A stretch of 64,000 nt of DNA, taken from contig NZ_CP042913.1 in assembly GCF_008065115.1 (NCBI RefSeq), positions 319,211 to 383,210 of the forward strand, written 5' to 3'. Under the pieces are notes generated by a model. That model had not been told where the DNA came from, did no database searches, and saw nothing but the letters and a program-made list of their open reading frames with translations. The translations under genes were made by a program, and so were the position numbers. Below are positions 1 to 64,000 of this stretch, piece after piece. Position 1 is the first letter of the stretch. Each line of letters starts with the position of its first letter. The DNA comes from Bythopirellula goksoeyrii. GTDB taxonomy: Bacteria > Planctomycetota > Planctomycetia > Pirellulales > Lacipirellulaceae.

Positions 1-371
1 AACGAAACTGGCCCCCACAGGAATTCGAGTGCAATACGATGCGGGAATGGGACAACTTTTTCTGGTGGATAGAAGGCCGTGGCTTTCCCAGTAGCGTCAC
101 ACCTGGCAATTGGCCTGCTCGCAATGCTCGACCGACACTTGTCGAAGGGCGCATTCGCAATGGCAACCGTCTATCCGCACGTACGGCATGCGCCGAGACT
201 ACCATCTGGCTTCGCCCCGACATCGTCGATTTTGACAAGCCAATCCGCGTAGAGCTCAACGGCAATCGCGTGAAGGGGGACGATCAGCCAAGCCTAGAAG
301 TGTTACTCGAAGATGCTCGCACTCGCGCCGACCGCCAGCGTCCTTTCTGGGCAAAGTTGCAAGCCCCATGA
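1..371 (+). CDS. C-terminal fragment of a probable secreted hydrolase/peptidase
   Basis: An open frame runs from position 3, without a start codon in the window, to a TGA at 369-371. The visible part is about 122 residues. It contains an aromatic stretch (WDNFFWW), a NWP..NARP segment, and a C-terminal WAK motif a few residues from the end. From memory, this resembles the C-terminal domain of long planctomycete alpha/beta-hydrolase-fold peptidases, in which a beta-rich tail follows the catalytic domain. The catalytic part lies outside the window, so the function cannot be confirmed here. ATG codons inside the fragment (for example at 39) are probably internal, because the frame is open and protein-like upstream of them. 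Confidence 0.55.
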   Translation, partial: RNWPPQEFECNTMREWDNFFWWIEGRGFPSSVTPGNWPARNARPTLVEGRIRNGNRLSARTACAETTIWLRPDIVDFDKPIRVELNGNRVKGDDQPSLEVLLEDARTRADRQRPFWAKLQAP

Positions 372-380
372 TGAGCTACT

Positions 381-523
381 CGTTCCCAGGCTCCTGCCTG
401 GGAACGCACTGCCTGCGAGGCTCTGCCTCCTACTGGCTTTCTTCACGAGTTGAGTGAAGGGACTACGCAAAGACAGGCAGAGCCTGGAATGCATTGCGTT
501 ACTAGGCAGAGCCTAGTAACGAG
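381..523. repeat. Composite palindromic intergenic repeat
   Basis: Two perfect 10-bp inverted repeats flank the element. The left one has arms at 381-390 and 397-406 (cgttcccagg / cctgggaacg); the right one has arms at 497-506 and 512-521 (cgttactagg / cctagtaacg). A shorter hairpin (gaggc / gcctc) lies at 417-429, and a matching aggcagagcctgg segment sits near 476-486. The outer ends resemble each other in inverted orientation, as in a palindromic mobile repeat. It fills the space between two convergent genes. Similar cgttcccagg-type repeats are, from memory, widespread in planctomycetes and cyanobacteria. Confidence 0.75.
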
Positions 524-525
524 TA

Positions 526-2517
526 TTACCGCACTGAGCTAGCGTCACTTGAGAGTTGTGATCCCGATGCTCTGGCTTGTGGGGCAACCTTGGTCAACGT
601 GGCACCTACTACAAACCAACCATCTTCGTCCGTGCGCACCAGGGTCCCTGCTGGGCCAAAGTAGCGGCGTACCATGTCGAATTCTGGTAGTTGATGGCCG
701 TCAATTTTTTGCTCCCGCAGAATTCCTTCATCTTCGACTTCCTCGGGGGTCAGTAGGCGGTTCAAGAGCCTACCAAACAAAGTCTCAGCCTCCGGCATTT
801 TCCCCTGTCGCAGTAATTCGTAGGTTGGTCGGTAGGCTTCGTCTGTGCGGACGAAAAATTTGGCCGAAACGGGGCCAGGCAGGAGTTGAGTCATCACGCT
901 CTCCACCTCACGGAAATCGCCAGCACCACTCAGATCCATCGCTTCTTCTTTCTGAGAAAGGACCTTTCGCAAGAAATCCGCGTGAGATGCTATGAACATA
1001 TGCCCATCGGTCACACATACTGCCGAGGAGGTGAGCGCCGCTGCTCCAAAAGCATCGTCTTGGACCGCCCCTTCTGTAGGCTCTAGTAAATCAAGGTCAT
1101 TTAGGTCGAGGTCCATCCCTGAAAGATCGGCTTCCGCTTCTTGAATTTCCCAAATCGTCTTGCCCTCAAAATTCGTACTCGTGGCGTTGGGATCACTCTT
1201 CATGAACTTTTCGACCGTTTTTGCAATCGCCTTCTCATTTGCCAACTCAACTACAATCATGAATCGCTCACATTGTGGAGTGATTGGCAATTCATAATCC
1301 GTAACCAGCACAATTCGGTCGCCGAGATGAGCGACAAAGTCTTTTTGAACATCCACTTGTGGACCATAAGGGTCCCGCTCTAGTCCTTCTAACACTCCGG
1401 CAAAGGCTTCTTCATAACCAGCGATTGCATCGAACAGTGTGCCAAAGAATTGGAAAGCGTTATCCAAATCCATGCTAAAGGTGCGATAACTGGCTAGTTT
1501 GCGAGGAAGCCAATCGTGAGTCTCCAGTGAGTCTTGATTGGGAAACTTCATCATCCGCATAGCCAACTTATATTTATCAGGCTCTCCAGGTATTGCCGGG
1601 GCGTAAACTGCTGTGCGATGTAAGAGTTCAAATGAACTCCCCACCGACAGATTAACGAAACCACCCAAGGATTGCACGGCGTCGAATCCCTGCTCTTGCA
1701 ATATCTTGACGTAATCTTTGCCAGCTTGCTTTGAATCGGCAGACTCCAAAGAACGAATAGCGCGGGAATAGCCAAAGGGGTCGGCAAACCACTGTACGTC
1801 GGGCACTAGGTCACTAGCCTCTTTCTCGCATCGTTCGAGTGTCTGTTGATATGCCACAACTTCTGAGAGACCAGCCGATTCGTCTTTGAAACGGGCGAGC
1901 ATTGCGTTGGCTTCGCTGGCACTATCAGTTGCACAAAAAATGTCTTCCTGGACGAAGTAAACCGTTTGTCGGGCGATATCGTTCTCATTCTGGGGAGGAA
2001 TATCATAGGTCGTGAAGGTGGTTCCTTGCCGATCGTCAGATGTCTTGGTAGCTCCTCGCTTAGTTAGCTCACGGTCAAGCTTCGTCAAAAAGCTCTCCAA
2101 TTCGCGATGCCGGTCGGTCGTATCAACGGTGAGAGCTATGGCTGCTCGACCCTTGTCGACTTCGACCATCGCAACTCCGATTTCACCTCCAGCCACATCT
2201 CTCAAATCCTCAACATCGATGCCCAGTTTGTCGCGCACTCCTGAAATTTTCTTCTCGATTTGCTTTCTCGCATCTTCGACGAAGGGCCGCATCGATTCGT
2301 CTTGGACCAGTTGTCCAAGCTGAGTCTGATGCCAATTGGCAATCAGGCCTTCAATGTTCGGAACTGAGACAAATCCTCGCGACTGAGGCGACATCAACTG
2401 GTCGCTAGGGACCGCAGCCAAGAGGTGAGTAGATGTAAGCAGTGTGGCAAATAACGCCAGAGACGAAGTTATGCCGAGAGAGCGCAGAGAGCGACGTCCG
2501 AAGAATTCAATATGCAC
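526..2517 (-). CDS. Large secreted protein of unknown function (DUF3352-like)
   Basis: This is a 663-residue protein when started at the GTG at 2517. The frame stays open upstream to an ATG at 2697, but that extra stretch is rich in Arg and Pro and looks untranslated. The chosen start has an AGG-containing site a few bases upstream and places a signal peptide directly at the N terminus: Arg-rich n-region, hydrophobic core SLALFATLL, then a cleavage region at LLAA. The mature part has alternating helical and beta segments, a GGEIGVAMVEV stretch near residue 105, and an acidic region (DLDLNDLDLLE) in the C-terminal half. The overall pattern recalls DUF3352-type secreted proteins of planctomycetes. 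No catalytic motif was recognised. It lies alone between a palindromic repeat and a VWA gene on the same strand. Confidence 0.8.
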   Translation of the reverse strand: MHIEFFGRRSLRSLGITSSLALFATLLTSTHLLAAVPSDQLMSPQSRGFVSVPNIEGLIANWHQTQLGQLVQDESMRPFVEDARKQIEKKISGVRDKLGIDVEDLRDVAGGEIGVAMVEVDKGRAAIALTVDTTDRHRELESFLTKLDRELTKRGATKTSDDRQGTTFTTYDIPPQNENDIARQTVYFVQEDIFCATDSASEANAMLARFKDESAGLSEVVAYQQTLERCEKEASDLVPDVQWFADPFGYSRAIRSLESADSKQAGKDYVKILQEQGFDAVQSLGGFVNLSVGSSFELLHRTAVYAPAIPGEPDKYKLAMRMMKFPNQDSLETHDWLPRKLASYRTFSMDLDNAFQFFGTLFDAIAGYEEAFAGVLEGLERDPYGPQVDVQKDFVAHLGDRIVLVTDYELPITPQCERFMIVVELANEKAIAKTVEKFMKSDPNATSTNFEGKTIWEIQEAEADLSGMDLDLNDLDLLEPTEGAVQDDAFGAAALTSSAVCVTDGHMFIASHADFLRKVLSQKEEAMDLSGAGDFREVESVMTQLLPGPVSAKFFVRTDEAYRPTYELLRQGKMPEAETLFGRLLNRLLTPEEVEDEGILREQKIDGHQLPEFDMVRRYFGPAGTLVRTDEDGWFVVGATLTKVAPQARASGSQLSSDASSVR

Positions 2518-2767
2518 GATGAACCTGCCTGGTACGGGTCGTGGAGGTAAGCGGTATGAGCGTGATCGCGTAGACGCGGGGGGGTGTACTGAATTATCGA
2601 CCAGCCGGCAAGGTTTGTCTTGCCTAGCTAGCGTGACCCTGTAGAGCTTACCCAATAAGTGCAAGACGTCCCAGCGGGATAAATGGAAAATTGGCAAGAT
2701 AGGGGGAGTTTGCGGATTACTTATCTTCAGTGGACTTTTTTTGTGTTTTTCCTACATGGCGATCATC

Positions 2768-4468
2768 TCACGCCAAAATCTCCCTCCGACGCTTCAAGTA
2801 GTCCCACACCACATAACGATCTAGATCTCGCCCTGCTGTAAAGAACACTCGACCCCTGGTGGATTCGGCAAGGCGATAAGCAAATCGCACGTCTTCTTCA
2901 GTTTGTGACCAACTTGGAAGCAGAAACAGATTAATCGTGATTCCTTCGCGGTGGCATAATTTCCCCTCGCGCATCGTGGCTTGTTCTGTTTGAGGGTCAG
3001 GGGGATACAACAGAAAGAGCATTTCTGCTTCAAAGTGGGCCGTGGGGAGGCCGTCAGTGATAAGTACGATTTGACGGTTGGGAGTGTCTTGAGTGGAGAG
3101 TAACCGCCGAGCTGTTGAGAGAGCATGTTGAATGTTGGTAAAATGCGGCGGAACCTGGTATTCGCTAATGTCATCGCGGCTCATGTCAGCACGAAGTCGC
3201 ACGACCGGGTCGAATACGGTTACTGGCTTGGGCATTAGCTCAACAATCCGACCGCGCTCGACCGGCTTGGCGAAACTAGCCATCTCGACAAACTGCAAAT
3301 AGTCACCAGGATACTCGCTACGGATAAGGCCTTCGAGTGTGAGTGCCATCCGCTTGACGTTGATGTACTGACCATCGTAGCGCATTGAGCCGCTCATGTC
3401 CATCAGCACACACGTCGCACATTTGGGATTATTGCGAGTATTGTGAACCTGCATGTCTTCGGAGTTAAACCGAATCGGCAGTCCCGGCCCTTGTCGCAAC
3501 ATGGCATTGACGAACGTACCGGGAATGTCCAGCTGCGTGATCGAGTCGCCAAATTCGTAGGGCTTAGTGGATTGAAGTTCTACGGCTCCTTCACCAACAA
3601 TCGGGCCCTGATGCCGTCCGGAGCGCGAGGGAGTTAGTTCGCTGAAGAGCCGGTCAATCAGCTTGGCCTGAAAGATGCGATATGCCTTGGGAGTGACGCG
3701 AAAGTTGCCGTCTTGCTGTTCGAGTCCCTGCCGCTCTGCGATTTCGCGCAAGTAGTCTTGGATCTGCTGCTGCAAAGCGGAGAGTTGGTCGATGTCTCCT
3801 GGCTCGGCAAATTCGGCGAGGGCTTCCATATCGACGAGTCCGATCTGGGCCGTCTCGCGGGCTTCTTCAAGTTGTTTGATAAGTTCATCAATTCGCTCAA
3901 GCTCTTCCTTCACCTCCAAGGCCTGCGGCACCGTGAGTGCTTCTCGGCCAGTGAATTCGTATCGCGCAGCGAGTTCCTCGATTTCGTACTTGTTGCCAAG
4001 CGATTCGATCAACCCAATTAGCGCACGGGCGAACGGAGATTGATCGTCCCCCACCGCATACCAAAGCCGCTCCAGGTCACGAAGTTGCTCTTCACGGATA
4101 GCCGTGTGAAACTGTTCACGATGCCGGCGGGGCGGTTCGACACTTTGCGCCTGCTCGATATAATCACTATGCACTCTTTGGCGCACCTTGCGGGTTTCAA
4201 ATCGGTCTAGAATCTTGCGTTTCCTCTCACGCAAAATCGCCAACAACGCTTCAATACTGGGCCCCAACCCTGATATCTGGCTAGGATCGATTCGTACAGC
4301 ACGAGCTAACTCTTCGTCGGTCAATTCGCGATGCTGGCCATACATGAGCATGTGCTCGAAAGCCGATGAGACAAGATCGGGAGGCTCCTGGGTGGGACTG
4401 GGAAACCGCTGGGGATCGTACTTTTGATACGTATGTATAATCCCGCCGAGCGTATTGCGATTGGCCAT
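2768..4468 (-). CDS. VWA domain protein (CoxE/magnesium-chelatase-D-like)
   Basis: This 566-residue protein has no signal peptide and is probably cytoplasmic. The N-terminal half is helical and rich in charged residues, with a coiled-coil-like part around residues 180-245 (EELERIDELIKQLEEARE). The C-terminal part is a von Willebrand A domain with an intact MIDAS start, DMSGSM, at residues 357-362, and a later LITDGLPTA that fits the second metal-site loop. Proteins of this layout usually work with a MoxR-type AAA+ ATPase in metal insertion or complex assembly. No MoxR gene is visible in the window, so the partner is unknown. The gene stands alone, 250 bp downstream of the acyltransferase gene on the same strand. 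Confidence 0.85.
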   Translation of the reverse strand: MANRNTLGGIIHTYQKYDPQRFPSPTQEPPDLVSSAFEHMLMYGQHRELTDEELARAVRIDPSQISGLGPSIEALLAILRERKRKILDRFETRKVRQRVHSDYIEQAQSVEPPRRHREQFHTAIREEQLRDLERLWYAVGDDQSPFARALIGLIESLGNKYEIEELAARYEFTGREALTVPQALEVKEELERIDELIKQLEEARETAQIGLVDMEALAEFAEPGDIDQLSALQQQIQDYLREIAERQGLEQQDGNFRVTPKAYRIFQAKLIDRLFSELTPSRSGRHQGPIVGEGAVELQSTKPYEFGDSITQLDIPGTFVNAMLRQGPGLPIRFNSEDMQVHNTRNNPKCATCVLMDMSGSMRYDGQYINVKRMALTLEGLIRSEYPGDYLQFVEMASFAKPVERGRIVELMPKPVTVFDPVVRLRADMSRDDISEYQVPPHFTNIQHALSTARRLLSTQDTPNRQIVLITDGLPTAHFEAEMLFLLYPPDPQTEQATMREGKLCHREGITINLFLLPSWSQTEEDVRFAYRLAESTRGRVFFTAGRDLDRYVVWDYLKRRREILA

Positions 4469-4598
4469 AGCCTGCCCCCAAGGAGTGATCGTGCGAACTA
4501 TAACATCATACGCAGGGGCAGCTCAGGTGGGAACCAGAGAGGAAGAAGACCCAAGCTCAAATTCCAATGAACATAATCAGCATGAATATGGTCTTTTA

Positions 4599-5810
4599 TT
4601 AGATCTTCACCGACTCAGCACTCAGTTTCGTGAGCATCTCGGTCAATTGCGTGCGTATGCCCGTCATGATCGGGTCTTCAGGTTGGCTGCGGTCACGCTG
4701 GCTGGCGACGGGAATCGCCTTGCCAACTTGCACCACAGCATGAAGCGGTCCGTGAACGTGTACGCTATCTGTAAAGTCCTCTTCGAATCGCTCCACGGTT
4801 TCGAGAATGTGTTCGGGAATGTTTTTCTCCGAATTGCGCACATAGTTTCGCGGATAATGGGACATCTGCTGCACGTAATAGCAGGCAGCCAATTGCTTCC
4901 AACGACGGCTGCGTTCCTCAGGTGAAATGTTGTTCTTCACCATATCAGGCAGAATCGTTGAGCGAAGACTCTTAACTCTCGCTACTATGCTTTCGCCAAC
5001 ATCCTTGATTTGCCATTCTTTTTCGAGTTTAGCGAGCACATCCTCCATCAACGCATCAACACGTTCATAAAAATCGCCGGAACGGGCATGGCCGAAGTAT
5101 TCGATCTCCTTGAGCGACAAGAGGGCCTGGCCGATTTGCTGTAAGCGACGGGTTAGTGGTCTGCCCTGCTGTGAATACCAGGACAAGTGCGACTCGATTT
5201 CTTTCAGAACCGGTTCAACCGTTTTGACAACGTCTCCCTTAAAGAAATAGCGTATTGCCACTGGATGCACCATGACCCCGCCTCGCGTGCCTAGTTTTTC
5301 GCGACGCTTGGCCGCGGTGCGCGCGATGAACGACGTACCATCCATCAACGGCATGAGAACGTCGTTATGCCGCGAGATGGCCCCCTCTGCGAACACCACT
5401 AGTGGCCTCTTGCCTTCGACTAATATGTTGACCGCGGTGTCGATCGCTTTGCGATCAACCCCCTCCCGATAGACACTGAATGCTCCCATGCGGCGGAGAA
5501 CGAAACGCTTCAGCGGCTCCTGCATGAAAAGGTGCCACGAAGCCATTGCATGCATTTCGCGTTTGATGATTCGCGATACATACCCCAATGTAAGAGGGTC
5601 GGACAAGCGACAATGATTGGGTGCAATCAGCAGACTGTGGCCCGCGTCTATTGATTCTTGTAAGAGATGCACGTCGCGATTCTCAACACTCTCAACGGCG
5701 AACGCCTTGCGCAAATATCGCTTTAGATAGAACTGCATCAGCCACGGCCAGAACTTACCGTATACCGGTGGTACGAATTCGTAGGGCTGATCGATGATGA
5801 CGTTTTGCAT
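4599..5810 (-). CDS. PlsC-like 1-acylglycerol-3-phosphate acyltransferase family protein
   Basis: This 403-residue protein has the two signature blocks of glycerolipid acyltransferases: NH-x4-D (N65, H66, D71) and the acyl-acceptor loop FAEG (E142, G143). It therefore probably transfers an acyl chain to a lysophospholipid or related acceptor at the inner membrane. The domain is N-terminal; the last 180 residues are helical and of unknown role, which makes the protein much longer than a standard PlsC of about 245 residues. The ATG at 5810 is preferred over the frame's first ATG at 5864 because the product then starts with a plausible sequence (MQNVIIDQPYEF). The exact substrate cannot be read from sequence. 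A second, shorter PlsC lies at 20547-21332. Confidence 0.85.
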   Translation of the reverse strand: MQNVIIDQPYEFVPPVYGKFWPWLMQFYLKRYLRKAFAVESVENRDVHLLQESIDAGHSLLIAPNHCRLSDPLTLGYVSRIIKREMHAMASWHLFMQEPLKRFVLRRMGAFSVYREGVDRKAIDTAVNILVEGKRPLVVFAEGAISRHNDVLMPLMDGTSFIARTAAKRREKLGTRGGVMVHPVAIRYFFKGDVVKTVEPVLKEIESHLSWYSQQGRPLTRRLQQIGQALLSLKEIEYFGHARSGDFYERVDALMEDVLAKLEKEWQIKDVGESIVARVKSLRSTILPDMVKNNISPEERSRRWKQLAACYYVQQMSHYPRNYVRNSEKNIPEHILETVERFEEDFTDSVHVHGPLHAVVQVGKAIPVASQRDRSQPEDPIMTGIRTQLTEMLTKLSAESVKI

Positions 5811-6010
5811 ACTTACGGCTCGTGAAGGAGCGAATAATGCGGAGTAAGTGACTTGCCTTCCCAATCAGTAAAGTTTACTGCGCAACGGGGAAAATGCTGG
5901 TTTTCGCGGTACGTCGCTAGAATACCCTGTTTTCCAGTGTTTTTTCTATAGCAACTCCGATAGAGGGGAGGTGGGGTGCCGATACTATAATTAGCTATCA
6001 GCGGAAACTG

Positions 6011-7024
6011 ATGGTTGACGATGCAGAACTGCGGGCTTCAGCCGGAAGCTATCAATGTATCTCTTTATCGAACGAGAAATTTGATTTGAAAGCCAACCGA
6101 AAGAAGTTGCGACCCCGCCGTGAGGCGGCCGAACGCCAGGCTGTTCGGTGGCAGGAGGATTTTGCTGATTACATCCGCACCGAGTGCCATCTGGCAGCAA
6201 ATACGGTGGAAGCCTACCGGCGGGATTTGGCGAGGTTCTTTCAATGGCTAGGTTCACGCCGCCTTCAGAGTATGTCGGTGAACGAACTGGCAGGTTATCC
6301 AGAGTGGCTCGGTGAGCAGCAGTTGTCGCCCAAGAGCATCACTCGACATGTGGCTTCTCTGAAGGTGTTCTTTCGGTTCGTACAACTCGAAGGTGCTTTG
6401 ACCGACAATCAGGCAGAACTACTGGGAACGCAAAAGCTCTGGCAGAAAGTGCCCCAAGTCTTGTCGGTCTCCCAGGTGGAGGAGTTGCTTGCCGCACCTC
6501 GGAAAGCAGATCCCTGGTTTCTAAGAGACCGTGCAATCCTTGAATTACTGTATGCCACCGGCTGCCGTGTTTCAGAACTCGCCACGTTGAAGTTGCCGGA
6601 CATGCACTTGGCAGAGCGATACTGCATTTGCCATGGCAAAGGAGACAAACAGCGAATCGTTCCACTAGGTCGCCGAGCCATTGCCGCGGTCGAACATTAC
6701 CTAGAAAACGAGCGACCACAATTGGCTGAGCGCGGCAAGCAAGTTTGCGATAGAGTTATTCTCTCACCTCGTGGGGCTGGACTTCGCCGCGAGCGAATTT
6801 GGGAACTCATCAAACGCTATGCCCTTCGAGTCGGCGTGCCTCGAGAAATCAGTCCGCACTCGTTGCGCCACAGTTTTGCAACCCACCTATTGGGAGGGGG
6901 TGCCGATCTCCGACAGGTACAGGAAATGCTAGGTCACGCAAGCATCGCAACGACGCAGATTTACACACATGTGGATCACACTCGGCTGAAGAAAGTGCAT
7001 CAGCAGTTTCATCCAAGAGCGTAG
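6011..7024 (+). CDS. xerD: Tyrosine recombinase XerD/XerC
   Basis: This is a 337-residue site-specific recombinase of the Xer type, which resolves chromosome dimers at dif with a partner Xer protein. All catalytic residues are present and spaced as in E. coli XerD: R186, K210, H283, R286, H309 and the nucleophile Y318. The N-terminal SAM-like core-binding domain starts near residue 45 (NTVEAYRRDL). The N terminus is about 40 residues longer than in E. coli XerD, so a later start such as the TTG at 6086 is possible. There are no phage or transposon genes around it, which favours a housekeeping Xer over an integrase. It diverges from the acyltransferase gene, with about 200 bp between them. Confidence 0.9.
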   Translation: MVDDAELRASAGSYQCISLSNEKFDLKANRKKLRPRREAAERQAVRWQEDFADYIRTECHLAANTVEAYRRDLARFFQWLGSRRLQSMSVNELAGYPEWLGEQQLSPKSITRHVASLKVFFRFVQLEGALTDNQAELLGTQKLWQKVPQVLSVSQVEELLAAPRKADPWFLRDRAILELLYATGCRVSELATLKLPDMHLAERYCICHGKGDKQRIVPLGRRAIAAVEHYLENERPQLAERGKQVCDRVILSPRGAGLRRERIWELIKRYALRVGVPREISPHSLRHSFATHLLGGGADLRQVQEMLGHASIATTQIYTHVDHTRLKKVHQQFHPRA

Positions 7025-7029
7025 GAATA

Positions 7030-7069
7030 AGTTGCGAGTTTCGAGACACGAGTCAAGATTCTCGCAACT
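7030..7069. terminator. Hairpin between convergent genes, possible shared terminator
   Basis: A perfect 9-bp inverted repeat (agttgcgag at 7030-7038, ctcgcaact at 7061-7069) lies in the 45-bp gap between xerD and the convergent hydrolase gene, touching the stop codon of the latter. The 22-nt loop can form a further small stem. There is no T-run on either side, so this is not a classical intrinsic terminator; the position is the main argument. Confidence 0.4.
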
Positions 7070-8028
7070 CATACATGAAACTTCGACAAAATCTCCATAG
7101 CGTGCCACTTGAGCACTGTCACATGCCCCGCGCGAGGGTCGATAGTGAGTTCACTGCCGACGATTTGCCGATTGAAATACTTCCCCATAGTTGGATGCGC
7201 GATGCGATCGCACCCACCTTGCCAGATTGAGACGCTGACTCCCTGTATTGCACATAGCTCGAACCCCCAACAACTCCCGAGCAGGCGAACGTCGGTAACT
7301 ACTCCATCAGGTCCGCACTGCGTTGCCTCATTCAGCATGGCGACCATGTGGTTGTAATATCGAGGATTGCAGAGAATTAGCTTCTTATCCGACGCAGTCC
7401 ACTCCTTGCTAACTTTTTCGACGACTTTGTCGGGACGTCGATCAAGGCGACGTGAGATCAACTTCACTCCAAATCGTCCCAGACGAGGGTGATTTCCCAG
7501 GAACGCGATCGAATTATCTGCACTCCCAGCACAAACCCCTGGTGAGTTTGGCGGAGTATGACCAGAAACTATGGCCACATGCGTAAGACGATCGGGAATC
7601 CTCAAGGCACAAGCTGATGCATACGGAGCCCCTCCCGAAAGTCCGAGAATTCCAAATGATGAATCGGAATATCCTAGGCAGTCAGCCAACTCTACAACAT
7701 TTCGAGGCCAATCCAGGATACATCGTTGAGCCTGGTAAGACGAACTTCCAATGCCTGGTCGGTCGATGGCAATGAGACGGACTCCTGCCTGACATGCTTC
7801 CTCCTCGATAAGTCCTGCTTCGATGCAGGATCCTGGCGTACCGTGAAAATAAAAGACGAGCGGCCCAGAGGGTTCACCAAATTCACAGTAACTAAGCACG
7901 CATCCACTAGGCAGCCGCCTGCGGCCCCGACGATAGCCGCCGCTGACGGCAGCACCTGCCAGTTTCCCGGAAAATGCACTTGTTAGGAAAGCCACCGAAG
8001 TAGCTAATGCTGTACGTCGAGAAATCAT
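7069..8028 (-). CDS. Exported alpha/beta hydrolase
   Basis: The 319-residue product starts with SRRTALATSVAFLTSAFSG, a twin-arginine-like signal, so export by Tat is likely. The hydrolase fold shows an oxyanion loop HGTPGS near residue 64, the nucleophile elbow GLSGG (S131), an acid at D274 (GGCDRIAHP) and the catalytic His at H302 (AGHVTV). The triad is complete, so the protein should be an active esterase, lipase or peptidase; the substrate is not evident. It lies downstream of the PEP-CTERM gene on the same strand with about 110 bp between them, and converges with xerD. Confidence 0.85.
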   Translation of the reverse strand: MISRRTALATSVAFLTSAFSGKLAGAAVSGGYRRGRRRLPSGCVLSYCEFGEPSGPLVFYFHGTPGSCIEAGLIEEEACQAGVRLIAIDRPGIGSSSYQAQRCILDWPRNVVELADCLGYSDSSFGILGLSGGAPYASACALRIPDRLTHVAIVSGHTPPNSPGVCAGSADNSIAFLGNHPRLGRFGVKLISRRLDRRPDKVVEKVSKEWTASDKKLILCNPRYYNHMVAMLNEATQCGPDGVVTDVRLLGSCWGFELCAIQGVSVSIWQGGCDRIAHPTMGKYFNRQIVGSELTIDPRAGHVTVLKWHAMEILSKFHV

Positions 8029-8138
8029 CGTTCATACCAAGGTGAAAGTCTAGTTAGCGTTTTATCGGCGCCCTGCGCATTGTAAGCACAATCCAGGGGT
8101 TTGGGGGAGAGTGGCACGTTTTGTTCCGAGATTACTGA

Positions 8139-9911
8139 TCAACCGGAAATGCGACGTGGGACGAGCAAGCCCAAGAAAGCAAGTGCCAAGTAAACCCCGG
8201 TTGGTTCGGGAACGCTCAGATTGGAAGCAGCCGCGCCAGATCCAGTGAATTGGCGCTGCCAAGCAAGAAAATCGGCCCCATCGGAATCACCGTCGCCATC
8301 CGCATCTCCTGCTGTAGTGGATTCATAGGCCGATTGCCAGGTACTTAGATCCGTGTCGTCGACAAAGGTATCCCCATTGAAATCCGCGCTGCTACCCCCG
8401 CCGGGCGTGAACAGAAATAGTCCCTCATCCCCATTTGTAAACTCAGCATGGAATAGAAGTTGGTTCTGATTGTTAAATCCTCGAACTGGTCGGCCAAATA
8501 AATCATTTGAAAGCAAACTCAAACCGGCCACAATCCGACCGGCGAGTTGATCTCCCTTGCGAGCAATGAGCTCAGGGATTCCTGTGGCGGGGTAGAGCCA
8601 GATTCCCGAGTCGTCCGAACCAACTCCTCCTGGTCCCATTTCCAGAGTTGCCGCAATGACGGCACTGCCGTTTGCGTTAGCGGTGTACGCCCCGAGATCT
8701 GAAAAGTTGGCTCCTGGGAGTCCAGGTACTCCGCCACTTCCCGTGCGAGCTAAGAGATGATTGCCACTGGACGTGAAACGCCAGATTCCAGAATTGTTCC
8801 CGTTATTCACCCCACCTGGACCAGAATTCAGTTCAGCGTGTACTACTAATGCCCCGTTGTCCGCAAATCGAGGTTCGTCGAATGTGGAAAAACTAGCATT
8901 AGGTACTTCGGGGACGGTGTCAGTGTTAGCTAGCGCGACCAATTCACCTACTGAGGTCGTGTATCTCCAAAGTCCGCCACTGCCTGACGTCAATTCGGCA
9001 CGAAAGGCAACTTGTCCCGAATCATTGATGACGGGATGACCGAAAGAACTGAAAGGATTTCCTGTTTCTGGTGCATTGCCTACTGCTTGGCGCGCTATTA
9101 GCTCACCACTGCTGCCTGTGTATTTCCAGACACCGACATGGTTGCTGGAATCGATGCCAAGTGTTGCATCGTGCTTTAGTGTCGCCCGTGCCGTCCCTTG
9201 GGCATTGTTGTTGATGCTCGGGATACCCAAGGTCGAGAAAGTCGCACTAGGAATACCAGGAACCTGGGAAACTTCTTCCCTTACAATAAGTGAGCCCGTT
9301 GAGCCTTGGTAGAACCAAATACCAATGTCATTCGCTAAGGTAATCGTTCCGCCTGAAACCAGCTGGTCTGAAAATGCTGAGTCGCCGTTCTCAGTCGTTC
9401 GAATAAAGTTGGGAATCTTCTTGAACTGCCCTCCGGCTACGCCTGGCGTGTCCCCGACGCCCGTACGGGCCAAGAGTTGATTGCCACCTGTCAAGAAACG
9501 CCAAAGACCTTGATTCGAACTGCTAGTAACATCTCCTGGGCCTATAGCTAGAGTGGCTCTCACAAGCACATCACCACTGTCAGAAATGGCCACATCCACA
9601 AGGTCACTGAAATTAGCATCTGCGATGGCCGGAACCCCTCCGCTTCCCTCACGAGCCTTCAGTGAAAGTCCACCTTCGAATGTGTAAAGCACCTGATCAT
9701 TGGTTGTCGAAACTCCTCCCACTGCTTCTTGTAAAGTCGCCACGAAGGTGGCATGACCGCTGGAATTGAGGCTCGCAAGGGTAAACGAATCAAACTTGGC
9801 ACCGGCAATTTCAGCAGCATCACCACCGCTAACGACGATCGTGCCAATTGTGGCGTGAGAGTGTGAAGAAAGCACGACAAGTGACAATACTAGAAAAGAC
9901 GTCCAGCGCAT
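8139..9911 (-). CDS. Secreted repeat protein with dockerin-like stretch and PEP-CTERM anchor
   Basis: This 590-residue protein has an N-terminal signal peptide (TSFLVLSLVVLSSHSHA). The body is built from about eight repeats of 55-60 residues, each with a pattern like G..PG.P.A.FS.LG, a short N.NG segment, and ending in IW..... LLAR. The C terminus has a Ca-binding, dockerin-like segment (DFNGDTFVDDTD and DADGDGDSDGADF) followed by the sorting signal VPEPTG, a hydrophobic helix and an RR end. PEP-CTERM tails direct proteins to an exosortase, which processes and anchors or releases them at the cell surface. No exosortase gene is visible here. A good Shine-Dalgarno (GGAG) precedes the ATG. The function of the repeats is unknown; a surface or extracellular matrix role is an inference. 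Confidence 0.9.
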   Translation of the reverse strand: MRWTSFLVLSLVVLSSHSHATIGTIVVSGGDAAEIAGAKFDSFTLASLNSSGHATFVATLQEAVGGVSTTNDQVLYTFEGGLSLKAREGSGGVPAIADANFSDLVDVAISDSGDVLVRATLAIGPGDVTSSSNQGLWRFLTGGNQLLARTGVGDTPGVAGGQFKKIPNFIRTTENGDSAFSDQLVSGGTITLANDIGIWFYQGSTGSLIVREEVSQVPGIPSATFSTLGIPSINNNAQGTARATLKHDATLGIDSSNHVGVWKYTGSSGELIARQAVGNAPETGNPFSSFGHPVINDSGQVAFRAELTSGSGGLWRYTTSVGELVALANTDTVPEVPNASFSTFDEPRFADNGALVVHAELNSGPGGVNNGNNSGIWRFTSSGNHLLARTGSGGVPGLPGANFSDLGAYTANANGSAVIAATLEMGPGGVGSDDSGIWLYPATGIPELIARKGDQLAGRIVAGLSLLSNDLFGRPVRGFNNQNQLLFHAEFTNGDEGLFLFTPGGGSSADFNGDTFVDDTDLSTWQSAYESTTAGDADGDGDSDGADFLAWQRQFTGSGAAASNLSVPEPTGVYLALAFLGLLVPRRISG

Positions 9912-10062
9912 GATAGGGAACTCCAGGTGCTCAGAATCAAAAGTTGGCTTGCTTCAGAAGGTGTCAGTTTATCTGGGGCGAACTAGGGGTGCAAATTAAT
10001 TCGAGAATTACCAGAAAATTCTTGAAAATACTCTGCAATTAGCCCTGATGGACACATGTGTC

Positions 10063-11535
10063 CTACAGCAATGGCCCCGCAAGACGGGCGAAATTCTCTG
10101 CTATACGCTCTTTGGCAGGACGGCTCTCCCAGGTCGCCAAGTCCATCAGCTCAGACTGGTCTATGTATTGCTGCTGTAATTCCCGAAGCCGAGCTGTAAA
10201 CTCCTGGTTATAAATTGCCAGCGATATCTCAAAATTAATCCGCAAGCTGCGTGGGTCGAGATTCAGCGAGCCAAAGAGGCTAAGTTCGCCGTCGACTGTC
10301 ACGCTCTTTGTATGCAGGAGTCCCCCAGTAAAGTTTGCGATCCGAACTCCGGCATTGAGCAAGTCTCCCTTAAATGCCTGGCTCGCATAACGAACGAGAT
10401 GGGAATCTACTATCTTTGGAACGATGAGTATCACTTTGACGCCCCTCTCGGCTGCCGATACCATTCCCATCAGCATTGATTCGTTCGGAACGAAGTAGGG
10501 GGTTGTAAGTATCAATTCCTTGCGGGCTGCATAGACAGCCGTTACGAGTACCTGTTCGATTGAACCACTAGCATGGCCTGGCCCCGACGGCAGAACTTGA
10601 ACGGCAGCCTCAGCGATTCTTGGCTGAGGCAATGCGTCCCCATTCTTCTGCAAATCTTCAAGTTGTTCCGTGGATTCGACGTACCAATCCCCTAGAAATG
10701 TAATGGCGAGGGGTTCGACAGTTGGACCCTGTAATCGGACCATTGCATCGACCCATTGTCCAACTCCAGAATCCTTCTTGAAATAGCGGGGATCTACCAG
10801 ATTCAAACTTCCCGTATAAGCTGTTCTTCCATCAATAACCACGATCTTGCGATGCAAGCGAATATCCATTCTCACAAAAGCCATCCGCAAGAGGCCCCCA
10901 GAGAGTGCCTCTTGAATTTGTACGCCCGCATCCTTCATTTCAGCGGCAAGAGGACTCCGCAGAAAGGTCCGACTCCCCATGGCATCCAAAAGTACACGGC
11001 AGTCAACCCCACGCTTACTTGCACGAACCAACGCCTCAGCAACTCTATCTGCCTCACCACCCAAATGCCAAATGTAGAATTCCAGATGACAAGTACTTAT
11101 TGCCGCATCAATGTCGGCAATCAAATGCTTGAACACGGCTTGCCAATTGTCAAGGAGTTCAATCTGGTTGCCAGGGAGAGCGGGCATATTGAGTGTCCGC
11201 TTGCCAAGGTGCGCGAGTTGTTCATGCTCTATAGGAAGTCGCAATGGATGATCCTCGAAGCGGTGCTCCAATTCAGCGAGCCAGTTGCGAAACGGTGCCA
11301 AGAGCTTTGTTGATCGCCCTATGCGGTGTTGGCCCAATTTAAGTTCGGCCATCATGATATACAACGCGGGACCTACAACAGGCAGACCAAAGATTATCAG
11401 AACCCACGCCAACGTTTCTCCGACCGGCCTCCTTCGCATGACGACACGCAGAGCCAATATGACCTGGAGTGCTAAGTGGATTAGGAAAAGCGGCAGATAC
11501 ACAGGCCAATGTGATTGTTTGAGGTATTCGAGCAT
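10063..11535 (-). CDS. cls: Cardiolipin synthase (phospholipase D family)
   Basis: The 490-residue protein has two N-terminal membrane helices (residues about 13-30 and 40-62), then two PLD-type catalytic motifs: HRKIVVIDG with H228 and HTKSVTVDG with H408, each followed by G.SLNL. This is the layout of bacterial Cls enzymes, which condense two phosphatidylglycerol molecules, or PG with PE, to cardiolipin at the inner membrane. The gene follows the EEP gene by 59 bp on the same strand; in E. coli clsB also sits beside an EEP-family gene (ybhP), so the pairing is probably meaningful. The stop codon overlaps a 14-bp perfect palindrome (ggacacatgtgtcc, 10050-10063). Confidence 0.92.
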   Translation of the reverse strand: MLEYLKQSHWPVYLPLFLIHLALQVILALRVVMRRRPVGETLAWVLIIFGLPVVGPALYIMMAELKLGQHRIGRSTKLLAPFRNWLAELEHRFEDHPLRLPIEHEQLAHLGKRTLNMPALPGNQIELLDNWQAVFKHLIADIDAAISTCHLEFYIWHLGGEADRVAEALVRASKRGVDCRVLLDAMGSRTFLRSPLAAEMKDAGVQIQEALSGGLLRMAFVRMDIRLHRKIVVIDGRTAYTGSLNLVDPRYFKKDSGVGQWVDAMVRLQGPTVEPLAITFLGDWYVESTEQLEDLQKNGDALPQPRIAEAAVQVLPSGPGHASGSIEQVLVTAVYAARKELILTTPYFVPNESMLMGMVSAAERGVKVILIVPKIVDSHLVRYASQAFKGDLLNAGVRIANFTGGLLHTKSVTVDGELSLFGSLNLDPRSLRINFEISLAIYNQEFTARLRELQQQYIDQSELMDLATWESRPAKERIAENFARLAGPLL

Positions 11536-11594
11536 GGCAGTTAGGATAACATGAGTAGGAGTCTACGAAGAGTGGAGATTGTCGCAATCAAAGG

Positions 11595-12329
11595 TCATGT
11601 TTTGTCTCCTAGAGTAAATTCCACTACGAGTGGTAGATGATCCGACGCTACGCGGGCTAGTGCCGTGCGACTGGCATACGCATGATGCACATGAAGCGGC
11701 CCGCGGTAGTAAATGCGGTCTAGCGGCCGCATCGGAAAGAGTGCAGGAAAGGTGCGATGCATCCCCCCTGCGTTGCGATAGCCGACCGGTTCCAAGACCT
11801 TTCGCCCCAGCCTTCCCCATACGTCGTTGAAATCACCACCCACGAGAATCGGTGTTTCGCTATGAGCGTTGGCCAGCAAATGGTGTTTGAGAAGCTTTTT
11901 TAGTTGAATCGTTCTTTCAGGTCCGGCCAATCCCAGATGCATATTCGCCAACAGCAGTGAACGTGTATGTTCTCCGATCGAAAGTTTGCAACGAGCCAGA
12001 AGGGCTTGCCTACGTTTCTTCAATGGAACTGATAGGTTACAGTTTTCAACATCTTTCAAGGGAACTCTGCTCAAGATGGCGTTCCCATAACAGCCCTGTT
12101 TTAGATGAACATTGCGCTGATAGGCCACGTGATGCAGGTCGAGCGCCTCAGCCAGCATTTCTGCCTGATGATGGCGGTTGGATCGAGGAACATCTTCATC
12201 GACCTCCTGCAAGAAAACTATCGTAGGCTCTAAGTGGGCCAGGGTCTCGATAATCCGCTCAGGTCGGTACTGGCGATCCCGCCCGCCGATTCCTTTGTGG
12301 ATATTGTAAGTAACTACGCGAAATTGCAT
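11595..12329 (-). CDS. Endonuclease/exonuclease/phosphatase (EEP) family protein
   Basis: The product is 244 residues from the ATG at 12329. The start was chosen because the family's first strand (VVTYNIHKGIG) then begins at once; the frame's first ATG at 12380 would add 17 unrelated residues. Family motifs seen are NIHKG, the metal-binding FLQEVDED near residue 40, GGDFND around residue 165, and the catalytic C-terminal SDHLPLVVEF. All of the metal and catalytic positions seem present. EEP proteins cleave phosphodiester or phosphoester bonds in nucleic acids, lipids or sugars. The cls gene immediately downstream suggests a lipid or membrane link, as for E. coli YbhP, but the substrate is not known. 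Confidence 0.85.
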   Translation of the reverse strand: MQFRVVTYNIHKGIGGRDRQYRPERIIETLAHLEPTIVFLQEVDEDVPRSNRHHQAEMLAEALDLHHVAYQRNVHLKQGCYGNAILSRVPLKDVENCNLSVPLKKRRQALLARCKLSIGEHTRSLLLANMHLGLAGPERTIQLKKLLKHHLLANAHSETPILVGGDFNDVWGRLGRKVLEPVGYRNAGGMHRTFPALFPMRPLDRIYYRGPLHVHHAYASRTALARVASDHLPLVVEFTLGDKT

Positions 12330-12383
12330 GCCGCAATGATAACCAGGAGCAACCCAGGATAACCAGGACGGCAAAGACAAATT

Positions 12384-13232
12384 TTACGCGGCGTTGCGAC
12401 GTTCCTCTTCTGTGGGTGGTGGAATCGTCTGCTTGCCAAAGCGTTTACGACTCAGGTGATTGGCAAAATCGATCACCCCAGGGAAAAAGCGTTTGGCGAA
12501 ATAGGCCAGCTTGGCATAGGACTGCGTTACCACCAAAGCATCGTTTCGGAGAATACCCCGAATTGCCCGGTCGGCAATCTTCTCAGGTGATGTCAGCATC
12601 CAGGCAGGTGGTTGTTTTGAGAAAGGACGAGATTCACTTCGGGGTGCCGTCGCGAACAATTTCGTATCGACAAAACCTGGGCAAAGAGTAGTAACTCCTA
12701 AACCTGTTCGAGCATATTCTGCACGCAGAGATTCCCCAAAGCCTACCAATCCAAATTTGCTAGCCGTGTAGGCCGCCAATCTGCGCGTTCCAATCAACCC
12801 GTAAAAGCTCGCAACATTGAGTATGTGGGCTTCAGGCTGTGACAGTAAGGTAGGAAGTAAGAGACGAGTGATATGCATAGGAGCATGCAGATTGATTGCC
12901 AACAATTTCTCACAGTGCTCGGCACTCATCTCATCGGTTTGTCCGAAATACGTAATGCCTGCGTTGTTCACTAACAGGTCGAATTTTCCCCAGCGAGTGA
13001 GCCCATACTCGACGACTGTGTTGATCTGCTCAAGATTGCCGACGTCGCACTGGCGGCCCACGGAAATGACACCTGCACGTCGAGCTTCGCTTACTACCTC
13101 TGCCAATTGACTAGAGTCGATATCGACCAAGTAGAGATGCATACCTTCCTCGGCTAATCGCAGAGCGATCGCCCGGCCGATTCCTGAGGCTGCCCCCGTC
13201 ACGAGTGCAATCTTGTTGTGCAAGTCTTGCAT
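12384..13232 (-). CDS. Short-chain dehydrogenase/reductase
   Basis: This 282-residue classical SDR has the nucleotide-binding TGAASGIG (residues 12-19), NNAG near residue 90, and the catalytic YTASK with Y155 and K159. The Asp after beta-2 (LVDIDSS) suggests NAD(H) preference. The C-terminal 70 residues form a helical extension with basic patches (KLAYFAKRFFPGV), typical of SDRs acting on hydrophobic or lipid-like substrates. It starts 41 bp after the stop of the SyrB2-like gene and is probably co-transcribed with it, so it could oxidise or reduce the same substrate or product. The substrate is not evident from sequence. Confidence 0.88.
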   Translation of the reverse strand: MQDLHNKIALVTGAASGIGRAIALRLAEEGMHLYLVDIDSSQLAEVVSEARRAGVISVGRQCDVGNLEQINTVVEYGLTRWGKFDLLVNNAGITYFGQTDEMSAEHCEKLLAINLHAPMHITRLLLPTLLSQPEAHILNVASFYGLIGTRRLAAYTASKFGLVGFGESLRAEYARTGLGVTTLCPGFVDTKLFATAPRSESRPFSKQPPAWMLTSPEKIADRAIRGILRNDALVVTQSYAKLAYFAKRFFPGVIDFANHLSRKRFGKQTIPPPTEEERRNAA

Positions 13233-13273
13233 GTGCGGTCTCCTAATTGTCAGACGAGTTGATTAGTAGACTA

Positions 13274-14539
13274 TCACGCCGCCGCGCGATAGCAGTCTTC
13301 TGTCGAATTCTGTTGTAGCCTCGGCGGAACTACGGTCTTGCTAAGTTGAAGACGATCTTCGCCCCTCAAAAGTGCCACCCCCCAGTTGTTCAGAAGGTAT
13401 TTGCCCCCATTGTAGACGGAGCGGTATTTTTCTTTCCCGGTAAGTACCGGAACATTGGTCGGCACAATTCTCAGGTTGAATGCCAGTCGATATCGATCGG
13501 TGATATTAGCCGGCGAACCGTGAATACATCGTTCCGTGAAAATGATAAACTGCCCTGATTTGACGGGCATGGTTACGACTCGCTCGGGATCACGATCGAA
13601 ATCAAGTGAGAAATTGGCGTTATAGAATCCTTCATCTCCTCCGAATTTGATCTTGTGAATCCGGTCATGCGAGCCGCGAATGAATTGCATGCAGCCATTT
13701 TCTGGAACCGCATCATCGACTGCGACCCAAACGGTGAGCTGAAACATTTCATCAGTACGTGGCGGGTAGATTGCCGGGTCGAGATAGTCCTCGACCATAA
13801 AAGTGCTGGCTTGATGGAATTGGATCGCAGGGGCACCGGGGCCTTTATAGAAAAGCTGCGTTCGCCAACAAAGCAAATCTTGCCCAAGCAACTGGGCAGC
13901 GCGTTCCACAATTGCAGGATGATTCATACATTCCCACAGTCGGGCCGATTCCAAATGTCGATCGCGCGGCGTGACAAAACCATAAGTCTGTGATTTTTCT
14001 TTTTCGACAGCAAGCATCTCCTTACGGAGTTGTGCCATCTCTTCTTGACTAAAAGCATCAAAAGGTCCGATGAACCCATCCCGATGAAACTGATCAAACT
14101 CCGCCTCCGTCATGCGGAACTCCGGATTGACCTGTGCCTTGGGTAGATGCTTGCCAGTGATATCGAAGGTGCAGGGCTCATCGATATAGGCCTGCGTGAG
14201 GCCGCTCTTTATGAGGGTCCAAAACATCGAGTAGTGCCAGTTCTTGACGATCGCCTTAAGATCGCGAGGAAGAATTCTGCGAGGCAGGTGAAGTGCCTTG
14301 TAGGCAAACAAGAAAGTCAGTGCAGGAAGGATCAAGGCCCGCTGCCAAAGGGGTCGAAGTTTCGGATGCATGTTCATAGAGATGGCGACCAAATGCACGA
14401 TGGAAAGGAGCTTCCCAGCGTTGGCCTGGTGGCCAAGACTAGGGTCTTTTCCCACGAGTGGTTGAGAAACCTGCGGGATACTACTACAGAACATTCTTCG
14501 GATATTCGTGGTTCTGAGGTGTAGAAAATTCGTTTCCAT
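13274..14539 (-). CDS. SyrB2-like Fe(II)/2-oxoglutarate enzyme, putative chlorinating enzyme (PhyH superfamily)
   Basis: This 421-residue protein has a C-terminal phytanoyl-CoA-dioxygenase-like domain (about residues 140-400). The proximal iron motif is FHQASTF, so the usual HxD/E is HxA (H242, A244); the distal His is H340 (CIHGSPAN) and the 2-oxoglutarate Arg is probably R357 (NLRIVP). HxA is the hallmark of SyrB2-type halogenases, where chloride takes the place of the carboxylate ligand. Further blocks resemble SyrB2 as remembered: GFIGPFDAFSQEEM, LLCWRTQLFYKGPG, LTVWVAVDDAVPENGC and SGQFIIF. The N terminus is about 130 residues longer than SyrB2 and holds a hydrophobic stretch (LILPALTFLFAYKAL), which may bind membranes. 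The ATG at 14539 is chosen because AGGA precedes it; the frame opens at 14587. No carrier-protein or NRPS gene is nearby. Halogenation is inferred; hydroxylation is the alternative. Confidence 0.8.
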   Translation of the reverse strand: METNFLHLRTTNIRRMFCSSIPQVSQPLVGKDPSLGHQANAGKLLSIVHLVAISMNMHPKLRPLWQRALILPALTFLFAYKALHLPRRILPRDLKAIVKNWHYSMFWTLIKSGLTQAYIDEPCTFDITGKHLPKAQVNPEFRMTEAEFDQFHRDGFIGPFDAFSQEEMAQLRKEMLAVEKEKSQTYGFVTPRDRHLESARLWECMNHPAIVERAAQLLGQDLLCWRTQLFYKGPGAPAIQFHQASTFMVEDYLDPAIYPPRTDEMFQLTVWVAVDDAVPENGCMQFIRGSHDRIHKIKFGGDEGFYNANFSLDFDRDPERVVTMPVKSGQFIIFTERCIHGSPANITDRYRLAFNLRIVPTNVPVLTGKEKYRSVYNGGKYLLNNWGVALLRGEDRLQLSKTVVPPRLQQNSTEDCYRAAA

Positions 14540-14706
14540 AGTGATTCCTGCCGTATTGGCCGGTAGCTTGTACCAAAAAAAGAACAAAAAACCACGAGGA
14601 ATGATTTCCTTGCTGCTAGCAGTGCTGCTACAATCGGGTCAGTGATGCGAAGGTACTGTGAAGAGGCACCAGTAGCTTACATTCGCACTCTTGCTAGTCG
14701 GTTGTC

Positions 14707-16026
14707 ATGGTTCCGAATTCTGCTCAGAAAGATTCTCATTCTATCCAACGCCGATTACGGCCCCGGGCTGATATTTCTCAATCAGGTCAGGCTGTGTCGG
14801 AAGAAGACTTGGAATCCTTTCGGTTCGATGTGACTGCTGGGAAAAAGCTGCGGATTGACGGTGGCTCATACTCGAAGAATGGCTCACATCCGTGCACGGC
14901 TCAACCTCAGCAAGTGGGACCGCAAGTCTTCTCGAATATTCTCGAAGAACCACAAGCAACGGCCAGCGTTCCTCGAATTCAGATAGCGGCGAAAAGGTCC
15001 TCTCAGCAGGGACGTAAGAAGTTTCCTTCCTGGGCGGCTAGCTTGTTTTTGCACGTCTTATTCATTTTATTTTTGGCCTACTTTACGTTCTCCGCATTCG
15101 ATCCGCAGGTTGACTTTACACTATCCCTGGAATCGGAAGCTTTCGTTGAAGAGGACGTCGAACTTCAGGAGATTGAGTTTGATCCCCTGGAAGAGATCGA
15201 GTCCGATGTGAATCAATTGGCCAGTGAAATACAAGAAGCATCCCAGATATCGGCCAGCGAACTGAGTGCCGAGGTAGCGCTGGCAGATATGTCAAACCTT
15301 TCTGGTTCAGAAAATCTTGGGTTGGGAGAATTGTCTGGATTGTTCGGCGCACGCGGCAACGCGCTCAGCGAAATGCTCCCTGCCAAGGAAAAGCTTACGG
15401 CCACTTTCTTTGAGACGAAAGTCGAGGGGCGGCGAATCGTTTACGTCGTCGACAACTCGGGAGGTATGCGAAGCGGCGAACTGGAAACACTCATAGACGA
15501 ATTGATGAAGAGTGTCGAATCACTCAGCGACAAACAAGAGTTCTATGTAATTTTCTATAGCGACTCGCTATATCCGCTTTTTTATCCCGATCCGGTTCAG
15601 CGATTCGTTCCAGCTAATGATCGGTTTAAGGAACAATTGCGCAGATGGCTCGATACGGTAGAATTCTGTCAGGGAAATGTCGTAGACAATGCGATTGAGG
15701 CGGCCACTCTCATACGTCCCGATGTGGTCTATCTCCTAACGGATGGCGATTTGGATCAAACGCGCGATCAGCGGAGGCTTACTTTTTTGCTCAACCCTCA
15801 AGGACGTCGCTTTCCGATTCACACATTTGGGATGGGTACCGGTGAGAAGGGGAGAGCAGCCGAAAAGCTGCAACAAGTGGCAGAGGCCAATTACGGGAAG
15901 TTTCGTGCGGTGAAAATCTCCGCTGCCGCCAAGAACGCTGCTCTCAGGAAGAAACGTCCCTACCACGATAAGGAACCCGGAGACATCTGGGGCCGCAATG
16001 TAGGGAGCAGTTGGGGAAAACGTTAG
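14707..16026 (+). CDS. Membrane-anchored VWA domain protein
   Basis: This 439-residue protein has a cytoplasmic N-terminal region of about 105 residues of low complexity, one transmembrane helix (about residues 109-131, WAASLFLHVLFILFLAYFTF), an acidic linker rich in Glu, and a VWA domain at about residues 240-400. The metal site reads DNSGGM (D249), so the third MIDAS Ser is Gly; the second loop LLTDGDLD is present. Metal binding may therefore be weaker than in integrin-type domains. The VWA domain probably faces the periplasm and binds a protein partner. The gene diverges from the SyrB2-like gene, with about 170 bp between their starts. The function is unknown. Confidence 0.8.
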   Translation: MVPNSAQKDSHSIQRRLRPRADISQSGQAVSEEDLESFRFDVTAGKKLRIDGGSYSKNGSHPCTAQPQQVGPQVFSNILEEPQATASVPRIQIAAKRSSQQGRKKFPSWAASLFLHVLFILFLAYFTFSAFDPQVDFTLSLESEAFVEEDVELQEIEFDPLEEIESDVNQLASEIQEASQISASELSAEVALADMSNLSGSENLGLGELSGLFGARGNALSEMLPAKEKLTATFFETKVEGRRIVYVVDNSGGMRSGELETLIDELMKSVESLSDKQEFYVIFYSDSLYPLFYPDPVQRFVPANDRFKEQLRRWLDTVEFCQGNVVDNAIEAATLIRPDVVYLLTDGDLDQTRDQRRLTFLLNPQGRRFPIHTFGMGTGEKGRAAEKLQQVAEANYGKFRAVKISAAAKNAALRKKRPYHDKEPGDIWGRNVGSSWGKR

Positions 16027-16040
16027 CTGGCGCAAAAAAA

Positions 16041-16130
16041 GCGGGTCTCGGACGAGCCAAATACACATTGACTTGATAGGTCGGTCAGGGGCAATTGCAC
16101 CGACACACCACAGTTCGTCCGAGACCCCGC
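16041..16130 (-). ncRNA. Candidate structured RNA closed by a long stem and ending in a U-run
   Basis: Arms at 16041-16055 (gcgggtctcggacga) and 16115-16130 pair over 15 bp with one bulged base. Read on the minus strand, the second arm is followed at once by seven T (16034-16040 region), as at the end of a Rho-independent transcript. The 59-nt interior holds a further stem (gtcggt / accgac). The unit could be a small RNA of about 100 nt or an elaborate terminator. It does not match the motifs I know for SRP RNA, 6S RNA, RNase P RNA or tmRNA. It lies just after the VWA gene stop. Confidence 0.4.
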
Positions 16131-16697
16131 GGGCCAGTAAAGGAGAGGCTCGAGGCGAGTCGGAGGACTTCTCGAACCGACCCTTTTAGAATGCACACAT
16201 CGTGCCGATATCCTATCCACCAATTCTGTCCGGCCACGGTTCAATGCCCTAACCAACTGACACCAAAAGACTTAGCGTGAGACAACGCTCCTCATTTGGA
16301 CTCTGTTTTCCCTTGTAGAGCTGCCATAAGATAGGCAAAATCACTTGGGCAAAACGCCACATTTCTTCCGGAAATGGGTAATAATGCCTCCTAATTTCTC
16401 AGTACTGAGAGAATTCGTTATTGTGAGCATTTCTTGTCTCACATCGAGACAAACAGAGAAGTGACTTGTTTGCAACCAGTTTCTTGCATTGGACTTACGA
16501 CAAGTAGTGCGCCTTCTCTCATTTACAAGTTGATCAGGTATTCCAATGGGGTGGAAAAAGCAGGAAAACTCAAATCGAGACGTTCTTGTACGTTAGTTTC
16601 TCATAGAAAGGAGGCTCCGCTTCAAACACTCAGAGTGCGTAGTTCGTATCAAGAAATGCGGTTATATTGCTCCAGACTTCAGTCACCCTCGCCCCCA
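16131..16697. other. Gene-poor region upstream of kdsA
   Basis: No convincing gene is seen. Next to the structured-RNA candidate is a second hairpin-prone stretch (gtcgg / ccgac around 16160-16190). Closer to kdsA there is a 14-bp perfect palindrome at 16397-16410 (tctcagtactgaga) and a 7-bp hairpin at 16434-16452 (ttgtctc / gagacaa). These could be operator or leader elements for kdsA. The kdsA frame is open back to 16434, but the upstream part does not look like protein. Confidence 0.45.
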
Positions 16698-17540
16698 ATG
16701 GAATCTACAGTGCCCAATTACCCCTCCCAAATAGGTCCTCTTCTGTGCGGAAGAGATCAACCGCTACTGTGGATTGCAGGGCCGTGCGTGCTGGAGAGTA
16801 GAGATTCGGCACTAGAGATTGCCGAGGAGTTGCAGCGTGTGGCTCGCCTGTTGTCGGTTCAGTTGATATTTAAGGCCTCTTTCGACAAGGCCAACCGTAC
16901 CAGCAGCAGTTCCTATCGTGGCCCAGGACTCGATGACGGGCTAAAGATTCTCCATGATATCGGCCAGACTACCGGGTTGGCTATTACGACCGACGTCCAT
17001 GAATCGCAGCAAGCCTCCGCTGCGGGGGAAGTATGCGACCTATTGCAAATCCCTGCCTTCCTCGCGCGCCAGACAGATCTCCTGGTTGCTGCTGCTCATA
17101 CTGGTAAGGCGGTTAACGTGAAGAAGGGCCAGTTCATGTCCCCTGGCGATATGCAATTTGTCATTGCCAAACTTGCAGATGCCGGTTGTGAAAACATCTT
17201 GCTCTGCGAACGAGGAACTTTTTTCGGGTATGGTAGATTGGTGAACGACATGCGAGCCATTCCCCAGATGCAGTCCTTCGGAGTGCCCGTCGTATTTGAC
17301 GCGACCCACAGCGTCCAAGAGCCTGGCGGGCTTGGCGGAGCAACGGGTGGCAATCGCGCGATGGTAGAACCTTTAGCCCGCGCAGCAATGGCAGTCGGTG
17401 CGGAAGGATTATTTACAGAGACCCATCCTGACCCCGACAAATCACCAAGCGACGGTGCAAACATGATTCCTCTGTGCCAGATTGAGTCGGTTATGCGACG
17501 TCTCGTGGCCATTAGGCAAGCGACCGCCCAAATTGAGTGA
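16698..17540 (+). CDS. kdsA: 3-deoxy-8-phosphooctulonate synthase
   Basis: KdsA joins phosphoenolpyruvate and arabinose 5-phosphate to make KDO 8-phosphate, the committed step to the KDO sugar of LPS. The product has 280 residues from the ATG at 16698, matching the usual length of about 280-285. Characteristic blocks are IAGPCVLES near the N terminus, [23 protein letters not shown], a FGYG..VNDMR segment and the C-terminal VFTETHPDP-like [11 protein letters not shown] with SDGANM. Earlier in-frame ATGs would add up to 88 residues that do not fit the family. Its presence supports an outer membrane with KDO-containing LPS. The stop overlaps the start of the next gene by four bases. Confidence 0.95.
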
Positions 17541-19591
17541 GTGACAGAGTGAATAGAAACAACATCATAATATTTGGCGCAATCGTCTTGGTCGTTGGCC
17601 TCTTGGCTGCTGTCAGTTGCAATGATAGTTCTTCGCGCTCAAGGCTTGGGCGATCGGCAGGCAGGCAGTCGCAAGCTCGACAGGATAACATGTCGGTGCT
17701 CCTGGAGACCGTCGCCAAAACACTCAACGCACTGCCCGACGAGACGGTTCTCGACCTCGTTCCCCCAGTGCCGATTCTCGATGATTCTACTAGCGCAGAC
17801 GGCAAGGAAGTATTGGCAACGCTCGACGTGAATCCCCAGGACCCGGAGGGAGGCTACAACTATCTCTCCGTTCCTGCCGGCAATGGGAACTTCCGAGGAT
17901 TGCATGTTCAAGCAGGCGACATCGTGCGCTACTTTATTGACTACGACGAAGAGAGTTTCGAACATGGCGGTGGTGTCGAGGTGGATTATGTCGAACTGCC
18001 CGTAAGGCGACTCGATACAAACAACTCCCAAAATGCACTGATCCTGGATGTCTCTCTTAGTGGCCCCGTGCCTGAACCTCATCGAATCGAGATCTGGCGT
18101 TTTTCTGATCGGCGAATGAACGAGATTCGCCTGCGGCTAACACGCTATATTCGCCAACGCAGACCAGCTATCGCCTGGGAGCCTACTCCCGACGAAACTG
18201 CGCTAGTGCAGTTGACGGATCGTGTAAATCAGTGGTTCCGCAATTTAAAGGCGGATCAAGTCGACTGGCAGCCGAGCGATTTAATTGACACTCTACCGCA
18301 GAATATTCGAGACGCGGAGTCAATTGCTCCTCTAGTCACCCCAAAGGCACTCCGCGAAGGGCTCTTCGATTTGGCAGATGTCCGCTCCCTCCAGGAGGCG
18401 ATCTGGCTCCGTGATATCGGAAATTGGGCTAAGAAAGATGCGTACGAAAAGGTAGATATCGCTCTAGCATTGTTCGATTGGACGATTCGCAATATTCAAC
18501 TCGACGAATCCGATCAGCCAGGATTTGTTCACCAGCCGTGGCAAGCACTCATGTACGGCCACGGGTCAGCAGAGATGCGTGCATGGGTCTTTGCAGGCCT
18601 CTGCCTCGAGCAACAACTTGATGTCGCAATGCTCTCAGTCAATGAAGAGGGGAAAGATCCCAAGTGGTGGCTCCCTGCACTGGTGGTCGATGGCGAGCTC
18701 TACTTGTTTGATACTCGCCTTGGACTACCGATTCTGGATGCGGAGGCTGAACAGGTCGCTACGCTGAGCGAGGTGATCGCTGACCCTAGTCTCTTGAGAA
18801 ATCTGGACCTGGCTGACGAGTATCTCTACCCCTACACCAAAGAGGATTTAAGTCACATCACAGCGAGCGTCGTAGCCACGCCACTACAACTTTCACGGAG
18901 GGCTGCAGCCTTACAAAATGCCCTTCAAGGGGAAGATTTTGTCGTGCTAAGTTCTCCCCCCAGGGGGCTCCCTGAAGCACTTAAGAAACTAGAGAACATC
19001 GCCGAAGTTAAATTGTGGGCGTATCCCTATGAAGAGCGGCTCGCTGAAGAATCGATGAAGAGACCTCAGCGCGAATTGGCAGCCCAGCAAGTCTTGGCGT
19101 TTTCACAACGGCCACGTCTTTGGAAAGCACGCGTGCTGCATTTTCAAGGCACGAAGCCGATTCCTGTCTCCCAGCAGGACGATCCGCTGGCCCAACCGCG
19201 ACTGGGTCACCGAGAAGCATTACAGCAATATCAAAATGGCGACATTCGCACTCCCGACGCGGTGCTTGACCAGTTTGACGCCAGCAAACAGATGATTTAT
19301 CGAGCAATCAAATACTCGGCCAGCTACTGGCTGGGCCTGTTGAGCTACGACGAAGGTAAATTTGAGGTGGCGGAAGACTGGTTTCGGCGGCGAACGTTGG
19401 AAGCCCACTCGAATGGGTTTTGGACCCCGGGTGCCAATTACAATCTGGCACGCACGTTGGAACAACTTGGTCGAAATGAGGAAGCCATCGAAATCTTGGA
19501 AGCCGATCAATCACCACAACGATTCGGCAATCTCCTCCGTGCACGCAGAATCACTGCTACCGAGAAGCCGGATAAATCACCCGCAGACTGA
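17537..19591 (+). CDS. Membrane-anchored protein with transglutaminase-like and TPR regions
   Basis: The 684-residue product starts with GTG at 17537, overlapping the kdsA stop (GTGA), so the two are probably translationally coupled. An N-terminal hydrophobic segment ([19 protein letters not shown]) is a membrane anchor or a non-ideal lipoprotein signal. Around residues 290-370 a transglutaminase-like core is suggested by the helix [14 protein letters not shown], then [27 protein letters not shown] and a later LFDTRLGLP. The usual Cys-His-Asp triad is not obvious: the Cys in GLCLEQQ is not at the expected helix start. The C-terminal 80 residues look like TPR repeats. The exact function is unknown; the coupling to kdsA hints at the envelope. 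Confidence 0.75.
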
Positions 19592-19609
19592 GATCGGAAC
19601 CGCTGCGCG

Positions 19610-20581
19610 ATGATCAACCTTTGGAAACGCCACTGGTTCCTTATCTTGTTGGGAATCGTGCTGCTCGTTGGAATGGCATTTCCTTATGCCTGCTCCAGAT
19701 TTGCCTTCGCGATTCCCAAGAACTGGGTCATCGCCGTGGTACTCATGCTCATGGCGCTGCCTCTGCATATCGACGCGATGTGGAACGCGGTGCGTCGCCC
19801 GGGACCTGCCTTTCTTGCCGTGGCCATCAATGCCATAGTCGTCCCCCTCTTAGCCTGGCCGTTAAGTTTTTTGCTCAAGGGGGAACTTGCAATTGGTCTC
19901 GTGATTGCTGCCGCAGTCCCTTCTACTATCGCGTCTGCCACGGTTTGGACCCGATTGGCCGGGGGCAACGAAGCGATAAGCATCATGGTAACCGTCGTCA
20001 CGAATCTGGCTTGCTTTCTAGTTACTCCTGCTTGGGTGTGGTTTATCATCGGGCGGGTAAGCAAGACCGAACCCTTTTCTGAAATGGCAATCAAGCTTTT
20101 GTTAATCGTGGTGTTGCCGATTATGGTTGCCCAGCTATTGAGATTGATCCCAGGGGTCTCGCGTTTCGCCACCGAGAAAAAGCCCCTGTTGAGTATCCTG
20201 GCTCAGGCGGGCTTACTGTCAATTGTGTTGCTGGGCGCCGTTCATGCAGGAATGCAGCTTACAGCACTGCATGGAAAACTGGCCGGGATTACTGGGCAAA
20301 TTGCATTGATGATGGTCCTGGCAGCCACAGTGCATGTGGTAGCTTGGTTCTTGGGATATCGGGCAGGGGGGTGGCTCAGATATTCGCCAACTGACTCGCT
20401 GGCAGTGGCCTTTTCAGGGAGCCAAAAGACCCTGATGGTCGGGCTGGCGATCGCATTGGAATTTGGCGGGTTGGCCATCCTGCCGATGCTTGCCTATCAC
20501 ATCGAACAATTGCTGATCGACACACTACTTGCAGGGCGCTACCAAGTCAGCGATCTTGTAGCCGAGCACGCGCCTGATTGA
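19610..20581 (+). CDS. Bile acid:sodium symporter-like membrane protein (SBF-like, YfeH type)
   Basis: This 323-residue protein is almost entirely hydrophobic, with nine or ten predicted membrane helices. The segment SGSQKTLMVGLAIA near residue 280 and the AAAVPSTIASATVWT segment near residue 105 match the crossover regions of the SBF-like family. Members are secondary transporters for organic anions, driven by sodium or protons; the substrate cannot be told. It starts 18 bp after the transglutaminase-like gene and may be the third gene of the kdsA operon. Its last 35 bp overlap the 3' end of the convergent acyltransferase gene. Confidence 0.85.
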   Translation: MINLWKRHWFLILLGIVLLVGMAFPYACSRFAFAIPKNWVIAVVLMLMALPLHIDAMWNAVRRPGPAFLAVAINAIVVPLLAWPLSFLLKGELAIGLVIAAAVPSTIASATVWTRLAGGNEAISIMVTVVTNLACFLVTPAWVWFIIGRVSKTEPFSEMAIKLLLIVVLPIMVAQLLRLIPGVSRFATEKKPLLSILAQAGLLSIVLLGAVHAGMQLTALHGKLAGITGQIALMMVLAATVHVVAWFLGYRAGGWLRYSPTDSLAVAFSGSQKTLMVGLAIALEFGGLAILPMLAYHIEQLLIDTLLAGRYQVSDLVAEHAPD

Positions 20582-21332
20582 CGAGGTCCTGCACGCGCTG
20601 GTGAGCAAGGTCCTTGATCTCAGCGGTCTGCAAACCTTCGTATTCCAAGGGCGCGCCGATCTCAACAGCCACTCGTAGTTGCTTGAGCCCTGCGATGCGT
20701 TTGATATGGGCCATGAACGACTCTGCCTCGAAGTAGGCCGCGTCGTTGTCATAAGCGATCCCCATCGGCAAGATTTGAGAATCCGAGCGTCGGGCAGCAT
20801 TGAACGCTCCGTTGTGAAACGGGCGAACTTCATCGCCAGGATACGCGGTCCCTTCAGGGAACATAGCAACCGCTTCGCCCCGTTCCACGACGTGTGCGAC
20901 TTCCTTTAAGACGGCTGCACCACTACGGCGGGAAGTGCGGTCGACGAACAGCGTACCAATGCGCCGGGCACCAAAGCCGATGACCGGCCAACTAGCCACG
21001 TCATGGCGGCTGATGCAATGGGCCTCGACCGTGGCCAGCACGACGGGAATATCCATCCCCGAGCGATGGTTGGCAATAAAAATACGGCCTCGACCATCTT
21101 CATCGCATCCGTGAACCAACTTGCCGCTGTCATCCGAATGACTGTGTGCTTCGACATGGACACCGAATATCCACAGATTGATTCCTGCCCAGCGCGGCAC
21201 CCAACGATTGATCACTCGAATTCGGTTTCGCTTGCCGACGAATAGTAGGTTGAATTCAAAGAAGATCCAACACACAACCGTGTTTACTAGGAAAGCAAAA
21301 ACTCGAAGGCCGAATCGCAAAGAATGTAGCAA
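20547..21332 (-). CDS. plsC: 1-acyl-sn-glycerol-3-phosphate acyltransferase (PlsC)
   Basis: This 261-residue protein has the usual length of PlsC. An N-terminal hydrophobic helix (FAFLVNTVVCWIFFEFNLLF) anchors it to the inner membrane. The catalytic NH-x4-D motif is at N88, H89 and D94, and the acceptor-binding block reads FPEGTAYPGDE. It should convert lysophosphatidic acid to phosphatidic acid. It is a better match to a standard PlsC than the longer acyltransferase at 4599-5810. The gene ends inside the convergent transporter gene (35-bp antisense overlap). Confidence 0.9.
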   Translation of the reverse strand: MLHSLRFGLRVFAFLVNTVVCWIFFEFNLLFVGKRNRIRVINRWVPRWAGINLWIFGVHVEAHSHSDDSGKLVHGCDEDGRGRIFIANHRSGMDIPVVLATVEAHCISRHDVASWPVIGFGARRIGTLFVDRTSRRSGAAVLKEVAHVVERGEAVAMFPEGTAYPGDEVRPFHNGAFNAARRSDSQILPMGIAYDNDAAYFEAESFMAHIKRIAGLKQLRVAVEIGAPLEYEGLQTAEIKDLAHQRVQDLVNQARARLQDR

Positions 21333-21373
21333 GGATTAACTTTCGACTAGTGTTCGGCTGTTTTCATCAAAGT

Positions 21374-21437
21374 TAGCCATGGCCAGAAAACCATAGTTGA
21401 TGCTCTCGTAAGTACGATGGCCTTTCGGCCATGGCTA
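21374..21437. repeat. Palindromic intergenic repeat
   Basis: A perfect 11-bp inverted repeat (tagccatggcc at 21374-21384, ggccatggcta at 21427-21437) encloses 42 bp. The right arm is also part of a tight hairpin, atggcc-tttc-ggccat (21417-21432). It lies in the gap between two same-strand genes, like the other palindromic elements of this window but with a different sequence. Confidence 0.65.
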
Positions 21438-21479
21438 CCAAAATAGAGTTCTAATTGGCGATGAGTATAGCATCCACTC

Positions 21480-21824
21480 CTATTTTCGCCACAGCACCAA
21501 TGTGCTATGCACCATCATCGCTCCCATCCCAACGGCAAATACGACAAGATCGGTGAGCGCAGCCTGTTGCACGCCAAAGCCCAATCGGGCGACCCAGGTA
21601 GCAACTCCCGCGACCGCAGTCCCTATCAGCACCATCCACCCTCCTGTCACACGATTCACAGCGAACCACTTCTGGGAATCCGCCAAAGTCGAGCGTGTAC
21701 GGAACCCATACACCCGATTCGGCGGCACTTTGCCGAAGTAGAGAGGCACCCCCAACACGACCAGCACCCCCCCGACGACCAGGTAGACGAACAGGATGGC
21801 GGTAGCGGGATCGACTTGTTGCAT
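21480..21824 (-). CDS. SdpI family small membrane protein
   Basis: This 114-residue protein has three hydrophobic helices. Between the first and second lies the family signature NRVYGFRTRSTLADSQKWFAVNR (quoted as two parts: NRVYGFRTRST and SQKWFAVNR), typical of SdpI/YhfL proteins. In Bacillus, SdpI gives immunity to the toxin SdpC, but most members in other phyla have no known role. No toxin gene is visible next to it. It stands alone between plsC and rpmE, on the minus strand. Confidence 0.8.
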   Translation of the reverse strand: MQQVDPATAILFVYLVVGGVLVVLGVPLYFGKVPPNRVYGFRTRSTLADSQKWFAVNRVTGGWMVLIGTAVAGVATWVARLGFGVQQAALTDLVVFAVGMGAMMVHSTLVLWRK

Positions 21825-22078
21825 GGTGAGATAGTTTTACTATGGCCAGGCTGAGCAGGAAAACCCATGTTGTTTCTATACGAGTCTGCAATTTATCGAT
21901 TTGAGTTCATTGGCTCTAAATCCAAGAAATTGAGGTACTTGCTCGCGGAAAATGGCGATTCTCGGCCCTTGTCTATTCGACATAGTACTTGTATTATGTG
22001 TAATTCAAAATCGTTCCTCAACGGAAACTGTGATAGACCAGGCGGACACATACTGATGTCAAGCCGGGAGCAAGTACG

Positions 22079-22327
22079 ATGCAAACAGACATTCATCCTA
22101 AATATTTTGAGACCAAGGTCACCTGTGGCTGTGGCAACACGTTTACGACGGGCAGTGTCCGCGAGGAACTGAAGGTCGATATCTGCAGTGCCTGCCATCC
22201 GTTCTATACGGGCAAGCTTAAGTTCGTCGATACGGCGGGCCGCATTGAGAAATTCAAGAATAAGTTTGCCAAGGCCGGTTACGCCAGCCTCGGCAAAGGG
22301 AAAAAGGCTAAGGACGACAAGAAGTAG
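22079..22327 (+). CDS. rpmE: 50S ribosomal protein bL31
   Basis: The 82-residue product begins MQTDIHPKY and carries Cys residues as CGC near residue 16 and C..C near residue 38, so it is the zinc-binding form of bL31. The C-terminal 15 residues are a Lys-rich tail. A GGGAG ribosome-binding site lies about 9 bases before the ATG. The gene leads the conserved order rpmE-prfA-prmC. About 250 bp upstream are free of genes and probably carry the promoter. Confidence 0.95.
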
Positions 22328-22383
22328 CTGGGGTTATGGATTTGTCTTTCCTAACCTTTAGTCTCTAAACTCCAGCCCCTTCC

Positions 22384-23457
22384 ATGCGCGACCTCTTAGA
22401 AGAAAAGCTTGCTCGCTTCGTTGAACTTGAGCAGCAGATGTCCGATCCCGAGGTCATGGCCAGCTCTCAGTTGATGGCCGCTGTGGCGCGCGAACATGGC
22501 TCTCTCGCAAAATTGGCGACCAAGTATCGCCGCTTCAAACAGCTCAATAACGAGATCGTAGAGACTCGTGATATGATCGAGGGGGAGGACCTCGACATGA
22601 GGGAGCTTGCAGAACAGGAACTTCCCACGCTCATCGACGAACGGGAAAAACTCTGGAACGAACTGCTTGAGCTCACTCTTGGGGGAGCTGATGCCAATCG
22701 CACCCGTTGTGTGATGGAAATCCGTGCTGGAACCGGCGGTGATGAGGCGGCCCTGTTTGCTCGTGATTTATACGAGATGTACAAGCACCACGCCGAGGCA
22801 AAGAGATGGAAGATCGAGGTTCTTGATCACAGTCCTACTGAGTTGGGTGGATTCAAGGACATCACTTTGGCGTTGGAAGGGGAGGGCATCTATCGTGAGC
22901 TACAGTACGAGAGTGGTGGACATCGAGTCCAACGCGTTCCCCAGACTGAAACACAGGGCCGCATCCACACCTCTGCGGCAACCGTGGCAGTGATGCCGGA
23001 GCCAGAAGACCTTGAGATCACTATATCCCCGGATGATTATCGGCTCGATAAATTCTGTGCGAGTGGCCCCGGCGGTCAACATGTAAACAAAACTGAGTCG
23101 GCAGTCCGACTTACTCACCATGAAACTGGCATCGTGGTTCAATGTCAGGATGAAAAAAGCCAGCACAAGAATCTTGCCAAGGCTCTGCGAGTATTGAAAA
23201 CAAGGGTCTATGAAGCGAAACGGGAAGAGGAAGATCAAAAGCGGGCAGATGAACGCAAGACGCTGGTCGGCTCCGGGGACCGCAGCCAGCGAATTCGAAC
23301 CTATAATTTCCCTGATAATCGTATCACAGATCACCGCATTGGGCTGACACTCTATAAACTGGATCAGGTGATCGCCGGCAACATGCAGCCGGTCACCGAT
23401 GCCCTGGTTGATTACGACCGCCAGCAGCTCCGCGATGCCTTTGGCGCAGACGAATAA
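22384..23457 (+). CDS. prfA: Peptide chain release factor 1
   Basis: RF1 recognises UAA and UAG and triggers peptide release. The 357-residue length is standard. The codon-reading PxT motif is PQT (about residues 186-188, in [15 protein letters not shown]) and the catalytic GGQ is at residues 230-232 ([16 protein letters not shown]). The gene lies 56 bp after rpmE and 47 bp before prmC, whose product methylates the Gln of this GGQ motif. Nothing unusual was seen. Confidence 0.96.
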
Positions 23458-23504
23458 TGCGCAAGCTAGAAGCGTAAACTCAACTCTTAGGAGAATCCAA
23501 GCAA

Positions 23505-24395
23505 TTGGCCGACGAGCAAACTACTGCCGAGCCATGGACCATTGGGCGCCTATTAACCTGGACAACCGACTTTCTGCGCGGCAAGGGTGCTGACAGCCCA
23601 CGGCTGGATGCCGAGGTACTGCTGGCCCACGCCCGTGGCTGCCAGCGGATAGAACTCTACACAGCATTCGACGAAGAACCTTCGGAGTCCGTCCGCACGA
23701 CTTTTCGTGAGCTGGTAAGTCGACGCGCAACAGGTACTCCGGTTGCCTATCTGGTTGGGCAACGCGAATTCTTTTCGCTCAGTTTTGAAGTAACCCCCGA
23801 CGTGTTGATTCCACGTCCTGAGACCGAGCAACTGGTGATTCGCGCCCTCGATCTGGTTAAGGAAGTAGATTCAGCAGAGACTCTCAGAATTGCCGACGTG
23901 GGGACTGGGAGCGGCGTTGTTGCCATCTGCTTGGCCACGCATCTCAAAAACTGTCTTGTGACCGCAATCGAAATCAGTCCGACTGCCCTGGCGGTCGCCC
24001 AGCGCAACGCTCGGAAGCACGGCGTTGCCGAGCGGATCGATTTTCTCACTGGCGACTTGCTGGAGGCCTTACCTGCAGAGGAGCAATTCTCAATCGTGGT
24101 CAGTAATCCCCCATATGTCTCATCGACCGAGATGGCGGAGTTGGCCCGAGATGTGAGCGAACATGAGCCGCACCTGGCGCTTGATGGTGGTGAGCAGGGA
24201 ACGCAGGTGATTGAGCGGCTCATAGCTCAGGCTCCCAAGTACCTTTGCAGCGAGGGATGGTTGCTGCTGGAAGTGGGCTCATCGAATGCAAATCGCGTGG
24301 AGGAACTTATTTCACAAAACCCAAGCTTGGAGCTTCACGAAACGTTGAAAGATATTGCCGGCCTTTCGCGAGTCGTGCAAGCCAAGAGAAAGTAG
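23505..24395 (+). CDS. prmC: Peptide chain release factor N5-glutamine methyltransferase
   Basis: PrmC (HemK) methylates the GGQ Gln of release factors with S-adenosylmethionine. The 296-residue product has the N-terminal helical RF-binding domain, the SAM-binding loop IADVGTGSGVVAIC, and the substrate-Gln motif NPPYV (N201 to Y204). The start is a TTG at 23505, with TAGGAG about 11 bases upstream; no ATG in the frame fits better. The position directly after prfA is the common arrangement. Confidence 0.94.
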   Translation: MADEQTTAEPWTIGRLLTWTTDFLRGKGADSPRLDAEVLLAHARGCQRIELYTAFDEEPSESVRTTFRELVSRRATGTPVAYLVGQREFFSLSFEVTPDVLIPRPETEQLVIRALDLVKEVDSAETLRIADVGTGSGVVAICLATHLKNCLVTAIEISPTALAVAQRNARKHGVAERIDFLTGDLLEALPAEEQFSIVVSNPPYVSSTEMAELARDVSEHEPHLALDGGEQGTQVIERLIAQAPKYLCSEGWLLLEVGSSNANRVEELISQNPSLELHETLKDIAGLSRVVQAKRK

Positions 24396-24404
24396 GTGAT
24401 ACTT

Positions 24405-25190
24405 ATGGATAAAGCAGTCCAAGATCCTCTTCGCTGGATCGCGCTGGTGATGCTCAAGGAATCTGAGTTACCCAAGTTCGACAATGTCAACAAGTTCATT
24501 GGCGAGAATTTTGCGAATCCACCAACATTGCAAGTGGCTGGCTCAACCGACAATCTATTCACTTGTACCATTGGCGAGTACACGGCGGCGGTGACTCTGG
24601 TTCCCCGACCCGTCCCTCCATCGCAATTGGAAGGCCCATGTGCAACGGCGTGGTACTGGCCAACGGCAAGTGAGGCCCTCCGCGATCACCAGGCCCATCT
24701 GCTGGTGGCATTGGTGGATGAGGGAAGCAAGTCGATCGAAAAAAGCATCGCACTCACTCAACTGGTAGGTGGATTGCTGGGTTCTTCTGCAGCCGAGGGC
24801 GTGTTTTGGGGACCGGGCCGATTGGTCCATCCCACTCAGGCTTTCCTTGAACAGGCGACTCAGCTTACTCCGCAAGACCTGCCGTTGTTCTTGTGGATCG
24901 ACTTTCGCGTGGAGCGTGAGAGCGACGACAGCTGCCGACTATACACCACCGGAATGGAAGCACTCGGCAAGACCGAGTTGGAAGTTGCCAACTTCACAGG
25001 CGAGCCTCAAACGCTTCTCGAATACGCCTACAACGTGGCCCACTACCAACTCTGCAAGCAGAAGCAGATCAACGAAGGAGACACGGTTGGCCTGACCGAA
25101 GAAGTACAAGCCGTCGCCCATCTAGGTAAATCGATGTTCGATCCCGAGTTGGATGTGATCCAGTTGGAGTTTCAGTCATCTGTTGATTGA
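24405..25190 (+). CDS. DUF4261 domain protein
   Basis: The product has 261 residues from the ATG at 24405, which is preceded by an AGGTG ribosome-binding site; a GTG at 24396 would add three residues. It shows the features of DUF4261 proteins: an N-terminal alpha/beta part, a helix with TQLVGGLLGSSAAEGVFW, and a C-terminal DUF4261 region with LYTTGMEALGKTELEV. The family's biochemical role is not known. No signal peptide is seen. It starts nine bases after prmC and is probably in the same operon. Confidence 0.8.
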   Translation: MDKAVQDPLRWIALVMLKESELPKFDNVNKFIGENFANPPTLQVAGSTDNLFTCTIGEYTAAVTLVPRPVPPSQLEGPCATAWYWPTASEALRDHQAHLLVALVDEGSKSIEKSIALTQLVGGLLGSSAAEGVFWGPGRLVHPTQAFLEQATQLTPQDLPLFLWIDFRVERESDDSCRLYTTGMEALGKTELEVANFTGEPQTLLEYAYNVAHYQLCKQKQINEGDTVGLTEEVQAVAHLGKSMFDPELDVIQLEFQSSVD

Positions 25191-25197
25191 GACTCAT

Positions 25198-25264
25198 GCG
25201 AGCCAGAAGCGTAAGCGTCTGGAGCTTGCGGCAACTGCTCCAGGCACTAACGCTTCTGGCTCGC
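25198..25264. repeat. Nested palindromic intergenic repeat
   Basis: A perfect 15-bp inverted repeat (gcgagccagaagcgt at 25198-25212, acgcttctggctcgc at 25250-25264) contains a second inner pair (ctggagc / gctccag, about 25219-25244). It can form a two-stage hairpin and fills the gap between two convergent genes. Pieces of the same sequence (cttacgcttct) recur at about 25282-25295, overlapping the 3' end of the next gene, and a diverged bit (ctagaagcgtaa) is seen near 23466. It is a different sequence family from the repeat at 381-523. Confidence 0.75.
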
Positions 25265-25289
25265 CGGGGATTGCTTCAGGCTCGTCTGC

Positions 25290-26330
25290 TTACGCTTCTT
25301 CGGCCTCACCCCCACGATATATCTTCTGCCGAAGAGGATTACGACTACTCGTAAACGGTCCCTCGGTGGTGTCGTCTTCGAGGGCCATCGCCATCATTTG
25401 TAGCTTGGCGTCAAGGTCATCGGCGTGGTGGACGATCAAGGCTTCGGGGGTCATGGGGGGTTTCGGAGAGCCCCATTCAGGGAGCCGTTGGTGGGCGACG
25501 ATGATGTGCTCAAGCCGCAACAATTTCTCATCCGAGATCGTGTTCTCCTCGGCCGTCTCGCGGATGATGTCGCGGCCTTGCAGGATGTGGCCGATGAGGG
25601 TGCCGGCGGGGGTGTACTCGGCACCGGCGGGGGTCGTGCTGAGTTCGCGAACTTTGCCAATATCATGTAATATTCCGCCCGCAATCACCAGATCCTTGTC
25701 TAATTCCATTTCGGGATACAGCTCGGCATACTTATCTGCAAAGTACACGCACGTCTTAGCCACACTTAACACATGCTCCAGAAACCCGCCGACATGGGCA
25801 TGGTGATTGAATTTGGCCGCTGGGAGAGTGAGCAACGTCACCTGATACTCTTCGAGTATCGCCTGCACAAAGGTCGAGACCTCTGTGTCTTCGATCAGGT
25901 CTTTGGTAAGCGCGATTAGCTCCTCGTACATCTCGTGTGGATCGAACCTCGAACTCGGCAAGCACATCTCCGGGCGGAAACCCTCTGCCGCATCCGCCTC
26001 GACGACGACACGAATCTTGCGGATCTCCAACTGCGGGCCATAATCGGTTTCCCGATAGAGTGCCCGTAATTTGTAGAATTCGCCGACCGTCCATTGGTCG
26101 CGACAGACGGTCGCCCAGCTTGTGTCATTCCAAATCGGAAAACTCACCTCGCGATGGGCATCACGAAAAGCCACCTTGTAGTAGGGCTTGCCGTTCTTGG
26201 TGGTCAGTTCTTCTTTCGCCGAGAGCAGGGCGAAAAAATCGGCCTCCTGCCCGTTGGTCAATTCAGAAAGTGGCGTGAGCGACGAGGATACGTCCCCGCC
26301 ATCAAAGAGAGAAGTTTGGGCGTTAGACAT
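25290..26330 (-). CDS. OB-fold/HD-domain nuclease, YhaM-like
   Basis: The product has 346 residues from the ATG at 26330 (AAAGG site upstream); the frame opens 10 codons earlier. Residues about 15-125 resemble the OB-fold nucleic acid-binding domain of YhaM. The HD domain follows, with FNHHAHVGGFLEHVLSV, the metal-binding HD of GGILHDIGK, and later HH/AH residues (LIGHILQ, IIVAHQR, VHHADDLD). YhaM is a 3'-5' exoribonuclease. It starts 36 bp after the second ExbD gene on the same strand, and may be co-transcribed with that operon although a functional link is not evident. The C terminus overlaps a stretch of repeat-derived sequence. Confidence 0.88.
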   Translation of the reverse strand: MSNAQTSLFDGGDVSSSLTPLSELTNGQEADFFALLSAKEELTTKNGKPYYKVAFRDAHREVSFPIWNDTSWATVCRDQWTVGEFYKLRALYRETDYGPQLEIRKIRVVVEADAAEGFRPEMCLPSSRFDPHEMYEELIALTKDLIEDTEVSTFVQAILEEYQVTLLTLPAAKFNHHAHVGGFLEHVLSVAKTCVYFADKYAELYPEMELDKDLVIAGGILHDIGKVRELSTTPAGAEYTPAGTLIGHILQGRDIIRETAEENTISDEKLLRLEHIIVAHQRLPEWGSPKPPMTPEALIVHHADDLDAKLQMMAMALEDDTTEGPFTSSRNPLRQKIYRGGEAEEA

Positions 26331-26366
26331 TATCAAGACCTTTCGAGCGGAATCTTTCACTCAACC

Positions 26367-26849
26367 TTATTCACTCAGTGGGGCAAATCGTACTCGTTCC
26401 ACAAGCTTGTGTTGCTCACCATTGTCGTCCATGTAGCCAGTTATGGCGGTGATCGCATTCATGGCGTAGCGATATTTTAGATTGTAGTCGGCATCGATCT
26501 CCACTTCCTGGTCCGAGGAGCCGGGCCCCGCGTCGTCGCCGATGAGGCTGCGGATTCGCGATTGCAGATGATAGAAAGGGGTATCCCCGTCGAGCGCCAC
26601 ATCTCCAAACTGCACACGAGCTAGTTCTCCTTCGGGAGTGGCCCGCAGCCGAACCCGCAGGAGCGGCGTCTCGCTCACGGCGCTGGCTGTGCTGGTCTGG
26701 GCCGAGGGCATACGGATATTGAAGTCCCCTTCGGGCAGTACGATTTTAAACGTAAACACAAAGAACACCATCAATAGAAACACGATGTCAATCATCGGCG
26801 TCATCTGCAAGACAATATGCTCACGGTGATCTGTGTTACGAAATTTCAT
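26367..26849 (-). CDS. ExbD/TolR family transport protein
   Basis: This 160-residue protein has one N-terminal helix with the critical Asp of ExbD/TolR (QMTPMIDIVFLLMVFFVF) followed by a periplasmic domain. ExbD/TolR proteins form, with ExbB/TolQ, a proton-driven inner membrane motor that energises outer-membrane processes. This is the second ExbD-like protein of the operon; the two are only distantly alike, which suggests a heteromeric peptidoglycan- or partner-binding unit. It is separated from the first by 115 bp. Confidence 0.9.
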   Translation of the reverse strand: MKFRNTDHREHIVLQMTPMIDIVFLLMVFFVFTFKIVLPEGDFNIRMPSAQTSTASAVSETPLLRVRLRATPEGELARVQFGDVALDGDTPFYHLQSRIRSLIGDDAGPGSSDQEVEIDADYNLKYRYAMNAITAITGYMDDNGEQHKLVERVRFAPLSE

Positions 26850-26964
26850 TTTGAATAATCTGGCAAGCCGGTTGCGTAAGCTTCCGGTAGAATTAGTTCA
26901 TTGTAAGTAGTTAGTCACTTCGTGTTCCCCTTCGGGACGCGGCTAAGCCATCGGAATTCCGCAT

Positions 26965-27429
26965 TCATTCCCCACGAATTGTTCGGATGTCGCTTTGCTT
27001 GCCGCGGAGGGCGAATTTCTCGAAACCGAGTTGCTGACAAATCTGGATCACGCGCTGGACCATGCCCGTCTTGGCATCTTCGTCTCCACGGACAATTATC
27101 GTGACATCACCAATGTTCTTGGTTGTCAATCGCTTGATGATCTGCGTTTCCTGCAAGAGAGCCGAACGGAGGGCTCCGATAGTCACGAGCTCTTTACCAC
27201 CGTAAATGAAATGGTCGTCGTCGGTGATATGGATCGTCAATGGCTGTTCATAGGGCGATTCGGGAGGGCGGGCAAGTTCGCTAGCCGGCAGAGTGACTCG
27301 CTGATCTTGTTCGACTTCTGAGAAATTGATCACAAACATAAAGAAGGCGATCAGCAAAAACGCCATGTCGATCATAGGGGTCAGATCCCCCTCTACGATT
27401 CCGTGCGGTCCCCTCGACTCGATGCGCAT
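26965..27429 (-). CDS. ExbD/TolR family transport protein
   Basis: The 154-residue product has the same layout as its neighbour: DLTPMIDMAFLLIAFFMFV as the single membrane helix with its conserved Asp, then a periplasmic domain ending IRTIRGE. It lies 22 bp after the ExbB gene and is clearly in the same operon. It probably acts as the stator partner of ExbB in a proton-driven complex. Confidence 0.92.
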   Translation of the reverse strand: MRIESRGPHGIVEGDLTPMIDMAFLLIAFFMFVINFSEVEQDQRVTLPASELARPPESPYEQPLTIHITDDDHFIYGGKELVTIGALRSALLQETQIIKRLTTKNIGDVTIIVRGDEDAKTGMVQRVIQICQQLGFEKFALRGKQSDIRTIRGE

Positions 27430-27451
27430 CGATATAGTACTCCGACGACTG

Positions 27452-28255
27452 CTATGGCTGAGTAGGCTGCTTTTGGAATCGACTCATGAGGCCTTCGCTA
27501 ACAATTCCAACCTCAAGCACCAATCTGGCCATCTTGTTACGCAGCAGATTGTACGCGGCCAGAGCGGGGATCGCCAAAGCCAGACCTACAAGAGTCGTGT
27601 ACAGGGCCGTTGAAATACCTTCGGCCAGATCTTGGGGGTTTGGAGCGCCGGCGGTTGTGTTAGCAATAATCTTGAAGGAGCTGATCATTCCGCTCACAGT
27701 ACCCAATAGCCCGATCATAGGACTTAGTGAGCCGATCAACGCGAGATAGCTAAGCCGATGTTCCATTCGCATGTTTTCTACTTCGCCAACTTCTTGCATC
27801 GCTTCGATGGCCTGCGTATAGCCTACGGAAACCTTTGACAGCCCAGCCGAGAGAACGTGACCCAGGAAAGATTCATCGCTCTTGGCCAAATCGTACGCTT
27901 GCTGATATTGCTTCGCGTCGAGTTCCTTCTCAAACCCTTCGACAAGCGTGCTGGGGATCACGTTCTCTTTGCGAGCTGTGATCAGGTTCATCACGAACAG
28001 TGCTACCAGCGAGAGCGAAAGTCCAAGGAACACTAGCCCAAAGAACCATCCCAGGGAACTTGCAGCCTTTTGTAGGTAGCTCACTTGCTTGACAGTGGGT
28101 TCTGATACCACGGTGTCTCCTGTGGCAGCGGCTTCTTGTGCTGATGCGTGCGGAAACTGGAAACAAGAAACAAACACCGCCAATGAAACAAGGGCGTAAA
28201 CAGACCGGCGCCAGCCGCGCTGAGAGAAAAGTAAAGTGTTGTTGGCCAATTGCAT
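27452..28255 (-). CDS. ExbB/TolQ/MotA family proton channel protein
   Basis: The 267-residue protein begins with a signal-like hydrophobic helix and a periplasmic segment (about residues 20-60), then the three membrane helices of ExbB/TolQ. The core signature is at residues about 165-240 (RLSYLALIGSLSPMIGLLGTVSGM and GISTALYTTLVGLALAIPALA, in part). It would form the pentameric proton channel that drives the two ExbD proteins encoded just downstream. The extra N-terminal periplasmic part resembles that of many planctomycete and Bacteroidetes ExbB proteins. The gene follows a TPR gene by about 110 bp. Confidence 0.92.
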   Translation of the reverse strand: MQLANNTLLFSQRGWRRSVYALVSLAVFVSCFQFPHASAQEAAATGDTVVSEPTVKQVSYLQKAASSLGWFFGLVFLGLSLSLVALFVMNLITARKENVIPSTLVEGFEKELDAKQYQQAYDLAKSDESFLGHVLSAGLSKVSVGYTQAIEAMQEVGEVENMRMEHRLSYLALIGSLSPMIGLLGTVSGMISSFKIIANTTAGAPNPQDLAEGISTALYTTLVGLALAIPALAAYNLLRNKMARLVLEVGIVSEGLMSRFQKQPTQP

Positions 28256-28366
28256 GGTCTAGAATGCTCCAAGTTAAGGGAGTTATTAGGGGAACTCTAA
28301 TCTACCGTGTTGAGTTGATTCTCGCCACGATTAATTCCTCAGCCTTTTTCGCCTAATCGGTTCATC

Positions 28367-29416
28367 TTAACGTCCTGTCCAGCGGCTCATTGGATACTCG
28401 TCGTTCAAGCGCTGCTCGGCATCGGCCGCGCGAGTGGGCTGATTCATTCGCTTCCAGATTATTGCCAAATGATACAAGGCTTCAGCGTGTTCGTCAGGAT
28501 CGTCTGGAAAGAGCAAATCAACATGCAGGAAAGCATCGCGAGCTGCACGAGGGTTATCTACAGCGAGATAGCTATTACCCAAGGCATTGTACCCTTGAGC
28601 CAGCAGTTGCGTGTCGTCGCTGGGAGCCGAGACAATCGTCCGCTTGATCGTTTCCAGACCTTCTTCCAATTCTCCCGTCGCTGAGAGACTGACTGCTCGC
28701 TGGAGTGAGGCGATTGTGATCAGTTCCTCAGAGGCTGGGTTATCTTTGGCAAATTCCAAGGCAGCATCAAATTGTTCGATTGCTCCGGACGGGACTCCCT
28801 CACGTTGCATTAGTTGACCGACCAAGAATGCCGACCGAGCTTTGTAGTACGCCGCTGGAGCTTTCGCCAGAGTTTCATACTTCTTTTGCGCCGTAGCAGG
28901 TTCCCCCGCGCCCAGATACAAGTCTCCCTGCAGTTCGATCGCTTCCGGCACATGGTAACTAGTGCGGTTATCCAGGAGAAAACTACCAACAGCAGCAATA
29001 GCTTCCTTGAGATTTCCTTTACCGGCCAGGGCCAAGTTTCCTTGGCAGACTATATTGAGAAATTGAAATTCCTGGCGAATCTCAGGGCGAACCATGTCGT
29101 TGGAATCAAGTTTCGCCAAAGATTCTTGTGCGGAGTCGAACCGGCCCCGGCCAATTGCCCTACGAATCGAGTTGAACTGTGGCGGTTCCCCCGCAAATGA
29201 GATGATGCGAATCTCTTCAGCAGGTATTTCACTGGTGACACCTCCTTTGGAAATCGTTACCCCCAGCGCAGTCGTCTTGATGATCTCGCCAGAGTCGATC
29301 CCATTTCGACGCTGAACACGGTCGATCCCCGTTTGTGCCTTTGCGGGCAATGCTAGAAAAGTCCCCGCAATGACAGACAGGCACAGCAGAACTACTGGTT
29401 GGTGGAGTAGTCTCAT
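28367..29416 (-). CDS. Exported TPR protein of the Exb/Tol operon
   Basis: The 349-residue protein has a signal peptide (VVLLCLSVIAGTFLALPAKAQT), a small beta-rich segment (residues 30-75, GEIIKTTALGVTISKGG), then TPR-like helical repeats to the C terminus. Its ATG overlaps the stop of the upstream TPR gene by four bases (ATGA), so the two are translationally coupled. It is probably a periplasmic adaptor that binds partners of the ExbB/ExbD motor. The role resembles that of YbgF/CpoB in Tol-Pal by layout only. Confidence 0.85.
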   Translation of the reverse strand: MRLLHQPVVLLCLSVIAGTFLALPAKAQTGIDRVQRRNGIDSGEIIKTTALGVTISKGGVTSEIPAEEIRIISFAGEPPQFNSIRRAIGRGRFDSAQESLAKLDSNDMVRPEIRQEFQFLNIVCQGNLALAGKGNLKEAIAAVGSFLLDNRTSYHVPEAIELQGDLYLGAGEPATAQKKYETLAKAPAAYYKARSAFLVGQLMQREGVPSGAIEQFDAALEFAKDNPASEELITIASLQRAVSLSATGELEEGLETIKRTIVSAPSDDTQLLAQGYNALGNSYLAVDNPRAARDAFLHVDLLFPDDPDEHAEALYHLAIIWKRMNQPTRAADAEQRLNDEYPMSRWTGR

Positions 29417-32400
29417 TGTTGGGCCTCTTTCAATAGGGAGTTAAACTTTTGCTGCCAAACGGGCCCGCCTAGGTCTGGATAGAGTTGTTTCAGAGTCTCG
29501 ATACTCTGTCGAACTGTGTTCAATTGCTTGGCACGCTGATCACCGCTAGCCATATTGGCACCTGCCAGCCTAGCCTCGGCGGCATGAAAGCGGGCATCGA
29601 AATACAGATCATAAAACTTCGCAGCTTTGGCTGATGAAGCAGGATTATTCTGCGCAGCAGCATTTCGCTTGGCCAAGTCGGCGAATTTGGCCATCTTGAG
29701 CCAACCCCATATGAGGTTCTTACCGTCTGCCTGCGGTTGAGTACCTTGAATTGCTTCATCAAGCTTCTTTGGGTCCGACTCGGTGGATCCCCATTGTTGA
29801 AGTGCCTCAGCAGCCGCTCGCTGAAGTTCGAGGATGTTGGGCTTGTCGGCGAGAACTGCCGAAAATTGCTCGACGGCCGGTGCGAATTTCCCTTGTGACA
29901 ATAAACATTCTCCTAATTTCTTATGCACCGCCAGGATAGCAAGTTCACTCGGTGCACTCTTGGGATCTTTTTCGGCATCCGCCAAGAGACTGCGGTAGGC
30001 CTTCTCTGCCTGTTCGATGTAGCGTTTCGCGTCAGCACCGCGAAGGCTATCTCCTAGCTGCAGGCTCGTCTCAGCAAGCCAAGTCCGAACCGACCAGCTC
30101 TGCGATTCCCCTCTCTCTGCTATCTTTTCTATCAGACTCGCGAATGCTGCGGCTACTCTGCGAGCCTTGTCCTGATCTCCGCTCGCGGTGAGCGCTTTGA
30201 TCTCTTTCTGAAGTTGCAGCCCTAGACTCACATACATTCCGGTAAGCTGTCTTTGGGCCTGCGCTGAGGAACCAGTAGCATCTTCCAACCGCTCCATCAT
30301 GGCGATGGCTTGTTTCTCCAGCGGCGGATCGACCGACAAATAGACTTGTAAGGCTGCCTTGCAAGTTTCCAGTGCAAAGGCCGAACTACTGGCAAACTCC
30401 TCTCTATCAAGCTGGGCAAGTGGCCCCACTCCAGGATTTTCTAAGACTGCAAGTGCACGGGTCACATCGCCACTGGCTAATAGCAATTGCACGTAATACA
30501 GCACGTCTGCGGCTTGAGAAAGACTAACCTGAGAATTCTTCGAAAGCGACTGGTATCCTTCGGCCAGCAAAACTGCGGCATTTGACTTGAGATCCTCTGC
30601 ACTTGCATCTTCCTTACCTTCCGCAGAAAGTTGCAAATAACGGGTCCAGAGCGAACCACCCAAGCCAAGACTCGCCATGCCACGAGATTCAGCAGGCAAA
30701 TTGGCTAGCAGTTTATCTGCTTCATCAAATTGGTTCTCCCGCATCGCGATAGAAATCAATAAGTTGGTTGCCGTCACAGCGGCAGGAGAATCGTTCCAGC
30801 GATCTACAATCAACTCAGCAATTTGACGGAGTTTCTCACTTGCCTTGGCAATTTCGTCTACGTTCTTCTTTGTTTGTGCCTCAAGAAATTGCCGTTCGTA
30901 GACAGCCAAGGTCACTTGAGCAGCAGTGGGGGCGAAGGGACTGTCGGGATGTTTTTCCGCTATTTCTAGCCCAAGTTCTGCAGCCTCGTCGGTGCGACCT
31001 CCTTCCCAATACAATCGACTTAAGTAGTATCGTGCCGCAACCAAATCTTCCTGTGAGACATCTGCCTCATCAAACTTGAGGGCCGCCTCGAAATAGCCAA
31101 TGGCAGCCGTGCGGTTATCGTCAGCTTGCTGCTTCAGATCGGAGACCGCATCGGGGTTATTATTGACAGCCAACTTCGCCGCGAGTTGAGCCGAGCCCAG
31201 CTGCTCGATTGCCGACTTGCCCGCAGCAAAAGCTTCAGCAAAGCCCTTTACTTCAACCGGTTTCGTTCCGCCACCGGCCAAAAGAGCTAGCGCAGCCCGA
31301 GCTTCGTTCTGAAACTCACCCGGTTGACGCGCGACTTCGCGCAGGAGTTTGCGCACCTCAGCGCGCATTCGGCTCACACTCCCATCCGCATCATCATCAT
31401 CGATTTTCTGTATGTAGGCATTTGCCAGAAGGAAGGAAACGGCAAGCCACTCCGTCTGTTCAAGTTCTTCGTTGCGAGATCGATCGAGCCAGTCACGACA
31501 CTCCTCGATGGCTTTATCGATATTGCCGGCAGTAAGTAGGCATTCCGCCCGATAGCGAACGGCTCGGGAAAGCAATTTGCGAAAATCGGCCTGTCCGAGT
31601 GGCTGGCTCATGAGTCGATCGTAGATCTCTAGAGCCTCTCCACAATTGCCCATGTCCTGATAGCATCGCCCTTCGTACAACTGGGCGTAGAACCCGACTA
31701 GCTTGTTTTCGTATTCTTTTTGTAGTTTATTGAATCCAGCTGCGGCAACATCCAGTACCTCTCGCCGCTCTGTGGAATCTTGGGGAAAAGTTCTCGCCTT
31801 TTCGTAATTCAGATTTGCCAATAAGAAACGAACTTCGGCTTGCTTATCTTCCAATACCTGTTGCTGTTTGAGGATTTCTTTATTGGATTGACCCGGCCGA
31901 GCGCGTGGCAGCGTATCCAGTCGCTGGGTAATAGAACTCTCGGCTTGTTCCAAGATCAAGGCTGCCTCTTCCATCGAGGTGCGCGCCTTCTCAAAAAGTT
32001 GCTCACCGCCTCCCTGCGATGTTAATTGTTCAGCCTTCTTTAATGTCGTCAGTCCTTGATCTGCCAGCAAATTGCCAAGTTCACTTAGCGCAGCAAGACT
32101 ATCAGGAGAATCTGGATGATTCGCTGCAAAGCTGCGCAACCCTTCGATTGCTTCAGACAACATCGCTTGCCGTTGATTCTCACTCATCGTCCGGCGAGCT
32201 ATTTCACTGCGTGCAATAGCAATTTCTAGATCTGCACGACGCAGAAACTCGGGTGAGGCTAAGGGGTCTTCAGTGGCATGCTCTAGATATTCCAGCGCGA
32301 CATCGTACCAGCCCCGTTCGCGCAATTTTGCGAGAAATTCACTCGCACGATCTTCGGCCAGTGCAGCATTAGAGCCGACTACCAACACAAAAATCGCGAA

Positions 32401-32436
32401 GCCAAGTATTCGACAAGCCATGAGTCTATTGTACAT
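29413..32436 (-). CDS. Large exported TPR protein heading the Exb/Tol operon
   Basis: The product has 1007 residues from the ATG at 32436, chosen because the signal peptide (ILGFAIFVLVVGSNAALA) then lies at the N terminus; the frame opens at 32481. The rest is a long series of TPR-like helical pairs, with typical patterns such as YLEHATEDP, AGFNKLQKEYENK and AVEQFSAVLADKP. No enzyme domain was recognised. It probably acts in the periplasm as a scaffold and is the first gene of the operon that continues with the second TPR gene, exbB and two exbD genes. About 215 bp upstream of it separate it from the divergent gene at 32652. Confidence 0.85.
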   Translation of the reverse strand: MYNRLMACRILGFAIFVLVVGSNAALAEDRASEFLAKLRERGWYDVALEYLEHATEDPLASPEFLRRADLEIAIARSEIARRTMSENQRQAMLSEAIEGLRSFAANHPDSPDSLAALSELGNLLADQGLTTLKKAEQLTSQGGGEQLFEKARTSMEEAALILEQAESSITQRLDTLPRARPGQSNKEILKQQQVLEDKQAEVRFLLANLNYEKARTFPQDSTERREVLDVAAAGFNKLQKEYENKLVGFYAQLYEGRCYQDMGNCGEALEIYDRLMSQPLGQADFRKLLSRAVRYRAECLLTAGNIDKAIEECRDWLDRSRNEELEQTEWLAVSFLLANAYIQKIDDDDADGSVSRMRAEVRKLLREVARQPGEFQNEARAALALLAGGGTKPVEVKGFAEAFAAGKSAIEQLGSAQLAAKLAVNNNPDAVSDLKQQADDNRTAAIGYFEAALKFDEADVSQEDLVAARYYLSRLYWEGGRTDEAAELGLEIAEKHPDSPFAPTAAQVTLAVYERQFLEAQTKKNVDEIAKASEKLRQIAELIVDRWNDSPAAVTATNLLISIAMRENQFDEADKLLANLPAESRGMASLGLGGSLWTRYLQLSAEGKEDASAEDLKSNAAVLLAEGYQSLSKNSQVSLSQAADVLYYVQLLLASGDVTRALAVLENPGVGPLAQLDREEFASSSAFALETCKAALQVYLSVDPPLEKQAIAMMERLEDATGSSAQAQRQLTGMYVSLGLQLQKEIKALTASGDQDKARRVAAAFASLIEKIAERGESQSWSVRTWLAETSLQLGDSLRGADAKRYIEQAEKAYRSLLADAEKDPKSAPSELAILAVHKKLGECLLSQGKFAPAVEQFSAVLADKPNILELQRAAAEALQQWGSTESDPKKLDEAIQGTQPQADGKNLIWGWLKMAKFADLAKRNAAAQNNPASSAKAAKFYDLYFDARFHAAEARLAGANMASGDQRAKQLNTVRQSIETLKQLYPDLGGPVWQQKFNSLLKEAQQ

Positions 32437-32651
32437 GTGAGAGTTTTCATCTGTTCCTGTAGACTGTTTTATTTTACACAATGTTATCCCCTAAACCAGC
32501 AGGGAAACGTATGCCTGGTGTATGATAAACTATAGGGATTAGATCGCGTGTGACTGTTGTGGCCAGTCATTAGTACGTTCATGGCTAGACTTACTAGAGA
32601 GCTTATACCACGACAATAGGACACTACCTTAAGTCCTTCGAAGGCCCCTCC

Positions 32652-34760
32652 GTGTTGCGATTCGGAACTACAACCTCCCGGCAGACTTCCCGCCCGTCAA
32701 ACAAGATTGGTTGGCGAATTTGGGTCATCGTTGGCTTGATGGGGATTGTGATCGGAGCCATACAGTCTCTTAAGCAACCTGCAACGGTAGCTCAACTCGA
32801 TGCTCTATTTCAGACGAAGCCTGATGAAGAGGATCTGCATTCGGCACAATCTGAACTACCAGAAGGACAGCAATTCCTGGAAGTCGAAACGAAACTGGAC
32901 AAGAGTGCCCCTTCCGACTTGGGTGAAGCTTCCACAAATGTTGATCTGTCGCAGGTGAAAGACAACACCTATTTTCGCCCCCAAGAGAACGAAGCCTGGT
33001 TTGCGATTCTCGAAGGACTGCGCGACAAAGACTCTGAACAGATTCGTTCCGATTCTGTGGGTAACGTAACGTACGCACAACTACTGGCACAACCTGATGT
33101 GTACCGCGGCAAAATCGTGACAGTGCAGGGGAGGGTGCTTCGCGAAGAAAGTCTGGACGCACCATCCAACAACGTTGGGATCACTTCCTATAATCGACTG
33201 GTACTTCGGCCCAGCGGGGGAGGCGTATGGCCAATCATAGTCTATTGTCTTAAATTGCCTGATAACTTTTCTCATGGCGATAAGTTCCCTGTTGAAGTAG
33301 CAGTCGACGGTGTGTTCTTCAAGAATTGGTCGTATGCCTGGGATGAAGGGCTGGGTTTAGCACCTGTAATACTGGCGAAGAATACCAGTCTCCACCCAGC
33401 TCCTCCAACCGTCGAGTCTGCTAAAAATCATGGAACTGAAACAACCAAGACTCCTAGCAAATCTTCCGAAAAGTTGGCTGGCGGTTTTCGCGACGTCTTG
33501 GAGCTAATAGACTTAGGGCCCGAAATTCTAGAAAGATTTTTCGAAGGCCCAACATTGACGGTTGAAGATTGGCAGATTCTCTCACAACTCTTGGCCCGAT
33601 TGCAAGCGTACGATGCTACTGAACTCGCCCGCTGGGTCCGACCGACCACAAAACTTTCTACTGATTCCGTTGGCGAACTGTTTGCAATATCAGGGACAGC
33701 ATTTGAGTTTGAATCAATCGAAGTACCTCCTGAGTTTGTTCCGCTCTTGGAAATCGAAGAAGTCTATCGTTGCCGAATTCGCCTAGATGAAGCACGGACC
33801 GCAATCTTGTTTACATCGGAAATCCCCGAACGCTGGAAGGCGGTCACCAAGCTGAGCGAACCAGTTGAATGTCAAGCGATCTTGTTACGAGACGATGGTG
33901 ACGATCTTCTCATGGTCACAAATCACCTGAATTGGTTCCCTGTGGCAGGGGTGCCCAGCGGCCAAGCGCTGCTCTCTCAGCACGGCATGGACGCTGCTTT
34001 ATGGGATGCCATTAAGCAGCGAGGGAAGTTTGCCACTCCCGAAACGAGTCAAGAGGCGAAAGCCTTCTTCGCTGGCCTCTCTGCGTTAGAGAAGATACCT
34101 GCGGCAATATTGTCGGAGCAGGTCTCAGAGCACCTCGCCCTTCTGGCGGAATACAAACCTGCTAACCTCGACGGGACCACGAATAGGGTTGCCGCCACGG
34201 TTGCCGAGCAGGCCCAGAATGGTCTGTCTTCAGTAGTCCCAATGTTTCTCACTCCTGAAAAGCAAGTGGGAGAATTGGTTCGCCTAGAAGGTGTTGCTCG
34301 TCGTGCAGTGAAGATCCTGGAAGAGGAAGATTCTGTCAACCAAGACCAGTCCGAGCGATTTGACTACTATGAACTTGAAATATTTACTCTCGATTCACAA
34401 AATCTGCCTGTTATTGTTTGCGTGAGCCAACTGCCCGAGGGCTTCCCTCTGGGTGATAAAATTCGCGAGCAAGTTCGCCTTGATGGCATATTCTTCAAGA
34501 GCTGGCAGTATCGTTCGCGGAAACTTGTAGAAGCTAGCGGGGAGACAACCCGCCAGCAACAACGTTATACTCCGATAGTGTTGGCAAGAACTGTCTCATG
34601 GATCCAGCAGGTTCCCGATCGGCCGGGCTGGTGGGGACTCGCAGCTGGAGTTGGATTTTTAACTCTGTTGGCATTTGCCTGGGTCTGTTTTGCATCCAAT
34701 TTGCGAAAAGACCGTAGAACGAGACCGACCGACGACGCGATCGACCTGTCAAACCTATAA
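32652..34760 (+). CDS. Bitopic membrane protein with a duplicated domain
   Basis: The 702-residue protein starts with GTG at 32652. It has a membrane helix near each end (about residues 22-41 and 659-681) and a large domain between them, probably periplasmic. Two copies of a beta-rich module lie at about residues 138-250 and 537-651. Each has G.V..V.G, a strand ending in P.IV, LP..F..GD, a V..DG.FFK.W.Y block and a P.I.A ending; the pattern suggests an OB-like fold. The region between has no recognised motif. I do not recognise the family. The gene leads a run with a sulfotransferase (31 bp later) and a HEAT-repeat gene. Confidence 0.75.
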   Translation: MLRFGTTTSRQTSRPSNKIGWRIWVIVGLMGIVIGAIQSLKQPATVAQLDALFQTKPDEEDLHSAQSELPEGQQFLEVETKLDKSAPSDLGEASTNVDLSQVKDNTYFRPQENEAWFAILEGLRDKDSEQIRSDSVGNVTYAQLLAQPDVYRGKIVTVQGRVLREESLDAPSNNVGITSYNRLVLRPSGGGVWPIIVYCLKLPDNFSHGDKFPVEVAVDGVFFKNWSYAWDEGLGLAPVILAKNTSLHPAPPTVESAKNHGTETTKTPSKSSEKLAGGFRDVLELIDLGPEILERFFEGPTLTVEDWQILSQLLARLQAYDATELARWVRPTTKLSTDSVGELFAISGTAFEFESIEVPPEFVPLLEIEEVYRCRIRLDEARTAILFTSEIPERWKAVTKLSEPVECQAILLRDDGDDLLMVTNHLNWFPVAGVPSGQALLSQHGMDAALWDAIKQRGKFATPETSQEAKAFFAGLSALEKIPAAILSEQVSEHLALLAEYKPANLDGTTNRVAATVAEQAQNGLSSVVPMFLTPEKQVGELVRLEGVARRAVKILEEEDSVNQDQSERFDYYELEIFTLDSQNLPVIVCVSQLPEGFPLGDKIREQVRLDGIFFKSWQYRSRKLVEASGETTRQQQRYTPIVLARTVSWIQQVPDRPGWWGLAAGVGFLTLLAFAWVCFASNLRKDRRTRPTDDAIDLSNL

Positions 34761-34791
34761 CAGCTTAAGAGTGTTCCCGGACTAATCCACG

Positions 34792-35940
34792 ATGAGTGTC
34801 CTCGAAGAACGTGTTGCAACCCCACGCCGTAAAAGGGTCGTCAAGAACCCGGTCCCCTGGTACACGCCGCGATTCTGGCATGGCATGCGATTCTCGACTT
34901 GGGTTAGGACTCTGGCACACAATCAGTTTGATGTTTCTTTCACCAAGCTGCACACGGCTACCAGCATCACATTCATCTCTGGCCTCAACAGTCTTCTCGC
35001 AACGCTTGACCGGCTTTTCTATTCAAGAAAAGTAGAACAGGTGGAATTGGCACAACCTCCCATCTTCATTCTGGGCCATTGGCGCGCCGGCACGACGTTT
35101 CTCCACGAACTTCTCATTTGCGATCCGACGCATACTTACCCCAACACCTATCAATGCTTCGTGCCTCATCACTTCGTGCTGACAGAGAAATGGCTCGCCC
35201 CTCTCACAAGCAAGCTTATTCCAAGTCGGCGCCCCATGGACAACATGGCCGCCGGTTGGCAACGACCCCAGGAAGATGAGTTTGCATTGTGCAATCTGGG
35301 AGTGCCAACGCCCTACTTGTCGATGCTGTTTCCAAAACGCGGCGAAGCGTATCCAGAGTATCTTGACTTGCAGTCGCTGGAACAAAGTCAACGTCGAGCC
35401 TGGGGGAATGCTTTGCATCACTTTTTTAAGCGAGTTACGCTGCGCGACTCCCGTCGCATTGTCGTCAAATCTCCCCCTCACACTGCCCGAGTCCGAACAC
35501 TTTGCGAGCTTTATCCCAAGGCAAAGTTCGTTCACATCGTTCGCGATCCGTACGATCTGTTCGTTTCAACCATGGGACTCTGGAAATCACTTAACGAAGT
35601 TCAGCGAATGCAAGGATTAGGTGATCAAGATTGGGTAGAGGAATACGTTTTGGGGTCCCTGGATCGCATGTATGCCGCCTATGAGGTAGATCGGAAGCAA
35701 TTGGCGCAAAATCAGATCGTTGAACTGCGTTATGAAGACTTAGTCCAAGATCCACTCAATTGCGTCCGCCAGCTCTATGCGGATCTTGAGCTAGGAGATT
35801 TTTCTCGTGTTGAGCCAGCGATTAAGGAACATCTTGCAGCGGTGAAAAATTATCACCCGAACCACTATGAACTGGGTGACGAGAAAAGAGAGATGATCCG
35901 TCAACGCTGGGCCAGCTATTTTGAGAATTATGGGTACTGA
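34792..35940 (+). CDS. Sulfotransferase family protein
   Basis: The 382-residue protein has the PAPS 5'-phosphosulfate loop FILGHWRAGTTFLHELL (about residues 95-107 for the core) and the 3'-phosphate block FVHIVRDPYDLFVST (about 246-260), with VKSPPHTARV just before it. These are the hallmarks of PAPS-dependent sulfotransferases, which transfer sulfate to hydroxyl or amino groups of lipids, sugars or small molecules. No signal peptide is seen, so it is probably cytoplasmic. The acceptor is unknown. The genes on either side, a duplicated-domain membrane protein and a HEAT-repeat protein, do not reveal it. Confidence 0.88.
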   Translation: MSVLEERVATPRRKRVVKNPVPWYTPRFWHGMRFSTWVRTLAHNQFDVSFTKLHTATSITFISGLNSLLATLDRLFYSRKVEQVELAQPPIFILGHWRAGTTFLHELLICDPTHTYPNTYQCFVPHHFVLTEKWLAPLTSKLIPSRRPMDNMAAGWQRPQEDEFALCNLGVPTPYLSMLFPKRGEAYPEYLDLQSLEQSQRRAWGNALHHFFKRVTLRDSRRIVVKSPPHTARVRTLCELYPKAKFVHIVRDPYDLFVSTMGLWKSLNEVQRMQGLGDQDWVEEYVLGSLDRMYAAYEVDRKQLAQNQIVELRYEDLVQDPLNCVRQLYADLELGDFSRVEPAIKEHLAAVKNYHPNHYELGDEKREMIRQRWASYFENYGY

Positions 35941-35966
35941 GCCACGTTTTTTTAGGGGATCTTCCT

Positions 35967-36935
35967 ATGTCTCAAACCCCTTCCACAGAGATTTCGCTTC
36001 TGCGAGATTGCGAAGCGAAACCAGAACACCCCGAATGCGAGTCTTGGCTACGGAAAGCTCTCTTGAGTTCAAACAATCGCACGGTCGCCAGGGCTGCACG
36101 GCTCATTGGCGATCAGAAGCGAAAGTCTCTCGCCGATGAATTGCGACAAGCCTACGACGGGTTTCTAGCGGAAGAGGGGAAACTCGATCCAGGTTGTTTG
36201 GCCAAGACGGCTCTTGCCGAAGTACTCAGGCAATATGAGTATCCGGACTCTGAATTCTTTCTCACGGGAATCCGCTATCGGCAATATGAACCGGTGTATG
36301 GCGGTTCCAGCGATTCGGCGGCCGAGTTGCGTGCGATCTGCGGCTTTGCCTTGATCCAGCAGAGCCATTCCCAAGCGATGAGTGAGCTCGTGGAATTACT
36401 TACCGATCCTGAGAAGACTTCCCGCGCAGGTGCCGCTCGGGCGATTGCCCATGGGGGTGGCGAAGCGAGCGAGTGGCTATTGCGGCTGAAAATATCCTGC
36501 GGCGATCCCTCTCCCGAGGTGATGGGGGAATGCTTTTTGGGCCTATTGCGATTGAATCCAAACGAGGGCATACCGCGCATCGCAAAATACTTGAACCATT
36601 CGAATAAGGATCTGGCCTGCGAAGCGGCCTTGGCACTGGGGGAAACTCGAATTCCAGCTGCATTTCCTCCCTTGCAGCAGCAGTTGAATCGCACCCAAGA
36701 CGGCGAATTGGAGCGGGCATTGCTGATGGCGATGGGGATGTTGTCGCTTCCGGAGTCGGTTGAGTTCCTGCTGGCTATGGTCAATGAAGGAAACTACGCC
36801 AGAGCAACGGCCGCCATCCAGGCCTTGGCCCACAGTCGCGATTCGGCTTCCGTCAAGTCTCGACTCACCAAGCTGGTGAACGAACCAGCGAATGCCCGAT
36901 TGCAAAGGGAACTAAAAGATGCGTTTGGGGAGTGA
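35967..36935 (+). CDS. HEAT-repeat protein
   Basis: The 322-residue protein is made of helical pairs of HEAT/PBS-lyase type: for example LVELLTDPEKTSRAGAARAI, IAKYLNHSNKDLACEAALALG and LNRTQDGELERALLMAMG. An AGGGG site precedes the ATG. It has no signal peptide or catalytic motif, and probably serves as a protein-binding scaffold. It is 26 bp after the sulfotransferase gene and converges with flhB. Confidence 0.85.
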   Translation: MSQTPSTEISLLRDCEAKPEHPECESWLRKALLSSNNRTVARAARLIGDQKRKSLADELRQAYDGFLAEEGKLDPGCLAKTALAEVLRQYEYPDSEFFLTGIRYRQYEPVYGGSSDSAAELRAICGFALIQQSHSQAMSELVELLTDPEKTSRAGAARAIAHGGGEASEWLLRLKISCGDPSPEVMGECFLGLLRLNPNEGIPRIAKYLNHSNKDLACEAALALGETRIPAAFPPLQQQLNRTQDGELERALLMAMGMLSLPESVEFLLAMVNEGNYARATAAIQALAHSRDSASVKSRLTKLVNEPANARLQRELKDAFGE

Positions 36936-36972
36936 ATGACATGACGCCATATGCCGAATTGCGTCACGCTGA

Positions 36973-38058
36973 TTACCCTGCCAATGGCAGTCTTGGCATT
37001 TTCTTGCCTTTGAGTTGGTAAACATAGGCCAACACTTCGGCCACGGCGGCGTAGCTCTGGTCGGGGATGGGGTGGTTGATCTCGACTTCTTTGTACAAGA
37101 GTCGCGCCAGCGGTTTCCGCTCGACCACGGGAATATTGTTCTCCAAGGCAAGTCTGCGAATCCGCTGAGCAATCACGCCGGCGCCCTTGGCAACTACGAT
37201 TGGGGCATGCATTTCTTCGGGGGCATATTGGATCGCGATAGCAAGTTCTGTGGGATTGGTAACAATTACGTCCGCCTTGGGGACGCTGTCGCCGATTCGA
37301 TTGAGTGCCATTTGACGTTGGACGGCTCGGCGACGGGCGATGATCTGTGGATCACCTTGCAGGTTTTTCATTTCATCCAGAACCTCGCGGTGTGTCATTT
37401 TCAAGTCTTGCTCGTGTTTCCATTTCTGATACGCAAAGTCGAACAAGGCCAGCACTAACAAGGCCACACCAACCCACAGCGCAGTCGAGAGCACAATATC
37501 GATCATAAAAAGCGCCAACTCACCCGTATCAAATCCACTGCTGAATAGCACCTGGGCATGGCGCAGATACACGACTGTGGCGGCAACCACTGACACAACC
37601 GTGATTTTGAACATACCGAAGCCAAGTTTCACCGCACCGGTGAGAGAAAGTATCCGCTTGAGTCCGCTGAGTGGATTCAAACGGTTGATGTCTGGCGCAA
37701 GACGGTCGGGCACGAACAGCAGTCCCGTTTGAAAGATACTCGAAAGAACACCTGCCACTGCCAAAAGGCCCAATATGGGGAGCAGGCTGCCAGTCCAGGA
37801 TTCAAAGACTTGTTGTGAATGGGCAATTGCATCCGCAGGATGCATCGTCAGAGGCCCCACACTACCCAGTTGATGCCGCATGAAATTGCCAGCCATTTCG
37901 GCCATGGCCTCTCCCCAATAGCGAATCAACAGCACCCCCACGATCAATAGCGCTGCCGAACCCAAGTCCTGGCTGTAGGCCACTTGTCCCTGTTTGCGGG
38001 CTTCGTCGCGGCGATGCGGAGTTGCATCTTGTGTTTTTTCGCCGGCTTGTTCTGCCAT
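36973..38058 (-). CDS. flhB: Flagellar export switch protein FlhB
   Basis: FlhB is a gatekeeper of the flagellar type III export apparatus and switches its specificity from rod/hook to filament proteins. The 361-residue product has four membrane helices in the N-terminal half and the cytoplasmic FlhBC domain. The autocleavage site, usually NPTH, reads NPTE (N268 to E271) here. The Asn and Pro needed for cleavage are kept. A GEKTQDATPHRRDEARKQGQ-like N terminus is typical. It is the last gene of the flagellar operon. Confidence 0.96.
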   Translation of the reverse strand: MAEQAGEKTQDATPHRRDEARKQGQVAYSQDLGSAALLIVGVLLIRYWGEAMAEMAGNFMRHQLGSVGPLTMHPADAIAHSQQVFESWTGSLLPILGLLAVAGVLSSIFQTGLLFVPDRLAPDINRLNPLSGLKRILSLTGAVKLGFGMFKITVVSVVAATVVYLRHAQVLFSSGFDTGELALFMIDIVLSTALWVGVALLVLALFDFAYQKWKHEQDLKMTHREVLDEMKNLQGDPQIIARRRAVQRQMALNRIGDSVPKADVIVTNPTELAIAIQYAPEEMHAPIVVAKGAGVIAQRIRRLALENNIPVVERKPLARLLYKEVEINHPIPDQSYAAVAEVLAYVYQLKGKKMPRLPLAG

Positions 38059-38074
38059 ATTCTCAAGTCATCCG

Positions 38075-38866
38075 TTATGGATTGCCAGTCGGCGATTGAA
38101 GAGCATCGGTCAATAGATCCAGCGCCGATCCTGTTTGCTGAGGAAAGGCCCATGCGACCACGCCTATCGATGTAAACAAACAACCGAGTGACAAGAGGGC
38201 ATTCACACTAAATCCGACTGCCAGGATGTTGATCTGTGGTAGCGTTCTACCAATCAAACCCAGGACCAACGTCGATAGCAAAAGGGCTGTCATTGCCGGT
38301 GCCGCCGCGCGAATTCCCAGCACAAAACTTTGTCCCAATAGCGTGGTGAGTGCTTCGACATAGGTTGCCCCCAACGAAGCTTCTCCCGGAGGAAGATGTG
38401 TAAAGGTGTCGAGCAAGGCATCCATAGTAACACGGTGGCCATCCAACAAGACAAACATGGCCAGCGTAAGAAAGTAAAAGAACTGGGAGAACACCGAGAC
38501 GTTCTCATCCACATTGGGGTCAAACACATCGGCCAGTGCAGTTCCTCCCAGTTGGCTAATGATCTGTCCGGTAAGTTGAATTCCACTCAAAAGAATCGTG
38601 ATGCCGAATCCCAGCAGCAGGCCAATCAGAACTTCACTCAAGAGCAGCTTGGAAAAAACGAGCAATTGGGTCATATCTGCCGGTGAGTTTCTTGCCAAAA
38701 GAGGAGTTACCAAGAGCGAGATCATCACGGTTATCAAAGCCCGCCCAACCAGCGGAATCGCCTTACTGCCGAAGATAGGAGCCGACATTACCAGAGCCCC
38801 CACACGTCCTAGAACCAGCGTAAAGGTCCCCAAATGTACGAGTAGCAAGTTTTCCAGCACAGTCAT
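38075..38866 (-). CDS. fliR: Flagellar export apparatus protein FliR
   Basis: The 263-residue protein has about six membrane helices and typical FliR features: RVGALVMSAPIFGSKAIP near the N terminus and the LLLGFGITILLSGIQLTGQIIS region. With FliP and FliQ it forms the export gate at the inner membrane. It lies 20 bp after fliQ and 16 bp before flhB. Confidence 0.95.
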   Translation of the reverse strand: MTVLENLLLVHLGTFTLVLGRVGALVMSAPIFGSKAIPLVGRALITVMISLLVTPLLARNSPADMTQLLVFSKLLLSEVLIGLLLGFGITILLSGIQLTGQIISQLGGTALADVFDPNVDENVSVFSQFFYFLTLAMFVLLDGHRVTMDALLDTFTHLPPGEASLGATYVEALTTLLGQSFVLGIRAAAPAMTALLLSTLVLGLIGRTLPQINILAVGFSVNALLSLGCLFTSIGVVAWAFPQQTGSALDLLTDALQSPTGNP

Positions 38867-38886
38867 CGATTTGCCGACTCTTGTTG

Positions 38887-39153
38887 CTACAGGGTGTTGG
38901 GAATATTCGAGATCAACTCAGTTGAGTAGTTCAATAGCTGGCTCAAGATCCAGGGTAACGCTAGTGCCAGGGCAACAACCATAGCGACCAACTTTGGCAC
39001 GAACGCGACCGTTTGTTCCTGAATCTGAGTCAAGGCCTGCAGCAGACCGATAACCAGTCCTACGATCATGCCGGAAAGCAAGATCGGCGCGGCAACCAGT
39101 GTGGCGATCAAGAGTGCTTGGCGAGCAAGGTCAATGGCTTCTTGGGGATCCAC
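38887..39153 (-). CDS. fliQ: Flagellar export apparatus protein FliQ
   Basis: An 88-residue protein with two membrane helices, which is the standard size. The sequence DLARQALLIATLVAAPILL and later GLLQALTQIQEQTVAFVPK are characteristic of FliQ. It forms part of the FliPQR export gate. Spacing to fliP and fliR is about 20 bp on each side. Confidence 0.95.
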   Translation of the reverse strand: MDPQEAIDLARQALLIATLVAAPILLSGMIVGLVIGLLQALTQIQEQTVAFVPKLVAMVVALALALPWILSQLLNYSTELISNIPNTL

Positions 39154-39171
39154 AGAGTGTTTCTTCCACTT

Positions 39172-40020
39172 CTAGCTAAGAACTTGAAAACTATCGAGAA
39201 GCATTTGTACGACCAGCGTCCAACCATCGACAAGGACGAACAGGAGCAGTTTGAACGGAAGTGAAATCAACACCGGCGGCAGCATCAGCATACCCATCGA
39301 GATCGTTACGCTCGCCACCACGATGTCGAGAATCACAAAAGGAAGATAAACCTGAAAGCCAATCAGGAAGGCTGTCTTCAGTTCGCTCAACATGTAGGCT
39401 GGCAACAGCGCTTGTAGCGGGACATCCTGCTCTCCAATCGTCGCACCGTAGTAGACGTAATTGGGATACTCACCAGTCTTCGGATCGATCTCACCCGGCA
39501 TGTATTTCAAGAAGAGATAGACATCATCATCGTTTCCGGTCCGTTCGATCTGGGCAGCCATGAATCGGCGAACAGGTTCAGCGCCACGCTGCCAAGCAGT
39601 CTCAAGGCCGATCTCTTTATTCGTATAGGGTTTGATCCCATCGTCGTAGACTGCGGTCCACACAGGAGTCATCAACAGCAAGGTCATAAAAAGCGCGATT
39701 GATGTAATGACCTGACTGGGCGGCAATTGCTGCGTGCCGATGGCTTGGCGCAATAGTCCCAAAACAACTAGAATCCGCACGAAGCTCGTGGTCATCAACA
39801 GCACGGCTGGTGCCAGACTGACCACCGTCAACAGCAACATGATCTGGATTGAGGATGTCAACCCTTCAGGGCTCGTCCATTCTTGTGGACCACCACCGAG
39901 AACATTGGGGAGCAAGCCAGCCGGTCCCGCCGTCGTCTGAGCAACGGCCTCCGAGCCCGTGAAGATCCCTAAGAGAATCCCGCAAACGAGCAGCAGGCGA
40001 GTTGGTAAACGTGAATCCAT
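39172..40020 (-). CDS. fliP: Flagellar export apparatus protein FliP
   Basis: The product has 282 residues from the ATG at 40020, which places a signal peptide ([20 protein letters not shown]) at the start as expected for FliP; the frame opens at 40059. Family blocks seen are [40 protein letters not shown] and the C-terminal [21 protein letters not shown] periplasmic loop at about residues 150-195 is longer than in E. coli FliP ([18 protein letters not shown]), with an otherwise normal core. Confidence 0.95.
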
Positions 40021-40075
40021 AATTGGTGGACAAGTCGTTGTTGGTGTTGGGCAGAGCAAAATTTGCTGGCTGCGA

Positions 40076-40882
40076 CTAGGTACCGAGGAATCCGCGTGCG
40101 GGGTCTTTACTCATTTGCTGCAACATTTTCTGAAACTCGGCCGATGTACTCCGCGAACTCGACTTCATGCAGAGAGTCAAGAGACGTTCCACTTCGGCTG
40201 GTTCAGTTACTTCGGTAATCGTTTGGATACTGTCAGGGGTCACCGCGACGAGTATCAATTTGGTTCCCACCTGGATCAAATGCGCGAAGTGTCGGTCGGC
40301 TAGTGGAACTCGCCCCAGGACTGCGACAACATCCGATGGCAATAGACTTGAAGCATTCGGTTTGGTTTTTCGCACCAACGAGACGCACAGCAGAAACAAG
40401 CCCACGACTAATGCCAAACCCGCCCCTGCCGTGCCTAGTGAATCCATATTCGGCACTTTGAATGGGAGTGCGGTGGGGCGCACAATTCCATCATCAGGTT
40501 CAGTCGGAGTTGCTAAGCTTCTTGAAGGAGGAGCCAACCGACGACTTTCAGAGGGAGCAGTTACCTGCTGGTTCGCTTCATGTGACGCTTGAGCAATTTC
40601 AGCGTCGAAGTGCATCACGGGGCCAGGTAAGGGCGCCGGCGGCAGAGTCTGAGGAGTTGACCCACTGGTCTGAACGTTGAAATCTGGCGGGGAATCTATC
40701 GGTTGCTCTGATCCGCTGGCAGGCTGAACAGAATCTGCTGCGGCTTGGCGATCGTAGGAAAACAAGACCTGGGAAGTAGCATCGGCTGATCCTGGCTGCT
40801 GCGCTAAAGCTGGCCCAAAGCCGATCGAAACCTCGGTGAACCCCAAGGCAAGTTGCATAAAAAATAGATAACGCAGAACCAT
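40076..40882 (-). CDS. fliO: Flagellar protein FliO-like
   Basis: The 268-residue protein has an N-terminal signal-like helix, a long low-complexity Pro/Ser/Gln-rich periplasmic part, one membrane helix ([21 protein letters not shown], in part) and a cytoplasmic domain with [21 protein letters not shown], as in FliO. FliO helps to assemble FliP. The position between fliN and fliP is the usual one. The periplasmic part is longer than in E. coli FliO. Confidence 0.8.
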
Positions 40883-41026
40883 CGACCAGCCTCTAGGAAG
40901 GAGAGCGCCGGCGATTCTCAGCAGGAGACCTCCTGCCTCTCGGCGCAGAGGCGCTTATAGAATTCGGCCAGAAATAGGGCCAGAGCAATTGATGACAGCA
41001 CAAGGACAGGTGCTGCTAGCAAGTTT

Positions 41027-41533
41027 TCACGCAGCTTCACCGACGATCAGTTCGGCTACTCGAATACAGAAATTATCATTCAGCACAAGGACTTCGCCAC
41101 GTGCCACCAACCGGCCGTTGACAAAGATGTCAGCGGGATCGCCAGCGAGCTTGTCGAGCGGCACCACGGCTCCCTTGCGGAGCTGGAGGACGTCCTCAAG
41201 ATGCATATGGGTTCGTCCCAATTCGATGGTCATATCGAGTTGGACATCGCGCATGAGTTCGAGCGTAGCGACCTCAGAATTTGCCACCGAACCACGGAAT
41301 TTCTCGAACTCGAAGGACCGCATGCCTTCTGGCAGTGCTTGCATTGGGTCGCTAGTGGGATCGTCGATCGAAGCAAGGGCTTGCTCAGCTTTACTGAGCA
41401 AGAGTTCTATGTCGTCATGCGACGATTCGGCCTCCCCCGTATCGGTAGGTAGGGGCTCTTTGGCACTACTGTCTGTTTGTGATGCAAGTTCTTCGACCTT
41501 GTCTTGGCCAGTTTGTTCTGAATCGTCCGCCAT
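41027..41533 (-). CDS. fliN: Flagellar motor switch protein FliN
   Basis: The product has 168 residues from the ATG at 41533, which has AAAGGG six bases upstream; the frame's first ATG at 41548 lies before that site. The N-terminal half is acidic and low in complexity. The C-terminal SPOA domain is canonical (LMRDVQLDMTIELGRTHM, LRKGAVVPLDKLAGDPADI, VNGRLVARGEVLVLNDNF, given in parts). FliN forms the lower rim of the C-ring. In most flagellar operons fliM precedes it; here fliL comes directly before, with a gap of 136 bp and no SPOA gene. Confidence 0.93.
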   Translation of the reverse strand: MADDSEQTGQDKVEELASQTDSSAKEPLPTDTGEAESSHDDIELLLSKAEQALASIDDPTSDPMQALPEGMRSFEFEKFRGSVANSEVATLELMRDVQLDMTIELGRTHMHLEDVLQLRKGAVVPLDKLAGDPADIFVNGRLVARGEVLVLNDNFCIRVAELIVGEAA

Positions 41534-41669
41534 GAAAATCCCTTTCAAATGCGGCTAACGGATGGTAAGCGCTATGAGGAATCGTGAACTCAGCACGTCC
41601 GTACAAGGTCCGGCAATTCCGGAAGAAAGCGTGCCTCCGGCTGGTCTGCCTCTATTCCTATCGATCTAA

Positions 41670-42254
41670 TCATCGTTCGATGAACGAGAACTTACTAAAA
41701 ATCGCTTCTTGGATAAGAGGCTTCCCAAGTGTGCGATTGGTTTTCTCCAAAATCTTCCGTTTAATCAAGTCCAAGTCGGGGTCACTCAAGTCAGTGACAT
41801 TCGCTCCGCGTACCGTCACCAGAATTTGCTCCCGAAGGCGTCGCTCATTATCTGTATAAAGTTGCAGGAATTCGCCTTCTTCCGTTGCTAGCACTGTGCC
41901 AAATAGGTCGAAATCCACGTTGAGACTGCTACCAGTGTCAGCATCGTAAGTCACTACATGAAAGGTGCCCAAACTCACTTCGCGCATGTTATACGTAGCG
42001 CCAAGAACAGGTTCATTGGAGGACGCAGCCGAAGATCCATCCTCTGATTCTGCAGAGTTTTCGGCCGCTACCAGTTGCTCGGCAATCTGCGAGGTCTCCG
42101 CCGAAGTGGGCAACAACATTGATACGCCTATCACTTGCAAAAGCACAAGGACTGACAATACGGCAAACGCCTTTACCAAGGTCATAATCCCGGTCTTCTT
42201 GCTACCGCTGGGTTCAACGTTCACCGATTCATCTACGATTGGAGTTTCGGACAT
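41670..42254 (-). CDS. fliL: Flagellar basal body-associated protein FliL
   Basis: The 194-residue protein has a short cytoplasmic start, one membrane helix (AFAVLSVLVLLQVIGVSML) and a periplasmic domain with SLNVDFDLFGTVLATEEGEF and KRKILEKTNRTLGKPLIQ, which fit FliL. FliL supports the stator units at the motor. It lies after motA-motB and before fliN, in the common order. Confidence 0.85.
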   Translation of the reverse strand: MSETPIVDESVNVEPSGSKKTGIMTLVKAFAVLSVLVLLQVIGVSMLLPTSAETSQIAEQLVAAENSAESEDGSSAASSNEPVLGATYNMREVSLGTFHVVTYDADTGSSLNVDFDLFGTVLATEEGEFLQLYTDNERRLREQILVTVRGANVTDLSDPDLDLIKRKILEKTNRTLGKPLIQEAIFSKFSFIER

Positions 42255-42304
42255 AATTTGGACTCCGACGAAACAAAGAGTATCTTGAGGATTAAATCAA
42301 TTTA

Positions 42305-43060
42305 TCAATAGGACGAAGAATCAACGACAATCGGTTTCAACGAGCCATCGAGATCCGAGACACGTTCGTCCCACATCAATATCTGAACTCGCGAATTCTT
42401 CTTTAGACGGTCTGGATCGACTCCATTGTAAAGAGGTTCATGGGCCTCGGCATTTCCCAAGCGAATTCGATTGGGTTCGATACCTTGCTCAATCAGGAAG
42501 TTCATCGTGTTGTGACAACGACGCTCAGCGAGATCCCATAGGTCTTGTATCCCACTCTTGGGGTCGATTGGCCTCCGCGAGGTGTGGCCTCGAATTTCTA
42601 TTTTTTGTGGTTTGCCAGCCAACTGTTCGATGATTCTTACTAGATCTCGCTTGTTGTCATCGGTTAACTCCGTGGCATCCTCATCAAAGTAGATGACTCC
42701 TCCGATCGATGAATCATCGCCTGGGCGGACAATCTGTACTTTCTCATTGTCTCCCACGACTGCTTTTACTTCTTGCCCGCCATTCTTCATGTCTTTCTTT
42801 GACGAGCGGCCCATCGAGTAAATCGGATGAGGCATCTGAGCTCCACGGGAGCGACTCTCTCCGGGTACCATTTCCTTGCCAAATTCGTGGGCACCAAACT
42901 GTTGGCGAAACGACTCGACCATTGCCTGGAATTTCTCGTCCTCTTTCATTTCACTCATCGAAACGAGCATGATAAAGAACGTCAGCAATAGCGACATCAT
43001 GTCGCCAAAGGTAACGACCCATTCTGGGATTCCTGCTGCTGGTTCTTCTTCAACTGCCAT
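42305..43060 (-). CDS. motB: Flagellar motor stator protein MotB
   Basis: The 251-residue protein has the MotB N terminus with the proton-carrying Asp at D20 (FGDMMSLLLTFFIMLVSMSEM in the helix) and a C-terminal OmpA-like peptidoglycan-binding domain (KIEIRGHTSRRPI, DLAERRCHNTMNFLIEQGI, GNAEAHEPL). It anchors the stator to the cell wall. The gene starts 16 bp after motA. Confidence 0.95.
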   Translation of the reverse strand: MAVEEEPAAGIPEWVVTFGDMMSLLLTFFIMLVSMSEMKEDEKFQAMVESFRQQFGAHEFGKEMVPGESRSRGAQMPHPIYSMGRSSKKDMKNGGQEVKAVVGDNEKVQIVRPGDDSSIGGVIYFDEDATELTDDNKRDLVRIIEQLAGKPQKIEIRGHTSRRPIDPKSGIQDLWDLAERRCHNTMNFLIEQGIEPNRIRLGNAEAHEPLYNGVDPDRLKKNSRVQILMWDERVSDLDGSLKPIVVDSSSY

Positions 43061-43076
43061 CGTACTTCCAAATTGT

Positions 43077-43850
43077 CTAAGCCGCTTGGCTCTCTTTAGC
43101 TCGCAATTTCGGAGGAATGAAGGTATTGAGCTTCTGCTCGATCACGCGTGGATTCTCACCGGACTGGATTGCCATGATGCCTCGCACAATGATTTCCATC
43201 GCCAAGAGTTCCTGTTTGTTGGTAAACCCAAGCTTTTCTGCAATGGGAAGAAACACCACATTCGCCATAATCGCCCCATAAAGGGTCGTTAAGAGAGCCA
43301 CGGCCATACCTGCACCGATTTTCGAAGGGTCACTCATGTCACCCAGCATGATGACCAATCCCATAAGCGTACCGATCATTCCAAAAGCCGGAGCAAATCG
43401 ACCCATACAGTCCAGCACGGACTTCCCGTCGCGATGACGGGTTGCCACCGCATCAAGTTCAGTCCGCAGAATGTCTTCCATTACTTCTGGCCGAGTGCCG
43501 TCAACTGCCATTTGAATGCCGAGCACCACAAACGGATTACTTATGTCGGAAATTCGACCTTCTAGCGCCAACAGCCCATCGCGACGGGCTGTTTCTGCCA
43601 AACTCACGATTTCTTCAATCAATTTCGGGATGGAATCAAGCTTGTAGAACACCGATTTAAGCGTGACCTTGAATACCCCAAAGAAGTTTTTAATTGGGAA
43701 AGAAATCAACGCTGCGGCAATCGATCCACCAATGACAACACATACCGACGGCAAGTCATAAAAAGCTTGAAACGAACCACCTCCGACCACAATTGATCCC
43801 AGGATCAAAGTGAAAGCGATGATAATTCCTAGTACGGTGGCGATGTCCAT
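43077..43850 (-). CDS. motA: Flagellar motor stator protein MotA
   Basis: The 257-residue protein has four membrane helices and a cytoplasmic loop between helices 2 and 3. The loop contains ETARRDGLLALEGR, which carries the conserved Arg and Glu that face FliG. The conserved Pro residues before and in the fourth helix region are present (FAPAFGMIGTLMGLVIML, GAGMAVALLTTLYGA). It forms the ion channel with MotB. The MotA side of the torque interface looks normal, in contrast to FliG in the same operon. Confidence 0.95.
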   Translation of the reverse strand: MDIATVLGIIIAFTLILGSIVVGGGSFQAFYDLPSVCVVIGGSIAAALISFPIKNFFGVFKVTLKSVFYKLDSIPKLIEEIVSLAETARRDGLLALEGRISDISNPFVVLGIQMAVDGTRPEVMEDILRTELDAVATRHRDGKSVLDCMGRFAPAFGMIGTLMGLVIMLGDMSDPSKIGAGMAVALLTTLYGAIMANVVFLPIAEKLGFTNKQELLAMEIIVRGIMAIQSGENPRVIEQKLNTFIPPKLRAKESQAA

Positions 43851-44030
43851 GAGTCGGAGAGGCTAAATTCGGTCGTTTGTTAGTCTGGTGGTGAGCCATT
43901 CCCGGCTGAGAGCATGGGAAAACATAGCTTTTCATTCGTGTCGGAAGTGCTTGCGAACCCGTAGGTTTTCACAGTGGGTGCCCCCTAACACTCGTGCTAC
44001 CCGCACAATACATTCCTGGCGGGCGACCGA

Positions 44031-44234
44031 TTAGCCGACACAATCGGCAGGCATAACACGTTTGTTGCGATGATACTCAAGAGTTAGTCGCATCACTTCT
44101 TCGGGCGACTCAGCGACCACGATGCGATCGTTGGACGTGAGGGTGACAAACGTATCGGGACGCTGTTCGATGTACTTGATCAACTCGGCGTTGAGGATAA
44201 AGGCCTCTCCGTCGAGTCGTGTGAGCTTTATCAT
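44031..44234 (-). CDS. flbD: Flagellar protein FlbD
   Basis: The product has 67 residues from the ATG at 44234, preceded by a GAGGTG site; an in-frame GTG lies three codons earlier and forms part of this site. The sequence IKLTRLDGEAFILNAELI and EVMRLTLEYHRNK is typical of the small FlbD (YlzI/SwrD) family, often found between flgE and motA. In Bacillus the homologue SwrD increases motor power. Confidence 0.9.
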   Translation of the reverse strand: MIKLTRLDGEAFILNAELIKYIEQRPDTFVTLTSNDRIVVAESPEEVMRLTLEYHRNKRVMPADCVG

Positions 44235-44326
44235 AGGTCGCACCTCGGGTTAGCTAGCGGTAAATGCTTCTCAATTGTAGGTTGCGATTTTCACACATTT
44301 AGCTCGACTTATCCTCGTAACCCCTC

Positions 44327-46765
44327 TTACCGGCGTAAGGCAAGCAACTCGTCGAGCAGTTGCTGCACCGCCGTGATCACTCGGGCACCCCCTCGATATT
44401 GGGTGGAAGCCAGGATCAATTCTATCAGGTTCTGCCCAATGTCTGTATTGGAGAGCTCGACTGCCCCCGCGGTGATGTTTCCTAATCCGTTTGCACCTGG
44501 GTCGCCCTGAATCGGCAACCCCGAGTTCACGCCAGCGGAAAACATGTTGTCGCCCACTTGCTCCAGACCACCATTGTTTGCGAATCTCGCCATACGTAGC
44601 TGTCCCAAGTCACGCGAGCTACCGTTACTGAACACTCCCTGTATAAGGCCCGTCTCGGTGATGATAAAGCTCGATAATGTGCCGGCCGCGAAACCATCCT
44701 GGCGACTCGCACTTAATTCGTTGAGCCCCGTACTCAGACCCGTCACTTGTGAGAAATCTAACTGGAAGAGCAGGGGAGAGGCTGAGGGGGACTCCCGCCG
44801 ATCGATTGCGACCGTATCTTCTGTGACTGAGATAATCGCGCCGTTGCCATCGGTCTTAATCACACCAGTCCCGACGATCGTGCTGTCACCTGTTTCGGGT
44901 TCATTATCAGGTGAGGTGGCAATGTAGCGGAACTCGGCACCATTATTCGTCTTGCGCTCCAAGACCGTGGTGACCCGAACACTCAGGGGGATACCGAGGC
45001 TGTCATAAACCACGAACTCGGCGGAACCTCCTTCACCATTGACTGGCGCGGAATCGGGATTGATCGAAGTGAAATCAAAGGGGAGCGATGATATCGAGCC
45101 TGATAGATCCGTCAACTGGAACCCGGACAGATTGATATCAAGTTCATTCTGCACACCCATATTTGAGGTGAACTGCAGTCGACTATCCTGAATCGTGCCA
45201 CCATAGTTGACCGAACCTGGGAAGGAATCCTCGTTGGCAGTCTTAAGGACACCCATCGATTGTTCCATGAAGGAAATCAAGTCTCCTACGGTCGTTGTAC
45301 TGGTGATTGTGAATTCTTTGGTGGCCAGATCGCGACCTCCTTTGTTGCCGGTGAAGTCCAATACACCTTCTTTGAAGAGATTGGTGTAGTTTGAGCCATC
45401 GCGTGTGACAACATCCACCAAAGGCAGAGCAAAAGAAATCTCAGGACCATCGAGATTAATCTCCGGCGCAGATGCGATTGCTGAATCGGGGGTATTGTCG
45501 ATAAAGGAAATGTCGCCTGCACCAAATGCAGCCACTTGAGTAGGAGTGAGCTCTCCTACCATGCGGAATTCATTTTGACTGTTTGCCTGATTGCGATAGA
45601 TTCGTACCCCATCGAAGCTCCCTGAGTTCGGATCATTGCTAGGCGAGGGAATATCATCCAGGCGGATACGTGGACTAGTCGTGCCGTCCGCAGATACCGG
45701 TCCAAAGCGAGCCGAGGGTCGCGTTTCGAGGCCGCTGGTGGAGTTGTAGTAGGTGACGTAATAGCTATAGCTGCCATTGTCGAGCCCCCCTGAAGCAAGC
45801 GATGCTCCGAGTGAGCCTGTGTCTAACGTGTCACTGTAAGAAGTCGTTCCTGAGGAAATTGAATCAACGAACCTGAAGTCATCGTCACCATTGAGATCTC
45901 GATAGATACGGATGTTTGTAAACTCACTCGTCCCCGCTGGTTGAGGGATCGAGCTGAGGTTGATCTGCCCAGACCCACCAGCGGATAGATTGATTGTACT
46001 GGTAACGTTGGAAGCAGGCCCTTCATTGCCATCTCCATCAACAAATGTCACTCGATAACGATAGTTGCCATTGGCAATGCTCCCACCGAGTGTTGCTGAA
46101 ACAGACGTCGTTTCATTCGGTTTGGTCAGTGCACTGGCAGTTGAAGTATTCGAGGGAATCTCTTTCGTGCCATCGCTGAGAACATCGGACTGGATGACAC
46201 CTGGTTCCGAACCAACTTCACCGTTGGGATCGAGCGCCCCTTCTAGATACACATTCTCAGTGGGCTGCGCGACCGCTGCTGCTCCCAGGGGAATGCTAAT
46301 CGGCCTGAGACCGGTTGGCTGGATTTCAAAGTTAGAATCCACACCAAAACCAAGGACACGTTGGCCTGTGCTGGTGACGATCTCGTTGTTCGCATTAGTC
46401 TTGAACTGGCCATTGCGCGTGTAGAGTTGCTTTCCACCAGCCCCTTCGACGATGTAGAAGCCATCTCCTTGGATCGCCAGATCCAAGGGATTGGAACTGA
46501 TTTCTACAGTACCCTGCGTAAACTTTGGCGAAATCTCGGCCACCTTAACACCCAGACCGACCTGCCGTGGATTGGTCCCTCCCCGGCCAGTAGTAGGAGC
46601 AGAGCCTATGCTCTGAGTCTGCAAGAACTGTGTTGCAAAATTAACGCTTGATTCTTTGAAACCCACCGTCTGCGAGTTGGCAACGTTGTTGCCCGTGACA
46701 TCGATGGAAGTCTCGGCAGCGGTCAACCCCGTTAATGCCGTACTAAGTGCGGATTGAAGTCCCAT
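44327..46765 (-). CDS. flgE: Flagellar hook protein FlgE, enlarged
   Basis: FlgE builds the hook. The 812-residue product is twice the length of E. coli FlgE. The N terminus (STALTGLTAAETSIDVTGNN) and C terminus (LIELILASTQYRGGARVI) have the usual rod/hook/filament coiled-coil motifs. Between them are two extra modules at about residues 233-325 and 331-425, each with NG.Y.Y.VT, a G.E segment, and VRIYR/IRIYR followed by S..D; they look like FN3/Ig-like domains. They would decorate the outer hook surface. An AGGAG site lies eight bases before the ATG. The gene follows flgD by 126 bp. Confidence 0.93.
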   Translation of the reverse strand: MGLQSALSTALTGLTAAETSIDVTGNNVANSQTVGFKESSVNFATQFLQTQSIGSAPTTGRGGTNPRQVGLGVKVAEISPKFTQGTVEISSNPLDLAIQGDGFYIVEGAGGKQLYTRNGQFKTNANNEIVTSTGQRVLGFGVDSNFEIQPTGLRPISIPLGAAAVAQPTENVYLEGALDPNGEVGSEPGVIQSDVLSDGTKEIPSNTSTASALTKPNETTSVSATLGGSIANGNYRYRVTFVDGDGNEGPASNVTSTINLSAGGSGQINLSSIPQPAGTSEFTNIRIYRDLNGDDDFRFVDSISSGTTSYSDTLDTGSLGASLASGGLDNGSYSYYVTYYNSTSGLETRPSARFGPVSADGTTSPRIRLDDIPSPSNDPNSGSFDGVRIYRNQANSQNEFRMVGELTPTQVAAFGAGDISFIDNTPDSAIASAPEINLDGPEISFALPLVDVVTRDGSNYTNLFKEGVLDFTGNKGGRDLATKEFTITSTTTVGDLISFMEQSMGVLKTANEDSFPGSVNYGGTIQDSRLQFTSNMGVQNELDINLSGFQLTDLSGSISSLPFDFTSINPDSAPVNGEGGSAEFVVYDSLGIPLSVRVTTVLERKTNNGAEFRYIATSPDNEPETGDSTIVGTGVIKTDGNGAIISVTEDTVAIDRRESPSASPLLFQLDFSQVTGLSTGLNELSASRQDGFAAGTLSSFIITETGLIQGVFSNGSSRDLGQLRMARFANNGGLEQVGDNMFSAGVNSGLPIQGDPGANGLGNITAGAVELSNTDIGQNLIELILASTQYRGGARVITAVQQLLDELLALRR

Positions 46766-46891
46766 ATTGATTTCTCCTGTATTTGGAGTTCGTAATTTGA
46801 ATGGTGTTCCGGATGCTCAAGCTTCCGGTATTGTTTCTCTGTCATCAGTAGTTAATGGCTAGTGGATTCCACTCCAAGTTTCGCAATCCCT

Positions 46892-47650
46892 TTACCTTGG
46901 TGGACGAATCTCACCTACATTGTTCAGGCTTACTTCAAAGCTGCGGTTCGGTTGATCAATCAGTTGTGGAGTTCGTGTGAGGGTTGCCCCAGAAAGTGCA
47001 TCATCGCGTGTGGTGTCCAGGTAACTCGAAGTCTTGCCATCATTGAGCGAGCCAACATAGAAGTAGGGACCACTGCCATCTGCCTTGCTGCGATAGATTT
47101 GCTTGGGGCGATCCGTAATCGGCAAATTGCTAACTAGGATTGATTGTTCATCCTCAGGAACATCCACGGGTTCATCGGTTTCTACTCCTAACAGCACACC
47201 ATTCTGATCCTCCCAAACAATTCGATAGCTGTATTTGCCAGCTTCAAGTTCTCCCGGCTCATCTGAAACAGCGACTTTCGAGCCTTCCTCAAGATGCAAT
47301 TTCGGCTGGCCGTTCGTTATCGTGATGCGATTTACCAATCCCGTGACACGTTGGTTGTCGTCGGAGATCGCTTCGATTTCAGCCCCGATCAAGCTGGTGG
47401 CACTCGTAATGTTTTGTCCCAACAGAACCGCATCGAGCGTCGACGTCAGTTTCTCCGTAGCTCCCACCTCACGTATTTGGCTGATTTGCGCCAGCAATTG
47501 GTCGTTCTCCAACGGATTGAGTGGATCCTGATTCTGCAACTCGGTAATCATGAGCTTTAGGAAATCATCTAGATTCACGTCGTTGATCGCACTGGCCGCA
47601 GAGGCACCGCTGCCGCCGGTCGAATTATTAAGGTTCGTGACTTGGGACAT
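46892..47650 (-). CDS. flgD: Flagellar hook capping protein FlgD
   Basis: FlgD caps the growing hook. The 252-residue product has the conserved N terminus: DFLKLMITELQNQDPLNP and NDQLLAQISQIREVGATEKL (in parts). The C-terminal part, from about residue 138, has an FN3-like pattern (GKYSYRIVWEDQNG, then KQIYRSKADG, then SSYLD) close to the extra modules in FlgE. The region before it (GQKLHLEEG-type) corresponds to the usual Tudor-like domain. Confidence 0.92.
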   Translation of the reverse strand: MSQVTNLNNSTGGSGASAASAINDVNLDDFLKLMITELQNQDPLNPLENDQLLAQISQIREVGATEKLTSTLDAVLLGQNITSATSLIGAEIEAISDDNQRVTGLVNRITITNGQPKLHLEEGSKVAVSDEPGELEAGKYSYRIVWEDQNGVLLGVETDEPVDVPEDEQSILVSNLPITDRPKQIYRSKADGSGPYFYVGSLNDGKTSSYLDTTRDDALSGATLTRTPQLIDQPNRSFEVSLNNVGEIRPPR

Positions 47651-47692
47651 AGGTTCAGTCTCTTTTGGGAAAGGGAAAACCCTCGTGATGTG

Positions 47693-49090
47693 TCAAATTC
47701 TAACGTCAAGACTATCTGACGAATGACTAGTAACAGCGCGAGTTGTTCGTGGGGTGATGACTTCTGAATCATCCTTCATACGTTTGCGTTGAGTCATACT
47801 GCCCCGGTTAGATTCGTCGCTGGGCTGACGATCTTCCGCACCCGACTGGCCTTGTCCGCCCTCGCGGCGAATATCGACTTCAAATTTCTCGATACGGATG
47901 TCTTGATCTGCCAACCGCTGACGCAATGCGGGCAAGTTGTCGAGCAAGGTGTTTCTAGCTTCAACTGTTTCGGCTTCCAACTTGGCGGTGAGTACACCAT
48001 GACGAACGGAAATTTCAATCTTCAGCGAGCCCAATTCCGGCGGACTTAGCCGCAACTGGATTTCACCATCATTTTGCTGCGCTGAACGAAAGGCGTTCGC
48101 CACTCGTTGTACAAACCGACCCCGGTCGACCGTCGGAACAGCCGTCTCACTTCCCGCGGGAGGACTGGAAGCTTCGGTCCGATGTTGATCTGCCGTTGGC
48201 ACCAGCTGTACGACCGATGCATTGGAAGAATTCTGTCCTGAAGTAACTGCTGAGGAATTGTTATTCGAAGGTATCGTTGAGGAGTCGGTCGCTTCTCCAA
48301 CAAGGGGCGTCAGTTTTTGTATTGTCACACCGGAGTCAATTTTGCTCTTTTCTCCAGGCAGAAGAATCTCTTGCAAGGCCCCAGACTGCTCCTTGGATTC
48401 TCCCTGCAAATGTGAATCTTCTCCCGCTCCGGTTGATGCATCACTCTCGCGTGCATGATTGGTAGGATTTCTTCCCGGCTGATTGGGCTTCTCTGCGTCA
48501 TGTGATTCGGGAATCTGCACCGTCGATACTCGCGATTCACCCTTAGCCTCCTGGGCCTCTTCGAAATCAGTCCCTTCTTCCTGCACCCCGTCGGTATTTG
48601 TTTCGACGGCGGTTGTATTGAGAGATGACTTTAACTCGGACTGCTTAGGTTTCTGTTCGCTACTGACGGTGTCACTCTCCAATTCTTCATTCTCAGCACT
48701 TGCCTCCTTCGGTATGGTCTTTTCAAACTGCAATGCGACGGCAGCGTCGGAGAGAACTACCTCATCCTGCTTGTCCTGCGTGTCATCGTTAGTCGGGTTC
48801 TTCTCACTCGTAAGAGGCTGTTCGTTTGTCGTATCTTTCTTATCATCTTGATCAGGAGTACTCGAGGCTTGCTCTTGATCAGCTTGTTCAATCGTCTCGC
48901 TCTCAGGAGCGGGTTCAGACGGGGAAACTTCTGGCTCTCGCTTGGGAGCAGATTTTTCGGTAGTCGCAATAGGCGCTGCTGCCTTGTGCATATAGAGATC
49001 GAACTCTTTAGAACTGCCCGATGCTCCCCCTCGTGCCGTGGGCGCCGGAGCGGCGATTGACAACAGATTGTTGATGGGAGAGGATTTCAT
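47693..49090 (-). CDS. fliK: Flagellar hook-length control protein FliK
   Basis: The 465-residue protein has a long, disordered middle rich in Glu, Ser, Thr and Asn, which would act as the ruler, and a C-terminal Flg_hook domain (about residues 335-420) with LRLSPPELGSLKIEISVRHG and LPALRQRLADQDIRIEKF. FliK measures hook length and triggers the FlhB switch. It lies between the MotE-like gene and flgD, as in many flagellar operons. Confidence 0.9.
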   Translation of the reverse strand: MKSSPINNLLSIAAPAPTARGGASGSSKEFDLYMHKAAAPIATTEKSAPKREPEVSPSEPAPESETIEQADQEQASSTPDQDDKKDTTNEQPLTSEKNPTNDDTQDKQDEVVLSDAAVALQFEKTIPKEASAENEELESDTVSSEQKPKQSELKSSLNTTAVETNTDGVQEEGTDFEEAQEAKGESRVSTVQIPESHDAEKPNQPGRNPTNHARESDASTGAGEDSHLQGESKEQSGALQEILLPGEKSKIDSGVTIQKLTPLVGEATDSSTIPSNNNSSAVTSGQNSSNASVVQLVPTADQHRTEASSPPAGSETAVPTVDRGRFVQRVANAFRSAQQNDGEIQLRLSPPELGSLKIEISVRHGVLTAKLEAETVEARNTLLDNLPALRQRLADQDIRIEKFEVDIRREGGQGQSGAEDRQPSDESNRGSMTQRKRMKDDSEVITPRTTRAVTSHSSDSLDVRI

Positions 49091-49131
49091 GGGATTCCGT
49101 GGAGACTCGTGATTTCGAGTCTGTTTCTCAA

Positions 49132-49830
49132 TTACAGGTTGTCTTGCGTTTTGAGTTTGTTGAGTTCGTTTAGCTGGTTTTCCACATAAGGTCTCACAGG
49201 ATCTCCGTCCAGCATGTGCTTATGCAGATCTGCCAGGATATCGAGGTCTTCTGGCTCAAATGTCTTGATGATGTCGCTCCGTTTCTTGGGACTCATACCG
49301 TTAAGGATCAATATGACCTGCTGCATACGATGTTCGTCCCGCAGCATCTTGATTAACAATGGCTTTGCCTGTTTTTTGGGATGCATGTTTTGAATCTGTT
49401 CACGAACTGATCTGAGCCCGTCGTCGAGTGCTTCCTCTTTGATTTTGTTCAGAAATTGCTCTACCTCCGAACTGTAAGTTTGGTATCGAGCGTTTGCCGT
49501 ACTAAGCTGCTTCAACTGGGCGTTAAAGTCTTCCATCAATCGGAGTAGATCGTCTCGTTTCGCCTGAAGTTGCAGGGTGGCTATTTGCGCATCTTCCTGG
49601 CGGCGCTCAAAAGAAGCTTCCTCGGGAGGAACATCCAATTGATCCTCAGAGTGGGACTCCGCGATCTTGTCGAGATTCACATCATGCAACACTGCCACGA
49701 TGTGGAACATTTTCTCGTCATCAAGTTTCCCTGTGTTGCGAAGATACCCATAACCGCCAACTGCCGTCAGGACGGTAGCTGTCGAAAGGAAACCTACCAG
49801 CGGAAAGATAAATCGAATCAAAGTGGACAT
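49132..49830 (-). CDS. MotE-like flagellar chaperone/MgtE-N-like protein
   Basis: The 232-residue protein has an N-terminal membrane helix (FIFPLVGFLSTATVLTAVGG), a coiled coil (about residues 80-150) and a C-terminal helical region (LILNGMSPKKRSDIIKTF and EPEDLDILADLHKHML) like the MgtE N domain. This layout matches proteins annotated MotE between fliJ and fliK in many bacteria. MotE has been linked to stator function and to MotC folding in rhizobia, but the role here is an inference. The gene overlaps fliJ by 13 bases. Confidence 0.7.
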   Translation of the reverse strand: MSTLIRFIFPLVGFLSTATVLTAVGGYGYLRNTGKLDDEKMFHIVAVLHDVNLDKIAESHSEDQLDVPPEEASFERRQEDAQIATLQLQAKRDDLLRLMEDFNAQLKQLSTANARYQTYSSEVEQFLNKIKEEALDDGLRSVREQIQNMHPKKQAKPLLIKMLRDEHRMQQVILILNGMSPKKRSDIIKTFEPEDLDILADLHKHMLDGDPVRPYVENQLNELNKLKTQDNL

Positions 49831-50276
49831 ACACTACCCTCCTGTTGGCAGCGCGAGGCCACTTCATCCATTAGCTTGGCCTCTGCAAGTTGCTGTTTCC
49901 GCTCATGCTCATCTCGCTGCCGGTCACAGAGCTTCTCCAAAACTCGGACCTGTCGATCCGCTTCGACGACAGCTTGGCGACGAGTTTCAGATTCTTCGGC
50001 CAACAACCGCGACTGATCGCACATGGTTTTTCTCTGTGCGAGCAATACCGCGTGATACCGTTGGGCAGTCAAGAGCCCATTGACATCCACCGCGCCGCCT
50101 GCAACGGCCTTACGGCGTGACGCCTCTAGTTCTGCTAATTCTCCATCCACCTGCCCAATTTGTTGCTCCAAAATCTGCTGCGCCTGTATCGCTTCGGCTA
50201 ATTTCATGCGTAACTCGTCGCGATGTATCTCGCGGAGTTTTTGCAGTGTCGCTAGTCGAAAGTGAAATCGAGTCAT
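49818..50276 (-). CDS. fliJ: Flagellar export protein FliJ
   Basis: The 152-residue, all-helical protein has the FliJ N terminus (RFHFRLATLQKLREIHRDE) and continuous coiled coil. FliJ is the stalk-like partner of the FliI ATPase in flagellar export. It starts 14 bp after the fliI stop and overlaps the next gene by 13 bases, consistent with coupled translation. Confidence 0.88.
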   Translation of the reverse strand: MTRFHFRLATLQKLREIHRDELRMKLAEAIQAQQILEQQIGQVDGELAELEASRRKAVAGGAVDVNGLLTAQRYHAVLLAQRKTMCDQSRLLAEESETRRQAVVEADRQVRVLEKLCDRQRDEHERKQQLAEAKLMDEVASRCQQEGSVCPL

Positions 50277-50290
50277 GGAGGTTTATCGCA

Positions 50291-51637
50291 TTAAGCTGGA
50301 ACGGCAACCGCCGGTGTGGTTTGTAGGTGGTTTGTACAAGTTTGGGCCAACGCGGTTACGGCCCCTTGGACCTCAGCAAGTGATTGGTGTGTGTCAACCG
50401 TTTGACGCAACAACTCATGAATCGCTTCTTTCATGGCAACAGCGACGTCCAACTCACGGTTCGTTCCTTTGCGGTAGGCACCAATCGACAACAGATCTTC
50501 GTTGTCGTGCAGCAACGACAGAAGTTGCCGCAGAGTTCGCACCGATTGTTGATAATCGCGAGGAGTGATATCGGTCATCAACCGGCTGATACTCCGCAGC
50601 ACGTCAATGGCAGGGAAATGGCCTCGCTCTGCTAATCGCCGCGACAACCACACATGCCCGTCCAGCAGTCCTCGCATTGTATCGGCAATGGGTTCGTTCT
50701 CATCGTCACCTTCGACCAATACTGAATAGAATGCTGTGATGCTTCCACGCTTGGTACGGCCAGCACGTTCCACTAGTCGGGGCAACATACTGAATACCGA
50801 CGGAGGAAACCCACGAGTAGTAGGAGGTTCGCCCGCTGAAAGACCAATTTCCCTTTGGGCAAGTGCAAAGCGTGTCACGGAATCCATGATCAACAGCACA
50901 TTCTTGCCGGCGTCACGGAAGTACTCAGCAATCGAGGTGGCCGTGAAGGCTGCCTGCACGCGAAGCAACGCTGGATCGTTGCTCGTGGCCACGACGACCA
51001 CGCTCCGTGCTAAACCCTTAGGCCCCAACTCGCGCTGAACGAATTCATTTACTTCACGACCACGTTCACCAATGAGTCCAATTACCGCAACCTCAGCATC
51101 GGTGTAGCGGCCCATCATGCCCATCAACACGCTCTTGCCGACACCCGAACCCGCGAAGATTCCCAACCGTTGGCCGCGACCACAAGTAAGTAATCCATCA
51201 ATCGCGCGAACCCCCGAGGCGAGGGGAGTATCAATACGCGGTCTCTCGGTGGCTGGCAGAGGATCGCTTTCCAAGGATCGCCGTTCTGGTAACATAGGCT
51301 GAGGGCGACCGTCGATACAACGCCCCCGAGCATCCACCACGCGTCCAAGCAGGTTTTCCCCAACTCTCAATGTGCGGGTCGTCCGTATGAGTCTTACAGG
51401 GCTGCCTCGTCGGATACCCTCCATTCGGCTCAGTGGCATGACTAGCGTGTGCTTGTCTCGAAAGCCAATCACCTCGGCTTCAATCGATTCGCCTGATTGT
51501 TTTTCAATGTTCACCACGGCACCTACAGGCACAGGCAAGTCAGCCACAGCGGCGGTTAGGCCGATGGTCTGGGCCACGCTGCCGGTGATACCGGCAAGCA
51601 AGGCAGAATCGAGATGGGGCGAATCAATGTTTGTCAT
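50291..51637 (-). CDS. fliI: Flagellum-specific ATPase FliI
   Basis: The product has 448 residues from the ATG at 51637; a TTG at 51652 would add five residues. Walker A is GIFAGSGVGKSV with K168, and the family blocks GERGREVNEFV, LLIMDSVTRFALAQREIGLS and GEPPTTRGFPPSVFS are all present. FliI drives or assists protein export with FliH and FliJ. Gene order fliH-fliI-fliJ is canonical. Confidence 0.96.
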   Translation of the reverse strand: MTNIDSPHLDSALLAGITGSVAQTIGLTAAVADLPVPVGAVVNIEKQSGESIEAEVIGFRDKHTLVMPLSRMEGIRRGSPVRLIRTTRTLRVGENLLGRVVDARGRCIDGRPQPMLPERRSLESDPLPATERPRIDTPLASGVRAIDGLLTCGRGQRLGIFAGSGVGKSVLMGMMGRYTDAEVAVIGLIGERGREVNEFVQRELGPKGLARSVVVVATSNDPALLRVQAAFTATSIAEYFRDAGKNVLLIMDSVTRFALAQREIGLSAGEPPTTRGFPPSVFSMLPRLVERAGRTKRGSITAFYSVLVEGDDENEPIADTMRGLLDGHVWLSRRLAERGHFPAIDVLRSISRLMTDITPRDYQQSVRTLRQLLSLLHDNEDLLSIGAYRKGTNRELDVAVAMKEAIHELLRQTVDTHQSLAEVQGAVTALAQTCTNHLQTTPAVAVPA

Positions 51638-51661
51638 ATGTTTGGTCAGCAAACGAGAAGT

Positions 51662-52339
51662 TCAGCTCATCTCCTCGGCGAGTCGTTTCAGTTGGGTTTC
51701 CAATTGCATGTCAACAGTGCCAAATTCGGTTTCAACTCTGCAGCCGCCTGAGGTAATCGTTTCATCGGGCACGAGTCGTGCTGGTGCGGCGGGGCTCAGG
51801 ATTTCTGTCAGCCGCTGAATTTGGTCTCGCAGCGTGGTCAAGTCCGTGGGATTCAAGTGAAGTGATATCTCGGCAGCTCCACCTGCCAATTCGAGTGATT
51901 CGCGAATCCAGTCCAGCGATATCTCAGGTGTAGCACTTATTTCACGTCGTACGATACGAGCGGAGATCGCACATGCCAGATCGACGATGGCTCCCTCCCA
52001 ATGCCGCTCCCAACTTGATCGCGAATCAACAATTTGGCCTACCGCAGCCGCGAGGGCAGGGGAGAGGGTGCGCATTTGCTGGGCAACTTTCTCATCTAAA
52101 ATCTTCTCGACAGCCGCGTGGGCGGCTTTGCGTCCCGCTTCTTCTGCTTGCGAACGGATAGCGATTGCTTCTTGTTTTGCCTTCTGGACGATCTTCATTG
52201 CCTCGGCGCGCACTTGATCGAGATAATTTTCCGCCTGCCCTGAGAAGTCGGTCAGGTCATAGGCCACCTCGCGCAGCGGTACACCAGTGGTGCGAGCCTG
52301 TGTCTTGTTCTTGATAATGGTGGCCATAGATAGGGTCAT
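51662..52339 (-). CDS. fliH: Flagellar assembly protein FliH
   Basis: The 225-residue protein has an N-terminal helical coiled coil rich in Ala, Glu and Gln (EAMKIVQKAKQEAIAIRSQA) and a C-terminal domain with DPDLTTLR-like sequence (LNPTDLTTLRDQIQ) and TSGGCRVETEFGTVDMQLET, typical of FliH/V-ATPase subunit E. FliH regulates the FliI ATPase. The start may instead be the ATG at 52327, four codons further on. Confidence 0.9.
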   Translation of the reverse strand: MTLSMATIIKNKTQARTTGVPLREVAYDLTDFSGQAENYLDQVRAEAMKIVQKAKQEAIAIRSQAEEAGRKAAHAAVEKILDEKVAQQMRTLSPALAAAVGQIVDSRSSWERHWEGAIVDLACAISARIVRREISATPEISLDWIRESLELAGGAAEISLHLNPTDLTTLRDQIQRLTEILSPAAPARLVPDETITSGGCRVETEFGTVDMQLETQLKRLAEEMS

Positions 52340-52342
52340 CCG

Positions 52343-53434
52343 CTAGTTGTGAAGTAGGCTCTCTGCAAACAAAATTTCTTGCTGAGCTGCCAGGATGTCG
52401 CTCAGTCGAGTGGGGCCAATTTCTCGCAGGGATTTGCGGAATTGCTTCGCCTCTCGACGCGACCGTCCAGCAAGAACTCGCTTCATCAGCTTTTCACTTG
52501 CCCCAACTAGCGCTAGGCACACGACATGGGACTCGCATTGGGAAAGCGCTCGAAGTAAACGGCCTTTGTCTAGAGATTCCAATTCAATCAGACATTGCTC
52601 TGTCGTGTGATTGGCAAAGGGATTCTTTGGCTCGTCTTTCGTGGGTGGAAGAGGCTCTACTACAGTCGGCTCGAATCTTGGTTCCGAATGGTCAACAGGG
52701 AGTGTTACTTTGCCATCAGTCACCTGTGTTGGTGATTGAACTTGTTCTCTTGACAATCTAAGAGCAAAAACAGAGTTTTTCTTACTAAACTCGGTGACCA
52801 TTCTCTCCCGCTGATCTGACGGGGTCTTGCTCATGATCCTCTCTACCAGATCCATTCCCGCATTCATCCGCAGTTTGCGCTGACGCTCTTCAGCGATCCA
52901 ACGAGCGACTTGCGACTCAACGACCTCGACGCTCTCTTCGTCAATGGTGTCGAGTTCGGCCAACCGCTGCATCACATCGGCTTGGTCGGACGGCGAAAAC
53001 TCACTAAGGACATCGACGGCATGTTCTGTCTCAAGCCGCGACAGGACCAATGCAATGGTTTGAGGATGTTCTCCGACGAGCATATCCACAATGAACGAAG
53101 TGTCTGCTTCGGAGAGAGTCTCCAAGGGACGACGGTTCGGAACGGCACTGGGTGCATAGTCGCTCTTGCGAATCCGATCCTGCAAAGAGATATCTAGTTC
53201 AACCCCTTCGTTCTGTGGTTGAGCAGATTGAGCCAGACTGTGGCGAAATTCTGCCAGAATTGTTCGTTCTTCTTCGGGATCGATATCAGTGAGCAACTCA
53301 ACACGCTGACGCACGATAGCCGCCTGATCGGCCGGCAAGCTTCCTAGTACTCGTTCGCTCCACTCAGAGTCGAGGCTCGCAACAAGTATGGCAACTTTGC
53401 GAAGTGGATTGTCCTGGATTGTTTCGTTCATCAT
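52343..53434 (-). CDS. fliG: Flagellar motor switch protein FliG, atypical C terminus
   Basis: The 363-residue protein has FliG N, middle and C domains. The FliM-binding block reads EHPQTIA (normal EHPQ). In the C-terminal torque domain (GRSRREAKQFRKSLREIGPTRLSDI, residues 323 to 347, in parts), R327 and R343 match E. coli R281 and R297. The acidic pair D288/D289 is replaced by K334/S335, and K264 by V310. The protein ends about 20 residues after this helix. It would be the rotor ring that contacts MotA. The gene lies between fliF and fliH with very short spacing. Confidence 0.9.
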   Translation of the reverse strand: MMNETIQDNPLRKVAILVASLDSEWSERVLGSLPADQAAIVRQRVELLTDIDPEEERTILAEFRHSLAQSAQPQNEGVELDISLQDRIRKSDYAPSAVPNRRPLETLSEADTSFIVDMLVGEHPQTIALVLSRLETEHAVDVLSEFSPSDQADVMQRLAELDTIDEESVEVVESQVARWIAEERQRKLRMNAGMDLVERIMSKTPSDQRERMVTEFSKKNSVFALRLSREQVQSPTQVTDGKVTLPVDHSEPRFEPTVVEPLPPTKDEPKNPFANHTTEQCLIELESLDKGRLLRALSQCESHVVCLALVGASEKLMKRVLAGRSRREAKQFRKSLREIGPTRLSDILAAQQEILFAESLLHN

Positions 53435-53443
53435 AGTCTACTT

Positions 53444-55123
53444 TCAGCCAGCATTGGAAATCCAACTTCGCAGAATAGAAGCTGCCGAGTCAGGATCTTC
53501 TCGCACGATTTCAGTCAACTCATCACGAAGATTCTTACCCTTTTTGAGCTTCAATCGTGGGCGCTCCGAACCCTCTTCGTCAGTTGCAACACCACCTGCA
53601 GCGCCATCGTCTCCTTGAATGTTGGGCATCTTTAGCGAGAGCAGTGGAGCTGAAGCGGAACCAATTGGATCGGCTGGTGGAATTCCTTTCACCAATGATC
53701 GCAACATCACCAGTCCCACCAGAGCGACTCCAGCCATAGTCAACGTGTTGAAATGCTGGCTGGCCCAGGCAAGTGCCTGACTGCTGGCAGGCGTCGGCTC
53801 AATCGGATCAGGGGTCAACGTTTCGAAGAAAGACACTTTGACAATCTCGTCCTCATAGTTGTTTACCGCAAATTTCTTTGGCAACAGTGGAACAACGACT
53901 TCTTTAATCTTGTCTTCTAAGGGACCTTCTTCCCGGTTAAGGATCTCTTTGATGTTGTCTGGAAGTGGCTGATTGGGATCTCCTCCCTCACGACGTTGCT
54001 GCTCGCGATACATCTGTACCAGGTAATTCATTGGCACTGCAATGGCCACACGAACCTGTTCAGGAACGAGACCAGCTGAAGTCACGATTTCATTCTTGGT
54101 AGGCACGAAGTAGTTGAGTTGAGTAGAATCATCCGTATCTGAGTCTTTTACTATGACTTCATTAACCACTTCACTACCTCTGCCTGGACCTTGCGAGACC
54201 AATCCTGGGCGTCCGCCATTATTGACGTGTTGTGTTTCTCTTACTTTATTTTGCGTTGTTTCATGCAGTGCTGTTGGCTCGCCATCAGTTGCTACAGTTT
54301 GAGTCTCACGCGTCAGGTCTGGACTCAACTCGGCAGTAACTTGCACCCGAACTCCGGGAATGTAAGAAAGCAAGGAGTCAATATTCCCTTTCATGTGGCG
54401 TTCAAAAGAAACTCGATGCTGAAAATAGGGGCTATCGAATGACTCGGAAGAGGAATCCTCACTGAAGAGGCTTCCATCACCTAGGTTGACAACTACGACA
54501 TTTTCCGGCTTGAGGTTGGCAATAGCTCCGGCAACCGCGTTGCGGATATTCTTCATACGCTGGCCAGAAAGTGCCTCACCCGGTGCAGGTTGAACACTGA
54601 CTGAAGCCGTCGCGATACTTTCACGCGCCATGCCCCGAGGCTGTGCAATATCGAATATCACCTTTGCGTCTTCGATGCCGTACATATTGCGGACGATCAT
54701 CGAGAGTTGTTGTTCCCGTGCCGCCTTGAGTTTCTCTTGTCGTGTCTTGTTATCGACAAAGGGACCCAAATCAAGAGCGCCATCCAACAGATCATGAAAA
54801 TTTGGGGGCAACGCCCCGGCATCCGCCACGGCTGCCAGATAAGCTGTCTTTTGGCCACGTGGTACTTTGATTCGGTTTCCCACCCGCTCTGAGCCTTCGA
54901 GTCCCGCCTTGGCGATGGCTAGCTCGATTCGGTTGACATCTGCCGAAGGAAGAAAATCACCATTGAACAGGTATTCATCTGGACCGGCGCTGTGCTGCTG
55001 AACGAGGAATCCGAGGCTCACCCCAATGACTCCTACCAGCAGCACTGCCGTAACCCGCGCTGCAGGGGTCATCGAGAGAAACAATTCGCGGACTTGACCG
55101 ATTGCCTGATTCAAGAAATCCAT
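53444..55123 (-). CDS. fliF: Flagellar MS-ring protein FliF
   Basis: The 559-residue protein has two membrane helices (VTAVLLVGVIGVSLGFLVQ near residue 25 and TLTMAGVALVGLVMLRSLV near residue 435) and the periplasmic ring-building domains between them (YIPGVRVQVTAELSPDL). The C-terminal tail ends in a helix (DELTEIVREDPDSAASILRSW, in part) that binds FliG. A GGAG site precedes the ATG. All features are normal. Confidence 0.95.
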   Translation of the reverse strand: MDFLNQAIGQVRELFLSMTPAARVTAVLLVGVIGVSLGFLVQQHSAGPDEYLFNGDFLPSADVNRIELAIAKAGLEGSERVGNRIKVPRGQKTAYLAAVADAGALPPNFHDLLDGALDLGPFVDNKTRQEKLKAAREQQLSMIVRNMYGIEDAKVIFDIAQPRGMARESIATASVSVQPAPGEALSGQRMKNIRNAVAGAIANLKPENVVVVNLGDGSLFSEDSSSESFDSPYFQHRVSFERHMKGNIDSLLSYIPGVRVQVTAELSPDLTRETQTVATDGEPTALHETTQNKVRETQHVNNGGRPGLVSQGPGRGSEVVNEVIVKDSDTDDSTQLNYFVPTKNEIVTSAGLVPEQVRVAIAVPMNYLVQMYREQQRREGGDPNQPLPDNIKEILNREEGPLEDKIKEVVVPLLPKKFAVNNYEDEIVKVSFFETLTPDPIEPTPASSQALAWASQHFNTLTMAGVALVGLVMLRSLVKGIPPADPIGSASAPLLSLKMPNIQGDDGAAGGVATDEEGSERPRLKLKKGKNLRDELTEIVREDPDSAASILRSWISNAG

Positions 55124-55231
55124 CCATGGACTCCGAGGGAGAGTGAGTTGTGAGTGGTAAGTAAGTTAAGTAAGTAGGTTTGTCTGTGAGTGTAGGTCTT
55201 CTCCTCCCTACTCACCTACTCACTCTTCCTC

Positions 55232-55549
55232 CTATACACGAATATCTTTTACTTCCTGATATACTTGCATCATTTTGTTTCGCATCTGCATCATCATGCG
55301 AAATGCCAGATCCGCCTTTTGAACTGCGGACAGCACCTCGGCAGGATCGGCATCACCGCCGGTCATCATCGTTTCGACCGCATGGTCTGCCTGCTGCTGC
55401 ATCGAATTCACATCACGAATCGAATCAATCAGGAAGTCTTTAAACGAACCAGTTCCTTCACCTTGCGTGGGTAGTTTGGTGTTTTGTGGTAAGGCTTGCT
55501 GGGACAGAGTTTGCTGAGTAAACAGCTGGGAGGGGGTAATCGAACTCAT
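55232..55549 (-). CDS. fliE: Flagellar hook-basal body protein FliE
   Basis: The 105-residue protein has the FliE pattern: an unstructured start, GSFKDFLIDSIRDVNSMQQQ and LAFRMMMQMRNKMMQVYQEV. FliE links the MS ring to the rod. About 110 bp separate it from fliF; this gap holds repetitive gagtaggt-like sequence with an inverted match (about 55146-55240). Confidence 0.92.
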   Translation of the reverse strand: MSSITPSQLFTQQTLSQQALPQNTKLPTQGEGTGSFKDFLIDSIRDVNSMQQQADHAVETMMTGGDADPAEVLSAVQKADLAFRMMMQMRNKMMQVYQEVKDIRV

Positions 55550-55663
55550 AGCGCGGGATTAATTGTTGTCGGCGTTGGCCCCCCAACGTCCGCTCATACG
55601 TCAACTTGTCTAACAACGAGTCCTTTCTTGGTTGGTAGCGGGTCTGATTGCTGCAATTGAGAT

Positions 55664-56074
55664 TTATGCCAGAATCTGCAAGGTACGTTCGCCCATGTCT
55701 TTGGTGACCTCGATTACACCGATGTTGGCCTCGTAGGCACGTGAGGCTCCCAATGCATCCACAAACTCGGTGGTCATGTCGATATTCGGATAGGCCACGT
55801 ATCCATTGGCATCCGCATCGGGGTGTCCGGGTTCGTACTTCATGTTGGGCTCCACATCAGCATATTCCACGCGGTCGATACTCACTCCTTGCCCTCCGCC
55901 GCTGGTGGTGATTTCTTCGTCTGTTTTGAAAACGACAAACCGCGGCGTGTAGGGTACTGCTTCGCCCGCCTCATTGCGGGTGGTCGACATATTCGCCAGA
56001 TTGGACGAAATCGCGTTCAGCCGTGTACGCTGGGCAACTAGGCCACTGGTACTCACATCCAATGCGTTAAACAT
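55664..56074 (-). CDS. flgC: Flagellar basal-body rod protein FlgC
   Basis: The 136-residue protein has the rod motif at the N terminus (FNALDVSTSGLVAQRTRLNA ... SSNLANM) and the C-terminal partner helix (YEANIGVIEVTKDMGERTLQI, in part). The length and the middle sequence (PYTPRFVVF, MTTEFVDA) are typical. It lies 50 bp after flgB. Confidence 0.95.
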   Translation of the reverse strand: MFNALDVSTSGLVAQRTRLNAISSNLANMSTTRNEAGEAVPYTPRFVVFKTDEEITTSGGGQGVSIDRVEYADVEPNMKYEPGHPDADANGYVAYPNIDMTTEFVDALGASRAYEANIGVIEVTKDMGERTLQILA

Positions 56075-56125
56075 GATCCATCGACTCCTTGTTTCCCCCT
56101 CGCAACGCGATAATACACACTTACT

Positions 56126-56560
56126 CTAGACTCGTTCTGTAACTGCCGCCCTCAGCAACCGAAATTGGGAATTCATAATCGTGAGTGCCATATTGTGTTG
56201 CACCTGGTTTTTACTGATCTCGGTAACTTGCGTTTCTAGACTCACATCATGGTTGTCGTGGTATAGAATATCTTCTGCGGTCTCTCGCACTCGGTCCCAG
56301 TTTTCAGACCCGCTTCCAGTAGCTCGCCCTGCCAATCTGGCGTTCAACGCATAGGTCGGCGACTCCGCAGCTTGATGCTTCGCATCGACAGCTTCTTGCA
56401 AACGTGTTTGAAAACTCTCCACCGACAGGTCGCGCGACTTGTAGCCCGGAGTATCGATATTGGCAATATTCCCTGCGAGCACACCGTGTCGAGACTGGGT
56501 GAAGTTTACCACTTGCTCGAGCAATGGTACGGTCGATGATTCGAACATGGACGAAAGCAT
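56126..56560 (-). CDS. flgB: Flagellar basal-body rod protein FlgB
   Basis: The 144-residue protein has the rod motif FTQSRHGVLAGNIANIDTPG near the N terminus and the closing helix (VQHNMALTIMNSQFRLLRAA). It is the proximal rod protein and the first gene of the long flagellar operon, transcribed from the sigma-54 promoter at 56600-56615. Confidence 0.95.
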   Translation of the reverse strand: MLSSMFESSTVPLLEQVVNFTQSRHGVLAGNIANIDTPGYKSRDLSVESFQTRLQEAVDAKHQAAESPTYALNARLAGRATGSGSENWDRVRETAEDILYHDNHDVSLETQVTEISKNQVQHNMALTIMNSQFRLLRAAVTERV

Positions 56561-56599
56561 GGTTTCCTCGCGACACGTTGTCCTACTTATAGTTTTGCA

Positions 56600-56615
56600 A
56601 GCAACTGCTGTGCCA
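56600..56615 (-). promoter_or_regulatory. Sigma-54 (-24/-12) promoter upstream of flgB
   Basis: On the minus strand the sequence reads TGGCAC-AGCAG-TTGCT, an almost perfect match to the consensus TGGCAC-N5-TTGCA/T. The GG (56614-56613) and GC (56602-56601) are exactly ten bases apart. Transcription should start near 56589, about 30 bases before the flgB ATG. The gene directly upstream encodes a sigma-54 activator with an intact GAFTGA loop. Confidence 0.85.
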
Positions 56616-56723
56616 TCTCACTCTCCCAATCGAGATTCACAACTACGATCCGTTTCGCGCAATGCGTTTGCTCGCAGTAATAGCTACTTGGCTGACTTGT
56701 CTAATTTCGTTAAATTCTTCAAT

Positions 56724-58202
56724 TTACGCGGTTAGCTTTGCGATCAAATTGGCAGAACTTGCCGACCCACTCGGCAGATTCTGCCGAACATCACTCGCTT
56801 CGCCAAACTCCTTGGTATGCGGAGCGTAGCCGTAACCGCGCAATTTGCCACTTAGTGTTCGTACGCCAATGCCCAAGGCTTCGGCTGTGCGTGCTCGATG
56901 TCCGTCGAAGTGCTCCAATGTGGCGACGATCATCTGTCGTTCCATTTCTTCGAGCGTGACTCCAACAGGCAAGGCAGAAATGTGGGCTTCTGTGACACAC
57001 TCGGGTTGCTCGAGCCAAGGCTGCAGTTCAACCGCCGAAATGGGCTGTCCTTCATTGAGCACACAAGCACGTGTCACGATGTTTTCTAGTTCCCGCACGT
57101 TGCCAGGCCAATGATAATTGCCAAATAACCGACGGGCTTCTTGCTCCATTTGGCAGCGTTGTCGCCCGAGCCGGATAGCGGCACGATCTAGGAAATAATC
57201 TGTCAGCATATGGACGTCAGCCTCGCGCTCACGCAGCGGCGGTAAGACCAACGGCACTACGGCCAGGCGATAGTACAAGTCTTGGCGGAATCGTGCGCTA
57301 GCAACTTCCTGTTGCAGATCTCGATTGGTGCTAGCAAGCACTCGGACATTGGCAGACCGTGGTTGGCTGCATCCAACTCGTTCGAACGTGCGCTCCTGGA
57401 GAACTCGCAAGAGTTTTGCCTGTAACCCAAGATCTATCTCAGTGATTTCATCAAGCAGAATAGTCCCCTTGTCGGCCATTTCAAAACGTCCCTGGCGATC
57501 ATCTTCCGCCCCAGTGAAAGCACCACGACGATGTCCGAATAATTCGCTTTCGGTCAATTGGGGAGAAAGGGCAGGGCAATTGAGACTCACCAGAGGGCCG
57601 GAACTGCGTTTGCTCAGACGATGCAAAGCACGAGCAACTAACTCCTTACCTGTACCGCTTTCACCGACGATGAGTACTGTCTCATCCGTGGGGGCCACTT
57701 GACGAATACTAGCGCGCAACTCCTGCATTGCCTGGCTATTACCAACCAAGCCAAAGACTTCATCTTCGTGAAGGCTACCCGAGTGTCGATTGTTCTCTTC
57801 TGGGGCGAGCAATCGGCCCCGCTCAAGTGCCCTCCCCACCAACTCTTCCAAACGAGTTGCATTGAATGGTTTCTCCAGGTAGTCAAAAGCTCCATGGCGC
57901 ATCGCCTCGACAGCTGACCCAATCGTGGCATGGGCCGTGACCATGATTATCTGAGCAAGTAAACGCTGCTGTTGAATTTGGCGAATAAACTCAAGTCCAT
58001 CCATGCCAGGCATCTGAAGATCAGTGATGATTACCTGATATTCGCTCTTGGCTAGGAGTCCCAGACCTTCGCGCGCACTTGACGCGCCGGTTACCAGGTA
58101 ACCGGCGTGGCGCAGCACGTCGGCAACCGATTCACGCGCTGCGGCGTGATCATCGACTACTAATACACGACCGAACTTCAACGGCTTTCCCTGCTCTCTC
58201 AT
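56724..58202 (-). CDS. Sigma-54-dependent response regulator (FlrC/FleR/FlgR-like)
   Basis: The product has 492 residues from the ATG at 58202, which overlaps the kinase stop (ATGA) and has AAGGA seven bases upstream; the frame opens at 58274. Domains: receiver (residues about 12-125, phosphorylation site D61 in IITDLQMPG), AAA+ activator domain with Walker A GESGTGKE and the sigma-54-contacting GAFTGA (residues 227-232), and a C-terminal Fis-type HTH (HRARTAEALGIGVRTLSGKL). It probably activates the flgB promoter 110 bp downstream. The layout is the same as FlrC of Vibrio or FlgR of Campylobacter. Confidence 0.9.
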   Translation of the reverse strand: MREQGKPLKFGRVLVVDDHAAARESVADVLRHAGYLVTGASSAREGLGLLAKSEYQVIITDLQMPGMDGLEFIRQIQQQRLLAQIIMVTAHATIGSAVEAMRHGAFDYLEKPFNATRLEELVGRALERGRLLAPEENNRHSGSLHEDEVFGLVGNSQAMQELRASIRQVAPTDETVLIVGESGTGKELVARALHRLSKRSSGPLVSLNCPALSPQLTESELFGHRRGAFTGAEDDRQGRFEMADKGTILLDEITEIDLGLQAKLLRVLQERTFERVGCSQPRSANVRVLASTNRDLQQEVASARFRQDLYYRLAVVPLVLPPLREREADVHMLTDYFLDRAAIRLGRQRCQMEQEARRLFGNYHWPGNVRELENIVTRACVLNEGQPISAVELQPWLEQPECVTEAHISALPVGVTLEEMERQMIVATLEHFDGHRARTAEALGIGVRTLSGKLRGYGYAPHTKEFGEASDVRQNLPSGSASSANLIAKLTA

Positions 58203-59119
58203 GCGGCCATCCTTTTCGATTGCATTTGCACAGCTGGAAGTTCGATTGTGAAGGCGGCTCCCCCTTCGGGACAATTCGCAGCGGTAATTCGACCACCATG
58301 GGCTTCAGCAATTCGATGCACAATCGCCAAACCTAATCCAGTGCCGTTGCTTTTGGTCGTGAAGAATGGCTCAAATACCCTGTTCAATTGGTTCTGACTT
58401 AATCCCTTGCCACTGTCGGCGACTTCTAGCAGAAACCCCTTCGGGCCCTCAAAAGCAGTAATTACCAACTCACCGCCAGATGCCATTGCATCCAGCGCAT
58501 TGAGGGCCAAGTTCAGGAGCGCTCGACGAAGCATCTCTCGATCTGCGCAGATCAGCGAAGAATGCTCTACTTCTGTCTCTACATGGATAGACTGAGCGTC
58601 TAGCTGCGGCTTCAATGCCTCGCAAACCTCTTGGATCAAAACTGAGGCAGGAAAACTCTCCCATCGAGGCTCCCGATGCGATGTAAAATTGAGTAGATCG
58701 TTCACGGTAATGTCCAGGGCGGTGAACCCTGCCTCGATCTTGGTTAAGATATCCAGGCTGCCAGAGTCTTCTAGCAACCGACGTTTGAGCAGTTCGACAT
58801 ACAAAGTCACAGGGACCAGACTATTTCGCACTTCGTGAGCGACATGAGACGCCATTCGGCCTAGATCAGCCAGGCGTGCATTCAATGCCAACTCTTTGTT
58901 CTTCAGTTCCAACTCATCGTTGAGTCGTCGTACTTCGGATTGCAATATTTCATGCGTTTGTTCCAACCTCACGGTCGCTTCATGCCAAGCGGTTAGCACC
59001 GATTCAAGGCTGCAAGGAGATTCCAATTCGGGAACGGCAAGTTCTCCCTGCAATTCGTCCACCCCATTGAAGAGACGCAAATAGGGGGCGCCGTCAGGCT
59101 GATCGCTCTTTGTTTGCAT
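58199..59119 (-). CDS. Soluble sensor histidine kinase (FlrB/FleS-like)
   Basis: The 306-residue protein has no membrane helix. An N-terminal region with a coiled coil (residues about 45-85) precedes the H box HEVRNSLVPVTLY (H95), then the N box (LALNALDAM), the G1 box (VADSGKGL) and the G2 box (KSNGTGLGLAIVHRI). It is a cytoplasmic kinase of the NtrB/FlrB sort, so it is likely to sense an internal signal such as the assembly state of the basal body. The partner regulator gene overlaps its stop by four bases. Confidence 0.9.
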   Translation of the reverse strand: MQTKSDQPDGAPYLRLFNGVDELQGELAVPELESPCSLESVLTAWHEATVRLEQTHEILQSEVRRLNDELELKNKELALNARLADLGRMASHVAHEVRNSLVPVTLYVELLKRRLLEDSGSLDILTKIEAGFTALDITVNDLLNFTSHREPRWESFPASVLIQEVCEALKPQLDAQSIHVETEVEHSSLICADREMLRRALLNLALNALDAMASGGELVITAFEGPKGFLLEVADSGKGLSQNQLNRVFEPFFTTKSNGTGLGLAIVHRIAEAHGGRITAANCPEGGAAFTIELPAVQMQSKRMAA

Positions 59120-59125
59120 AGTTGA

Positions 59126-59629
59126 TTAGGGTCCTGTTTGCAGATCTAAATGAGGCTGTTCTGTTGGACAACTTAGAGCATCATCGAAGGATACTCCTAG
59201 CCTCTGTGGCCTAGCGTGATGTACCTGATAAGCCCGCCGAGCCGACGCAGATGACTGAGCTGCCTGTAGTTGCTGAGCAATCTGGTCACGGCGGTGAGTC
59301 ATTTTCAACTCATTTTCACTCTCCAAATGCATTACTCTATCTAGCAATTGCTTGCAGTCAGCGGCTTGCTCGGCGCACTTCTGATGTGCCTCGGCAGACC
59401 CCCACGACCGTTGTTCGGGATCTTGTTCGTGAAATGGAGACAACTGTTGTTCAATACTTTGCAACGCAACGATCAACTGGTTCTTCACTGACAACAGTCG
59501 CAACATGGAACTTATTTCACCCGAGACAATAAACTCGGACTGCTTAACGCCTAACTTGCACAGTTGCATCAGACAAGCGTGTCGCTTGCTGACAAGTTCT
59601 GCCAATTTGACCGTTGATAAATCCGTCAC
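59126..59629 (-). CDS. FlgN-like flagellar chaperone candidate
   Basis: The 167-residue, mostly helical protein has heptad-like stretches: AELVSKRHACLMQLCKLG and SMLRLLSVKNQLIVALQSI. Size and pattern recall FlgN, the export chaperone for hook-filament junction proteins, and the ELVSKRHACLMQL start resembles the FlgN N-terminal helix. The last 40 residues are unstructured. It lies between the TPR gene and the kinase gene, with six bases before the latter. The call rests on pattern and context. Confidence 0.5.
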   Translation of the reverse strand: MTDLSTVKLAELVSKRHACLMQLCKLGVKQSEFIVSGEISSMLRLLSVKNQLIVALQSIEQQLSPFHEQDPEQRSWGSAEAHQKCAEQAADCKQLLDRVMHLESENELKMTHRRDQIAQQLQAAQSSASARRAYQVHHARPQRLGVSFDDALSCPTEQPHLDLQTGP

Positions 59630-59664
59630 AATTGTGCTTTCTTACAATTGGCTGTTGCTGCTAG

Positions 59665-62103
59665 TTACCATTGAGCCATCTCGTTCAACAAGAGTTCCCA
59701 TTGCTGTCTACTGAAGTTGGTTGTTTGCTTGAAATCAATCCCTGTCTGCAAACGCTCCAGAACTAATTTGGCTTGAGCAATCGTCTGGCGGGCATTGAGT
59801 GGTTGGTTCAATCGATGCCAGCAATTGGCAATGTGAACGAAGCTCTCCAGCACAAAGGGCTCATGCTGATAGAGAGTCGAGACATTCGCATACGCTTTCC
59901 GAGCCTCTTCATAACGACGCAATTCGAAAAGGACCGAGCCTTGCATCATGTAGCAATTACGCAGCAGCGCCTTGTTCATGGGGGAATCATCTGCATGCCC
60001 TCCCAGGGTGATCTTTCGTTGCACGTCGAGATAGTTCTCCAACGCCGATTCAAGATTCTGATCTCGTGACTTGCGGTTCTTTTGTCGCTCGTTCTCCGTT
60101 TTGGCTTCACGAGCTTTTTTTGCCGGTTCTTCTGACGCACTGTGAAACGAACGAGCGATCGTATACCGAGCTACTAAGGCTTGCGGAGCCATCGGATAGC
60201 GGGCCACTGCCTCCTCCAAGACTTTGATCGATTCGTCGTATTTCCCAGAATCATGCAAATGGGTTCCCAAAAGAAATAAAGACTCTCGCCATTCAGGACT
60301 TTCCGGACGTAGAGTATCCCCAGTGATATTGGTTACTAAGAGGGCCTCTGCCTTGTCGGGTTGATCCACCGAGAGAAATGCCTGAGCACATGCCACACGG
60401 GCAGCATAAACACTGGCGTCTCGAGGGTGCATCTCGATACATTCTTCAAGGGCTGTGATGGCTTTTGCAGTTTCACCTGCCGCTAGTTGTGATTGGCCAT
60501 AACGCAGCAACGCCAGTGCACGACGTGTACGAGCCTCGTGATGCAGATACTCATCAAGCACAAGGGCTGTCTGAGTATAGCTATGTCCTCGATAGTAGTT
60601 CTCTGCCGCCTTCCAAAGATCGTTGGTATAGTGACTGGTTGCGAAACGCATTTCAGCAAGTGACTGGAAAGCTCTGCCTGCAGCTCGAAAGTGGTAGCGA
60701 CCTTCAGTTTCCAGCGATTCAGTGGAGCGACGACGTTGTGCTTTGGAAGCCTCGTCTAGACTGGCTTCCCCCCAGACAACGTGGGTTATCCCACGTAACT
60801 CGGTCACCGTAGTTGGTTCAAAAAGTGATGTTAAGTGATCCACTAGTGCAAGCGCCTGCTCGAAATTCCGATCCTCCACAAAACGAGAGTGGGCTTGGAG
60901 GAGGTTTCTTCGAAGCTGTGCCAAAGGCAAAAGCGAATTCACATAGGTAACCGGTTCTCCGACAGACTCAAGTACAGCACGGTAGGCGACGAGTGCCTTA
61001 TCGGGGCGTTCTGTTTGCTGCAGCAAACGTGCTTTTTCCAAAGTCGCTACAATGCTCTCTGCCGTATCCCCGTAACTGTTCCCAATGTTTTCGTACTCGA
61101 CGATTGCAGCAGCAAGATCGTTTTTCAATTCGTAACATTCTCCAACGAATACCATAGCCTGCCGTCTGACTTTGCCGTGGACCTTATCTTGCCTTAGTGC
61201 TTCACGGAAATCCTGAAGAGCGTTTTCTAAAAGAGAACTACGCTCGGCTGAGTTTGGTTCAGATATCCTCGCTTGTGCCAGTGCAAGGCGACCCGATAGC
61301 GTCCTTTTGGCTGCCTGCAGTCCTTCATCACTATTAAGAGTCTCCAGCAGCAGTTTGGCTTTTTCAAGATTGCCAAGATTTATGAGAATATGCGATTGAG
61401 TAAGTAGAGCTTCTGCTCGCTCAGAGGTTGCCAGCGAGGGTTCAGAAATCAAAAATCGATTGTGTTCCAGTGCTTCGTGTAATTTTGGATTAGGCAGGTT
61501 CAAGTACGCCTCAACCAGCAGGCGGCGCAATTGAATAGGTGGATCCGAGAGTTCCTTGAGGGCTTCTTGGAGGATCGCGATTCCCTCCCGAGATTGGTTT
61601 CCATAGACAAGACTTTGTCCAAGTAGATAGATCAGTTGCCCCTCGCGGTCCTCCGGCACTCCTAGGTCACGCGCCTTTTGTAGATAGCGAGCCGCAATGA
61701 GGTGCGTTGCCCGCTTACGATCATCTGACCATTCCTTGTCTGCCTGGTAGGATTTTACTGCCCCCAGTATGTACAGATAGCTTCCAAAGTCTTCGAGATC
61801 CTTTGGGTTCCTCTGGATCTCAACGATGATATTGCGTGCCTCTTCGTATTTTTGCTGGTCAAGTGCTTCCCAAGCCATGTCGAGGGTGATGACCGGCACA
61901 TCGACAACTGTTACATGTCCCAGATAGCTCCAAAAAGCAAATAGTCCTACGAGCCCGATTGCTGCAGCCGTGCCAAGCAGCAACTTATGGAGTCTGCCAG
62001 CGCCTGACCAATTCACGAGACTAGATATCTTGGCGCGGAGAGTGGGCGCAGCAGCTTCATCTGGCGATGACTTTTCCTTGGTTGTAGGTGTCGTGTCGGA
62101 CAA
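59665..62103 (-). CDS. Membrane-anchored TPR protein at the head of the flagellar locus
   Basis: The 812-residue protein has a cytoplasmic N terminus of about 38 residues, one membrane helix (about 39-60, KLLLGTAAAIGLVGLFAFWS) and then many TPR-like helical pairs (for example DKALVAYRAVLESVGEP, AITALEECIEMHPRDASVYAA and YDESIKVLEEAVARYPMAPQA), probably periplasmic. No enzymatic motif is seen. It precedes the FlgN-like gene by 35 bp and is likely co-transcribed with the flagellar regulators. Its role in motility is unknown; TPR proteins at other motors act as scaffolds. Confidence 0.85.
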   Translation of the reverse strand: MSDTTPTTKEKSSPDEAAAPTLRAKISSLVNWSGAGRLHKLLLGTAAAIGLVGLFAFWSYLGHVTVVDVPVITLDMAWEALDQQKYEEARNIIVEIQRNPKDLEDFGSYLYILGAVKSYQADKEWSDDRKRATHLIAARYLQKARDLGVPEDREGQLIYLLGQSLVYGNQSREGIAILQEALKELSDPPIQLRRLLVEAYLNLPNPKLHEALEHNRFLISEPSLATSERAEALLTQSHILINLGNLEKAKLLLETLNSDEGLQAAKRTLSGRLALAQARISEPNSAERSSLLENALQDFREALRQDKVHGKVRRQAMVFVGECYELKNDLAAAIVEYENIGNSYGDTAESIVATLEKARLLQQTERPDKALVAYRAVLESVGEPVTYVNSLLPLAQLRRNLLQAHSRFVEDRNFEQALALVDHLTSLFEPTTVTELRGITHVVWGEASLDEASKAQRRRSTESLETEGRYHFRAAGRAFQSLAEMRFATSHYTNDLWKAAENYYRGHSYTQTALVLDEYLHHEARTRRALALLRYGQSQLAAGETAKAITALEECIEMHPRDASVYAARVACAQAFLSVDQPDKAEALLVTNITGDTLRPESPEWRESLFLLGTHLHDSGKYDESIKVLEEAVARYPMAPQALVARYTIARSFHSASEEPAKKAREAKTENERQKNRKSRDQNLESALENYLDVQRKITLGGHADDSPMNKALLRNCYMMQGSVLFELRRYEEARKAYANVSTLYQHEPFVLESFVHIANCWHRLNQPLNARQTIAQAKLVLERLQTGIDFKQTTNFSRQQWELLLNEMAQW

Positions 62104-62388
62104 GTTACTTCGCTCTCCGAATCGTCATTGGGCGCAGGACCAAACGACAGTCCTGTGAGATCTAGACGGGGAGGCTTGTACCGAAATGCCTGCGCAGGTG
62201 TCAATCCAAATTGACTCGCGAGCGTGATAGCAGTGAGTAGAACGCTCGAGTTCGCATGGCGAGTTGGAAAAGGTGCTAGCGAATCAGGAGCTAGTAGGTG
62301 GATGCCTTCGGACATTCAGAAAATAGAACTGCGAGGGATTTACCCAGGTTTCTCGGAGTACCGCGAAATGTCAGCACTTCACTCTACC

Positions 62389-63144
62389 TCAAGCAACAAC
62401 CGTGCTAGGACAGGCGAGCCCCATCACCCAATTGTTGACATCTGCGAGCATTACATCTGTCAAGCTATCCCCATCTGGATAGAGGTTTAGCGAGACGGAG
62501 AAGCCCCCACTGTGCAGCAAGCGGAGGTCGTCCATTACTTGCTCTCTGGTGAATTCGCCTTCCTTCGGCGAAACCGACATCATCAGAGGTAAGCTCCGTG
62601 CTGCATTGAGACGGCGAAACGCATGACCACCTCGAGGTACACGACCTCCCAAAGAAATTGCTCCGGCGAATAGTTCTGGATGCTCCAAACCAACTCGCAG
62701 GGCCATCGAGCCTCCGACACCATAGCCGGCAACAAAGATGCGATTGTCATGAACATTAAACTGATTTTGCGCGATCTCAATGCACTGCCGCGTACGATGG
62801 CAAGATTCAGCTATAGCAGAAGCTGACTGTTCCCACCCAAATCGCCGTTCTTCCTTGCAGGTTCGAAGCGTGCCTCGCGGCGATACCCCGACGTAATTTC
62901 TTGAATTCAGTAGGGGCATGACCTGGCGAAGTTCGCCTTCACTGCTGTTGGGGCCATGCAACCACACAATCAGAGGATACGCGTAGCCAGCCTCATAGTT
63001 GATAGGTGCATAGAGGCAATGCGGAATTGAAGTGGCTCGTCGCCTGAGGGGAGTAGAACGTTTTCTTTTTTTAGGCCATGCAGTGAAGCTAGTGTGGGTA
63101 GCAGGGAGAAGAGAAGGCTGGGGAGGTAACAGCGTTCGGATCAT
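62389..63144 (-). CDS. Esterase-like protein lacking catalytic Ser and His (pseudoenzyme candidate)
   Basis: The 251-residue protein resembles the phospholipase/carboxylesterase branch of alpha/beta hydrolases: PLIVWLHGPNSSEGEL at the oxyanion loop, then NRIFVAGYGVGGSMALRVGL at the nucleophile elbow, and NLYPDGDSLTDVM where the catalytic His should be. The elbow reads GYGVGG, so the Ser is Gly; the YP.G.H position is Asp. Both changes are clear in the DNA. It is therefore probably inactive as an esterase. The N-terminal 40 residues are basic and may be disordered. It lies 285 bp upstream of the TPR gene, same strand; a flagellar link is not established. Confidence 0.7.
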   Translation of the reverse strand: MIRTLLPPQPSLLPATHTSFTAWPKKRKRSTPLRRRATSIPHCLYAPINYEAGYAYPLIVWLHGPNSSEGELRQVMPLLNSRNYVGVSPRGTLRTCKEERRFGWEQSASAIAESCHRTRQCIEIAQNQFNVHDNRIFVAGYGVGGSMALRVGLEHPELFAGAISLGGRVPRGGHAFRRLNAARSLPLMMSVSPKEGEFTREQVMDDLRLLHSGGFSVSLNLYPDGDSLTDVMLADVNNWVMGLACPSTVVA

Positions 63145-63752
63145 AGTTGGTTCGCATTAGAGGTGTTGTGCGGAAGTGGTCAGAGACATGTGCTACGCCC
63201 TCGATATCGCTCCTTGACCAACACCGGTGCTTTCCGATTCCACAAGCACAACTTTGCGCCGGTCGCAGTGGATCAGCAAACACACTATCTCAAACACGCC
63301 AGATCTGTCTCAATGCCAATTCTGCTATCTTGCATTCAAATTCACGGCACATGCAGCTCATTCAGCTTTGCTAGCTAGCCCCATCAAGACGTTCCGACGC
63401 GACAAAATCAGTCGAACGACGTAACGATGGGGGTTGTAATCCAGTCGTTGGAAAATGTCAACGTCACGCCTTAAAAACCCACTAACGTCAAGTGCTAGCA
63501 CTCTATATACCTAATACAAAAACCCGGACGAAAGTCGGAATTCGGCACAAGATACGGTACAAAGATTCCAAACTCGGCCACTGGCCGCAACGCAATTTAT
63601 CTCTCACAGAGACTCGCAGGCGCAGAAAAAAGTTTCAATTCTTCTCTACCGTCTCTGCGTAAATATGTTTTCTACAGCCCGCGAGAACCCACAAACTCGC
63701 TTATGTCAGCGGCACAATTCCTAAGTGTGACTTCCGTTTCCGCTTTGCTCAC
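63145..63752. other. Gene-poor stretch between the esterase-like gene and mdh
   Basis: Only short open frames without ribosome-binding sites or recognisable protein sequence are seen. At about 63608-63656 there is a pair of inverted, imperfect copies of a cagagac.gcag / gtctctgcg motif, separated by a run of A. Similar cagagacgcagag-type repeats occur in planctomycete and cyanobacterial intergenic DNA, from memory. The promoter of the esterase-like gene must lie at the left end. Confidence 0.5.
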
Positions 63753-64000
63753 TCAGCCGAGTTTGGCCATCGTCTCCACTAGCTCTTTCACAGCGTCCAC
63801 ACTTTTCTGGAAGGCTGCTTTTTCCTCGACAGTTAGCGTCAGTTCAACAATCTTCTCAACACCGTTGGATCCGAGAATCACAGGCACTCCGACGTAGAAT
63901 CCTCCCACGCCGTATTCTTCTTCACAGTAGGCCGCACATGGAATCAATCGCTTCTTGTCGCGCACCACGGCTTCGACCATTTGCGTAGTAGCAGCAGCAG
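63753..64000 (-). CDS. mdh: Malate dehydrogenase, C-terminal part (cut by window edge)
   Basis: The last 82 residues of a protein transcribed towards the left are visible; the frame is open to the window's end. It contains MVEAVVRDKKRLIPCAAYC, GVGGFYVGVPVILGSNGVEKI and the terminal VKELVETMAKLG, which match the C terminus of LDH-like malate dehydrogenases. These interconvert malate and oxaloacetate with NAD in the TCA cycle. The N-terminal NAD-binding domain and active-site His are outside the window. Confidence 0.9.
   Translation of the reverse strand, partial: AAATTQMVEAVVRDKKRLIPCAAYCEEEYGVGGFYVGVPVILGSNGVEKIVELTLTVEEKAAFQKSVDAVKELVETMAKLG

Follow-up and report, generated by a model that had tools for sequence, protein, structure and literature searches.

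The 64-kb window of the Bythopirellula goksoeyrii genome (the whole stretch of DNA analysed here, 64,000 nucleotides) encodes HAL, a halogenase-like Fe/2-oxoglutarate protein whose nearest relatives are halogenases by sequence, predicted fold and tree. The new observations are the occurrence of HAL as a single gene in 35 of the 43 Lacipirellulaceae genomes, the family to which the host belongs, an SDR oxidoreductase constantly found downstream, and a link to Alienimonas. We read HAL as an Fe(II)/2-oxoglutarate fatty-acyl chlorinase, with the family SDR acting on the same chain and an acyltransferase in Alienimonas yielding alichondrichlorin, a reading to which we give a probability of roughly 45%. 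The original prediction, a SyrB2-type iron site in a protein closest to the carrier-dependent halogenases, agrees with all three lines of comparison, and its statement that such an enzyme had not been described before is matched by our searches of one open-access library (titles and abstract starts), which returned no description of the HAL family and nothing that joins planctomycetes to SyrB2. Planctomycetes are likewise absent from the main text of a 2026 halogenase-mining preprint (PMC12871659).

Table 1. Features discussed in the text; positions refer to the window unless a locus or genome is named
Feature	Position	Strand	Basis
HAL, halogenase-like Fe/2-oxoglutarate protein, 367 aa	13274..14377	minus	PhyH, PDB and TIGR01762 matches, alignment, model
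His188-Gln189-Ala190, iron motif without carboxylate	13808..13816	minus	aligned with SyrB2 HQA
Distal iron ligand His286	13520..13522	minus	alignment to SyrB2
Arg297, probable 2-oxoglutarate ligand	13487..13489	minus	aligned with SyrB2 R248; role presumed
Arg303 (R357 of the original prediction)	13469..13471	minus	aligned with SyrB2 R254
SDR oxidoreductase (GAASGIG, YTASK), 282 aa	12384..13232	minus	directly downstream of HAL
Endonuclease/exonuclease/phosphatase-type protein	11595..12380	minus	weak NCBIfam match
Cardiolipin synthase	10063..11535	minus	TIGR04265, 413.6 bits (cut-off 290)
WFWYIP flavoprotein, B. goksoeyrii	L171:1333-2589 (G000:C1:2833447-2834508)		motif
Another WFWYIP flavoprotein	L174:442-1785		motif

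Reading frame and N-terminal region

The open reading frame first described for this gene, 13274-14539 on the minus strand, is confirmed by the sequence and the ORF list; within it, ATG 14377 (M55 in the earlier numbering) is most likely the true start, and the 54 codons between 14377 and 14539 are probably untranslated. The internal start is favoured because HAL homologues share MN[LM]xPKxRPxWQR at this ATG, because a stop codon lies at most 12 codons upstream of its equivalent in six distinct loci (L009, L013, L018, L059, L073, L082), and because in B. polymerisocia (L006), the nearest relative with a name, no start codon stands where ATG 14539 would fall. As counter-evidence, an AGGA stands close upstream of ATG 14539.

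The long N-terminal extension with a hydrophobic segment that had been described is present, but it amounts to about 80 residues before the PhyH domain when counted from 14377, and it is moderately hydrophobic. In the AlphaFold2 model it forms helices at residues 10-28, 38-46 and 49-57, with pLDDT above 80 for most of its length, and its mean conservation is 0.73 against 0.78 for the core. The best 19-residue Kyte-Doolittle mean of the first helix is 1.46 in the window protein and ranges from 0.67 to 1.84 across the family, values moderate enough that a membrane span is not clear; the two Alienimonas proteins have no comparable hydrophobic N-terminal stretch (best means 0.32 and 0.43). A membrane anchor, in the form of a helix that is conserved and only moderately hydrophobic, is therefore weakly supported, and so is the suggestion of a membrane-related enzyme.

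Iron site and conservation

The HQA motif (H242 and A244 in the earlier numbering), the distal His (H340) and R357 are all where they had been placed, and the sequence blocks that had been matched to SyrB2 do align with it in the PDB alignments. All 33 aligned HAL homologues keep HQA, the distal His and both Arg unchanged. R357, our Arg303, had been proposed as the 2-oxoglutarate ligand; the residue exists and has its counterpart in SyrB2, but the role, judged by spacing, probably falls to Arg297 (R351), 11 residues past the distal His, which aligns with the residue that we take to be the 2-oxoglutarate ligand of SyrB2 (SyrB2 numbers in Table 1 were counted along its PDB alignment with HAL).

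The 2-His-1-carboxylate triad of PhyH hydroxylases is absent from HAL: the alignment gives Ala190 at the third-ligand position, and Ala in 33 of 33 homologues. By contrast, 28 of 29 other PhyH relatives have Asp there and the remaining one (L026) has Gly, which disfavours a chance HxA in HAL, though a few plasmid-borne relatives vary: five have Ala, three Val (Nostoc, Nonomuraea, Streptomyces), one Glu (Vibrio) and one His (Halorussus). The other PhyH proteins of the B. goksoeyrii genome carry Asp in all five cases; the A. chondri-type genome has four PhyH matches, with the motif unreadable in two (L179, L183).

Two groups of variant proteins deserve mention in their own right. SyrB2-like proteins with HQV lie at L123:7971-8879, L126:4001-4813 and L125:1501-2385, and their genes adjoin NRPS-type genes in Nostoc (L123, from ORF reading) and Streptomyces (L125, annotated). 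In the first tree and the Alienimonas tree described below, a planctomycete PhyH-like protein with His-Gln-Gly (L026:1489-2274, G150:C37) falls, with a long branch, to the halogenase side.

It is important to note that loss of the carboxylate alone is not proof of halogenation, given that the two-His site of AspH hydroxylates without halogenating its substrate (PMC13168262), that the D414A variant of P4H is reported not to have become a halogenase (PMC2767507), and that searches with an HXA/G motif are described as prone to false positives (PMC12871659). HAL might by the same token be a carboxylate-free hydroxylase, with two His holding the iron and water as third ligand, that puts a hydroxyl group on a lipid or acyl chain, the resulting alcohol being oxidised by the SDR. 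A hydroxylase and a short-chain dehydrogenase would make a natural pair, and HQV in three carrier-side relatives indicates that the third-ligand position can drift. We nonetheless consider this reading improbable, since all 33 homologues and both Alienimonas proteins retain Ala. AspH is also like HAL only in having a two-His iron site: it is a hydroxylase, it is not among the HAL relatives listed, and it belongs to another Pfam family, whereas the nearest relatives of HAL are halogenases on each comparison. The chlorinated fatty acid produced by Alienimonas chondri (PMC12078418) argues in the same direction.

Relatives by sequence, fold and tree

Two family models had been named with the original prediction, and HAL passes one and misses the other: it matches PhyH (PF05721) with 109 bits against a Pfam gathering cut-off of 22, and the NCBIfam model TIGR01762 ('chlorinating enzyme') with 158.4 bits, below the cut-off of 226.3. 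The two Alienimonas homologues are also below that cut-off (134.7 and 139.7 bits), and a scan of 294 Planctomycetota genomes found none above it, with matches of 99-154 bits. Two HxD proteins from Planctomycetota themselves reach 99-100 bits, so a sub-threshold TIGR01762 score carries little weight. Because the cut-off is missed, we treat HAL as a new subfamily and not as a member, and the HAL family is a real, well-conserved subfamily that is related to SyrB2 and lies outside TIGR01762.

The best PDB sequence matches of HAL are SyrB2 (E 1.3e-30) and CytC3 (3e-28), followed by the monooxygenase ThoJ (6zyk/6zyl, 7.6e-15); a profile of 33 family sequences keeps this order with stronger values (6.4e-44, 2.2e-38 and 1.2e-20, respectively). 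A structure was predicted for one protein, the window HAL, with a mean pLDDT of 83.4. SyrB2 ranks first with this model both in Foldseek (E 1.4e-24) and in the VIA fold comparison (Z 28.0, 264 residues aligned, 2.4 A), where CytC3 follows at Z 25.5, ThoJ at 23.3 and the remaining entries at 21.8 or less. The likeness to SyrB2 and CytC3 extends beyond fold, HQA, distal His and two Arg to a C-terminal segment after the jelly roll, GGKYxLxxWGVxxLRGED, which the halogenases match with a segment of their own and HxD PhyH rows have in shortened form. Other PhyH proteins (ThoJ 6zyk/6zyl, EctD, PHYHD1) share the fold and the Pfam domain with HAL but have Asp as third ligand.

HAL differs from SyrB2 and CytC3 in its TIGR01762 score, its helical N-terminal extension, the lack of a carrier gene within about 42 kb, and its occurrence in the majority of a family's genomes. 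The second shell differs as well: SyrB2 has WRTE and HQADTFAN, the HAL family WR[ST]Q and HQASTF[ML]V. Among Fe/2-oxoglutarate halogenases, WelO5, AmbO5, BesD and AdeV act on untethered substrates, and BesD is reported to share 7% identity with SyrB2 (PMC8407142). Compared by match lists, none of these four appears among the sequence matches that HAL has in the PDB, and WelO5 and BesD are absent from the fold rows listed by Foldseek and VIA, an absence to which we attach no weight.

In a tree from which long rows were removed, 14 family rows and 8 chlorinating-enzyme rows (5 HQA, 3 HQV) joined against 19 HxD PhyH rows with support 97/94. With Alienimonas added, family and chlorinating enzymes stood against HxD at 99/96, and the Alienimonas proteins joined the family at 99/95. 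The first tree, in which long rows were kept, had the Vibrio row (HQE) joining the HAL family at 85/62. With the rows of the 97/94 tree, the AU test does not reject, at the 0.05 level, a topology that groups the HAL family with the nearest HxD proteins (p-AU 0.056). The first tree and the 97/94 tree used 14 of the 33 family rows, the Alienimonas tree 12. The 97/94 tree left out the Vibrio row and nine others (Halorussus, L036, L047, L026 and five further PhyH rows); the Alienimonas tree kept L026, gained the two Alienimonas proteins and went without 11 rows (two family rows, those five PhyH rows, Vibrio, Halorussus, L036 and L047). No tree included rows L117-L121, most of which are repeats.

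Distribution

Across 296 genomes of the order, searched at E <= 1e-60, each HAL-positive Lacipirellulaceae genome has one match, and the 253 genomes of other families have none. Restricting the family to genomes with completeness of at least 90% and contamination of at most 5% gives 26 of 28. In the family of the Thalassoglobus-type genomes, HAL occurs in 8 of 170 genomes and 2 of 58 genera, and a class-wide sample (25 of 397 genomes) adds no further family. Outside Lacipirellulaceae, the samples searched contain HAL only in this Thalassoglobus-type group, which includes T. neptunius KOR42 (L020) and genomes labelled Planctomicrobium sp. (L016, L018), and, in divergent form, in both Alienimonas genomes.

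Gene neighbourhood

The SDR lies immediately 3' of HAL on the same strand in all 31 Lacipirellulaceae loci compared (the window and L087-L116). It is also directly downstream in L011, L014 and L017; the contig of L015 stops just past HAL. Six Thalassoglobus-type loci (L016, L018, L020, L052-L054, of which L020 and L054 appear to be one genome) have neither an SDR match nor a PapA-like acyltransferase beside HAL. The HAL-linked SDRs of two genomes (G299, G370) match the window SDR at 3.3e-76 and 5.1e-66, against about 4e-30 and 2e-32 for their next-best SDRs. The best SDRs of three Thalassoglobus-type and two Alienimonas genomes reach only 2.9e-30 to 4.6e-26, or weaker, and the SDR partner therefore looks family-specific.

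The best solved relatives of the window SDR in the PDB are ketoacyl reductases, and among the best 60 rows the one that aligns over the longest stretch (residues 6-265) is HSD17B13, a lipid-droplet enzyme. Judged by the general features of halohydrin dehalogenases, the SDR is not favoured as one of them, its NAD(P) and catalytic motifs being intact.

Neighbours of HAL other than the SDR vary between loci. The cardiolipin synthase and the phosphatase-type protein of Table 1 were rejected as pathway members on this ground, being near HAL in some loci only, where the SDR is constant. A PapA-like acyltransferase was rejected as a constant partner too (7 of 20 genomes searched, 3 of 9 in Lacipirellulaceae). 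The divergently oriented neighbour at 14707-16026 of the window has no NCBIfam match at 1e-5, and homologues of it lie upstream of HAL in about 15 of 31 loci.

Carrier domains

The original prediction saw no carrier or NRPS gene in view, and this holds for PP-binding and Condensation domains, neither of which has a match in the window; the genome as a whole, however, has 10 PP-binding domains, the nearest about 42 kb from HAL, so that the term 'freestanding' is no more than plausible. TIGR01762 enzymes usually sit beside an adenylation or carrier gene; by PP-binding and Condensation matches, HAL in its own genome does not, and in other genomes the neighbours were compared through homology to genes of the window. 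An NRPS partner in that genome was set aside: the only Condensation match, at 41.3 bits, falls where a PapA-like acyltransferase sits.

A PapA-like acyltransferase of this genome (C1:2877736-2879094, with one TAG within the match) is related to the Alienimonas HAL neighbour and lies about 10 kb from an open frame of 3,736 aa that has four PP-binding matches (L157-L161, G000:C1:2889274-2892192). Among the plasmid sequences, a 'chlorinating enzyme' annotation occurs on NZ_CP030220.1, recorded as Salmonella enterica.

These data bear on a second alternative, in which HAL is a SyrB2-type halogenase whose substrate, an amino acid or another unit, is attached to a carrier protein with its gene elsewhere in the genome. 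The sister group of HAL fits it, since all five plasmid loci examined that have a gene annotated 'chlorinating enzyme', the HQV locus L125 among them, adjoin adenylation or carrier genes, and besides its PP-binding domains B. goksoeyrii has two NRPS-like clusters and one type I PKS cluster in a published table (PMC13315336). We think it quite unlikely all the same: the window has no PP-binding or Condensation match, the constant neighbour of HAL is an SDR, and presence in 35 of 43 family genomes would be unusual for a peptide-tailoring gene.

Alienimonas and alichondrichlorin

HAL homologues occur in A. californiensis CA12 (G587) and in a genome that we infer to be A. chondri LzC2 (G588), with profile E-values of 1.5e-90 and 3.2e-89 and 35-37% identity. 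Both have HQASTYMF and a matching distal His and Arg. On the same strand, each is directly followed by a gene for a PapA-like acyltransferase, and in A. californiensis 22 bases separate HAL from this next open frame; the two acyltransferases are 65% identical to each other. Their assignment is weak: PapA_C reaches 27.1 bits, just below the Pfam cut-off of 30, the NCBIfam models for PapA5 (36.8 bits, cut-off 396) and wax-ester synthase (31.2) stay far below their cut-offs, and the PDB gives no match at 0.01. PapA5-type enzymes make acyl esters, and on these weak matches the Alienimonas neighbour is probably a PapA5-like, ester-forming acyltransferase.

A. chondri produces alichondrichlorin, an ester between a chlorinated fatty acid and 4-hydroxybenzoate; a review gives its biosynthesis genes as 'currently unknown' and cites a title that calls the compound chlorohydrin-containing (PMC12078418). 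A HAL homologue together with a probable ester-forming acyltransferase would be a good fit to this structure.

The chlorine of planctomycete chlorinated fatty acids may instead come from a flavin-dependent halogenase-like protein, the role of HAL being unrelated. WxWxIP is a flavin-halogenase motif, and flavoproteins with WFWYIP occur in all five planctomycete genomes tested, both Alienimonas included. The B. goksoeyrii copy has PDB matches to a halogenase, PltA and CmlS; its nearest entries, 8zop and 3e1t, each bear the name 'Halogenase'. In NCBIfam, the two copies scanned both match CmlS best. Since HAL and the flavoprotein share the same five genomes, co-occurrence cannot separate them. We still give this source of chlorine little credence: the CmlS scores (186.5 and 184.7 bits) are far from the cut-off of 900, and flavin halogenases are described as acting mostly on aromatic compounds (PMC12871659).

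Proposed mechanism

The constant SDR, the family-wide presence and the Alienimonas link point to a fatty-acyl substrate for the proposed chlorinase. HAL would be a non-haem enzyme acting on a fatty-acyl chain, whether free, CoA-bound or ACP-bound, to place chlorine on one of its unactivated carbons. Fe(II) would be bound by His188 and His286, chloride would occupy the site that Ala190 leaves vacant, and 2-oxoglutarate would be held by the iron and Arg297; reaction with O2 would give a chloro-ferryl species that abstracts hydrogen from the acyl chain, followed by chlorine rebound. In Lacipirellulaceae the SDR would then reduce or oxidise an oxygen function of that chain to yield a chlorohydrin-type product, and in Alienimonas the PapA5-like acyltransferase would transfer the chlorinated acyl group to 4-hydroxybenzoate. 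What the data show are the anatomy of the protein, its predicted fold, its phylogeny and conservation, and the gene order; chlorination, acyl substrate, SDR step and the alichondrichlorin link are all inferred. Several observations speak against a fatty-acyl chlorinase: the second shell differs from that of SyrB2, the gene that accompanies HAL changes from clade to clade, with neither partner beside it in the Thalassoglobus-type loci, and the acyltransferase is weakly assigned.

The closest precedent in substrate and proposed chemistry, compared with HAL by description, is HctB of hectochlorin biosynthesis, given in one account as the only member of the Fe/2-oxoglutarate halogenase family known for fatty acids (PMC12871659); it works on an ACP-tethered acyl group within a natural-product pathway (PMC8407142). 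Cryptic chlorination, with chlorine as a leaving group removed by the SDR or a later enzyme to leave a ring or unsaturation in a chlorine-free lipid, has precedents among Fe/2-oxoglutarate halogenases in CurA, CmaB, JamE and BesD (PMC8407142) and a structural lipid would suit so widely kept a gene, but it seems very unlikely with an SDR of ordinary NAD(P) and catalytic motifs as the sole constant neighbour.

Implications

A wider version of the chlorinase reading, tentative and on balance doubtful, is that Lacipirellulaceae carry a near-core lipid halogenase and SDR, with chlorinated (chlorohydrin) lipids as an ordinary cell component, and that the Alienimonas counterpart makes alichondrichlorin. 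To our knowledge, HAL and its partner would provide the first candidate genes for that compound, and the link to this natural product is directly testable. Chlorination of aliphatic C-H bonds is rare and prized, and HAL with its SDR is a compact two-gene unit in culturable planctomycetes. If the chlorinase reading is true, the family would be a new clade of fatty-acid chlorination catalysts, and the first halogenase clade on the SyrB2 side that acts on fatty acyl chains without a carrier cluster; it would also help to explain the chlorinated fatty acids reported from the phylum. With HAL in most Lacipirellulaceae genomes, one would then have to ask what role chlorinated lipids play in the cell.
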